Shown here piece by piece: positions 1 through 64,000 of a stretch of DNA of 64,000 bases. The translations under genes were made by a program, and so were the position numbers. This DNA comes from Moniliophthora roreri. Lineage: Eukaryota; Basidiomycota; Agaricomycetes; Agaricales; Marasmiaceae. The stretch covers positions 62,001 through 126,000 of the forward strand of contig LATX02000221.1 in assembly GCA_001466705.2 (NCBI GenBank), written 5' to 3'. The notes under the pieces were generated by a model. The model was not told the origin of the DNA. It worked only from the letters and a program-made list of their open reading frames with translations, and made no database searches. Position 1 is the first letter of the stretch, and each line of letters begins with the position of its first letter.

Positions 1-80
1 AAAGAGGACACCGCATCACGTAAACGTCCAAAGACGTATATCTGTCTCATCCTCGTTCCTCGGACACAACAGATCAGCTA

Positions 81-490
81 GTTTTGATGTCTCTTCTAAG
101 TACCTCCATACTGTTTGACTGCTTGTTGCACTTTGCAGATGTCATAGAAAGTTAAAATAAAAGTAAAATCCCATTGATAGCACTTTTGAGAGCTCAGTTA
201 ACTAGCCAATGCATTCATTTGGTCATAGTTAGGTTCTCTACAGGTTTTGGGAGTGATCCACTTTGGATCTGATACATAAATAAATCAGAAGGTACAGCTT
301 AGACACCTCTGTATAGCATATCATATAGCTCTTTGTACTTTCCAATGCACTATAGCTTCTCTAAAGCAATGACTAGCAGACTGGGCTCACTCTAGTCCTT
401 GTTACCCAGTATCTTATGTCATATTCAAGTGTTCTGATTCAGAAGTAATGTAAAATGAATAAAATTGGGTCTTTTCTAGGTTTGCCATAT
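81..490 (+). repeat. Dispersed repeat family R1, 3' portion of element X
   Basis: This stretch recurs, diverged, at 43327-43738 on the same strand and inverted at 6456-6870, 47860-48280 and 48733-49153. All but the nested copy end in TTTGCCATAT before a TA. It carries no conserved ORF. The first ~65 bases of the window contain several CpGs and look like host DNA, so the repeat edge is near 66-81. The superfamily is unknown. Confidence 0.8.
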
Positions 491-571
491 TAATGGAAGA
501 TCTGGCCTAATGCAAAGGCCAAGATTTGCCGGTAGCATCAGCATAAGGCAGTTTGAGAGCATCTTTCAAAA

Positions 572-2020
572 GTGAAACTATTGACAACACTATATAACAT
601 CCTTCACACCCATGGGAAGTTCTCATTCATCAATACAAGCTTTATTTCTCCCAGAAGACCTGATCCAAATGAATTTCAAGGCAGCTGTGAGGGCAGTGGT
701 AGGGATAGCACTGAAGAGGGTGCATCAGCTGATGAGAAGGATCCAAATGCAGTCTACATTATCATACCCACTACACAAGCAAAACCATGCCAGAAAGGCA
801 ACAATGTGCTGGGTGCATCAACTCAGCTGCCAAAACTAATGATCAAGGTGCCACCACTTACCACAGCACAGAAGCCTATTTTGGAGCCCAGAACAGAGTA
901 TGTCACTGTTGAGGTGAAATGAACATTCTGCCCTCCAGAGCTGCAAGAGGACATCATCTCAAAGATGGATGCACATCATCATGCACATCCACTGATATCA
1001 GGATACTCAGTACCAACTGCTGAGAGCATTTATTACTGGGCTGTCAAGAAAATGTATGTGTTTTGTGAGTCACATAATTTATAAGAGTTGTAGGCATACT
1101 TTTGGGAAAACTGATACCATTCAAGCTGCTGGGATTTGTGGGCTCATTCTACTGCTATTAAAATTCCATGGCTGAGGACTATGATGCTTAATGAGAGTCA
1201 CTAGCATCATATAAAACAGGACTTTTTGCATCATTTTCATAAACCTCACCTTGACCTTTTAGTGTGGATCATCATCACAAAATTGGGACCAACATACCTG
1301 CAACTCAAGAACTTGACTGCTGAGTGTGAGCAGATGTATCAGGATCCAGCTGCCTGGAGGAAGCTGTTTAAGAAGAAGTGGCAACACTCCAAGCAGAAGG
1401 AGATTATGTTACCTATCAACTCAAAATATTGACTGGATCCCATTCACTGGACATGCACCTGTCCAATACAGGCTACTAACTGCTTCCTCCTCTGCAAACA
1501 TCTTGTCCAAGCTGTAGAACCAGTGCCTGCAGATTTCTTCTTTGAAGTTAAGCATAACTGCAAGCAACCCTTTTGGACACATCCTAGTCTCGTCCCAAAG
1601 CCAGATTATCTATCAGATCAATCAGACAATACTGCTGAGGTCTTTAATGCAGATGACCAAGTCCTTGTGCAGAATGAACTGGAAAATGGAAATGAATCTG
1701 AGGAAGAAGATGAATACCAAGTGGAAGTGGAAGCAGCAATGTTACCTACCAATGCAACATATAATGAGCATATGTGATCTATGGCCAAGTCATTGAGAGA
1801 CTTTGCAGATGCTCTGGATTATCAGCAACAATTCTGAGACAACCATTTCTTGAAGAACTTGAAATGACAGGGTGCTGGATTCTTCAGGTTGATGGAAAGT
1901 TGTTTTGCCAAGGAACATTGCCAGAACACAGATAGAGGGGTGCTGACAGTCACTTGGAGGTCTGATACAATCTTGGCAATGTTTTATTGCACTTGTCCAC
2001 ATCAGGCAGAGGAAGAAACA
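572..2020 (+). pseudogene. Decayed MULE-like transposase with SWIM-type zinc motif
   Basis: One reading frame can be followed over about 1.4 kb with only in-frame stops and no clear frameshift: stops at 920-922, 1430-1432 and 1775-1777, among others. The section at 1226-1432 reads LDLLVWIIITKLGPTY, followed by a Trp/Lys-rich segment. A SWIM-like Cys-x-Cys...Cys-x-His motif is encoded at 1454-1501 (CTCP...LLCKHLVQAVEPVP). Next come an FWTHPSL motif and an acidic stretch. The tail at about 1780-2020 (KSLRDFADALDYQ) matches what I remember of SWIM proteins in agaricomycete Mutator-like transposons. The stop at 1430 lies where relatives usually have Arg in KYRPDP, which fits CGA to TGA decay. The N-terminal DDE part is not recognisable. 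It is non-functional. The family call is inference from motifs. Confidence 0.65.
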
Positions 2021-3568
2021 TGATGCATTGTGTGTCCATGCACAGTGTTTCTATATAGTGTTTCTATAACTGTAATTAATACATAAAAAGAAAAATACAG
2101 CTATGCACTGTTTATGACCCACAGTCATCACACAGCCACCAGCCACTCCTACCAACTCCAGAGGTGCAACATCAATGCTTAGGAGCCATCAAAGGCCACA
2201 TAAGCACTGCTAATGAAGATGCTCAAAAACCTATGTCTCTACTATGAAAACACAAGGCCTGTGGTGCCAAAATACCCCAAAAAAAGGTGTATAAGTTCTT
2301 GATTCTCAGTTTTGTTTTGTGAGTTGGTTCAGCATGGTTCACTGTTACTGCAATGTTAAGAATAATTCTCAATGTCTCGCTTGGTAGTTCAGAGATGATT
2401 GCCTTCAAAACAACTTCTCAGATTGAGATTGGTGTTTGTCTTTTGTAAATATTTTCTTGAGTATATAGTTTTATTAATCACTTCAAAAGCAAATACTGGT
2501 ATAAGGTTCAACCAGACACTGCCCAAAGAACAAACTTCTTCTAAGTGAGAACAAAGGTACCTCTTGTACCTGAATATAGCTCTCTTAGCTATGTTCTGCA
2601 ATGATTCTCAAGAGGACAAATCTTCTAGACACTGCTAGCCTGAAACTCTCTCTGATTCACATTGAAACACTAGCCTATACTGATGCATGTCAGCTACCCT
2701 CTTGGTAAACTGATACAATGTTCTTCTTATTAGAAAACACACCTCTTGCATTAAAAACTAGGCTCTTTCTAGCTTTTATTTAGATCTCTGGTNACATGAT
2801 GCATTGTGTGTCCATGCACAGTGTTTCTATATAGTGTTTCTATAACTGTAATTAATACATAAAAAGAAAAATACAGCTATGCACTGTTTATGACCCACAG
2901 TCATCACACAGCCACCAGCCACTCCTACCAACTCCAGAGGTGCAACATCAATGCTTAGGAGCCATCAAAGGCCACATAAGCACTGCTAATGAAGATGCTC
3001 AAAAACCTATGTCTCTACTATGAAAACACAAGGCCTGTGGTGCCAAAATACCCCAAAAAAAGGTGTATAAGTTCTTGATTCTCAGTTTTGTTTTGTGAGT
3101 TGGTTCAGCATGGTTCACTGTTACTGCAATGTTAAGAATAATTCTCAATGTCTCGCTTGGTAGTTCAGAGATGATTGCCTTCAAAACAACTTCTCAGATT
3201 GAGATTGGTGTTTGTCTTTTGTAAATATTTTCTTGAGTATATAGTTTTATTAATCACTTCAAAAGCAAATACTGGTATAAGGTTCAACCAGACACTGCCC
3301 AAAGAACAAACTTCTTCTAAGTGAGAACAAAGGTACCTCTTGTACCTGAATATAGCTCTCTTAGCTATGTTCTGCAATGATTCTCAAGAGGACAAATCTT
3401 CTAGACACTGCTAGCCTGAAACTCTCTCTGATTCACATTGAAACACTAGCCTATACTGATGCATGTCAGCTACCCTCTTGGTAAACTGATACAATGTTCT
3501 TCTTATTAGAAAACACACCTCTTGCATTAAAAACTAGGCTCTTTCTAGCTTTTATTTAGATCTCTGGT
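2018..3568. repeat. Exact 775-bp direct repeat on both sides of an N
   Basis: Bases 2018-2792 recur without visible change at 2794-3568, separated by a single N at 2793. The second copy continues into unique sequence. This is what unmerged overlapping contig ends look like; the real locus probably has one copy. Confidence 0.9.
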
Positions 3569-4560
3569 TTGGAATACAATCTCAGGTCTCAACTAGCCTG
3601 CACCTCTTGCACAACTAAATAAGCTAGAGCCCAAAGTAGTTGAAAAATACTAATTGCCAGTAGCTCTTCTACCTGAACAACAACCTCATACACTCTGGTA
3701 ATTGGTGGGCAGTATCTCTTCTGCTTTCCACCTACAAAACATGTCCTCTTATATACTCTACAATATAAATAATCTAATATATCTGTCACAATAATAAAAT
3801 AAAACTGAGTCAGATGCTAAATATTATATAAACTAAGCTGTGTTTGGTAATTTCTCTGTCACAGTGTCCAATTGTAGTCAGGCTTTGTAGCCATAAACTC
3901 TTTTATTCTTTTTTTAGAATGATTGTGCAGTCTCCTGATGCTAATTGTTTGCAATTTTCTTTGTCAAACAGCTCTCCTTCTGACTCTGTTTGCAAATATT
4001 ATACTTCCATGCTACTCCACATAGTTCCTTCCTTCTCCATCTACTATCATCTGCTCTGTGGACATGTAATATGCCTCCATTTCCATGTTTAAAGTGTATG
4101 CATAAGCTCAGCTGTGCTGGTCTCTCATCATACAGCTTTATCTTCCATTTTTCCTTAATACAGGCACCTTTCTGGTAACCAATCATCTATTTCATTTCTC
4201 TAATTTGATATAGGTATCTCAAGTATCTCTTACCGATAATTTGTCATTCTCTGTTTCTCAATAATATTCTCATCTGTGTATCATTGAAGGCTTTTATCCT
4301 TCCTTCTAATTGGGTGTATATTGAAAATATTGTTAAAAGTGAAAATATTCCCTTTGGTATGCTTTTGATAGAGATATTATGTGGTGTGGTTTCCTACAGT
4401 TTTCAGAATGCTCCTCTGTGTTCAGATTTGCTGTTTATTTTCATACTAGCAGTGGTTGAGTACCCTTATATGGCCTACCATCAACCATTACTCTGCTAAT
4501 ATTTTGTATCCTTCTCTACTACTTGCTTTAACTAGCTGCTCAGGGCTCACACTAGTTCTC
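2350..4560 (+). repeat. Dispersed repeat family R2
   Basis: A long repeat that recurs on the same strand at about 41311-42770 with many substitutions. Shared landmarks are the start (AAGAATAATTCTCAATGTC), a CTTATATACTCTACAA segment near 3750/41930, and TATGGCCTACCATCAACC near 4467/42659. Short ORFs inside are not conserved. The length here is inflated by the N-flanked duplication. A weakly similar, older relative lies at about 9060-9480. It may be part of a retroelement, but no reverse transcriptase or integrase motif is visible. Confidence 0.75.
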
Positions 4561-6407
4561 AATTCCCTTATATATTTCATTTATCTTGCTGCTTCCTTGC
4601 TCCACACCCCTTCTTTTTTTTAAAAAAAAAGAAATTAATTATAAAAAGGTAAAAGTTATGCATATTACTGAAAAGTTTTCTAAGAAACAATGGTCCAGAA
4701 ACATTATGTGATTTCATGGCTACTTTGTGATATGGAGAAATTTGTGGCCAAGGCTTGTGGATGGTTTGCCAATCTTCTCTGCCACAGAGTGTCAAGGCAG
4801 AGAGACATCTGGAAAATTTACCGGCTGACCTGGCAAGTTACATAGAGTTGAGACCCTATCAAACTTGTTAAAGCTGGTTTTTGTGGGTTGTCTTGCTATT
4901 GTAACACTATAAGCCTAAATGTATTGGGTTACTGTAGTACAAGACACACTATAACTTGGTGTATTGAGTTCCAGTAAGTTATAATCTCAGTGAAGCTTAA
5001 TATAATCAGCTTTTTTGGAGCCACAACCTACTGTAACCCAATAAAACCAATGAAACCCAGTGTAACCAGTTTATAGAGGTTACATCAGGCTATAGGGGTT
5101 ACACTGAGTTAGTGTTCAGAGCCATGTAGATTGATCTGGAACAGGAAATTTTGAGAGGCTGTTAACAAGCAGAAATAATAAGATGATGTCCAGCAATGCC
5201 TTGTTGAACCAAGACTAAGCTGTAGATGAGAAAAAAAGATGATGCAGGAGTCACATGGAACTAGATGCTTCAGACCAGAGGAATAAAGGCACTATGGGCA
5301 GCTGATTTTCAAACTCCACCTCTTTCTTTCTGACCACCATCATGTCAATGCTGATGCCCCATCTCCCTCCAGCCCAAATATCTGCCAGTCCCTCCCACAG
5401 TGTCATCCTCAAGGCTCTCAAGTGTTATCAAGGTCTTCAACAGCACATAATAGGTGTCCCTTCACCAGACAAAGTGATTTCCTTCCCCTAGTCATTGGGC
5501 ACTCCTAATAGCAACTGTAGGCTTAACCAACCAGTTGCAACATGTCAAGTGGTAAGACACAACTACAGTCACTTTAACTCCAGTAGCTTGACATCGGATT
5601 TGGAGACTGTATGTGGTTCTGAGGTGTATGATGCATACTATAGCAGTAAGTTGTGTATCACACAGGTGAACACTATATGCTCATCTTTCATATTTATAGG
5701 ATCCCACACCACTCTCAACATCTCCCCAGTTAGAATGACAAGTGAGCAACACCTTCACATGTTGTATCGATATCTCACCCACACATATAGGCATGATACC
5801 ACAAGATCTCAATCTTTTCAATATTTGATGTTTGGTGATATGAGTGAGTGCTCATGCTGAATCAGATTTCACATAGCCAATCTCTTGTCAGTAAATATAT
5901 TTGATATGATATCCTGGATTCATCATTTTCTCACACTCTCAACTGATGATCATTGTAGACCTTAGTGCTAGTACATCCATTTGGTGAGTCCTTTTGTTAA
6001 TCTGGCCATGCATGCTTGTCACTGATCTATTACTCTCAGGCACAAATACCCTTGTTGTGTATCTGTACACAGTTAGATGAGTGGGAGGTTCAGTCAGGCC
6101 ATTTCCAGTATTGTTGTACCTTTGCCTGTATGTATTAGATACTTATAATATATATTCCAACTTTTTATTTCTTTATTTGGAGTTAATGGATGGAGACTGA
6201 GTAATCTCCTTTATATGGGACTATATATGATACTTTGGGATCCATTATGACTACTGGGATTCAATGTAACCACTAGAACTCAACATAACCTACTGAAACT
6301 CAATCTAAGCAACAGTGACCTGATATAATCAACCATAACTTGATGTGAACTTGGGTAACTGTCTGTGTCTGCAAGTTCACATTGAGCCTTATGAAGGTTG
6401 CAACCTA
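4561..6407. other. Degenerate repeat DNA without recognised genes
   Basis: AT-rich, CpG-poor sequence. About 4900-5120 and 6210-6400 are built from imperfect short units of the type GGTTACACTGAGT, in opposite orientations, suggesting the decayed ends of an inverted-repeat element with about 1.1 kb inside. The inside has one open frame (5495-5860, plus, 121 codons) whose translation I do not recognise. Confidence 0.4.
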
Positions 6408-6428
6408 CCCCCCCCCCCCCCCCCCCCC
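6408..6428. repeat. Poly-C run of 21
   Basis: A homopolymer of 21 C directly before the 6456 repeat edge. Its length is unreliable in most assemblies. Confidence 0.95.
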
Positions 6429-6455
6429 TGTGACAATGACCATCTGGAACCAGTA

Positions 6456-8174
6456 ATATGGCAAATCTAGGAAAGCCCCAATTTTATTCGTTTTACATTA
6501 CTTTTGGATCAGAACATTTTAATATGACACAAGATAATGGGTAATAAGAACTGGAGTAAGCCCAGTCTACTAGTCATTGCCTTAAAGAAGCTATAGTGCA
6601 GTGAAAAGTACAAAAAGCTATATGATATGCTATACAGAGGTGTCTAAGCTGTACTTTCTGACTTATCCATGTATCAGATCCAAAGCAGATCACTCCTGAA
6701 ACCTGTAGAGAACCTAACTATGGCCAAATGAACACATTGGCTAGTTAACCAAGCTCTCAAAGTGCTATCAATGGGATTTTATTTTTATTTCAACTTTCTA
6801 TGACATCTGCAAAGTGCAACATGCAGTCAAACAGTACAGAGGTAAAGAGACATCAAAACAGAAAGACAACTTAGAGCAGGAATGATCAAAGAACGATCAT
6901 CCTCCAAGGCCAATATGCAGATCAAAGCTAAAGCAGACAATCTCTTAATAAAAGAGTTCAATGGCAGCAGAAACATACAAAATAACATAACCAAGTGTGA
7001 AGTAACCTCGGAAGCTAGAGGACTGCTTTCTTAGGATGGAAGTTACTAAATGGACAGACCCAACAAGACATAAGAAGAATATCTAATGCATACAAAGTCC
7101 TAACTAGAACTGAAAGTGCATTGTCAAAGGAGATAGAAACAGCAACAGTGTGTTCTGGCCTTGGAAACTTTGGCATCTAGGTCCCTGCCAACATGTGGAT
7201 GCTAGAAAGGGAAATGCTGTAAGAAACAGAACAGATACAGCCATCTGCTTGTAGATACCTGCCTTGGAAAAGAGAAAATACAAATTATAGAGTCCAGAAC
7301 ACCTGGAGATGAAGATACCCATGTGGATATGGTTGGATACTCTAGTGGCCAGACTCCATGACATCCAAATATTCCCTCTTTTAGCATCTCTGTCACTTGT
7401 TTACTATTTTCTGAATTATCAGACATTATTTCTAATTTTCTGTAGATATATTCTGTGGACTGTATATAAAGACAGCTAGATATGTGTATATACTCAAGTA
7501 ACTCTGCCTCCTCTGATTGTGAATACATGACAAGTTTGTTTGGTGTATAAATTTGTGTGCCATTCCAGTTTTGCTTCCTCACTTCAGGCTCTGGAGATTG
7601 GTCCTGAGTGACTCCAGAGAGATAGAAATCTGATAACAAACTTGTGTTGTAAGAGATAAGAGTAACATCTTGAGTGTGTTGTAGCACTTTTCTAAGAGAC
7701 ACTTTACACCAAGAAGGAGCCTTGGGCACTTGGAGTGTGGTCTGTGTTGAGTATCAGGTTGTGACACACTTAGAGTCTTAGCAAGGGGTGTGCCTGTGCT
7801 GAACTCTTTGTAGAAACTGGTCTAGAACCTTTTCCAGTATGCTGTGTCGACATCAACAGAATTTCTTCAGAACTTGAGACATCGGTCAGACTATATCAGC
7901 TATTGAGTCTTTGTATAGGACTGTAGCTCTTGTGTTTGTGCTTTGCATATGTGTTTGTGAAATAAACCCATTTTAAACCCATCTATACTCCTTTGGAGGT
8001 GAACACTTTGAAGTAGATTGCTTCAATAAGAGAAAATCAACCTAGCTAAGAGTTTTGTTGGCATTCTAAGTGCAGCAACTCTGATCATATCAATCCACAC
8101 TTGCACAACAACCTAAGTTAGACTTTTGGAGGTTATCTTTTGGGTAGTTTTCCACTAGTCTTATCTTAGACAAA
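6456..8174 (-). mobile_element. Element X, reference copy without nested insertions
   Basis: This segment is colinear with 47860-51233, apart from insertions in the latter. Both start ATATG and end GACAAA followed by TTA. Its R1 part also matches 81-490 and 43327-43738. On the minus strand an open frame spans 7729-7202 and contains VTQDQSPEPEVRKQNWNG; the same peptide with few changes is encoded at about 50600-50680 in the other copy, so this may be the remnant of a real element ORF. I cannot name the family: no transposase, reverse transcriptase or integrase motif and no convincing terminal inverted repeat is visible. At 6941-6952 it holds the empty site that matches the CACTA insertion at 49232. 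Confidence 0.7.
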
Positions 8175-10990
8175 TTAGCAATAGCATCAGTAAATACTGA
8201 GTAATACCCAATGTGCTCAGGCTATGCTGATTATCTATAATTACAGTCATGAGAAAAAGAAGGGGAGTGGGAAGGTATGCATGTCCAGTGAAGTGGGAAG
8301 CATATGAAAAGAAGAAGGGAGCTGGAAAGGTGTAATAAGTCTGAGGGAAGAAGAAGCATATGTACTATGGAAGAGAGAAAATGTAATATTACCCCCCAGA
8401 TATAGTCTAGATTCTGGCTCTAGACACCTCTACCCCAAGGAAAATGAACTCTCTCCATTCATCTTCCATCTCTACTGTAAACTCCCCCTTCATTGCTCTC
8501 CATCACTGAAGACATCTGGGTCATCATCAAAATCATGATAGTCCAACAGAGCACCACTGTCCAAATGAGGCCTTCCATGTGCAAGTCATGAAGACCACTA
8601 TTGCTTAGTGCTGCCCAGAGTGATATGCCCAGGCACATGCTCAAAGCATCACTTACACATGTAGCTCAGGCAGTTTTGGGCAAGATGGCACTCCAGTTTG
8701 CACACAGGGCAGAGACACTAATACCACATATTTGTGCTACACAAAAGAGTTGATCTGTTGATCAGATCCTGTTCTCCTATTGTCTATGTGTATGTGGTGA
8801 AGTGTAATCAGAGTTACCACACTTAGACTCTTATTTGATTTTTGTGTTCTGAATAAGCATGTATTTGTTTATCAACATAGAGACTATGAGGATATATTTC
8901 TTTAATAATTCATTTTTATTGTGTGTTTTCTGGTTTATACTATCTCAATCAAGCCTAAATACAACAGCTAATTGCACTGAGGTGATGGTAAGACTACCCT
9001 GAAGTGATAACTCAAGTAATCAAAGACTACAGTACTCTTTGTACTGGATACAACCCTCTTGGTTGTGATCTGTAATGCACTTAAGCAGGAAAACTTCTAC
9101 TTCCAATGTAGCCTGAGCTCTCTCTAAGATGCATTGACACTAGCAAAACACTAGCTGTCTCCAGAAAGCCACCAAAACTTTCTGATACAAAGTCTTTTCT
9201 TGACTCAAAAACAACTATTCACTAAAGCACAGAACAAATATCTGGCTTTGCTGTCACTATCAAGTTTGGTTTATAGTTTTATATCTCAACTAGGTCTACT
9301 CTGAGTCCCTAGGGCCTGACATGAGGAGGAAGATCTGATCAAATGTGATTTTTCTACACAAACAATAGCTACATACAAATCATGTAGTAGTGGGGCAGAT
9401 TCCTCTTGCTCCCACCTACAAAATGGCTGTCCTTATATACTGCTGGAGACAAATATTTACAATAAAATTATAATAATAGGTATATATCATACTGGTCACA
9501 GGAAAAATCACAAAATGAACATATATAGGTTCAGTCTCTTGTCACAATAGTAATCCCATACCACATATAGGTATGCAGGTCACCAATAAATACAATCTTG
9601 GGTATCAGAAGCACAACTCAAGCTAGGCTCTCCATGCAGTATATGAGTATCTAGGTTCAGAATCCATTGCTACTGCCTAGGAGTTCCTTATCCTGTTTTT
9701 CAATGGTCAGAAATGCTCTCAACTTCCATAGGAGTCACTAAGTATTTCCTTGTTCCACCTGTCCTATCTGACTGACTGATTCTTATCTCTTATGTTTCTT
9801 CTCTTGTCTATCAGTCCTATCTGACTTCCATCTTATCACTTTCCTCCTATCTTTGGAGGGATCATTGCATCACCATGAGTCTTACGTCTCACTACATATA
9901 CTTGAGCTAATATTTCATTATATATCTGATTGAGATATCATCATATTTGTTCTCTTAATATATCATAAGTATCACCCTGAGCTTGAATGAGGTCTCTGAG
10001 AGTAAATGAAAGTTGTGTAAAAGTAAAATATTCCCCTTGATACAGCATATATATATTCAACTATTGGTGTGTCTCCTTTTGAACAACACTATATAGAGGT
10101 CCCTACAGGTTTCAGGAGGCTCAATGCACAGTATTGAGAGTTTATAAGTGACTTGGTACCTATGTGGGGCATACCATAAGCACAATTTTGAATATCGAAA
10201 CACGGTAGTTCACATATATCCAAAACTGACTGATGACAGGCTCATAACAGTCCTTCTATTTCCATGTTTTTTATTGTTTCAACCATTTAAATATGTCCAA
10301 ATGATGTTCATATGTGTAGAATTTGAAAGGTAAAATTGGTGTATTAGCAGAGTTTTCAAAAATTGGGTGTGACTGTGACCATCCAAATCAATTGAAATAC
10401 CTCAGTATAGTGGTGGACCAAGCCAAAAGAATCTAGCATCAGGAGCACATACCAGATTTGCCCTCATGTCTCCATACACCAATAGGCCCTCTCCACAACT
10501 CACAAACATGATCCCAATGTCAATGCTACTATCTTGAGTTTGACACATGTTGCTGTCTTAGCAATACTTGTACCACACCCCACACCCCATGTCACTTGCA
10601 AAGTGTATTGCATGAAGCACCCAGAAACCAAGCAGTAGGTATGTGTAGACAGCATCTAGCAAAGAGAAAGGAGAGTATAGACTGTCTGACTGAGCCTCTT
10701 GTGGCAGGTTGATGGTTGCCATCTAGGTTGAACACAATTGGTGCTTAGCACTTATTGTCCTTGAATTCTGTTCCCACAACATTCCCATATAACAAACTAA
10801 CTAGCAAGTTCATTCAATGGTTTGTTGTGGCCATCTGCAGTTTCACAGTCATTCTTGGATTTCTGGATTACGAGTCTGAAATCCGTCTTCTCCTGCCAAT
10901 TTTTTTCCTTATACAGAAGTTATAGGATGGGTGGGAAAGTTGTGGTCTGAAAGATGATGTATTGTTTTGTTTGGTTCATTCCGTACCATC
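8175..10990. other. Degenerate repeat DNA up to the repeat-gene boundary
   Basis: AT-rich and CpG-poor. About 9060-9480 is weakly similar to part of repeat R2. About 10360-10410 resembles an edge of the TA-type miniature element seen at 54465-54740 (shared AATCAATTGAAAT-like segment with 39260-39280). No gene is recognised. CpG-containing, gene-like sequence starts close to 10,990. Confidence 0.5.
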
Positions 10991-11410
10991 AATTAGGCCC
11001 CAGGAAGTTACAACGCCAGAAAACAGACTCGTACTTGCCATCGGACCCTGATGGCTCACTGCTGCAAGTCTCTGAGGTTTTTTCTGAAGTCGGTTGACTC
11101 GAGCTTCGCCCGTAGGGTGGGTCGGGAAGACAGAAATTTACCACGACCTGACCTTAATAATTTGCTTCGAAAAGGCAATGGAGAACCAGAACAGGTTACA
11201 GGAAAGGAAATACAACCAAGTAGGTTACGTGGAATATAATGAAAGTCTATATTTCTGCAGTGGAAGGAGTGATACAAATTTCGCACTTTTTGCACTTTGC
11301 ACCAACGAGCCACGAGGCGACTGGGCGAAACCAGGGCCACACGTAGCTGCGGCGTGTCTGTAGCTATGCCTATGCTGTTGCCTTGGTCCGTGTGTTTGTA
11401 AGTAAAGTTG

Positions 11411-12330
11411 CTATTTGGGGGATTCTCCCTCGTTGAAATCCTCCGTAACATCCGTTGTCCTCATTCTCCATGTCAGAGTTGTATCTGGTCGGGTATACAA
11501 CCCAGTGTCGGCGTTCGAATGCAAGTTTAACATGAGACGACAGAGCATTGTCGCTGAGATACTATGAGATTCGGTCAGCACGTCATCATTTCAGTTTATG
11601 TAATAGTACATACCAACCGACAAACATTGATAGACCTCCACGCATAAAAGGCTGAAATTATGGTTGTCAGCCTCTCTACAGGGCAGCTGAATTCCAGAGC
11701 ACTCACACCACATAGCTACACGAGAATCGGGATCAAAGAGACATTTCAACAAAGAGAGCACCCCCACTCACATAGAACGTTAAAATATTGGCGAGATTTG
11801 CTAAAACCATCACACTGTTTGCAATTGTCAGCGATTAACGCCAAAAAAAGAAAATAGAAAGGACGACCCACGTAAAATAAATTGCCCCGTCGCGGAAAAG
11901 GAGCGAGAAGAGATTCAAGCGACGAAGTTGGATGTTACCCTCGCGCCAGAATTGATAGGTCCGAGCAGCAGTGAGTACAAAGATGACTGTGTCGTATACA
12001 AACAGTACCAGCCAAATCCCAACGATGCCTGTTAAAGTAGCCTGAGACTTTTACCCTAATAGCTTCCTTCAGGGAACTGGATGCCTCACTTGTATTAGAT
12101 GGTTAGCAGGAAAGGGTACGGTAATGACTAGCACTCACGTCTGATAAGACATCCCGATATCACATACCCTTGGTACCGGATAAGGTACTTTGACTTGTCC
12201 AAAGAGCGTATACTGTTCCAACCGGGGTCAACCAGACACAAGGCACCCTCGACTTTCTGTGCACGTACACCAGCTAATCCGAGGACAAGAACGACCGCAG
12301 CGCCAAAAAACCATAAGATTCGCCGATCTG
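11411..12330 (-). pseudogene. DUF6533-type gene, partial copy 1 (3' part)
   Basis: Bases 11520-12330 equal 13216-14026 of copy 3 at an offset of 1696, except for one 52-base block. The copy starts inside the exon encoding RRILWFFGAAVVLVLGLAG and has the C-terminal exons: PFMRGGLSMFVG, then ISATMLCRLMLNLHSNA, then a hydrophilic tail ending EGESPK with the stop at 11411-11413. It lacks the first three or four exons, and the block at 12041-12092 destroys the exon that in copy 3 encodes GQGTSFDNPIFRVPT. The end near 12330 joins abruptly to copy 2. It is a duplication fragment or an assembly product. Confidence 0.75.
12041..12092. other. 52-base block that is the unreversed complement of its sister copy
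   Basis: Compared with 13737-13788 in copy 3, every base is replaced by its Watson-Crick partner in the same left-to-right order (GGACTCTGAAAA becomes CCTGAGACTTTT, and so on for all 52 positions). Flanks on both sides are identical between copies. It is not an inversion, which would give the reverse complement. Confidence 0.9.
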
Positions 12331-12494
12331 CTATATTTCTGCAGTGGAAGGAGTGATACAAATTTCGCACTTTTTGCACTTTGCACCAACGAGCCACGAG
12401 GCGACTGGGCGAAACCAGGGCCACACGTAGCTGCGGCGTGTCTGTAGCTATGCCTATGCTGTTGCCTTGGTCCGTGTGTTTGTAAGTAAAGTTG

Positions 12495-13214
12495 CTATTT
12501 GGGGGATTCTCCCTCGTTGAAATCCTCCGTAACATCCGTTGTCCTCATTCTCCATGTCAGAGTTGTATCTGGTCGGGTATACAACCCAGTGTCGGCGTTC
12601 GAATGCAAGTTTAACATGAGACGACAGAGCATTGTCGCTGAGATACTATGAGATTCGGTCAGCACGTCATCATTTCAGTTTATGTAATAGTACATACCAA
12701 CTGACGAATGTTGATAGACCTCCACGCATAAAAGGCTGAAATTATGGTCGTCAGCCTCTCTACAAGGCAGCCGAACTCCAGAGCGCTCACACCACATAGC
12801 TACACGAGAATCGGGATCAAAGAGACATTTCAACAGAAAGAGCACCACCACTCACATAGAACGTTAAAATATTGGTGAGATTCGCTAAAACCATCACACT
12901 GTTTGCAAGTGTCAGCGATTAACGCCAAAAAAAAAAAATAGAAAGGACGACCCACGCAAAATAAACTGCCCCGTCTCGGAAAAGGAGCGAGAAGAGATTC
13001 AAGCGGCGAAGTTGGATGTTACCCTCGCGCCAGAATTGATAGGTCCGAGCAGCAGTAAGTACAAAGATGATTGTGTCGTATACAAACAGTGCCAGCCAAA
13101 TCCCAACGATGCCTGTTGAAATAGGGACTCTGAAAATGGGATTATCGAAGGAAGTCCCTTGACCTACGGAGTGAACTATCAGGTGGTTAGCAGGAAGGGT
13201 ACAGTAATGACTAG
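12495..13214 (-). pseudogene. DUF6533-type gene, partial copy 2 (3' part)
   Basis: This is a second C-terminal half. The segment from 12331 equals 11247 onward (offset 1084) up to about 12700 and then differs from copies 1 and 3 by scattered substitutions, as expected for another allele or a slightly older paralog. It contains the normal form of the exon that is scrambled in copy 1, then the exons for NLANILTFY, PFMRGGLSMF and the C-terminal tail, with the stop at 12495-12497. It ends at the N at 13215. It has no start and no N-terminal exons. Confidence 0.75.
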
Positions 13215-13215
13215 N

Positions 13216-14712
13216 TGCAAGTTTAACATGAGACGACAGAGCATTGTCGCTGAGATACTATGAGATTCGGTCAGCACGTCATCATTTCAGTTTATGTAAT
13301 AGTACATACCAACCGACAAACATTGATAGACCTCCACGCATAAAAGGCTGAAATTATGGTTGTCAGCCTCTCTACAGGGCAGCTGAATTCCAGAGCACTC
13401 ACACCACATAGCTACACGAGAATCGGGATCAAAGAGACATTTCAACAAAGAGAGCACCCCCACTCACATAGAACGTTAAAATATTGGCGAGATTTGCTAA
13501 AACCATCACACTGTTTGCAATTGTCAGCGATTAACGCCAAAAAAAGAAAATAGAAAGGACGACCCACGTAAAATAAATTGCCCCGTCGCGGAAAAGGAGC
13601 GAGAAGAGATTCAAGCGACGAAGTTGGATGTTACCCTCGCGCCAGAATTGATAGGTCCGAGCAGCAGTGAGTACAAAGATGACTGTGTCGTATACAAACA
13701 GTACCAGCCAAATCCCAACGATGCCTGTTAAAGTAGGGACTCTGAAAATGGGATTATCGAAGGAAGTCCCTTGACCTACGGAGTGAACTATTAGATGGTT
13801 AGCAGGAAAGGGTACGGTAATGACTAGCACTCACGTCTGATAAGACATCCCGATATCACATACCCTTGGTACCGGATAAGGTACTTTGACTTGTCCAAAG
13901 AGCGTATACTGTTCCAACCGGGGTCAACCAGACACAAGGCACCCTCGACTTTCTGTGCACGTACACCAGCTAATCCGAGGACAAGAACGACCGCAGCGCC
14001 AAAAAACCATAAGATTCGCCGATCTGAACAGTACAGAGCATAGATTCGGAGGGCCATCAACGCTGTGAAGCTGTGTTAGAACCAACGAGGCACTGCTTGG
14101 GTCGAACGGAAACTTACTGCAAATCACGGATTGCGATATGAGGAGCGATATTTGATGGTAGACATTCACGGCCTTGCAGCTACGCAAGGGCATGAGCTCA
14201 GTAAGTCGGGCTGTGGTGTTCAGCTTACTAACCTCTGTGTTACCAAAAGAGTCAGCATTTTGGTTGAAAAACAATATTGGAAGGTATCTACCTCGATGTC
14301 CAAGGGATAAAATGGAAAAATCCCAGCCGGAAGGTTGGACGTCAGGGTGAGATACCTGACAGCAAGGAATATAATACTACTTCGCGATTTTGGTCGCATC
14401 CAAATATAAGTGATCTCGGAGTCCGTCATTGTAAAGCAGTCGTCAGTCACTTCATCCCCAGACCCTCAAGAACTCACCCACCGAGCGTGATAATGTGATC
14501 CCAAAATAAAATGGCTTGTAATAGACATTTAGTCTAGAGGATTAATTATGGACTTTATCACAGACCCGCTGGAACGACCTGCACTAAGGAATGAATATAA
14601 CTGGGAATCAAATATCAGTCGAGTCGCCCTCATAAAATACGCCCCAAGTAATCGGAGCTACTCACTGTTCTCGAGCGTCTTCTTGAGTCAAGTTCACCAA
14701 AACGCTTGTCAT
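13216..14712 (-). CDS. DUF6533-type multi-pass membrane protein, 3' end cut by assembly gap
   Basis: A start codon at 14712-14710 opens MTSVLVNLTQEDARE. Spliced in frame across short introns, it gives KCLLQAILFWDHIITL, then a DSEITYIWMRPKS segment typical of the DUF6533 domain, a region ending HQISLLISQSVIC, then ALMALRIYALYCSDRRILWF, two further hydrophobic segments, and LLFRDGAIYFT joined to VMVLANLANILTFY. Such proteins are common in Agaricomycetes, predicted to cross the membrane about seven times, and have no established function. The last exon (ISATMLCRLMLNLH) runs into the N at 13215; its natural end (tail and stop) is seen only in copies 1 and 2. Exon edges come from GT/AG and frame logic, not from transcripts. 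Frame continuity suggests an intact gene. Confidence 0.8.
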
Positions 14713-15110
14713 ACTGTGTGAGGAAGGGTGGGTGCATTAGAGCGACAGGCTGACAGTGATTCTTAAGATGTGGAGCAACTAGTGTTGGGTGGCGAGCATA
14801 TCAATTTGGCTTTCTGACGTGTCAGCACGCTACCACAGATCTCTTGATTCAATACAACTTCGTGGACATGACCTTGACATGACCTATAAGATATGAGCGT
14901 CCAATCAGCATCAGTTACAAACACCCAAAATATCTCACTCATTGCCAATGGTTGGATGTATAACGATTCTCTAGGCGACGTATCGGGCATTTCTGGAATG
15001 ACAGCACGCGAGTAAGAGAATATGGAGGAACGCAAGTAAAGGATTCGAAAGCCGTTGACGATACGAACTCGGAGCTGGGCTAAGAACGTTCAACGAAACT
15101 GGAGTGTGCC
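14713..15110. other. Intergenic region upstream of the DUF6533 gene
   Basis: Short open frames on both strands show no recognisable product. It presumably holds the promoter of the minus-strand DUF6533 gene and perhaps that of a plus-strand candidate at 15111; no clear regulatory motif was identified. Confidence 0.4.
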
Positions 15111-15957
15111 TTGATCAATACAGGTATCGGAACTGATTCTGTGCTGAAATTAGGCGCACCTCGTTGCACCTCTCCTCTGCCCTCCATCGCACCTCACCTT
15201 TGTCCTCCATCGCACCTCTCTCACATCACCTCAGACCTCTCCAAGTCATCAAGTTCCCCCCTGGACCGTCTGCCCCCTCAATTTCAACCATCAATCACGC
15301 AGCCCTTTATCATCGTACCCGTACCGCTCGTCGTCATTCCCGCCATTCTGGATACCAGTTAGTCGCTGGTCCTCCACCGCCGGCCTCAGCGACTCATGTG
15401 ACTCGTCGCCGGTTCCGTCACGTCAGCTATTGCTTCTACGGCCTTTGTCGTCGTTCCGAATGCCCTCGTCATTGCCCAGAGTAACTGTTGTCGTAGTTGA
15501 CTCTTTTTTATCATCAAAGAGCCTCAGGTGCGTCTCGATATCATGAAAAGATTATCGGTGCTAACATTTGCTTAAATTCTGATAGTTATTACTATGACCC
15601 GTTTCAAGAAAATTTTTTGTCTATAATATAGCCTAACGACTGTCCCAAACCCTTTCAGAAAGAGGGCAGACTCTAATCTGTGCATTCTCGAGTTATTTGC
15701 ACTCGTGGCCGTCATACATTTACGATGCCATCCGTGATTGGCACATTGCTCGAGGATTCAACCCCACCACACCTGGTTTCGCTCGACATATGGAATGTCC
15801 AAAGCTTGAGGCCATCAGGAAGGAGTCAACGGAGGTAGAACAGTTTGAGTTCGTCGACGCAGAAGCTGGAGGTGCACTGAATCCTTTTTATCTGCATTTG
15901 CCAGAGCTTGGGAACACTGATGCAGAATGGGAAAATGAATGGCAACTCGTTGAATGA
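15111..15957 (+). CDS. Possible spliced hypothetical gene
   Basis: The 3' part is the better supported: an open frame entering after an AG near 15669 and ending at 15957 encodes SWPSYIYDAIRDWHIARGF, then an acidic C-terminus ending WENEWQLVE. The 5' part (15111-15480) is Pro/Ser/Thr-rich in one frame and His/Arg-rich in another and may be a CT-rich leader instead of protein-coding. No family is recognised. It would be the only plus-strand gene between 11 and 35 kb. It could also be a pseudogene fragment. Confidence 0.25.
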
Positions 15958-16202
15958 GTAGAAATGAATGAGTTTATTTACTGCGAGATAATGGTATACA
16001 TGCAATACAGTATTCTGATCCATTCCAATGTCCAAAAACGAGTGGTGAAGCACTATCTGTATATGTAATGTAACAGTACGTGAATCCATTGTCCGTGTGC
16101 GCAACGAAAGCTGTGGTCCATCATGAAAGTTCGTAAGAATAAAGATATGGAGGGCGGTTACATGGGAATGGAAGTGGACACAGTTCACAGCGAAAAACCA
16201 GT

Positions 16203-19245
<3,043 letters not shown>

Positions 19246-20489
19246 TTATAAAGCCTTTTCTAGTCTGTCTATATGGCCTGGATGCGTTCTACAACAACCT
19301 CCGACCAGAATTCTATCCCAGACACCAGATACTTGGGCGGTGCGGACCACGTCACTCAAGTCTTTTGCCCAGGAACTCATCCTCTCCCCTCTGACATGGT
19401 CATCCGCATCATCAACCCATTTATCGGCGACCGTGTCGTAGACATCTCCGGCATTTGGATAGACTATGAGCCACAATGGATTTGTCAACGCCCCCTCATC
19501 TCGCAGCCGACAAACCTCCCGTTCAAAGTTGTTCACGAGTCCTGGTACAGAGTCAAGGGGCGTACAGTTGAGGCCAATTCCTCTCGGTAGAGGGTAATCT
19601 CCAGTCAATTCTGCACGGACGAGGTCTCTGACAGACAACCTTTCCTCACCGTTACCACTCCTGAGATCCATTTCCGGTACCTTCCCGCCAGGAAATATCG
19701 AGCTGATCCACCAAGGTTTTGCGAGATCTTCTCTCCCTTTGAAAGCTTTCCCTACCGCGCGTCTTATCGCCTTCACTTCTCTCACCAAGGGAATCGTCTC
19801 AAACGCAAAACAATCAACTTTTTTCCACACCTTGCGACCAACATCGTCTTCCAAGAACATCTCCAATCTTCCCCTATGGAAGTCGGTCAAGGCCTCAATA
19901 GATCTATCTTCGAGTTCTCGTTCACCCTCCCTGAATGCATTTCGACGGGAGGCACTGCCCGGGACATTGTCTATTGGCCCATACGGCGGTGGGTAGACCG
20001 CTTCCCACTCCTGCGGCGGATCCAAACCCGCACCAAACGGACCCATTACGAATGCAATACCGATATCTTGTTCTCCGACTTGGTCTTGCTGTTCAGTGAT
20101 AAACATCTCTCTCGCTTGACACGCTAGCTCAACTGATTTTCTCATGATCTCCTTCGCCGTGTCCCGGTTATGAATACCCGCTCGTTCAAACTCCATATAT
20201 GAGGATTGATACCTTTGTACCGCAGTTTCAATCTTACTTTGACTGATGTATGTATTCATAACTTACGTTGCTGTTGACAACATGCGTGTCCCCGCTCGTA
20301 GAAACGCCAAATGAGCTTGAACGATCACGTCAGGGCTGTCGACTACAGCTTTGGTGGACCATAAGGGGCGATGCGAGACGTTGAGGTGGAAGATTTGTTC
20401 CAACGTTGTTCCCTGTATCAATTGAATCCCAAGACGATCAGAGATGGATATACACTCACGAATCCTCCATCTAAGAGTGTGATGCTCAT
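19246..20489 (-). CDS. Homocysteine S-methyltransferase
   Basis: Transfers a methyl group to homocysteine to make methionine, with S-methylmethionine or S-adenosylmethionine as donor in known relatives; cytosolic. The start at 20489-20487 gives MSITLLDGGF, spliced to GTTLEQIFHLNVSHRPLWST, then AHLAFLRAGTRMLSTAT, then YQSSYMEFERAGI; two introns end in frame (about 20412-20459 and 20220-20266). DGGFGTTLE is the family's N-terminal substrate loop. FETIPLVREVKAI is the central motif. GIGLNCTPL and the C-terminal GGCCRTHPGHI supply the three zinc-binding cysteines, so the catalytic site looks complete. About 400 residues; relatives of this size with insertions are known in fungi. No signal peptide. 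Confidence 0.93.
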
Positions 20490-20643
20490 CGTAGTAAAGA
20501 GTCGAAAGATCTGAATGGAGCCTGAGAAAGTCCGGGGAATTGGGATTACCATATCCAGCATCCGCCCAGAAACCTGTCTTTGAAGGTTTTTAACGCTTTG
20601 CAGCCTGATGTATTAATACTGTACAGGTTATATGCATTCCAAT

Positions 20644-22460
20644 CTAATCCTTGTATGCGTTCGAAGGCACCATGCGAATGTCATCCTCATAATCCATATC
20701 ACCTCCTGCTGTTCTCCTCTTTGCGCCTTCTTGCCTGTACTGCTTCGGCAAAAACGCCAGTCCAGCAGCATATAATATCGGGAGAAGCTTCACGTACAAT
20801 ATTAAATCAGCCTGGGAAAAATTTAAGCTGAGGACCGAAGAACTTACCACTGCCCAAGTGATCCAAACAGCATTTGCTCCTGGGATATCCTCTCTTCCCG
20901 TCGCCTTGGGCCACTCGTCGGCGTATCCTGTCCGGACTTGGTAAAGCGCTAACGCAATGATAAGCAGCCCAAGAACGGCATGTATGTAATTTTGAGGTGG
21001 TCTCCCGGGTTTTGAGGGTTTAATGAAATGAATGAAGGCACCAAGTGCACATTGGACGAGATAGAGGATGAAAAGGGCTATTCCCCATTTCTACGTGTGA
21101 ATAGAGATGTGAGCATGCGGCACCTGAGCCGAAGAATACATACTTTGTGTCCGTCGTCCAAGTGCTTTACGCCTGCTTTTACGACTGCTTGAATTCCCAT
21201 AGCAATACCGACGACGATAGGGGGACCAGCTGTGCCCATGCACGTTGGATTCATTTGTGGAAGTTCCTGATAGGAGAAAAATAAACGTACCCAACGCAAA
21301 CTGAATGATCCAATGCCCCTTGAACCATACATCTGTAAATGTCCTAAGATACCTGGCGAGTAAGGCCCCGACTGGCAAGAGTAATAGGAATCCGACGACG
21401 CAGAATATTGCGTGTGCAACGATTAATTTCTGATATGGCAGTAGCGGCTGCTCGTGTTGGCTAGAGCCCGAGTTGGAGTTTCCACCGTTGGATCCAGAAC
21501 CGGTCGAAGGGGATGTTGATGAAAGATCTTTAGCGAGGTTCAGCTGCGCAGATCCCATACTTCTGTGCTGTTGAATAGTCGCATCAATGTTACTGCTGCC
21601 CGGATTAGCGTCACCCCACGCCCAGATAATGCTCTGGGATGCCTTGCCGTCGGACTATAGTGAGCACGTCGAGAGGGCAGTGTTTGGTGTCGTAATTGTA
21701 AGGGACAGCCATAGCAAGAGACGGATGTGGTTAGTGAGCTGACAAAAAAATACATATGACGCCAAGCACGTACGGGGATCGTGAAGGAAAATTTGATATT
21801 TCCATTAGCCACCTAAATATGCGCAGTCTTTATCTAAACGCGACCCTTTGAACTGTGAGAATTAGGCACGCACCGAGCTCGACCCTTGCACCAAGCTGGC
21901 TACACGATCAGGTTCCTGAACAACCTTGGGCTCGGTATACCCGTCGGCTTCACGTTGTGATAATGTGACTGTACCGTCCGCATTGGACCATAGTACCACC
22001 ATGGGAGAGCCAATCATTGATCGACCGAATCCGCTGCATAGTGAGTGTGAGGATGGGCAAGAAGGAGAGTGGAAGCTGCGAACATTGCCATCCATCCAGG
22101 TGTTGCAGATCCATCTTTTGGTGTTAGTTCATCTATAAAATATTGAATCAGGCGCCAGTTGCCCAGAAGGGTGGACTGACATTGAACAGTGGAGCCACTG
22201 ACGGTGGCATTTACACATAGCTTCTGGAAATTGGTGAGCTCGAAAAACGTGTCTGAAGACAAGGCGAAACGCACAAAGGAGCAGTAAGAATCTCCTGTCA
22301 CAGCCCTATTTTGCCGTGATACCAGGCCGAGTCTGTTCTGTGATTCCACATTAGATAGAAGATACTTTGAGAAAACAGTCAAAACACTCACATAATGCAC
22401 CCCCGCAGCACCAGACCCTAATGAGAAAATGCTCAGAGCGAGGACCAACACCGATGTCAT
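20644..22460 (-). CDS. DOMON-cytochrome b561 protein A
   Basis: The start at 22460 gives a signal peptide (MTSVLVLALSIFSLGSGAAG). The DOMON (cellobiose dehydrogenase cytochrome-like) domain follows over several exons: SYCSFVRFALS, GWMA, then IGSPMVVLWSNADGTVTLSQ and SFTIPV. After a Ser/Gly linker come the membrane helices of cytochrome b561 with four histidines placed as expected for haem: IVAHAIFC, FKGHWIIQF, FIHFIK and YIHAVLG-type motifs. The last exon encodes LPILYAAGLAFLPKQYRQEG and ends AYKD at 20644. Known relatives move electrons across a membrane; partner and substrate here are unknown. It is a tandem paralog of the next upstream gene, same strand, with about 360 bp between them. All parts look intact. 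Confidence 0.88.
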
Positions 22461-22818
22461 GGAGGGAAGAGCAAAGAAAAGTCACTCATGTCGCCGGTAT
22501 TATAACTGGTGGCGGTCTCGGAAACCCGTTTTTGGTGGAGATCGTTCGATAAAGCAGCATCTGGCAACACCCGGATGAACTGAAGCGAACTGTCGCAAGC
22601 AAAACACTACCGAATTAGGGAATGGTAGCAGGTACCCGAACATATCCTCCGAACTACCGAACTATCGCACTGACAGGATTAATTGGCTTGGCCTCGTTGA
22701 CATGCTGGTCAACGAATCAATATCTTGATAATACAGCGATTATAAGTAGGATACAGTGCGTAACCTTGCAAGGACGATTGAAACCGGAATCAAGAAGTCT
22801 AAAGTGTGATCATATTTG

Positions 22819-24487
22819 TCAATGTCCATCGCCTCCGATCTTCCCGCCCGCTCTAGATTCTTTTTCCTGTCTCAATTGTTTAGGAAGGAAAGCGAGCCCC
22901 ACAAAATAGAGAACCGGTAGAAGCTGGGAGCGTGGTTTCAATAATAACACCACCCGGATATTATCTAACACTCACCACAACCCAAATATACCAAATGATG
23001 TTCGCTCCATTCGAAATCGCGCCACGACCGGATACTTTCGGCCACTCTTGCCGATAACCGGTACGAACTTGGTACAGTGCAAGAGCAATGATGGTAAGAC
23101 CCAATACGGCATGTAGGTAATTCTGAGGGGGACGCCCAATGAATTTTGATGGCTTGATGAAGTGAATGATGGCCCCCAAAAAGCACTGGACAAAGTAAAG
23201 AACGAACAGAGCGACGCCCAGTCTCTGTACATAGATGAAATGAGTGAGCGTATACAGGATGAACGACCACTACCGACCATGTGCGTGTCGTCCAGATGGG
23301 TGCCCCCTAGATCAGAAACACCTTGGATGCCAACAGCAACTCCTGAAATGATGACAGTGCCAGCTGGATTGGATGTATCAGTCCGCCGTTACGAAACCTG
23401 ATATCCGCATTATACTGACCAAACACTTGTATAGCCCAATGTGCCTTGAACCAAACCGGTGTAAATGTTCGGAAGTACCGGGCAAGGAGTGCGCCGATTG
23501 GAAGGAAGAGAAGGAAGCCCAGGGTACAAAGAATTGCGTGTGCAACGAACTTTTTTTCAAACGAAGAAAGCGGTCGACTGCCAGACGATCCAGAAGCCAG
23601 GTTGAGAGCAGTGACGCCCATATCATCGTGCTGAACAATTGGTGCGCTGGCTGAGGACGACCCTGGATTGGTCCCACTGAACGCCCAAACCAAGTTTGGA
23701 TTGGTATTTCCATCCGACTATGAATGGACATGAGCGGATCAAACAATGTGGAGGATAAGAGGGCTGACAGGAATGCTGAAAGCAAATCTCATGTTTCCCG
23801 AGGTCTGATGAATACCGGTAAATGGGACAGTTTGATACGCCCAAAGTAGGACTCACGGAGCTGAGGCTATTGTCCAAAGTCGCGACTCTACTGGGATTGG
23901 TGACAACGGTGGGCATAACATGTCCGGAAGCTTGCCGTTGAGAAAGTGTAACAGTTCCATCAGAGTTAGCCCACATTATTACCATAGGGCTACCCGTCAT
24001 CTGGTTACCAAACCCACTAGGGACCACGTCAGACAGCCCATCACCGAATCATAGGCAGACTCACATTGCCATCCATCCCGGCGTCTGCTGTCCTGTGCTT
24101 GACAATACATCTACGTTGCGTTCAATATAGTCATTCGCATCCCATATAATGGAAATAAGACTAACATTGGACTGTTGACCCGTCCAGCGTGGCGTCGATA
24201 CACATGTACTGAGGATGCTTCAATTCATTGAGTCACGAAGGTCCGGAAGTGTACACACCCTCGAGCAACTTGTGGCGGTTACCAGGCTGTTGGTGCTATC
24301 GGTAGAGCTCGTTGTGTTCGACGTAGCCCCATACTGCCGCGCCTGCAATAGGTTCTGCCAGTTCAAGGTGAGTCTAAACTGGTGTCAAGGAACGTGAATG
24401 AATCCTTACGGGACCATGAGCTGCTAGCGCTACGCCGCTTGCAAAAAGAAGTAGTATGATCGAGAACAAGGAGGGATGTAATTTCAT
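22819..24487 (-). CDS. DOMON-cytochrome b561 protein B
   Basis: The start at 24487-24485 gives MKLHPSLFSIILLLFASGVA, a clear signal peptide. The DOMON domain shows GSPMVIMWANSDGTVTLSQR, and the b561 helices carry the four histidines (FVAHAILC, FKAHWAIQV, IIHFIK, YLHAVLG). The exon ending YIWVV splices to LLPVLYFVGLAFLPKQLRQE. The protein then ends early, GGDGH stop at 22819-22821, where protein A has GGDMDYEDD and 12 more residues; shifting the frame restores MDIDKYDH, so a small indel probably shortened the cytosolic tail. The functional core is unaffected. Close similarity to protein A in order and motifs indicates a local duplication; sequence has diverged clearly outside the motifs. Confidence 0.87.
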
Positions 24488-25225
24488 GGTGGGGAAGCTA
24501 AGGGCGGTTGGTCGTTAGGGGGCCTTGACTGGCGGGGCTTTGTAGCCAAATGATTTGCTTGGACGGAATATATACAAAAACATGCTTAAATGCGAAACTG
24601 CGCAGTCTTAGCGATCCATCGTGAAAAATTAGGACATGAATCAATCGCGTACCTTCTCAATTGAAATTGAAATCGGGTTTCATCTCGTCAATCGACCAGT
24701 GCTTCTTCCAAGACTTCCGCAAAAATATCAGATGACAATAGGCCACAATCATCAGGTCACGATTGTCGGAATGATGTAGTGCGGACTGTGCGGTGCGCCA
24801 AAGACGGCTCGACACTGGAAGCTGTTGAGATATATAGCAGCCAGATGATTGGCCGCAGTGACGTGGGGTTAAAAATGTAAACGCAAGACAAGCAGCCAAG
24901 AAATCCACACCTTGCCGTCACTGTATCGGGAAGCATTTGACAGCAGGGTAAAGCGAGGTAAAACGGCAACAAAGCGGGATGACCAATCTGCCTGTTGCAT
25001 GGTAAACATGATGCAAAAGGGTATGCTCTTTGATACCCACCAGCAGTTTGAGGGTGTTGGTTCAAGCGGGCAGAGTTTCGGCGGAAGCAAAAGAGACCGT
25101 GATCGCTGCGATCAAAAGCTATGTCCGTGGTCTCGCCCGACTAATACGCCGAGGCCTTGGGTCTCCAAAAGAAAAAAAGAATACCATTGCTAAGGACGCA
25201 AAGGACGCACTAGGTATACATGATA
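24488..25225. other. Intergenic region
   Basis: It holds the promoter of DOMON-b561 B and the 3' end of the API5-like gene. Several short open frames run on both strands but none has a recognisable product or a conserved pattern. No repeat was noticed. Confidence 0.5.
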
Positions 25226-27455
25226 TCATCGAAAAGTCCCTCTCTTTCTTCTCCGCCCACTCTTATCTCCTTCTGATAGCGTGCTCCCGTCCAATCGGTT
25301 CATAAGTGATCCCTGACCGGAATGATTATGACTTGAAGGAACACTCTCTGATGAGTCCGCTGAGGGAGTATTTTGCAACCTCGCGGCTCCCTTGATACTC
25401 AATTCTCCAATTCCTTGAATAGGTATCCGCTTTGGAACACTGCCAGTGTCTCGTTTTTGGTCATTGACTTTATCCAAGCGACCGTTAGCCGGGGCTGAAG
25501 GAGTTCCTAGCCGACTCAACAGAGACGGCGCGTCATCGCTTTGTCCCGCAAGGCTTCCGGCACTGCCTTTCTTTGCTTTCTTCGCTGCACGGGGTGAGCC
25601 CTCTTGGTTAAAAGAATGTTTTCTGTTTGTTGTGCTTGCGGCACTTGGGGGCCCGGTTGATGATAGACCAGGAGTGATTTGAACGGCGTCCAACTTGGGT
25701 TTCTGTGGCGCAAGTGATGAAGCCGGCCGTTGTGGTAGCGGGTGGGAACCGTTGGTAGCAGGAATTGACAAAGGTGATGGCATGGGGATTGAAGGCACAA
25801 GAAGTAGCTCAGGCTTCTTCGGTACCAATGACTGACAAAAAAAAAAGTTCAAAACGGACGATAAACGTAAAAAGTGGTCCACTGCGAACCCTAACAAGCT
25901 CTTGAAGATCTCGACTTCCTTCGGGATTAGAATACATTGCTGTGTCGAGACTTTGCATGGAGTTCATGACGACTCCAGGTATCTTCCAGCCTGCTTTTGC
26001 CATCTAAGGGATATTCAGCCAAGAGAAGGATGGTGTGAGAAAAGCAACTTACGTCTGAGGCGCACTGTAACAGTGACAGACAGGCACCATGGGTCCGCTC
26101 TTGTGACAAGTCTGAATTTGAAAGCCACTACCACACAGAGTTTAGTTAGCAAGGATCTCAACAAAGCGTCAAGTACTCACTTCGAAACAGAAATGAGCAC
26201 GAACGAGGATGTCTTTGGCCAACTTCTGATCCTGATCTCTTGACTTGGCAGTCACAACTGTCTCGGTCAGAGCTAGTATGATTAGAAGTTGATCTTGTGG
26301 CGCCAATCTTTGCAGGACAGACTTTGCGATTAAAGGTTGGTAAAAGCCAAACAAGTCTTCGAGGTTCCCAAGTTTTCTTTGGAGGAAAAGGATATTCAGC
26401 AACTCAAGGTATGGACGAGTATGGTTCAGTGGTGCAATCTTTTCGGCGACAGAAAGATCCGTGGAACGTGCGTCTCTAGCCTTTGCCAGGATACATTGAC
26501 AGAGGCCGGCAGCCGAAGTAGAACGGGTATTGAGAGACTGCAATTGGAGTAGTATGTCTTGTACGATGATTTGGGTTTCTGTACGACCGGCTTTGGGTAG
26601 CGCCTAAAGGAAAAATCAATGTGTGCGTGCTTATTGATGTGTGATAACAGAACGAACCACCATTAGGCCCGAGATGAGAACGTCCTCTGCTTCAGGTGTG
26701 GCTACCTTTTTCCATTGGTCTTTCTTGACTTCATTGGTGACAAAATCGAGAACAAGGGACCGTAACCGATCTCTCATTGCCTGCTCCTCTTCATCCATAA
26801 CTTGATCTGGCGGTACAATTTGATCGCAGAAAACGCCGAGTGTAACACGAGCATCCATCTGCAAATGTTCTACTAGTGCCTTTCGAACAACATTGACTTC
26901 GTTGGGTTCATCTGGACTAAATCGTGAGATTTGGCCAAACGAGGGTACGCCGTGACGCACCACTTTGAAGCAACTGTACAAGCACGTCCGCGTTGCGTTT
27001 TATCCACTTGTTCTCTGCTCTGGAGAGCAGTGCGAGTGTTCTGTATCCCTCTATCCTAACCTAGCAAGACTTGAATGCGCAGTCCGCAAGTAGCATGCAA
27101 CTAGACGCACTTTCGAATCCTGGTCTTCACATAGGTCATAAATGGCATTGATAGCTTCCTCTTCGAGATCCGGAAAATCCTGAAACAATTCTGCCATGTT
27201 GCCAGCTGCATAAATCTTGACTGAAGAGGACGGTGAGTGGGTCGCCTCGATCAAATGTTGAAGCGTGTTGCGTCGCTGTCCATCTGTTCAGTAAACGTTC
27301 TCGAAGGAAAGAGGGTGTTCGTACTGTAGTCCCAGTCTTGTCCGGACTGCTCTTTGCTCTTCGCATAAGAGCTACAAAGAGCTAGTTCGGCTGTGAATGC
27401 TTTGCACGAAGCTGAGATGCATACCTCGTAGGTCCACCTCATTAATGCCCGCCAT
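25226..27455 (-). CDS. Apoptosis inhibitor 5 (API5)-like nuclear protein
   Basis: The start at 27455-27453 gives MAGINEVDLR, spliced to LMRRAKSSPDKTGTT and on to NTLQHLIEATHSPSSS. The next exon has FQDFPDLEEEAINAIYDLCE with EDQDSKVR, the best-known HEAT-repeat motif of API5 (animal form: FPELADSAINAQLDLCED). Later exons encode helical repeats, a phenylalanine/leucine-rich middle, and a C-terminal basic segment (SPRAAKKAKKG) that fits a nuclear localisation signal. The stop is at 25226. The protein has about 600 residues with six or more short introns. In animals and plants API5 is a helical-repeat scaffold linked to RNA export and cell survival; its role in fungi is poorly known. The leucine-zipper part is less clear here. 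Confidence 0.8.
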
Positions 27456-27698
27456 TGTCTCATACGTACTGCTCGAGGCCAATCGAAAAAAAGGAAGAAC
27501 TTTGGAACTACCGAATCTTCAGAGATTATAGGAAAACGGAAAACAGATGGACACCAGCGTCCAATGTTCGGGCAAGTGACAAAAGGAAATTTTGCTCATT
27601 ATTTACTACTGACGTAAGCAAAAAAGCTCCGAGGAGTCGAACTCATCAAAAGCAGAGAAGTTGGATGAAAGTGCTCAAAACAACTCTGTTGAATCATG

Positions 27699-30600
27699 TC
27701 ATGTCATATTATCTACGGCTGCTCCTTCTCTGACGAACAGAGCTTCAAACTCCTCTGGTGTTTGACCAATCACGCCGAACGCATCCTGCAAAGTATGACC
27801 TAGTGTCTTCAACTCCTGAGTAACACCTTTCATCGTTAAAGCGTATGCAAAGAAAAGTAGCTGCCTGGAGCCTTTGATATCTCGGTTTCTGACAACTTCC
27901 AATCTTCGGATGGCATCGACCTAGGCCAAACGTATCAGTGTAAGGAATTAGTTGACTGGCGTTCAAAGATCCGTACCAGTCGTTGTCGGGACTCTTCAGC
28001 AGGGGGAAGATACGGCGGTAAAGGTGCTTTGAGCTGGAAGGCTGATGCTAGGACCGAAAAGAACAATATGATGTTTCCGACCAGTTCACGTCTCTCATGA
28101 TTCACTGGTAAAATGAAATCCTTCCGGACGCTCTGTTCACGAAAAGTTAGCAGTAGACCTTTTCTGAAATTAAATGAACACTTGCAGTATACCTATAGTT
28201 TGATGAGTAATGAGTCATCCTTAAGATCTATCGACTCACCATTCCTCCCTCGTAGTAACACAACGCATGCTGTGCAACCTATCCAGGATTGTCTGCAAGC
28301 TGGTCAATATTCCGCGGTATAACGCAACAGGGAAAGGCCCCTTCAAACGCGGTTCGTGCTGAGTCTGGGCAAGCAGGCCCTGGAGTTCAATCAGCTTGAT
28401 CTGCAAGTGAAGTTCCCTTGACGACAGCGTAAGTATCAGACCGTTTGGGAGTCAAAGAACGCTACTAACATGGCCATGAACTCTTGGATCGAATTGTTCA
28501 ATCTCGTTCTTTGCGGCAACATCAGCGAACTACTATGCCCATGGTCATCTTCCTCGTCGCTCTTGTATTCCGGAGAGAACGAGTTGGATGCAACCAGGCG
28601 TGTGTAAAGCCATCCCATGTTCAAGCAGAACCTGTTCGGGTACAGACTCAGTACGGGTCTCATCAATTGACGCAAACAACGTACTCTCCAAGGGCTCGAC
28701 TGAGCTCTCGTCTAGCCTCTGTTGGCCACCAAAACCTCGAAACTATACCAGCCCAGACCACACCTACAGTGACAGCAAGGGCACGGTGTTTCGCAATGTC
28801 TACCACAGAAAGATCCTTCACTCGAAGATTGTAACTACACCATTGATCAGATGGATTCCATGGCAGCGGAAAAAAGTAGTTAGACGTACCAATACAAACA
28901 CGTCAGATTGTAGGTGAGAAGAACAAATCTTGCTGACGCCGCGTAATTGGGTTTGCCGACCAGGACATAAAAGCAGGGTATCGAGTAGAAGAACCCAAAG
29001 ACGGCAAGTACTGGCGCATTTTCTGGAAACAGGGAGTACACACCCGCTGCGATAGCCGCGCTGAATCTATGTTATGTAAATATGTCAGATAAGAACCTCC
29101 AGTGCTTAAGTAGACACTCACACTGTGCCCAGTATACGATGTAATCCCATAAAGTTAGTCTGTAAATTCATCAGTTTCCCATTTGGAGCGACGCTGTAGT
29201 GTACTCACAGCACCAATCGTTGGAGACATAACCACGAAATACTGTCGAGTTGATTCAGTAAGGTGTATGCACACACGTCATACCAAATGACACATACCGA
29301 AATCAACGCCCAATCCCCATAATAGCTGACAAAAATCGGTCTCGTACGATCGAAAAATGCAGGAGCAGCCAAAATTGCCGTCGCCATACCAGTCTTGATA
29401 GCATACTTGGCATCCCTCTGGCCCAACCTTTTACTCAATGACCATAACCGTTGCTTGAGCCTTCCCATAAACGACATGTCCTTCCTCGAAGGAGTTTGAA
29501 GTGTATTGGGCGCATGGGGTCGGACTTTGGGGAACGATGGACGATTCCGACGTTTCTCAGGGATCAAATATGCCGCTAGGCGAGGATCATTCAGTGGAAT
29601 GTCAGAAACTAGGAAAGTAGACGTACATATCCTCTTTTTTAAATCACCTCGTTTTCTTGGTACACCGTTAACCCCATTCGCCTTCTCACGTTTCTTGAGC
29701 ATATTCCTCATACTACGCACAGATCCTACGCAAATGTTACACACACGGCCCCACCAACGGCGCCACGTCAGCCTCTGTTGCTCAATGGTATATATCCTCT
29801 CCATTGCATCCACGAGTAAAGTGAGCTCTGTTGCAAATTCTTGCAAAGTGAAGATGAAGCTGCGGGAAGTCTATAAGTACTGAAACGTCATAGAAGGAAT
29901 AAAAACACTAACAAGTACACCAGGAAGACATGCTCGTTATCCTGGCTGGTCAGGAAGGTATTCTCCTTCACATCGGGGGTATAGGCGTCTAGAGATATCG
30001 TCCGAGGTTCCTGAGACGGCAAAATTGGAGAAGCACCCGCTGATGCTGACCTTGCCATTTGATACTGGGAGGTCGACGACTGTGATTGGAAGACACGGGA
30101 GACATCGCTCTTTCGGTACAACCGGATAAGCGCATGATTCGATGTGCTTTCGAACCTCATCAACTGTTTGTCGATTTCGCTGACCAGCTCAGAGAATTCA
30201 CTGGGGTGAAAGACCGCTGCGCTACGGGTGTTCTTCCGGCGGCGATGATGGTGGTGATAGTGGATCTGCATCTGGGATTGTACGAAAGATTCACGGAGTC
30301 GTTTAAAAGATGTTGTGCAAATCGACTGCAAGTCGCGTCAGTAAAGCAGATAGCATCACATTTTGAAGTAGAACACACCGAAAGCGCCTTGAGGGGTGGA
30401 CCTAAATCATCAACCAAGTCACCGAACATTGCAGCTGCGGCTTTGAGCATCACCGTCTCTTCGTCTTCTTCAGCTACACTCTCCTCCATTACATCCGGAA
30501 TGCTGACGTCGATTAAAGGTCCTTGTTCATTAGCTCGCTTGCTCTGACCCTTCCGATGCTTAACCTTCTTCTCCACCACACCAGCCTGCGTCAACTCATA

Positions 30601-32372
30601 CTGAAGCCTCGTCCCGCTCCTCAGCCCGTTCAGATGTTGGCCCAACCGGTTAAGGCAGTCGATGGCATCCTCGTATGCCTTTTCTCGGTCGTTCTCTCTT
30701 TTAATCCCGCTGGCACCCCAATAGGGCTCGGGGCCGTTCTGACCTGCCTCCAGCCTCTCCTCGATGGGAGAATGTTGTCGGAATCTGCCCCAGAAGAACC
30801 ACTCCGTCTTGGCTTCTTTGAGATTCTTTTTCAGGCTGGTAAAGCTGCTCTGGTGGGCCTCGACAGCTCGTTGGAGCTTTCCTTGACTTTTCTTGTGACT
30901 TTCTTCGAGAAGGAAGGTGTCGGTAAGCATACTGAGTAATGTGGAGAACGAATCGAGGGTTTTCGTCATGTTGGATTGGAGATTGGAAGTAGCAGTTGTG
31001 GGCCATATGAAGTAACAAACTAGGTTGGATACAACGGTGCCGCACAGAACGATAAAAGTCACTTGGAGGAGGGTATGTAGGCCACCTTCCTTAACCACGC
31101 TGAGTCGACTGATGAGACGAGAACCGCACAAAAACTGGAAAAAAAAGGCACACACACGACGAAGATGATGATAGATATCATGCTACACGCTATAACGCGA
31201 AACTCGTCAGGATTGTAAATTAAACCATACGAGGTTACTCACCAGTTCCAAACTGAGGATTTGCCATCCAGAGTTTCATCCAAGCCAAAAAGCTCATACT
31301 AACACCGATCCAAGTTATGGCAATGAGATCGGCGAGCCATTCCCAGCCAGGCTGGACGTCAATCCACCAAAACATTGACATGCTCGCGAGTGCGACGAAT
31401 GCCGCATAAAATAAGCCGAAGATACAGAATATGTCAGCCTCCAACATTCCACCCATGGTTTTCGCCGGGTTGAAGTAGACAGCACTAACAAACGGCGTCA
31501 GCGATTTCTCCAAATGATACTGAAAGGAAGACTGACACCGTGGCTACCATATGACCAGAGGGTAGGGGTTTACCTCCCCCGGTGCCATAGGGAATTAAAT
31601 CGCTCATGAATCCCGATAAGTAAGGAGAGTACGTGAAAAGCGAGGCGATAAAGTACGCAATGGAACATTTGAGGATATTTCGATAGAGGACTGGAATCTG
31701 GGTAAGGCGTCGTGGGGAGTACCATTTGGGTTCTTCAGGCTCCTGCACTCGGGGTAAACTAGAAGTCGAATGGGTCGATTCTGTGTCCGTGTCAGAATCA
31801 GAGTCGGATGTTTCAGAATCCGACTCCATTCTGTCCGTCCCATCTCCGAAAGGATTGGCCTGTATGTTCTCTTGCACCACTGGGGATTGAATATTTCCGC
31901 CAAAATAAGAGTTGGTGAGGCTGCCTGGTGTCGCTTCCCCGCTGCCGCTTCGATCATCTCTCTTCGACCTTTTTCGCTTCAGAGATATTGGACTCTTCAA
32001 TTGCCCTTCATTCTCCATCAATTGCCCAAACACTGACCACTCCGGCTGGGGTGTGCGAGATCCACCCGAAGTTTTGTGGTAAAACGTGCCATGTCTTCTG
32101 CGTAAATCCTGGGCTCGTGTTGTCGATGCGCTTCGACCCAAGGAGGGGCGACGGTGATTGCGCGTAAAAGCTTCTCCTGCTTCGGGGCCACTAGCTAATA
32201 TCTTCGTTGAACTTGGGCGAACCGATTGACGATCCTCTGGGCTGCCAACGAACCCGCCGTCGTGAGTGGTGTTTTCGGTGGGTGTCGTTGCACCTGCTGG
32301 CGTCGCTGGATACTCAAATGAAACCCACGACGAGCTTGAGCCTAAATTTTCACCTTCATTTTCGTGAGGCAT
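27699..32372 (-). CDS. ArAE_2/FUSC-type membrane transporter (BRE4-like)
   Basis: A large split gene of roughly 1,100-1,200 residues. The start at 32372 opens a long Ser/Asp-rich cytosolic N-terminus (MPHENEGENLGSSSSW; many Asp-Ser repeats near 31800). The first membrane block starts with RRLTQIPVLYRNILKCSIAY and includes VYFNPAKTMGGMLEADIFCI and SMFWWIDVQPGWEW, typical of the ArAE_2 N-terminal domain. A long cytosolic middle part follows, with a His-rich HYHHHHRRRK patch near 30250. A second membrane block (KTGMATAILAAPAF, SYYGDWALIS, NFMGLHRILGT) resembles the C-terminal FUSC-like half, and the C-terminus runs through FEALFVREGAAVDNMT to the stop at 27699. Relatives include yeast Bre4, needed for brefeldin A tolerance. 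Transported substrate is unknown. Many short introns. Confidence 0.85.
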
Positions 32373-32610
32373 TACTTGGCGTTATAGAATTGGGAAAAGA
32401 GGTACATGAAAGAAAGGTTGAAGAAGTGCCTCGAATTCATAGTGACGACAGCAGGCGAAGTCGATCAAAGTTGCCAAATATTGACGTTTGTCTGCTAGTG
32501 CCATAACAAAGGTCTCGTACAAAAGGCTTTGAAGGAATTGATAAGCGGAAATAGTTCAAGATAACTATGTGTAGTGGAGTATAATATTACAGGAAATTCC
32601 GAGAGAGCCT

Positions 32611-34750
32611 TCAAACACAAGTGTCCTGTTCACCTGCTTCCACCAAACCCAAATCACTACCTTCTGCTCTAACTCGGCTCTGACCTGGAATAGCTTCTAC
32701 TGCATGTTCCATCGTCACCGAATGACTTGTGGAATGACGGGGAGAATGGACTGTGTCGAGAGAGTACCTGGTGCCAGCCGGGTCCCCAGCCTGAAATGTG
32801 GCAGGCGGATCCTCAGACCTATCGGGTATAGGTGCAAAGTATTCCAGTGGGAGATTTCCGGCTTCTTGAACCCTTCGAACAACACCAGTCCATTCCAATA
32901 CCAGTCTCCTTCGATCCCGAAGAAACGCTTGATTCCGCCAAGATGTCTGGTATAGACGCCGATCAATGATCTGATCATTGACAAACTGAATGAATTTCTG
33001 TCCACGACCACTAGTTAAAAGTTGGGAAGCACGATCTGTGCGGCCGAGATGCCTTGTCAAAGCAGAGATGAACGCTAACCGCTCCTGGTCATGTCTTTGC
33101 TCGTCATACCCCAGCTCTGGTTTCCACGCTGCTTCCTCAAAGAGGCGAAGCAGCCGCAAGCTTTGCATCCGAACCTCTGGGTCTTCATGAGTCCACAAGA
33201 TGTCAACAACCGGAAATGGTATGACGAATCGAAGACCAGTGGTTTGCTGTAATTCTGGGTATGCCTTCCTCATCGAAACGAAAAGGTCATCCAAACGATC
33301 ACGCAGATCGTCTCTACGTGCCATCGCCATCCAGTACTGGTGGCAAAAAAGTAGTCCTATTCCTTCGGGGTAATGAAGAGTAGGATTCCTGATATCCGGC
33401 GGAGGAGCCCACCAGATCCCAAAGTACCTCTGCAATCTTTCCTCTCTGGAGCGAAAGAATGCACCTGGATCCCTAAGCCTGAGCTCAATATCCGCCTTTG
33501 TGGTATCCTCCCACATAATATACTTCCACTGTCCAAAGACAGCCGACATAACTACCGAAGGAGGCAGTGTCCCCAAGATGTTTTCAAGGTGAGGTACAAT
33601 CGATGGACTATCCCGGAACGTAGCGAATGCCCACTGGAGAGCGCGCAATTCGTATACTTTCAGGTTACAGGGATCCGAGTCCGAAAATGGGAAAGGGTGG
33701 TCGTCAAACTGCCTGACCACTTGAAGGTCTAGTGAGGACCATTCAGACACCGGATATCGGATGTGATGGTACAAGTTTTCCGCCCGATTTACCAAAAAAC
33801 GGTGCATGAATTGGAACCTGAGGAGTGGATGTAAAACCCTTCTCGAGAGACGGTACGCTGCCCATGCTTGCGGTGATTTGTAGGGGCATATGAAGTGATA
33901 AACCAGCTTGTGAAAGTCGGCGTTCGAGATGTTCTCCCATTGTTTTCGTGGTACTGTCAACGTTGGGAGAAATGTCGTGACAAAATACAGCCCTGCGCTA
34001 ACCATGACGGCGATGAAGCAAAGTGCAAATGGAATGAGATGTCGGTTCCACAGTAGGTCCAAAACTCCGGCAAAGAACAACAATAGCGCCACCTCCAGGA
34101 GAATGGGTAGCGCTGATAATAATGATGGCACGCCCCATTTCTCGAAGCTTTCTTGACGCAACTGGCGCAGTGCCAAAGCCTCTCCTGGTGTTCGCGTTGG
34201 CGGGTCTCGTTGGTGCTCTCGAAGCCACTGTTTGCAGAGGAGACCGAATAGCGCTGATGTGAGACTGAACACGAGGCTAAGGAACCAATAAGAGTTGATA
34301 CGGATGGAAGAAGCATCTGCTTTAAATGAGGCACGCTCGGGGAGGATAACCTGTGAGGCATTGAGCTGCATCGAGATCTGCATGAGGAGAGCGACGGTGG
34401 TGTCTGCAGGGCTTTCTAGTAACCATTGGTAAGATTCAATGGCGAACGCGGTAACGACAGCGGAGAAGAGGCCGGCCTATTTGGCATCAGTCAGGCATCA
34501 GCAGGGGTCTGTATCAAGGTCCAAGGCAGACGTACAAAAACCAATAGAGTATCAATGTCTTCTTTCCAATTCTTCACCACTCCATCGTCGTGTTTCGCAA
34601 ACTCTGCCGTCAGCTTCTCCCAGGAGTGATCCATCGTAGCCCCTTTTTTAGTTCCCTCGGTTTTCCCGACTGCACCCTGAATACATTATAATTGAATCTG
34701 GACGAAAAGAACTAAATTGTGGATGGACATACCGACTCATGAACCGACAT
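32611..34750 (-). CDS. DUF6535 membrane protein
   Basis: The start at 34750-34748 gives MSVHES, an intron, then GAVGKTEGTKKGATMDHSW in frame; an alternative start is the Met at 34634. A second intron splits DIDTLLVF from AGLFSAVVTAFAIESYQWLL, the diagnostic opening of DUF6535 proteins. The remaining long exon (34383-32611) has the usual FSLTSALFGLLCKQWLREHQ, further membrane helices (LPILLEVALLLFFAGVLDLL, FIAVMVSAGLYFVTTFLPTL) and a long helical C-terminus. This is a lineage-specific agaricomycete family of unknown function. About 680-700 residues, complete. Confidence 0.9.
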
Positions 34751-35150
34751 CGTGCTTTGGCAGATATTAGGTCACTGGAGGCAGTCTATTTACAAGATAA
34801 TGATGGCCAGTTCTAGTCCGCGCCCGAGATAAGGAATATACGTCAAAAAGAAATCATCCTTCGTCTATAGCGAAATGGGGTGGTGTACAGAAGATGATCA
34901 TGATGGTCAAAGAGAATGTTGTGCCGCGTCTGGCAGCCTTGTCTTCCGGCTTGAAGCAACACTAGAAGCTCAAATACAGTCGTCCACCGGTCCTTGGCGC
35001 ACTCAAATTTGGAACACCTCGGAAAGTTATTTTCTGAAGTCCTGCCTAATTTCGTGTATCGGGATAGCTAGATATGCATAGAAAGATTGTTTCTAGCACC
35101 ACAGATGGATGGATATGAGCAGCGACATTTTTTCTGCAAAACAGCGTTGG
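34751..35150. other. Intergenic region, promoter side of the DUF6535 gene
   Basis: No recognisable ORF. It is the last gene-type DNA before the repeat block that starts near 35,150. Confidence 0.5.
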
Positions 35151-35344
35151 GTAAGTTTGCTCCGGTGCCCGCAACTTACCGAGTGCTCAGTGTGGCCACT
35201 TCTTAGTCAGCCATCAGCGCTTTTCCCGCGCCCTATGAGCACCCTAATAAGGCAACACAACCCGCCCTAACACTTTTCTGAGTGACTCTGAGCTCAACCC
35301 TATGTTTTATAGATAAAAAGATGCTTCTACAATTAAATTTGAGT

Positions 35345-35520
35345 GTATAAAAAGCTAAACCTAACCCCAAACCCCAAACCCTAACCACGGGGTGTTCCCC
35401 CCTGCACCCCCCCTTGAAATATCCTCTAATCCCTAACCCTCTTGTGGGGTGTTCCCCCCCTGCACCCCTCCTCTAACCACAAACCCCTAACCTGAACCCC
35501 TAACACCTAACCTAGCCCCA
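35345..35520. repeat. Interstitial telomere-like repeats
   Basis: Irregular CCCTAA/CCCCTAA units (ACCCTAACC, ACCCCAAACC, ACCCCTAACC) interrupted twice by a GGTGTTCCCCCCTGCACCC segment. The plus strand reads CCCTAA, that is, the minus strand reads TTAGGG. Units are degenerate, so this is not an active chromosome end. Confidence 0.75.
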
Positions 35521-35577
35521 CTTCATGCCGCAGACTGCTACGCAGTCTTCAAAAGAACAAAAAAAAAAAAAAAAACT

Positions 35578-35655
35578 GGCCTCCAAAAGGATTGAACTGT
35601 GGCTATGACAAAGCCTCTCTATGCTTATAAGCATATCCACTATGCCATGATGTCG
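35578..35655 (-). pseudogene. tRNA-like relic or SINE head
   Basis: The minus strand carries TGGCATAGTGGATATGC (A-box-like), a palindromic TATGCTTATAAGCATA where the anticodon arm would be, and CACAGTTCAATCC (B-box-like), then GGAGGCCA and a run of T (A on the plus strand, 35559-35575). The T-stem does not pair and acceptor pairing is poor, so it is not a working tRNA. A tRNA-derived SINE or tRNA relic is likely. Confidence 0.5.
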
Positions 35656-36583
35656 TCCAAGACATTGAAAGTGTCCAAATCATACTTGCTTCCTGATCGG
35701 GCTGGCGGAAAGTGTCACCAAAAAGGGAAAGCAGGCACAGCTGATGGCTGACTAAGAAGTGGCCACACTGACTACTCCAACTTACCTAGTAACTTACCCA
35801 GCAGTCCAGACGGCTTAGTAACTTACCTGGTAACTTACCGGTAACTTTGGCCACGTGATCCTCAGATACAAGCCAAAATTTTCGTCTGCACTTCGTGCAT
35901 TTATCCAGGTTTTCACAAGCATACCAATAAATTCCCATATTGGAACAGTATTACTAGCTAAATATCTAATTCCAGGGGCGGAATCTTACAGTTTTACCAG
36001 TACCATTTGCACCGTTCATCTTGGTTGAAAATAAAATATATATTGTGGTGGTATACTATCCAGTGTACATGGAATGTTCATGGCTTCCTAAGGTTACTGG
36101 GGAGAGGGAGGAGGTAGCGACAATGAATGAGGACCACCAAAGAATCCAAACAAGGAATGTGTTCCAAGGAGATTATTCGGTTCTGTGATATATTTAAGTA
36201 CAAGAAGAAAGAGAGCTAGTGGAGACACACTAAGATTTCCTACTTCTCAACATGGACTTAATGGCGGTGGAATCTGGGTGGGATGCCAGCACTGTGCAGC
36301 TGTTGACACATTGATGTGTCCCAGTATAGGAGGCCCGTCACATGATCACCTGCGGGTAACTTACCAGTGGTACTCTGGGACTGACTGGTAACTTACCTTG
36401 TAAGTTTGAAATTGGTAAGTTTGCCTATGTCTCTTACCCAATGCTACTGCAAAACCAGTCCTTGACACATCATGGGATCCCATTTATGGAAGTAATCTGT
36501 TTGGTCTCTGTGACTCAACTGTGAATATACTCATCTTCTGCAAGCATTTTTAAGTCATCCAAAGGATTCTAGTAAGTATTGGG

Positions 36584-37955
36584 ATCTCCCTAGGCCTGTG
36601 ACAAGCCTCTACATGACAAGCAAACTGAGTACTAAGGGGCCTGTTGAACTGGGTTTGAATTGGCTGGAGACATTTTAGGGATTTGCCGAACCTCAAACAA
36701 TCCTTTTTGGGATTTGATGTGTCAAATGTGATGACACAATCACTACATATAAGGTGTTCTTTTAACATGGTTTTCTCATTGAGAAAACACTTAATCTTCT
36801 TGCAAAGAGAATTTCTATAAAACTATATATAAATTCTAAATTTCAATTGTGTCCTCTCAACAAGAATATGCCTGGAGAATACTAAATTTTCAGCAGCAAA
36901 AGATATGGAATTTTCAAATTCTGAAAATTAATAGATAATACAATATATTAGAATAATTTCCATACTGAGAAAACATTAAATTTTCTCTAGTTGAAAATGC
37001 TTAGAAAATGCTAATAAGATAAGATAAAGATTCCACGTTTTCTATTGTGGGAAAGTCAGAGAAAACACTAGGAAAACAGTAGGAAAATAGTAGGAAAATC
37101 ATGTGAAAACAATATATTTTAAAGCAGTTCTTAGATAGTTTTCCTTTTGTATTTAATATGTTTCCTTTGATATAAAATTCAAAATCTTATATTTGTTTTC
37201 TAAATGTTTTCTCACTATTTTATAAGGCAGAAAATTTAGTATATTTGTAATTAGAAAATTAAAGGATAATTCTATAACTTCATTATTATAAAATAACCAA
37301 GAAACACTGACTCTTCTGGAAATTAAAATCCAGAGTATGCTTGCTGTTTTCACTATGTGATGATAACTTGAAACTAATAGAATTTTCTGAGTGTTGTCTG
37401 GAAGCAAATATATAGTAGTATTCTGAGTGTATTTCCTTTGTATTAATAGTATAAAAAGAACACCTCATACGTAGTGAATTGCAAGCCCAATTTCCTTTGA
37501 CAGTGAATTTTTTGAGTTCTTCAGACTATATAGCGACTAAAATACACAAATACATTTAGAACTGATACATGCACTCTTCTACTAACCCATAGATGTAGAA
37601 TTTGTACCCCAAATGCCCAAAACACAGTATCACAATGCACCTGTATATATTCATCAGACCTGGGCCATTAACACCAAAGATATAACATCCAACTTCATAA
37701 GTTGACTCCCAGGGCAATCAAATTTAGATCTGAGGTTACATAGATGGGATATGATTGATGAGAAAGGCTGAACATAGAGGGAAAGGAAAATGGTAGGACT
37801 GGCTGACAAGAAAAAGATGACAGATGACATGGTCAACCATAAAAGGATTGTTGAGGCTTTGGCAAACTCCTAAAATGTCTCCAGCCAATTCAAACCCAGA
37901 TCAACAGGTCCCTTAGTACTCAGTTTGCTTGTCACTAGGGGCCAGTTACAGGTCT
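36584..37955. mobile_element. Inverted-arm element hosting a CACTA miniature element
   Basis: About 36584-36725 recurs inverted at about 37835-37955; shared text includes GACAAGCAAACTGAGTACTA and TTGAATTGGCTGGAGACATT. Without the nested insertion at 36741-37476 it would be about 640 bp, a typical non-autonomous element with long inverted ends. No ORF. Exact ends and target duplication are not resolved. Confidence 0.65.
36741..37476 (-). mobile_element. CACTA-type miniature element, copy 1 (736 bp)
   Basis: Ends are CACTACATATAAGGTGTTCT and the inverted CACTACGTATGAGGTGTTCT. Three bases AAT lie on both sides (36738-36740 and 37477-37479), the duplication size of CACTA elements. The sequence matches 49232-49978 in inverted orientation nearly throughout. 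Inside are only short AT-rich frames, so it must be moved by another element's transposase. The strand given is relative to copy 2. Confidence 0.88.
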
Positions 37956-38043
37956 AGGATCTTCATAGTCTTTTTTTTTTTTTTCCAGGTCCATACCCAC
38001 ATCTCAAATATATGTTCCATGATTTGCATGTGGAATGTGATTA

Positions 38044-38850
38044 TCAGTAGATAAGTAATTGATAATGACATGAAATTTTTGATGTGCTCCATGGGGCCTC
38101 CACACATTCACTCCAAGCCCTCTTCTCCTCATCTGTTGGAGTGCGAATCATCTGACAGGTGTACTCGTAAAATGGGAGACCAAGTCTATAACTGTACTTG
38201 GAAACGAGATTTAACCTGACTTCAAGTGGAAGTGATTGTTTGTTATTATCAGAAGCATTGGGTGTAGAATTGGGAGTGTCGGCAATGGAAGAGGAAGAGG
38301 TGCCACTTGCAAAAGTAGGTCCTGCAGTCGATACTTGGCTTGGATCCTGCATTGATGGAGAACCATCATCTTCTGGAGGAGTTGATTGCACATTGTCTGG
38401 CACTTTACACTTTAATGCATGTCTAGTAACAGAACTCGGTGGCCTTGATGAGGTCTGTGGATGGTACTCAGCCAACAGCTCCTCATCTCTGTGAGCTGTT
38501 TTGTGCTGTTTTCATAAAGGTTCACTGGGAGTTTCAAAAATAACATCGTCTAGTGATGCTGAGAGAGGTGTGGAAGAGATCTGAGATGTACCAGCATGAG
38601 GAGTTTGTGTATATAGTGTATTAAGTGAATGTATTAGTGTTTCTTCATTACTGGGTCTACCAGAGGTGAAAACATTGTTGTTCTCACAATTTGCAACGAT
38701 TATGTGATGTCTTTGCCTCTTAGGTTTGATATTGGGGCTGTGAGGATGATGAGGTTTCAAGGTATTAGTTGGATTGAAGCTATTGTCTGCAGCCTTAATA
38801 GAGCTGTGATCAGACAAGGGAATGTGGAGACACAGCCTTATGGGCATCAA
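38044..38850 (-). pseudogene. Decayed ORF of unknown repeat protein
   Basis: One frame on the minus strand runs from 38850 to 38044, broken by a stop at 38512-38514 and continuing directly (EELLAEYHPQTSSRPPSS). It is Ser/Thr/Pro-rich and ends in a more structured part (SKYSYRLGLPFYEYTCQM, then DEEKRAWSECVEAPW). Codon-like continuity over about 270 codons in AT-rich DNA points to a former gene, probably carried by a transposon. No family is recognised. Confidence 0.45.
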
Positions 38851-39099
38851 AGGAGTGGAAGGGTTGAAAGAGAAGTGTATTATGAGGACATATTATAGGG
38901 CATAGAGCTGAAGAACTGAGAACAGAGCACCATTAATGGATGTGAAGTCCAAAAGCTCAGGTGAAAAGTTAAGTCACATGATTTATTATCTTTCTATATA
39001 TGGATTTACAGAACAATCTTGAAGGTGGGTAGGGAGGTATGAGTAACTGACTGTGATTTCAAGCAGACTCATATATATGAGTCACCTAGGGGAGACTAG

Positions 39100-39300
39100 G
39101 ATCTCCCAATAGAGATTGTGACTACCAGGGAAACTCCCAAATTTGGCAGTTTTGAGTTGATTTTGAGTGCCAAAGTCTGAAAATCTTCAGTGGTCATAGA
39201 CTACCAGGCCTCCATCTGAATTGTTGAGTCCAGATGGACAAGTCACAGGTCATAGGCCATCCGAATCAATTGAAATTACCCCAGTACCACTGGCAGTTGT
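39100..39300. repeat. Relic of the TA-type miniature element family
   Basis: Shares, with many changes, the interior of the element at 54465-54740 (CCAAATTTGGCAGTT, then CTGAAAATCTTCAG, then AAGTCACAGGTCATA). Ends are too worn to define a target duplication. Confidence 0.5.
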
Positions 39301-40964
39301 GACATTGCACATGTTCAAGCTGTGAAACCCGCAACTTCATCTCTTACTTCCACCACACACCTTGCACAGTTCCAAACGGTGGTCAGAAGTGTTAATATAT
39401 TAGCTATGCATCTGTAGGATGTGCTGGAAGCACACATAACACAGTCAAGCCTCCAAAACATGAGATTTGGATTCTCAAAAATTCATGACAGCACCTATCT
39501 ACCTGGGCTGTGGGTTATATCAGGATAGAGGCTTTAATTTTGATATGGTAAGATCTCTGAGAGGTTAGGCCTTCAGTTGTGCTTAGAAAATTGTAACACT
39601 TTAAAGACTGGTGCCATGCCAAGGACCAGTAGATGACTGTATACTTGACATGATACATATAGAAAGGATGGTGAGAATATACAGTATATATGTCTTGAAG
39701 CCCAAAGACACTAAGATTGGTTTGGTGTCAAACAAATCTGGGCCTTCAAATTATCCATATATCTGGGGGGGCTGAGTCTCTGAGTTGTCCTTTAAATCCT
39801 GAGTCATCCTGAGGCAGCCCAATGAAAACCTAAACCAGGCTATACTAGCCAATAAAGTTCATAAGGTAGTATTGAGAGTGTTCTTTACAATTACAGTTCC
39901 AGAACAATACAAATCAACAATATAGTACAATTAAAGGCAAACATAGTGGACTGGGAAGGAAATAAGTGTAAATGGGGAGCAAAAAGAATATGGTCTCTAC
40001 TGTAGAGCCAAAAAGTCAGTCAGAAGCAAGGCAACTGCAACACAAGCATACTGTGTTGTGATTAGTTGGAGAAGAAGCAAGGAATAAACTAGGCAGTAGA
40101 ATTGATGAGGACCTAAAGATGCTATTGAAGCTTTTATTGGCCTGATTAGTGTAGGAGGACAGTGTTGTCATTTTGTATGGAGAGGATGATAAGACCTGGA
40201 TGAACAACTGGTGAACAGTCATAAAGAGAGATTTGGAAGGAAATTGGCATCTGCAAAAATGACAAGAGGACATCACCATATACAGGGGGTCATACACTCA
40301 TGGAACCAATTCTCATAGGTTTTTGTGGGTTCAACCTGGTCTCTGTAGGTTAGAGTAAAGGTATAACTCACCAAACCCAGCATAGCCAGTTATTAGAGTG
40401 TGTAACTGGGACATAACCCTCTGTAACTTGATGTGTCCAGCTTTAGTAGTTCATGTCCCACCATAATCTGCTGTACCAAGTGCTGGTAGATGGACAAGTC
40501 AGTTTGAGGTGACTTTAAAACTTGTGTGCCTTACTGACCAGTGACATAGGTGGTGAGCTGAAAGCCAGAATATGGCACTCACTAGGAAAGCACCACATGT
40601 GAGAATGGTCCAGGTGCCCATGATTCCCAGATTACTCTCTGTAAAGATATTCAAGTATAAGTGGTTTCTGGACATCCATTCAACCCAATGCTAATAAAAT
40701 ACCCAAAATCTGCCCTCTACCCTTTTTTGAGTTGCTAAACTTGAATTAAAAGTTGCCTTGGTACAGGAACTATTCCCTGACAAGCTATTCTATGATTATT
40801 GGCTGGATTGTTAGTATAACATTTATACCCTGTGAAAAAGATATTAGAGCAATGGGACTACTTAGGTAAGTGTATATTCCTCCTCAGTACACTATTAAAA
40901 GAGTTCTGACCACACTTCAGCCCATTCAAATCATTCTCTGTCCTGAAGCACTATTAGAACCCTA
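39301..40964. other. Degenerate repeat DNA without recognised genes
   Basis: AT-rich, CpG-poor. About 40320-40480 again shows short imperfect GGTTA/TAACC-type units like those at 4900-5120. No ORF of note. Confidence 0.4.
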
Positions 40965-41135
40965 AGGCCCTGCTCAGGAACCGGAGTTGGAGTTGAGTTG
41001 GGTTGATTTTGGCTGATTTTGGCACAAGATGGGTTCAGTTGAGCTAAACTCAGAAGTTGTGGCAAACCCATCTTGTGCCAAAATCAGCTGAAATCAACCC
41101 AACTCAACTCTGACCCCAGTTCCCAAGCAGGGCCT
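40965..41135. mobile_element. Foldback miniature element, about 171 bp
   Basis: Nearly the whole element is one inverted repeat: arms of about 70 bases starting AGGCCCTGCTCAGGAAC and ending with the matching inverted sequence, around a short centre near 41035-41060. The arms carry GGTTGATTTTGGCTGATTTT-type sequence. RNA or single-stranded DNA from it would form a long hairpin. No clear target duplication. Confidence 0.8.
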
Positions 41136-41310
41136 AAAAAAGTGAATTTGGCTGCAGTAATTCTGGAGAAAATACTGGGCCCCTGGGCTGCTGTCTCCAA
41201 CATTTAGACATATAGAGAATATCCCAGCTATGAGGGACAAAGTCCAACATCAATAGATTCCATACAGTACTACCCATCTCCCAATTTTGGTTTTTTTTTG
41301 GCATTTTCAA

Positions 41311-43738
41311 TGTCAAGAATAATTCTCAATGTCTTGCTCAGTAGTTCAGAGATAATTGCCTTCAAAACAACTTCTCAGATTGAAAATGAGTGTTCCTTTG
41401 TATAATATTTATCAGTTTTGTGGTTTTATCAATCACTTTGAAAGCAAATACTAGTATAGATTTTGACCAGAAAACTGCCCAAAGAATAAACTTCTTCTAA
41501 GTGAGAACAAAGGTACCTCTTGTACCTGAATATAGCCCTCTTAGCTATATTCTGCAACGATTCTCAAGAGGACAAATCTTCTAGACACTGCTAGCCTGAA
41601 ACCCTCTCTGATTTATGTTGAAACACCAGACTATACTGATGCACATCAGCCACTCTCTTAGTAGACTGATACAATGTTTTTCTTATCAGAAAACATGCCT
41701 CTTGCATTAAATACTAAGCTCTTCCTAGCTTTTATTTATATCTCTGGTTCTGGTTACAATTTCAGGTCTCAACTAGCCTGTGCCTCTTGCACAACTAAAT
41801 AAGCTAGAGCCCAAAGTGGTTGAAAAATACTGATTGCCAGTAGCTCTTCTACCTGAACAACAATATCATACACTCTGGTAATCGGTGGGCAGTATCTCTC
41901 CTGCCTTCCACCTATAAAACATGTCCCCTTATATACTCTACAACATAAATAATCTAATATATCTGTCACAAATACAAATAAAACTGAGTTGGGTGATAAA
42001 TATTATATAAACTAAGCTGTGTTTGGTAATTTCTCTGTCACAGTGTCCAATTGTAGTCAGGCTTCATAGCCATAAACTCTTTTATTCTTTTTCTATAACA
42101 ATTGTGCAGTCTTCTGACACTAACCATTTGCAATTTTCTCTATCAAATGGCTCTCCTTCTGACTCTGTTTGAAAATATTATACTTCCATGCTGCTCCACA
42201 TGGTTCCTTCCTTCTCCATCTACTATCATCTGCCCTATGGACACATAATATGCTTCCATCTCTATGTTTAAAGTGTATGTGTAAGCTCAGCCATGCTGGT
42301 TTCTCGTCATACAGCTTTGTCTTCCATTTTTCCATGATACAGGCACCCTTCCAGTAGCCAATCATCTATTTCATTCTTCAATTTGACATTCAGTATCTCA
42401 AGTATCCCTCACTGATAATTTTTCATCCTCTGTTTCATATCTGTTTCTTGATAATATTCTCATATGTGTATCATTGAAGGCTTTTATTCCTTCAAGTTGG
42501 GTATAGATTGAAAATATCATTAAAAGTGAAAATATTCCCTTTGGTATGCTTTTGATAGAGAAGTATTATGTGGTGTGGTTCTCTACAGGTTTTTGGGATG
42601 CTCCTCTGTGTTCAGGTTCACTGCTTATTTTCATACTAGCAGTGGTTGGGTACCCTTGTATGGCCTACCATCAACCATTACTCTGTTAATATTTTATATT
42701 CTTCTCTACTACTCACTTTGACTAGCTGCTCAGAGCTCACACTAGTCCTCAATTCCCTTGTTTATGTCATTTTCAACTATAAAAGTGCAAAATATTCTCT
42801 ATTTGTGTGCAAAATAAAAGGTAGAAGTTATGCATATCAACAGAGTCTGGCCATTAGGGTATCTGATCATATCCACACAGGTATCTGCTTTCCAGATGTT
42901 CTGGACTCTTAGATATTTGATTTTTCTCTTTTCTAGGTGGGTCTGGATGGACAGATGAGTCTATCTGTTCTGCATTCTCTTTTCCAGCATCCACACAGCT
43001 GCCAATGTCTGGGTTTCAAAGCTTCTGAGGCTGGAACATACTGTTCCTGTTCCTGTCTCCTTTGATAATTCATTCTTGATCTTATCTAGGACTTCACATT
43101 CCTTAGATATCAATTATATGTCTTGTTGTATCTGTAGTCACATAGCTACACTTGTTCTGAGGTGTTTCAACTCTTTCTGAGGTTGCATTGCCCCTTGTTA
43201 AGTAATTTCATCTATTTGCACCATATTAGAACTCTTTATTAAGACATCATCTGCTTTGATTCTGATTTGCATATTCCAATGCCTGATCATTCTCTGATTG
43301 TTCCTTTTCTTTCAAGTTGTCTCTCTGTTCTGATGTCTTCTCTAAGTACCTCTGTACTGTATGACTGCATGTTGCACTTTGCAGATGTCATAGAAAAGTG
43401 AATAAATTGAAAATTCCCCTTGATAGCACTTTGAGAGAGCTCAGTTAACTAGCCAACATGTTCATATGGTTATAGTTAGGTTCTCTACAGGTTTCAGAAG
43501 TGATCTGCTTCAGATCTGATATATAGATAAGTCAGAATGTACAGCTTAGACACCTCTGTATAGCATATCATATAGCTCTTTGTACTTTCCAACACACTGT
43601 AGCTTCTCTAAGGCAATGACTAGCAGACTGGGCTCACCTCTAGTCCTTATTACCCATTATCTGATGTTATATCAAAGTGTTCTGATTCAAAAGTAATGTA
43701 AATTGAATAAAATTGAGTCTTTTCTAGGTTTGCCATAT
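41311..43738 (+). repeat. Second copy of repeat R2 joined to the R1/X 3' part
   Basis: 41311-42770 follows 2350-4560; from about 42846 the sequence instead follows the inverse of 7365-6456 and ends with the same TTTGCCATAT terminus. This shows that R2 and X share one 3' end and are variants or recombinants of one family. Near 43231-43246 it has the undisturbed site corresponding to the CACTA insertion at 49232. Coding potential is lost. Confidence 0.7.
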
Positions 43739-44672
43739 TATCATGTCTTGACAAAACCACCCAATTGTGATGTACTTGCACTTGAGCCCCTAACAACATC
43801 TGAAGTCATGTATTTTTGCTCTTCTTACTGACCTTCACATAACTCTGACCTTCCCAGAAACTATGCCTGCTATTCCTTCAGATCTCTTCTCTCCCAATGG
43901 GACTATTCTGGACATTCTCAGGTAAGTGTCTCCTCTTATATCATTTCCCTTTGTCATTTCTTTCATCTCAGGCCCTCTCAAGCTCAATTTGCCATTGTTC
44001 TCATAAACTATAGTACATATTTTCATCCTAGCTCTTGTATCCCTCAACAAGCCCATTATCCAGCTCTCAACACCCACAGGCCCATTTTTCTTTACTCATT
44101 TTCTCTCCTCTGCTCTTGTACCTGCCCTTTTCCCTCTATCATTCCTGATATTCTTGATCACCTCTACAGGCTTGATTTGCCCTCTGGACTCAGGCCCAAG
44201 GCCCCCCCCTCAGTCCATGTCACTTGCTAAGCAGCTCCAATCAGCAGGAGCTGTTTGGCGACATCTTCTTCCAGTCACACTGTGACTATTCCATCTTTTT
44301 CCCAGATTGCAGCTCTACTTCTTGCACTTGGACTTGCCTACAAAGTCTAGGAAGTCAGCCAGGTTGATTTCCAAGGCAGTCTTCTTAGACAGCTACATAG
44401 TCTCCTCAGAACTTGTCTGATAGTATTCCTTGCATAGTTCTGCATGTCAAAGCATTGTTAAAGTGGAAGAATATGCTTTCATCCTTTAAAATCATTACTA
44501 GAGTTTCCAAGATAAGCACAGAAGAGGATAGAAGTGCTTCTAGTCATCATAGTATGGTAGAAAGCATGTGCACACATCAAGGGATGTCAAGTCACACATC
44601 AAACTAAGTCAAACTTTATTCATATATGTGATGAATGTCTAATTTCCTGAGAGAATATTAAATTATTTTAAT
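43739..44672. other. AT-rich stretch without recognised genes
   Basis: A frame of 80 codons on the minus strand (44077-43835) and one of 64 on the plus strand (44413-44607) have no recognisable product. It borders the left end of the Harbinger-like element. Confidence 0.4.
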
Positions 44673-45381
44673 AGTAGCACTCAATCATGATTTTATTTCC
44701 TATTTTATTTTGTAATGTGTGATTTGTTGCTATTCAACAGGTGACTAGTCAGAACAATGCCAAATCTGGCATGTGTGAGGCCTAGAGCCAACCAAGGCAA
44801 ATTTTTGTCCTAGCCCATCTCTAGCTCAAGAAACAAGAGCTAGATGTCATAGGCAGATGTTGATACAATTCTTTATGCTGCACAACTGAAAGCACAACTG
44901 AAAGCACAACAAGATGTGTCACTTAGAATACCAAAAAATAGTCATTTGTACCACAATGTGCATAATTATCTCTCTACCTCACTTACAGCAGAACTGTATT
45001 CCAATAACATACTTTAGCAGTGTTCTCCTGTAAGGGCACCACTCCAGCAGCTCACTAGCACTCACTATGACCAGAACTTCCATACTTCATCTCAACAAAC
45101 CTATCCTTTCCCTACACCATCTATTATACAGCATTTTCAGTCAGCACCTGACAACAGCATTCTCAGTATGCCAACTCAAGCACCAGCATAGAATTTTAAT
45201 AGGTAGACTCACCAAGAACTTGATTGAGGTCTTGGAATAGAAAGGCTCAAGCAGATTAACCAGAACCAGAACTGAAGAGATGCTAGAGACAAGAAAACTA
45301 GCTGGAAACTCCTATCAGCATATATACTAGAGCCTCCAGCCAAAGAAACAGTTCCTAATGCACCTGAATCTAGAAATATAT

Positions 45382-45385
<4 letters not shown>

Positions 45386-45421
<36 letters not shown>
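45386..45421. repeat. GA microsatellite
   Basis: About 18 uninterrupted GA units. Frames read through it on either strand are artefacts of the dinucleotide repeat. Confidence 0.95.
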
Positions 45422-45424
<3 letters not shown>

Positions 45425-45429
45425 TGATG

Positions 45430-46560
45430 TTGAGGTTTTAGCAACCAGAGAAGACAACAGTAGTTGAGGTCAAGGTGGCAAGAGTAGAGGTCAGAGAAGG
45501 GCTACAGCTGCAGCATGAAAAGAGAAATCAAAATCTAAAAAAGCCAATAGTGCCAGTAGCAAATCTAGCGCTTTGAACAGGTGTAATAGTAGAGTATCAG
45601 ATGAAGAAATTGCCAAGAAGTTGTCAAAGGAGAAAAAGAAGGCAGCTGAGTTGGTTTTGAATAGTAATGACAATAATGACAAGAAGGATTATAAAGAAGA
45701 AGAGAAGAAGGGCTGAGGCCTTGTGGAGGAGGACAAGTTGATGGTTGTATAATATATTACCACAGAGAAACACTGGGAGTACCTAAAAGTCAAACAAGCA
45801 ACCTATTTCAATGAGACACACATCTAACTATACTATTCTTCCAAATATTTAGCAAATCTTTTTTGCCAGCTCATTAACAGTAGTCAGCTGAAGGTGTACA
45901 CACTCAAACAAATTACTGGATACTGGCATAACTAAGCTTTTAAAAAGTACAAGGCAGTACAGAAAATGCACTTGCACACAGGTAATGGTAATGGAGACTA
46001 GAGTAAGACTGAGAAGCAATGGCAAGAGCAGCAGCAGAAAGATAAGAAAAAGAAGAGGCAGCAGTCAAGGAGAAGGGCTTGGTCATAGGAATCTTCCATC
46101 TAATTGGCAATATGTAAGTTGATCTGTATCTTACCCTGCTCTGATGCTTACATGCTTGTCAAACAGTGCACATAATAACTTGAATATTCTGTGTGAACAT
46201 AACTACAACTTAACCAACAGCATTTCTGACAATGAAAGCTCAAAGCCTAAGAAGAAGATTTCACATGATGACTCAGATGATGACAAGGTTGAAATAATGT
46301 CTGTTATCCACACTGCAGCTACAGCTCTTAGTAAAAAGGCCAATATTGAGAAACAGAGGCTGAAGTACAAAGAAGAAGACTAAAAGGGATGCCATGAATA
46401 GAGAGAAAAGGAACAAAAGAGAGCAGCAGTTGCAGAAAGGAAAGCACAGTAGGATCATGCCTTGGCACAAGCAGAAAGTAAAAATCCAATAGTAAAGGCC
46501 TAAGGTGAAAGAATGCTCATGGAATTCAAAGCACAGAAAAGGGAAATGGCATTGCTCATT
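45430..46560 (+). pseudogene. Myb/SANT-like accessory protein relic of a Harbinger element
   Basis: The plus strand reads an Arg/Gly-rich then Lys-rich segment, then EEDKLMVV, stop, YITTEKHWEYLKVKQATYF, and later FKKYKAVQKMHLHTGNGNGD, which matches the pattern of fungal transposon-linked Myb/SANT-like DNA-binding proteins as I know them. A Lys/Glu coiled-coil part follows (46144-46383 and beyond: KPKKKISHDDSDDDKVEIMS). Several stops interrupt it. In Harbinger systems this protein assists the transposase in binding and nuclear import. The CACTA element begins 16 bases past this region. Non-functional. Confidence 0.6.
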
Positions 46561-47571
46561 TAATAATATTGAATTCACTACAGACAAAAGGTCCTTTTGG
46601 AATTTACTAAAACATTTGAAAAATATTGCTAAAAGCTGATACATTTTTCTAGACAACATTTGCTCTAAATGTATTGTAAATTATTTTATCCTGAAAGAGT
46701 ATTTTCCTCATGCAATACTGTATAAATATATAGTATATTATTTACACTTAAAATAGTATCAAAATATGCCTAGATAATTATGTTTTTCTGTACATTAAAA
46801 GTATGTGAAATTGAGACCAAATTGGGCCTAAAATCCAGACTTTTTGGTTTTGAGAAAATAGAAGTAAAACTTAATTAAATCATATGCCAATTTAGTAATC
46901 CTAAACAGCTGCAAAACAGTAGGAAAAAATAGAACTTCAATATATAAAATATTTTTGCTAAATGTATCTAAAAGCTAATGGAATATTTAATAATTCCTTC
47001 TTAGCTAAAATTAGTGGAAAAGTATTAAGATTTTGATCTGATTTCTATAAAATCACCTTTGGTTCCCATCAATCCAAACTAATTAGATGTCACAATCAGG
47101 TTGAATGTGGTGTCTGATAAGATGGCTATCACTAGGAATTTAGCCACACCCTGCTGCACTCTTCTCCTGCTCCTCTCTGCTCCTCTCTCAGCACCTTCAC
47201 TCTCCTCAAAATTCTGCAAGACTGTCTGCCAGTGTCAGCTGCCAGAGTTGCATGACTCAAGTACTCATCTCCAGCACCTCAACATCAACCACATTGCTGA
47301 CATCTTTCTCACAGTTGTCACCATTGTTCCCACTGCCATCAACGTCCTGTAGGAACTTGTCATTGTCACTGCTCTAGAAATAAGGTGCATTCCCAACATC
47401 TCATTCTTCTCTTCAAAACTAACTATCTACAGTCAGTTATAATATGATAATGACTATTATATTGTTTTCCTCCTTGTACCTCTACACTAGAATCAACAAG
47501 TTCTTTTTACACCTTTCATGTCCATGTTGCCCGAACACACTTAGATCAATGACAATCATGGAAGAGATCAT

Positions 47572-49317
47572 TCAGAAAATTTCCCATTATGTTAAGGCCA
47601 TGCTACACAGGCAATTCAATGACCTCCAGATCTTCCTTTCTCTTTGCCGTTGGGTGCTTTCTCGACTGCAATCCTGTTTTCCCTCTGGTTCCCACATAAA
47701 TTTGACAATCAACAGGCCAAAACACATCATGAAAGCTGCTTGATTAATGGCTCTTTTCATGGCTTTCTCTCACACATGTTTACCACCTCCATTTATCCTC
47801 GACATCTCCTTCTCTTAGTCCTCCAGGTTCCCTTGGACTATGACTCCCACGACTCATTAATATGTTGAACCTAGAAAAGACCCACTTTTATTCATTTTAC
47901 ACTACTTTTGAATTGGAATACTTTAATATGACACAAGATAACAGGTAATAAGGACTAGAGTGAGCCTAGACTGCTAGTCATTGCCTTAGAGAAGCTATAG
48001 TACCTTGGAAAGTACGAAGAGCTATATGATACACTATACAGAGGTGTCAAAGCTATACTTTCTGACTTATCTATGTATCAGATCCAAAACGGATCACTCC
48101 CGAAACCTGTAGAGAACCTAACTATGGCCCAATGAATGCATTGGCTAGTTAACCAAGCTCTCAAAGTGCTATCAATGGGATTTTAATTTCTACTTTATCT
48201 TTCTATGACATCTGCAAAGTGCAATCTGCAGTCAAGCAGTACAGAGGTACTTAGAGGAGACATCAAAACAGAAAGACAACATGGAATAGGAACAATCATA
48301 GAATGATCCTTCTTCAAAGTCAATATATGGATCAGAATCAAAGCAAGTGATCTCTTAACACTACGTACAAGGTGTTCTTTTTATGCTATTAATACAAAGG
48401 AAATACACTCAGAATACTGCTATATATTTGCTTCCAGACAACACTCAGAAAATTTCCCATTATGTTAAGGCCATGCTACACAGGCAATTCAATGACCTCC
48501 AGATCTTCCTTTCTCTTTGCCGTTGGGTGCTTTCTCGACTGCAATCCTGTTTTCCCTCTGGTTCCCACATAAATTTGACAATCAACAGGCCAAAACACAT
48601 CATGAAAGCTGCTTGATTAATGGCTCTTTTCATGGCTTTCTCTCACACATGTTTACCACCTCCATTTATCCTCGACATCTCCTTCTCTTAGTCCTCCAGG
48701 TTCCCTTGGACTATGACTCCCACGACTCATTAATATGTTGAACCTAGAAAAGACCCACTTTTATTCATTTTACACTACTTTTGAATTGGAATACTTTAAT
48801 ATGACACAAGATAACAGGTAATAAGGACTAGAGTGAGCCTAGACTGCTAGTCATTGCCTTAGAGAAGCTATAGTACCTTGGAAAGTACGAAGAGCTATAT
48901 GATACACTATACAGAGGTGTCAAAGCTATACTTTCTGACTTATCTATGTATCAGATCCAAAACGGATCACTCCCGAAACCTGTAGAGAACCTAACTATGG
49001 CCCAATGAATGCATTGGCTAGTTAACCAAGCTCTCAAAGTGCTATCAATGGGATTTTAATTTCTACTTTATCTTTCTATGACATCTGCAAAGTGCAATCT
49101 GCAGTCAAGCAGTACAGAGGTACTTAGAGGAGACATCAAAACAGAAAGACAACATGGAATAGGAACAATCATAGAATGATCCTTCTTCAAAGTCAATATA
49201 TGGATCAGAATCAAAGCAAGTGATCTCTTAACACTACGTACAAGGTGTTCTTTTTATGCTATTAATACAAAGGAAATACACTCAGAATACTGCTATATAT
49301 TTGCTTCCAGACAACAC
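47572..49317. repeat. Exact tandem duplication, 2 x 873 bp
   Basis: 47572-48444 is repeated at 48445-49317 with no difference seen. Each unit contains the end of the outer CACTA left-arm segment, the R1 part of element X and the first 86 bases of the CACTA miniature element. The breakpoints share TCAGAAAATT. No N is present here. Confidence 0.9.
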
Positions 49318-51233
49318 TCAGAAAATTCTATTAGTTTCAAGTTATCATCATATAGTGAAAACAGCAAGCATACTCTGGATTTTAATTTCCAGAAGAGTCA
49401 GTGTTTCTTGGTTATTTTATAATAATGAAGTTATAGAATTATCCTTTAATTTTCTAATTACAAATATACTAAATTTTCTGCCTTATAAAATAGTGAGAAA
49501 ACATTTAGAAAACAAATATAAGATTTTGAATTTTATATTAAAGGAAACATGTTAAATACAAAAGGAAAACTAAATGAAAACTACTTAAGAACTGCTTTAA
49601 AATATAGTGTTTTCATATGATTTTCCTATTATTTTCCTAGTGTTTTCCTAGTGTTTTCTCTGACTTTCCCACAATAGAAAATGTGGAATTTTTATCTTAT
49701 CTTATCAGCATTTTCTGAGCATCTTCAACCAGAGAAAATTTAATGTTTTCTTAGTATGGAGATTATTCTAATATATTGTATTATCTATTAATTCTCAGAA
49801 TTTGAAAATTCTATATCTTTTGCTGCTGAAAATTTAGTATTCTCCAGGCATATTCTTGTTGAGAGGACACAATTGAAATTTAGAATTTATATATAGTTTT
49901 ATAGAAATTCTCTTTGCAAGAAGATTAAGTGTTTTCTCAATGAGAAAACCATGTTAAAAGAACACCTTGTATGTAGTGTAATAAAGAAGTCACCAGTGGC
50001 TAAACAATATGTGATAAGCTAACTAGGTACAAAGTCATCTTGGAAAGATGGAAATCACTTCCAAAGGACATCCACTACCTACAGACAGATACAACGAGAC
50101 ATATGAAGAATATCTAACGCACAAGAAGTCCTAAATAAGACCAAGCATGCATTGTCAAAAGAGATAGGAACAGTAACAGCATGTTCCGACCTTGAAAACT
50201 TTGGCATCTAGGCATCTGCCAATGTGCGGATACTAGAAAGAGAAATGCTGTAAAGAGACAGGATGGATACAGCCATCCGCTCGTAGATACCCAACTTAGA
50301 AAAGAGAAAATACAAATTATGGAGTCCAGAATGCCTGGAAACATAGATACCCATGTAGATATAGTCAGATACCCTAGTGGCCAGACTCTGTGACAGCCGA
50401 ATATTCCCTCTTTTAGTATCTCAGTCACTCATTTATTATTTCCTGAATTATTGGACATTATTTATATTTTTCTGTAGATATATTCCATGGACCATATATA
50501 AGGACAGCTAGATATTCATATATACTCAAGTGACTCTGCCCCCTCTGATTGTGAATACATGATGAGTTTGTTTGGTGTATAATTGTGTATGCCATTCCAG
50601 TTTTGCTTCCTCACTTCAGGCTCTGGAGATTGGTCCTGAGTGACTCCGGAGAGATGGGAATCTGATAATGAACTTGTGTCATAAGAGACAAAGAGTAACA
50701 TCTTTAGTGTGCTTTGCGCTTTTCTAAGAGATAACTTTACACCAAAAGTTCTGGTGGCTTTTAGAGTGTGGCCTGTGTTAGATATCAGGTTGTGACACAC
50801 TTAGAGTCTTAACAAAGGAATTGGGCCTGTGATTAAGCTCTTTGTAGAAACTGGTCTAAGACCTTTTCCAGTACACTGTGTACTGTAGTTGTCTTAAAGA
50901 AGTCTTAAACTCCATAGGGTCAGACTATATTGGCTACTGAGTCTTTTAGTGGAACTGTAGCTCTTGTGTTTTGTGCTTTGTGCACTGTGTTCTTGTGTGT
51001 GTGTTTGTGTGTTTGGATATAAACCCTTTTAAAACCCATATATATACTCCTCTGGAGGTGAACACTTTGAAGTAGATTGCTTCAATAAGAGAGAATCAAC
51101 CTAGCTAAGAGTTTTGTTGGCATTCTAAGTGCAGCAACTCTGATCACATTGATCCACACTTGCACAACAGTCTGAGTTAGACTTTTGGAGGTTATCTTTT
51201 GGGTAGTTTTCCATTAGTCTTATCTTAGACAAA
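47860..51233 (-). mobile_element. Element X inserted in the left arm of the CACTA element
   Basis: Colinear with 6456-8174 once the 873-bp duplication and the nested miniature element are removed. TTA is found on both sides (47857-47859 and 51234-51236), a possible target duplication. The uninterrupted right arm of the CACTA element, near 53320-53345, provides the approximate empty site: arm text resumes at 51237 (GTCATC...CAGAACAGTCC) where it had left off at GACTCCCACGACTC. Confidence 0.75.
49232..49978 (+). mobile_element. CACTA-type miniature element, copy 2 (747 bp)
   Basis: Starts CACTACGTACAAGGTGTTCT and ends with the inverted CACTACATACAAGGTGTTCT; TAA on both sides (49229-49231, 49979-49981). 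Element X copies elsewhere read straight through this point (6941-6952 and 43231-43246), so the insertion and its 3-bp duplication are directly supported. A truncated first 86 bases of the same element also appear at 48359-48444, inside the tandem duplication. No transposase. Confidence 0.93.
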
Positions 51234-54059
51234 TTATTGTCATCATTCAGAACAGTCCCGACATCACCCAGGGTGGTTGTCATTGCTGTCAGCTCAGAGT
51301 AGAAATTGTAGATGCGTTGCAATCCTTTCAGAAGACTTTCTATCTATTGATCATGGACATTCAGATTCCAATGTCCCTTATCAATTACTGTCACCATCAA
51401 CAACACACTTTTTTCTGTGCTATGCTCTGGCTACACTATCAACCTGCATGAAAGCCTCTCCTTCTACACTTATACTCCAGCCAGCATCTATAACTACACC
51501 TGTTGCAGCTCTACATGTCACACCACTGTCTAAATCAATTCCACTGACATTTTCTACCTGGCTGTAGTATGTCAACATCAGATTCTCTCAGCATCAGCAG
51601 AATTAACTTCTGCAACTGATCTTCTAGTGCACAGTGGAGTCAGAGCTGTAGCACAGCTCAGTAATCTTTTTATTGATTTTTACTCATGTACTCAGCACCC
51701 TAGTGAATCATATACATTTCTATCTTGAGTTTGTGTCCCCTGTAAGCTGAACGATCCATATACGTGGCTTGTAGTAATTAAGTGGGCAATGTGGAATGTC
51801 AAGTGCTCAACAAGCACCCACTATTGTCCTCCTTGAGACCATGCTTTCTGTTACTTCAATTCATTTCTTCTGCTGAATATACTGACTCCAGAGGATTCAT
51901 ATAACATTAAAAACATTATGTAGCAAATATTGGAGGATTATCTGCTGGAGGGCACTTGTAAGTAGCATAAAAGACACCAAAACAATGAGAAACTCACCAC
52001 ATTCACCAGATTTCTGCTAATATCAGCCATATTCCAGTCTTCTATTGGCATTAGACTGTCAGAAACACTTAAAAGCATTCACTCAGAAGTGATAATGTTG
52101 AAACTATAAGTTCTTGTTGAAGAATTAATGTGGGGGTCAGATTTGGGTTGACAACTACTGACATTGTTATGTGTCAAAGTGCACAACCTGCATCTAAAAT
52201 TGGTCCACCAATTTCCTGACCTTTCCCTGACCCAAGAAGCTCAGAAACCCTCCAGAATAATTCTTGAAGTAATCATTCACTGTTTTTCTAAGATAAAGAG
52301 TAACAGGAGCATTCATAGGTTCCTAAAATACAACAAAGTGGTGAGTTTCTCATCATCAAGCAATATTTAACAAGACTACTGTGCCTAACCCAATCAATAG
52401 TGTTCCAATGGTGCCTGGTTGTCTTCTTAGATCCTATTAAAGTCCTATAGATGCTGCATATTTAATGGAAGGGTCCTCTTTGACTGCAGAAGAGTTGATG
52501 TAATTGTAGGTCAAGAATGGGCACTTGTCAGGCACTTCTTACTTTGTTACTTTGTGCCTTCCAAGTGCACTGAATTTCAAACACTATTATGACATTAATG
52601 CAGCAGTAATACTATATACAGGACAAATAGACTATGTGAGAAGTATACCTCTCATGGAGCACTACTTCCCATACATTCAAGCTTATCGTATAACATTAGT
52701 GCCCCACTCTACTGCCTGTACCTGTCATCTGACATGGGAGCACCCCCACTCGTATGCTATGAGCCCACATGCATTAACCTGTTCCAAATACCTGGCATGA
52801 TGCAGAGCTCACGTCGTATGCTGCAGTATGGGTTCAGGAATGCAATGGCAGTGGGTATTTTTATGCTGTGTTCAGTGAGAGAATTGGCAATAGAGTATCA
52901 GGTGTGTAGACTATTTGAATGGGAGAATTACATGGTATGAAGTAATGAACTGGGGAAGGTAGTGGGAAATGTCAGATAAAAGGTATCACGGGAGCAAAGC
53001 ATCAGCAATGTCTTGAATGAAACAGTCTGAGGGGCAAGAAATATTCGCTGACCATTATCATGGAGTCTGTCATCTATTTTTCAAGTGGAGAAAGCACATG
53101 GGAGAGGCCTTCATGCAGGTTGATAGTGTAGCCAGAGTATAGCACAGAAAAAAAGTGTGTTGTTGATGGTGACAGTAATTGATAAGGGACATTGGAATCT
53201 AAATGTCTGTGATCAATAGATAGAAAGTTCTCTGAAAGAATTGTGACACACTAATAATTTATACCCAAGCTGACAGCGACAATGACCACCTGGGCAATGT
53301 CAGGACCATTCCGAACAATGACAAGTTGTGGGAGTCATAGTCTGAGGGAACCTGGAGGGCTGAGAGGAGGAGATGTCAAGGATAAACAGGGGTGGTAAAC
53401 ATGTGTGAGAGAAAGCCATAAAAAGAGCCATTAATCACTTGTTGATTCCAGCATAGAGGTACAAGGAAGAAAACAATATAATAGTCATTATCACATTATA
53501 ACTGACTGTAGATAGTTAGTTTTGAAGAGAAGAATAAGGTGTTGGGAATGCACCTTATTTCTAGAGCAGCAACAACAACAAGTTCCTACGAGACATTGAT
53601 GGCAGTGGGAACAATGGTGACAACTGTGAGAAAGATGTCAGCAACATGGTTGATGTTGAGGCGCTGGAGATGAGTACTTGAGTCATGCGACTCCAGCAGC
53701 TGACACTAGCAGACAGTCTCACGGAATTTTGAGGAAAGTGAAGGTGCTGAGAGAGGAGCAGAGAGAAGCAGGAGAAGAGTGCAGTGGGGTGTGGCCAAAT
53801 TCCCAGTGATAGCTGTCTTATCAGACACCACGTTTGACCTGATTGTGGTGTCTAATTGGTTCAGATTGGTGGGAACCAAAGGTGACAAAAAAAGTATAAG
53901 AGCAAAGCATATAATTTTAAGACTGTTTTTTTTTGTATAAGATTTACCTCTACTATATAAATATTTTTAGTCAATTAAATTCTATAGAAAACTATTCTAA
54001 AAGGACCTTTTGTCTGTAGTGATTACCATATATTAGTGCAATCTAATCTAGTTTATTGC

Positions 54060-55742
54060 TTTCTTTAAGATTCAATATATGTTCAACTAGATACTTTTGA
54101 TGTAACAAGCCTGTAGCATATAATTCATCATCAACCAATTGAGAATCCAATTCCTCTGCCTCACACTCAGCCCTACTTGCTGCCCAGTGTACAAGTGCTT
54201 CCAGGTCATTGAATCTGGAAATCTAAGTAGAATCATCTCCCATTACCTTAAGAATGTTTTGTGCAATCATTAAAGACTCAATGAGATGATACTAACTATC
54301 AAGATCACAGCCTGGAAGGTCCAGAAGAATAGAGAATCAGCCTTTCAGTCAGTTGAACACATGTTCCACAAATATCTGTTTCAATGAGAGCCAATAGTTC
54401 CACTGCTTGCAAACTTTGGGCTGTTCTTGATTATAAGTAAGGTCAAAGTCATTGAATGGCCATACTGTAGCATTTCATTCATTTCAGATGTCACAGGTCA
54501 CAGGCCCCAAAATTTTCAAAATTTTTTGAGCCAGTCACAGGTGTCCAAGGGTCTATCCAAACACTCATAGCAAGTCACAGGTGCTAATAGACCCAAAATC
54601 ATCCAAATTTGGCAGTTCTGAGCACCAATATCTGAAAAATTTTCAGCAGTCACAGACCACTAGCTCTCCATCCAAGAGGTCACTTCCAGATGATGAGGTC
54701 ACAGGTCATATAGCCATCTGAAATGAATAAAATGCTACAGTATCATGAATTTTGTCAAAGGGTATTCTGTGAAATAGTATTGAGTGTGGGTTCATGTCCA
54801 TGAAAGGAAAGATATTGCCTTTACCAACAAGTATATACTCATGTGACTTGAAGTACCACTCACAGTTCAACCAAATCTCAGAATTCCTAAACACTCATGT
54901 ATTCTGCACAGATTCTAGCCAGCCAAATTCATAGGATGTAAAAATCCCTTGGTGATTCACTGTAGCCTGTAGTATAAGCTTAGAAGTTGGTTAGTGTGTG
55001 AATAGCAGATTAACACAAATACAAAACTCACAGCACAAAACTTCTTCCAGAAATAGTACATGCTTGTGGTAAAGCCTAATCAAAGACTCATCTGCAGAAC
55101 CAATACAGCCCAGAAATCCTCCCTTTGCCATTTCTCTAGATATGAATTATTGTCTTTCCTCACCTGGCCAAGCAAGATGTTGATCATGTCAATTACAGAG
55201 TGCCTTTGAGACACATTCAATATAGTTGAATACACTTTCTTCAGCAATAACCAAAGCAGTTTTGACTGCTGTTTCAGCTTCTATGCAACAAGGAAATGCA
55301 GTGAGTTGGTATTTGACAGGATGTTGGTGATTCTGTAGCCCACTGATGAATATTGGGTCTCCTCCTATCATGTTGTGTATCTTTCAAAATGTGTCACAAC
55401 CCATACTACACAAGTGAAGCAAATGATAAGTATAAAGAAAAATGTGAAAGAAACCCACATGTGTACTGCATCCATGCTCTAAACCAGTGTTCAGAGAATC
55501 TGTATATCATGACATTAAAAAAATCCTTCAACTTCTGCAGGTTATATGGTCTCTGCCTCCCAAATCAACCATACTTCCTCCATCCCCAACATGCTCTCCA
55601 AGCTAGATATGCTATGATCATTGCAGAGAAAATTTCTTCATCTTCCTCAGCATCTGCAAACAGCACAATGGCAAAGGTCTCCAGAGCTCTAACATATTGT
55701 TTCTTCTTGGCTGGGCTTTGTGTTGATCTGGAAAATGCTTAA
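54060..55742 (-). pseudogene. DDE transposase relic, PIF/Harbinger type
   Basis: Read 55742 to 54060: DTF, stop, KIHNMIGGDPIFI, HQHPVKYQLTAF, ESVFNYIECVSKAL; then GFLGCIGSADESLIRL (position of the first catalytic Asp region), TVNHQGIFTSYEFGW, then VFRNSEIWLNCEWYF followed by SHEYILVGKG, where active relatives have the second Asp in GEYILxDSAY; here that Asp is replaced. After a miniature-element insertion it resumes with FDLTYNQEQPK, KQIFVEHVFN (the conserved Glu), LLDLPGCDLDS and LMIAQNILKVMGDD. Multiple stops, several consistent with CGA to TGA. Clearly dead. About 400 codons originally. Confidence 0.8.
54465..54740. mobile_element. TA-flanked miniature inverted-repeat element, 276 bp
   Basis: Ends CTGTAGCATTTCATTCATTT and the inverted CTGTAGCATTTTATTCATTT, extending about 26 bases; TA on both sides (54463-54464, 54741-54742), as in Tc1/mariner-type miniature elements. 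It interrupts the Harbinger transposase relic between KIHD and FNDFDL. The interior has several GTCACAGGT motifs. Confidence 0.88.
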
Positions 55743-55903
55743 TGGCAAGTTCATGGCATAGAAGAAGATTCAAGATGTTCCAGGACACTTTTCAGCCCTT
55801 ATGGCAGATTTGGCATTGTTCCAACTTAGCTGTTCACTTAACACCAACAAGCTGCACATGTCACAAAATAAAATGGGAAATAAAATCACAATTGAGTACC
55901 ACT

Positions 55904-57345
55904 CATGAACAATAGCATTCCCATGAGGCCCTCAATTCAACTGGCCCAGCTAGAGTTCCACATAATGACCTGAGGTCCATCAGATGCACAGGAAACAAGC
56001 CTGAGGTAGTAGGCCTTATGTTTATGCTTCATTGTGTGGTATACTTTCAGAATTGATGATCAGATGTTCTGCCTTTCTTTATGACACTAAAAGAGGTAAG
56101 ATACACAACACCTTGGACACATTTGTGTGGATGAAGGCCTGGCAGTCTTCTGGAGTCACATACCAAAAAGAAGCAGGAAGCAGCCAGGTAAATAAGAACA
56201 ACCTTTTTATTCCAAATCATAATTACAGCTAACACAGTAATTATATGGAATTGTGCAATTTTCTCTCAGTGGCTGTGCCCCAGGTGCTTTTGAAAATGAG
56301 TCAGCACCTCCTTTCTGCTAAGTCCCTCAGCAGTCTCAGCCCAAAGCCCTCCAACATCATTTGGCATAACAAAGTCAATTAACATTGAGTATATATTGAC
56401 TTGAGGACTCTCAATATTTTTGAGGCCTTATATCCATACACTCAGAGGCTCAAGAAGGTCAGGGTGGAAGCAGCTTCTGTGTTTTGCTACTTCAAAGCAC
56501 ATACCTAGGCGATTATGGTAGTCTGGTTGTCTCTTCCATAATCCTCTATAGATATATCTATGTAATATCTTAGTACAATTAGTGTCAAGCTTCCACAAGT
56601 AGAATATGAGCTGACTGCAATGTTAGAGAAGAGGGAAAGTGGTTGAAAGAGTGTCAGCCCGATGGGCGCCTAGACGTTATCAGCTAGAAGCGCGTGATTT
56701 ATTTTGAGAAGCGCCTGGGGCACAGCCACCGAGAGAAAGTCGCTATAATTACTGTTTTAGCTGTAAGAGGTCCATGCGGGAAATTTTTTCCTGAGACGAT
56801 TAATTGCTTGATTTTAGGTGAAAAGATCTTACTGGAAGCCATCTGGTGTTGCAAGCAAACTGGTACAAAACTAGTACCCTTGCTAGTACCATTCCTCACA
56901 ATAGTTTCAATCTGGAAAAGACTTGCGTGTCCTCGGACAACGCTCCCGAAGTCCAGGTGCGTACGTCCTAGCCTTTGAACAATCACTAGTCAACTGTTCT
57001 GGGTGCCCCGAATGAGCTGCGTAGGAATCTGGACAATTTGTGTACTAAACTGAATGTTTCAACATAGGACGTCAGTCCTTGCCGGTCTGAGGGAGATTCC
57101 GAAAAGAAACCGCTAGTTACGACGCGATTTAGCAGGCATCACATGCATCACATTGCGCTAAACTTCGTTTCATGTTCCGCCAAGTGCCATTAGCCTCGTC
57201 TGGATCGTGAAGATCTAATATTGGCAGATACACCTGCCGGCTTCAGTGAATTATTGTTTGCAGCTAGAAGTCTGGACTCAAGTTCATAGAACTAATTGTG
57301 GAGAACCACCATATGGCATCCAACTTTGCTTCATCACATATCATA
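55904..57345. other. Repeat-to-gene transition
   Basis: 55904-56640 is still AT-rich and CpG-poor with no recognised gene. From about 56640 CpGs become common and the sequence resembles host DNA. Overlapping frames at 56694-56986 on both strands have no recognisable product. It ends just past the F-box gene. Confidence 0.5.
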
Positions 57346-58950
57346 TTACAATAAGAACTTCATCGAGCGACGTTCTTCCTTGGTGATATCCGACTTCCAG
57401 ATGAGATTCTTGTAAGCCGAACACCACGTACCATCAACAATATCTCCTAACATGACCATGCCATCCTTCCGCAGCTCCGATAGCTTCTCTACAGACGGCA
57501 TATCGAGCGGAATAGGCACTTCCCGATTGTTGGCCCAAAACGAGAGCCGTTCCAAGCGCGACGAGCTGTCCCAACGGCGACGAGTCGACGCAATATCGAG
57601 GAAACGCTGAAACACTAGGAAAGATCTAGCCTCGGACGCTCGCTGCAAATCGAGGTGCAACGTTCTCATGCCGGCGAGAAGTTTCTTCTCCTTCATATTT
57701 GCGAAAGCTTCCGAATACAACCTCCGCTCAGTATTGAATACGGGGAGACTTGCATGGAGCTCTTCGACCGAATGTAGACCAATGGCTAAAGGGGTGGAGA
57801 AAAGAGGCAATGGTGCAGTTAGCCGGCGCAGAGTACAGCAGCTACGTGTCTGCAGATTCGCTATTGCAGTAAAAATGCTGTCGGCATCATGGCAGGTGCC
57901 AATCTCTTGGTAGTATGTGTGATGTAGAGCAAGGTCCTCGAGGTTGGGAGCCACGAAGCGGTCCAAAACAGGACCGAGGATAGAACATCTTCCTCGGAGA
58001 TTGAGGTGCTGTAGGTGAGGAATCAGTACCGGCTCGTCCGCAGCATAGATATTGTGTATGTCCTGGTCATCCCAACGAAAATTGATATACCAATTCACCA
58101 CATTTCGAGCACCTCGTGCCACCTCCTCCATATCTCCAAAGTCATGGAATGGGCAATAAAGTTCGGTGAGTTTCTCCCAAGGGAGTAAGACCAAAGGGAG
58201 ACTAAAGTTGGGGAATTCAACGTGTGCCTCAACCAGAGAGGACGCAAACGAAAACTGTCCGCAAACAGGCATAGGCACCAAGCCTGGAGCAAGATCCTCG
58301 CCATCTTCCCCATCTGCAAACTCGGACACGACTATGCGAAGACCTTGTAAGAGTGGTAACCTGAGTGTTCCATGTGTCTCCACCAACTCCGTGTAAATGT
58401 CAGCGCGGGATCCCAAGTCAAAATCAATGTCTTGTAAACGCTTTGAAGCTTTCATAATGGTCTTTACAACCTTCCTGTCGTGCGGTTCAAAGGAATCCTG
58501 CAGGTTGAGCATGCACGATATGGGAAGAGGTTGGGACCGAGTGAGATAAGTTTTGACCAGCGATGCGGGATTCTGAACATGACGCTCGCCCATGTCAATG
58601 CGAATGACTCTCCAAAGCGAAGGGGTGTAGATGACAATTTCTCTCCAGGCCCTGCATATTCGCGACAGCACCCAAGGCATCGCTCTCATCGTCAGTGCGT
58701 GGCCGGTTCGATCTCCGTCGACGCAACACTGGAATAGGTGGCAGAGAATTTCGGTCGGAAATCGGGATAGAGCAGATAAGGAGAACTTGAGGGATGCAAG
58801 CGTTTTTTCTGCATCAGCGCATCGCTGGCGAGCTTCAAGTAAGGCGTTCTCCAATCCTCTCACATCCTGCCTTCGGGCCTCTACATCTGCTTCGAGTTGT
58901 TGTAAATGAACGAGAGAGTTTTGAGGTAAAGACCTTTGGACGGGGTTCAT
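57346..58950 (-). CDS. F-box protein with N-terminal coiled coil
   Basis: A single open frame of 534 codons with no introns, starting MNPVQRSLPQNSLVHLQQLE. Residues about 15-60 form a charged coiled coil (VEARRQDVRGLENALLEARQ). The F-box follows at about residues 62-115: LSRFPTEILCHLFQCCV, then VLSRICRAWREIVIYTPSLW. The rest has leucine-spaced segments as in the usual agaricomycete F-box proteins, where this part reads out substrates. Presumed adaptor of SCF ubiquitin ligases; the target is unknown. Such genes form large, fast-changing families in mushrooms. Complete and isolated, next to the repeat block. Confidence 0.9.
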   Translation of the reverse strand: MNPVQRSLPQNSLVHLQQLEADVEARRQDVRGLENALLEARQRCADAEKTLASLKFSLSALSRFPTEILCHLFQCCVDGDRTGHALTMRAMPWVLSRICRAWREIVIYTPSLWRVIRIDMGERHVQNPASLVKTYLTRSQPLPISCMLNLQDSFEPHDRKVVKTIMKASKRLQDIDFDLGSRADIYTELVETHGTLRLPLLQGLRIVVSEFADGEDGEDLAPGLVPMPVCGQFSFASSLVEAHVEFPNFSLPLVLLPWEKLTELYCPFHDFGDMEEVARGARNVVNWYINFRWDDQDIHNIYAADEPVLIPHLQHLNLRGRCSILGPVLDRFVAPNLEDLALHHTYYQEIGTCHDADSIFTAIANLQTRSCCTLRRLTAPLPLFSTPLAIGLHSVEELHASLPVFNTERRLYSEAFANMKEKKLLAGMRTLHLDLQRASEARSFLVFQRFLDIASTRRRWDSSSRLERLSFWANNREVPIPLDMPSVEKLSELRKDGMVMLGDIVDGTWCSAYKNLIWKSDITKEERRSMKFLL

Positions 58951-59800
58951 AATTTGGTACGAGTTTTCACCAGGGCATGAGTCACAAACGACAAAGGGTT
59001 AAAGAGGAGTAAAGTAGCTTGGTAAGCATCCGAGTACGTCTTCGAGCTTCAAAGTTCAAGCCAAAAAGAGAGATGTGAAGGTTTGCTCTGTATCCAACGG
59101 CTTGTGTCAAAGTATGTAGGACCTAGGTACAACGACAGTAAAACTACACATTATAATTTGCTTGCTAAAAAAAATAGAAGAAAGTCTTGTGCAACGTCCT
59201 AATGTATGGTATGTAGAGAGTATGGTACGACGAAAGCAAAGGGGAGAGTGGGCAAGGTCCAGATACAAGTGGTACAAAGTTTCTGTTTTACGCGTCCGTG
59301 ATGTGCGTATTTTCAAGAAAAAAGGGTGGGTAAAAAAGTCCAAGGCGCAATAAGAACGTCCAATGATCTATGCGATGCAAGCAATTAATGCAAATGCAAT
59401 GGAGATAGCAGGAAGCGACTGGCGAACGCTGTACGTCCAATTGTCCAGAGTGTCCAAAGTCTGGGTCCGGGAAGAAGGTCCGATGAATAGAAAGTCCAAG
59501 TCCAAGGTTCATAAAATAAACGTGAAAAGGTCATAAAGGAGCGTGAGGGATGCACAGCTGGAAATAAGAGAAGCGTGCTCCAAAAGAAAGTCCGAGTCAT
59601 GTAACAAAGAGGAGTGTCCATCAAAAAAAAAAAAAAAAAAAAAAGTCCAACAAAAACAGGTGATCGATCGAAATGAGAACAGTATCCAATGAACAGACAA
59701 AAAAAAAAGGTTCGACTTGCGCTCCACAGGCGATCCAACGAAACATTGAAAGGAGCAGAAGTAAAAGGGGGGAATTGCGTCCGAAAATGTTACACAGCGA
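58951..59800. other. Intergenic region with poly-A tracts
   Basis: It contains the F-box promoter and the 3' flank of the transcription factor. A-runs at about 59621-59644 and 59700-59708 are present; frames there give homopolymer-rich translations (poly-Phe on the minus strand) and are not genes. Confidence 0.6.
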
Positions 59801-61999
59801 CTACAGCTCAGCAAGTCGCTTCTGGATCTTCGCTGCCGAGATGCCTACAAGAGGTCAGATAACCTTTTTCGATGCCCCATATACGATTGGGTACATACCC
59901 AAGACGGGGAATCTGGCATTCAAAGCGTTCATAGCGAAGATGATGGTGCTGATGTCGTTCCGGACATCGCCGCTGCTGAGGGGCCACGAGTTTTCGATAT
60001 TGACTACTTCACGTATCAAGAACTCGGCAGCCGTGGTCCAGCAAGACTAACGAAACGAGTCAGTGCTGGTGAAACGGGGGGGTTTAAAGAAACAGACGTA
60101 CCCCCAGAATCGGATCCAGGAAATCATAGTCCTGATCCGATATATACTTGATGATAGCAACACAGGCCTTGGCAGCCTGTGAGCATTTCTCGTATGCAAC
60201 GGCATCGTCTTGGGCAAACCGTTGGTACAAGTGCATCAAGGCGGCTTGAACGAGTGTATGTACAACAATTAACATTTGCTTCTCTTCAGGCATCCTGGCG
60301 TTCAATTGATGTATCGGGACTAACGTGGCCAGGAATCGCGTAATCGTAAGTTCTAGAGCTTGCATATCTTCGGGGTAACCGCCGGTCGGTTTGATTCCTA
60401 AGCGATCGACAAGATTAGGTTTGTTGCTTCCCCAGATGATTGTGGACTCACTCGAATTCCATCGTAAAGCTAACTGGTCGGCGCGTGAAAAAAGAGCCGA
60501 AGCCTTTGCTCGTAAAGCCAGCATTGAATATCCATCCGACATGTCTCCTTGAAGGAAGTTTCGGACAGTCTGATAGGTTCCGGTGGTGACGCTACCCTAT
60601 TGGTCAAAAGAAATCGAGTCAACGGAATGAAGGCGATGCATCAGGGTTTCAGACTCACCGTCTCGTATTCCATGATGTCTTGCGGCCAAGGGCAATTGAT
60701 GGAGGTCCACGGATCGTAGCCGTCGAGGAGCACGGACGGCTTACGAAGCGCTACTGACCAGCATCTGTCGAGGTTGTACACTTGCCAAAAGGCCAAGATA
60801 CGCTCGCCTTCCCGATATCCGCTACTCGGGGGCTCAAACCCAAGCTTCTCCCGTGATGATGAAGGGCTGTAACTTGCTTCGCCAGCAACACCAGCTTGTA
60901 ATCCGCACTGAACTGCTAGCGACGCAGCGGCGCTAGCATGGTAGCTACCTTCAAGTAACCGGCCATTTACCAAAAAGTACATCGACAAGAGGCAAGAAGC
61001 CTGGATGACATCGAGCACTTTATCGCCTGATCTAAGACCGTCTCGATGGGAATCGAGTGCCTGCGCAAGAAATATTTCCTCGTGCTGGCACAAAGGCTTC
61101 GGCCGTGACATGAAACAGGCCCACAAGAAGATCGCGTTCATCAGTGCCGGGTGTCGCTGCTCAGATGCTGGTAGCTGCAGGCTATCCCGTAAATGACCCA
61201 TATGTATCTCGAGTCCGCATTGATGACGATGTGGCGCGAATATGTCCAACCTTGCGTTTTAAAATGGTATCAGAAGGGAAGATCAGTACTTGCAAAGGAA
61301 ATCTTACAGCAGCGGAGCAAGCTCAAAAGGAGCCTGGTATGACTGAGGCTCCTCGAAGAACATCTCGGTCACAAATGCCGATGGTGACGGGGACGGGACG
61401 GTCGGAAGATGGGTCCATACCTCGGGCGGTGAATTGGTTGCATCTATGACAAGTACATAGTCAGGGAGGGACAGGCATTTAAAAAAAACGCAGGCAAGGT
61501 ACCTGAGGTGTACGGAGAATGGGAGGCAGAAATGGTACTGCTGACTGGGGAGCCATAGGATGAAGACGATGATATGGAGGTGTCCTGCAGGCCATGCGGG
61601 TCGTACAAGGTGACGGCTGGGGATACGTAGTCGGGATCTTCCAGTTCACGAACACGCTGCTCGAGACGAGTGATGGTCTCACGAAGAATTTGAGTCCGCG
61701 TCTTTCCCTTTCCGTCGTCGTATTCACAGCACTCTGGCTTCTTGGCGCGAACACATTGTTGACACGCAGGCTTATTGCCATCACACCGCTGCCAAAGGGA
61801 GGTGTGGTCAATACGTGTTGAGAGAAGGAATGTCCAAAAAAAAAGTGTTCACCATCTTCCGTTTCCTGAGCAAGACATGTGAGAACATTGGACGAATTTG
61901 ACCAAAAACATCCAACACGCACCTGCATCTTAAACAAGCCTTCCCTCTTTGTAGAGTTCCTTGCGCAGTTTTCTCCGTGGTGGCGGGCTTGTTAGCCAT
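59801..61999 (-). CDS. Zn2Cys6 fungal-type transcription factor
   Basis: The start at 61999-61997 gives MANKPATTEKTAQGTLQRGK. The zinc cluster is built from three exons joined in frame: ACLRCR, RKRKM, then RCDGNKPACQQC followed by VRAKKPECC, giving the six cysteines. A basic linker and a coiled coil follow (TQILRETITRLEQRVRELED). The middle exon has the fungal_trans regulatory domain (MNAIFLWACFMSRP, YHASAAASLAVQCGLQ, GERILAFWQVYNLDRCWS, KPSVLLDGYDPW). Later exons end NALNARFPVLG joined to ISAAKIQKRLAEL, with the stop at 59801-59803. Nuclear DNA-binding regulator, target genes unknown. About 590 residues; all parts intact. Confidence 0.93.
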
Positions 62000-62528
62000 A
62001 ATGGAAATAATCTTTCCAAGAATAGAGAGTTCGTGGAAGCAAAGTAAGGCAAAGTAAGGCCGGTTTAACGGGGACCGCAGCTACCGCAGTGCGAAAAAAC
62101 GGGTAAGAGAGCGAAAATCGGTGGAAGACGGCCGATCAAGACCTGAACAAGACGAAAGATATTAGAGAGACAAGTAGGAAGGAAAGCTGGCAAGGCTGAA
62201 CATGAAATAAGCCGACGAGGAAGATGGAAGCGTAGAACAAGGAAATAAGATTGTTCGTGCCGCCTCGAGCCTGGTATTAAAGGAGGCCAGCACAGCCGAA
62301 GCTTAGCGAAGCTGCACGGGATCTGAAATCAAGGACAGGGACAAATAGATCTGGATCTTGCCGCTCAAATTCTATGCGGTCCATACAAGTTGCATACAAA
62401 TTCCCCATTCTGGCCATTCCACCCATTCCCACCATCTTTCCCATCATCCACCCATCACCTCTCCCTGACTAGCCCTGACTTTCCGGCTCACTGCCTTCCT
62501 CCGTCAAACTCCTCATTTATCTTCCGCC
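62000..62528. other. Intergenic region upstream of the transcription factor
   Basis: 5' region of the Zn2Cys6 gene and possibly a shared promoter with a plus-strand candidate at 62529. CT-rich tracts (ATTCCACCCATTCCCACCAT, CATCCACCCATCACC) near 62410-62460 resemble fungal pyrimidine-rich promoter stretches on the plus strand. Confidence 0.45.
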
Positions 62529-62843
62529 ATGTGCCCACTCGAAACCATTCAACTCTCCTCGCTTAATAGCGCCTATTCCAATCTTTCATCACCGTCATTA
62601 TTCCACCCGTTTATGAATCATTTCAACCCCCCCACAACCTTAAATACTCATACTCGTAGGTTCATCAGCATTTATACCATTGCTCTTTCAAACGCCCTGC
62701 ATTCCGTTTACCCCCCCAGTCTCGCAGACGGCCTGTTTCGGTTATATGAGAACGGGACACGGCCAAAGTTCGCCTTGCACGGAAAACGCGCACATATGGA
62801 TGATCACAACGCAGGGATAATCGCAATCACTTTATCCATGTGA
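62529..62843 (+). CDS. Possible small hypothetical protein
   Basis: An open frame of 104 codons with a favourable start context (CCGCCATGT) following a CT-rich stretch. The translation (MCPLETIQLSSLNSAYSNLS, ending HNAGIIAITLSM) shows no known domain. It may be a first exon or chance. Confidence 0.25.
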   Translation: MCPLETIQLSSLNSAYSNLSSPSLFHPFMNHFNPPTTLNTHTRRFISIYTIALSNALHSVYPPSLADGLFRLYENGTRPKFALHGKRAHMDDHNAGIIAITLSM

Positions 62844-62931
62844 ACCTCCAAATGGGGGTGTTCATCAGGGCCAATATATACAACCCTTACGCAACTTTGA
62901 GCCTCGGGGCTTTGCGTTCGACGTTAAAAAA

Positions 62932-63757
62932 TCAGCCCCGACTTCCTGCTGAGGTTTGCTGTTTCATTGCTCTTTCGTATCCGCAGCTCTCCGCTCTGCT
63001 TTGAATAAGCTCTTTACGCGACCGGACAACCTGATCGCTCATGGAATACATATCGCCACACGCTTCTGTTTTGGTTAGGCCGAACGACGCGTAGGAATAC
63101 TGATAATCAACAACAACATTACCCATAAATATACGGAGCTGGGCCCGAAATGACAAAGGCTAGCCGCTCGTGAGGCGAGCGAGTGAGCGATTGTTCTTCA
63201 GCTCTTGATCCTCCTTGATCGCAGGCCCATTTCCATACAGAGACATGACACTTGCAAGATTGAACCCCACCTGGCGCTGCCAAATGCCATTTACCCCGCA
63301 TTTCTCCCTTTGCGAACAACTATACTCGGACACCGAGGCTGGGAATTTTCCGTACGCCACCAGGAATTCTTTAGCCTCCTGTTATCGCAGTGTCTTAGCC
63401 AGCAACTCCCCCTTGCATGTCTGAGTTTAGCCGTGGTCTTCCCATATCACTCGCTAAATGAATCTTGGATGCCCTCACCTCGGAGGACCTGGGAAGGTGG
63501 ACTCTGGGACCTGAGTTCACCTGTGAAACGGCAGACAGCCTGCCGATCCTTCTTCCTTGTGCTCGTGCTTCGCTTCCAGGAAACATTTGTTCAAGACACT
63601 CTCGGAGTTTACTGGTCGGCTTACCAATTTCTTTGAAAAGAGCTTCACGGAGTTCGGTGTATTCCGTCGAGTGAAACAACTCGTCGCGACGCGTAGACGG
63701 CGCATTGCTTTTACACATTGGCTTTACTAAGTATACACTCGGAACTATTGCTGACAT
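62932..63757 (-). CDS. Unrecognised multi-exon gene or recent pseudogene
   Basis: Start at 63757 (MSAIVPSVYLVKPMCKSNAP) with a charged exon ending IGRLSAVSQ before GTGAAC. A second block opens after an AG near 63391 (EAKEFLVAYGKFPASVSEYS) and runs to NNRSLARLTSG, a TAG stop at about 63160, and then the same frame continues with FMGNVVVDYQYSYASFGLTK to a stop at 62932. The continuing frame suggests either a small intron over the TAG or a nonsense mutation. The Cys/Tyr-containing peptide is not a family I know. On balance it is a coding locus, but exon edges are guesses. Confidence 0.35.
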
Positions 63758-64000
63758 TGTTTTTTATAATCCATGGGGTTGTCCATGGTTAATGGTCAAC
63801 GATTTTGTATATGCTCCGAAGTACTGCTCGAGCACTGGTGAACGGGAAAAAACTTAGCTCCATTTCAAAATCACTTGCTCGAATCATTTACAAATACGGT
63901 GGGCTCCAATCTGCAAGGATTCCTCAAGCATGTTCCTTCTGCCATACATACGCTGTGGGTGTGTCCTAGTACGTCAAACGTTTTCTACCACCAAGCCACC
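63758..64000. other. Window edge, no gene seen
   Basis: The last 240 bases hold no convincing frame; they would be the promoter of the minus-strand candidate. Confidence 0.4.

Follow-up and report, generated by a model that had tools for sequence, protein, structure and literature searches.

Short unreversed-complement blocks recur in the Moniliophthora roreri genome assembly and most likely reflect a software fault

One described genomic change that resembles the block treated here, a 52-nt stretch called E1, is the microinversion. Both are short, equal in length to the ordinary form and sharply edged; a microinversion, however, is a reverse complement, whereas the order of bases in E1 is unreversed. 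Microinversions in Drosophila are the subject of PMC1779558. Parallel-primed PCR, in which synthesis is primed in the parallel orientation, is a laboratory claim made in PMC4304224, and the system outlined there differs from ours in being a test-tube reaction with oligonucleotide primers rather than a genome feature. On the side of data processing, an error in decoding colour-space reads can yield an in-register parallel complement, but it predicts two further letter swaps, neither of which was found in the assembly. A strand-handling fault during read correction, patching or gap closing has in common with our case short replaced stretches with sharp edges, an ordinary form that exists elsewhere, and contig overlaps left unmerged. 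It differs in that, among the papers listed by our literature searches, there was no published description of an assembly fault that produces complement-only blocks.

The window analysed here is a 64,000-nt stretch (contig C120, positions 62001–126000) of the M. roreri assembly, which holds 59,427,881 bases (59.4 Mb) in 154 contigs. The first-pass annotation of the window had described E1 as the complement, written without reversal and with sharp edges, of the corresponding stretch in a sister copy. We compared the two stretches base by base, and 52/52 positions of E1 are the parallel complement of copy C (Table 1); the alignment that had been proposed as a check on the claim has no mismatches. 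When the same stretches are compared directly, 0/52 positions are identical, and the true reverse complement of the stretch in copy C agrees with E1 at 20/52 positions. For the sequence as written, these values exclude both a true inversion and gene conversion, as the annotation had argued. The flanks are exactly identical over 521 nt to the left (11520–12040 and 13216–13736) and 238 nt to the right (12093–12330 and 13789–14026), and E1, with its sharp edges, is the sole difference between copies A and C over 811 nt. The probability of an exact 52-nt match arising by chance in the window is approximately 1e-22 if equal base frequencies are assumed, which rules out a chance origin. The ordinary form of the E1 stretch is present at four places, namely in copy C, in copy B, which provides a second 52/52 parallel-complement partner, and twice on contig C110 (L003, 52/52; L004, 95% over 41 nt). 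The block adds two stops to the reading frame of copy A, and the same frame is open in copy C.

Table 1. Complement blocks, repeated copies and assembly landmarks in the window (positions in window coordinates; blocks carry E labels).
Feature	Position	Strand	Remarks
Single N	2793		left 775 nt repeated exactly to the right
10.4-kb piece between the Ns	2794..13214		four blocks inside; probably a single, thinly supported contig
E2, 36-nt parallel-complement block in a high-copy repeat	7848..7883	+	36/36 complement of L008, in register
E6, 18-nt parallel-complement block	9877..9894	+	18/18 against L041, flanks in register; one exact partner among loci compared
E5, 49-nt parallel-complement block	10188..10236	+	45/49 against L041, flanks 177/198; L080 partner 46 nt at 97.8%
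Copy A	11520..12330	+	bears E1; ends at abrupt join 12330/12331
E1, 52-nt parallel-complement block	12041..12092	+	52/52 against 13737–13788 and 13125–13176
Exact 371-nt repeat of 11247–11617	12331..12701	+	entered through the abrupt join behind copy A
Copy B	12604..13214	+	first 300 nt 95% like A and C; last 229 nt also on contig C110
Ordinary form of E1 stretch, copy B	13125..13176	+	52/52 complement match with E1
Single N between copies B and C	13215		2793 and 13215 are the only Ns in the window
Copy C	13216..14026	+	identical to A except E1; starts directly after the single N
Ordinary form of E1 stretch, copy C	13737..13788	+	compared base by base with E1

The surroundings of E1 carry independent signs of faulty assembly. 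Ahead of the N at 13215 the order is a segment u (from 11247), copy A, an exact second u (from 12331) and copy B, with copy C lying beyond the N. At the end of copy A the sequence jumps back abruptly into u, reproducing exactly what begins at 11247. The last 229 nt of copy B are found again on contig C110, directly behind a single N, so that the end of copy B equals a contig start there. A third sign is the repetition around the N at 2793. Scaffolders that place one N where contigs overlap would leave such unmerged overlaps at Ns, and all N runs in the stretches that we compared are one base long (54/54, overlapping loci counted). Fourteen Ns were checked for overlap between their left and right sides. 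Two show exact unmerged overlaps, the 775 nt at window 2793 and 1,654 nt at L067:5598 (C97:415598), nine have other shared stretches (86–100% alike, some inverted or lying off the N), and three have none. The loci of blocks E7, E12 and E13, each about 3 kb, contain no N and do not show this sign. A and C are probably not sister copies but a single locus that was assembled twice and carries the fault in one of its versions. The third copy B, the N at 13215 and three further blocks in the window had gone unnoticed in the earlier reading.

Elsewhere in the window, 47572–48454 and 48445–49327 form an 883-nt exact direct repeat with an offset of 873 and no N between its copies; it may result from duplication during assembly or be a genuine tandem repeat. 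A Pfam search with three open reading frames of the window identified two as pieces of a GMC oxidoreductase and assigned no family to the frame that runs through copy C. In a protein search with a GMC oxidoreductase piece, the best identity was 90% among the matches listed (the best 120 of 363).

E1 is one of four complement blocks in the window, all of them inside the 10.4-kb piece bounded by the two Ns. E2 was first met when the window was compared with its own complement, as 24 exact bases and then as 30 nt at 96.7%. Approximately 18,037 of the 64,000 bases of the window, as counted before L080, have another copy among the loci compared and are able to show such a block. The clustering of the four blocks in the piece is suggestive only, because the piece makes up approximately 6.3 of the 17.2 kb that can be tested (summed over the listed stretches of at least 200 nt).

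The annotation had proposed that unreversed complements be sought in the rest of the assembly, and this search was positive. With the four of the window included, we found 14 blocks with lengths of 18, 24, 36, 37, 41, 45, 45, 49, 49, 50, 51, 52, 54 and 55 nt. Every one of them is the parallel complement of a stretch whose ordinary form is present in at least one other place. E1 as a 52-nt oddity is therefore real in the file but not unique, as 13 further blocks accompany it. Two blocks outside the window, one of 49 nt in L030 and one of 24 nt in L016, lie in loci that had been chosen for other reasons. The repeat at window 49990–51250 has 857 candidate places genome-wide, and a genome-wide search with its complement returned seven places (7/7 candidates); a diverged copy of the repeat (L035), complemented and used as a second query, led to the same seven. 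Both queries missed the shorter blocks of this same repeat, E2 (36 nt) and the one in L016, so seven is a lower bound. A further block of 55 nt lies in the locus of one of the seven places. On contig C18, three complement blocks are found within 0.93 kb (C18:33582–34508, L076). Two of these, E9 and E10, sit in inverted copies that are 88% alike and cover almost the same segment of the repeat; their edges are 5 bases and 1 base apart, and the blocks are 45 and 51 nt long.

The as-assembled form is matched solely at its own place, among the loci compared, for 12 of the 14 blocks; the remaining two, E9 and E10, match each other. In the high-copy repeat, flanked complement matches were seen at 53 loci for E9, 57 for E8 and 40 for E13, these loci overlapping one another. 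For nine blocks there are 29–80 spanning matches, a count that takes each match whole irrespective of its inside and may include the block's own place. E5 has two partner places, L041 and L080. The direction of change is less sure for E6 and E11, because each has one exact partner, and for E3, because its two partners, one on each side of an N, are identical to one another.

Among copies in general, the complement stands apart from the other letter exchanges. In 77 sequences (327,261 bases, overlaps included), we counted 987 flanked pair-wise cases of the complement, whereas both remaining swaps, A↔C/G↔T as well as A↔G/C↔T, had 0. The two swapped forms of the 49990–51250 repeat gave no genome-wide candidate; an empty answer is uninformative by itself according to the tool, and is to be read beside the seven places returned by the same stretch when complemented. 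A stricter census of low-identity in-register blocks, which counts copy pairs and not events, found the complement at ≥85% in 98/517 blocks of 20–29 nt, 245/431 of 30–39 nt, 130/368 of 40–49 nt and 164/383 of 50–60 nt, and in 0/5,831 blocks of 5–19 nt (the 18-nt block escaped the filter) and 0/1,555 of 61–200 nt. For A↔G/C↔T, the level of ≥85% was attained in 246/5,361 blocks of 5–9 nt and at no other size, and these are probably adjacent transitions. A looser census placed complement blocks between 18 and 59 nt, with the lengths up to 59 not separated one by one. It also gave 14 keys for plain string reversal, all of 16 nt and matching at ≥80% (for example L012:1552–1567), which may mark a hypervariable spot of the repeat.

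We consider that the blocks are a software artefact of some kind, with a probability of about 0.95, and the first-pass annotation, which had named a software fault as the most likely cause, is supported by the 14 recurrent complement-only blocks and by the faulty joins. This cause was chosen because copying along an antiparallel template cannot give a parallel complement; to our knowledge, synthesis on such a template never yields one. The step responsible may be read correction, polishing or patching, in which a stretch of about 18–55 nt would be replaced or filled with its strand mishandled. Reversing a minus-strand patch without complementing it would give the in-register complement of the correct stretch, and complementing a plus-strand patch without reversing it would give the same result. 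Such faults would survive where few reads support a contig, as we infer for the piece 2794–13214, and the clusters in this 10.4-kb piece would fit a contig built from very few reads. The piece would overlap the next contig, and A and C would then be one locus that is faulty once. The ceiling near 55 nt would suit a patch set between two anchors in one short read, or equally a weak part of a long read after correction.

The comparison of block insides with their flanks bears on the same question. The insides of E9 and E10 match other copies at 51/51 and 45/45 positions and their flanks at 166/195 and 172/198, as would be expected of a patch taken from other copies. Flank windows that match as well as the inside make up 12–13% for these two blocks versus 23–100% for the other 11 blocks tested, and that the contrast is clear in E9 and E10 alone counts against the software reading. 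Also on that side are the position of E9 and E10 at one place of the repeat with different edges, for which independent faults need an added reason, the N-free loci of E7, E12 and E13, and the 3/14 Ns that lack a left–right overlap.

The best surviving rival, itself a variant of the software artefact and counted within the probability given above, is that colour-space reads (SOLiD-type, two-base) were decoded from a wrong seed base, leaving a complemented segment in register and up to a read length long. A sequence and its parallel complement share one colour string in two-base encoding, and the proposal accounts for the in-register placement as well as for the size limit near 55 nt. Random errors or wrong seeds should, however, also produce both remaining letter swaps, of which there are 0 flanked cases among the sequences compared and 0 genome-wide. 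Their absence excludes decoding by random error; complement alone would need a seed-base fault that is strand-specific, and we regard this version as unlikely. A search of the literature on the two-base encoding found nothing.

It is more improbable still that true short inversions were written out by a tool as complement only, a writing fault that likewise falls within the software artefact. Short inversions are an established type of genomic change, and in-register reverse-complement blocks do exist between copies in this assembly (44 block keys of 11–368 nt in the looser census, the shortest of which may be due to chance). Against this stand the 20/52 agreement of E1, as written, with the reverse complement and the relation of A and C, which, if they are one locus, are without an inversion. 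Inverted repeats at the block edges show no clear excess either, with a mean of 4.4 in the flanks of the 14 blocks versus 3.9 at 300 random places, and were rejected as a cause of the blocks. In the window itself, 54491–54714 (224 nt) and 41036–41064 (29 nt) are in-register reverse complements of another copy, as ordinary short inversions or misjoins would be.

A process in the living genome that overwrites clustered stretches of 18–55 nt with the complement of a homologous copy, its order kept, deserves next to no credence: in its favour, blocks recur and group together (four lie within 4.2 kb of the window and three within 0.93 kb of C18) and two diverged inverted copies, E9 and E10, are hit at nearly the same place, but we know of no polymerase, recombinase or ligase that makes parallel complements, the polarity of the backbone would have to be reversed, and the host contigs have faulty joins. 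The best identity of the inside is at least the mean of the flank windows in 12 of the 13 blocks tested (E6 left out, E4 below), and the blocks therefore give no sign of an age separate from that of their surroundings. A megablast search of the E. coli collection (20,395 records; 5,426 genomes) with the complement of E. coli 16S was without a match; this control covers one gene and requires an exact 28-base word.

The blocks are almost certainly no genuine trait of M. roreri, and the fault is recurrent in its assembly. As biology they can be dismissed; as a matter of quality control they are important. Complement blocks can break genes, as the two stops in copy A illustrate, and could pass for hypervariable or novel sequence. 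Such faults can be found quickly, and without reads, by searching an assembly with its own complement written in unreversed order.
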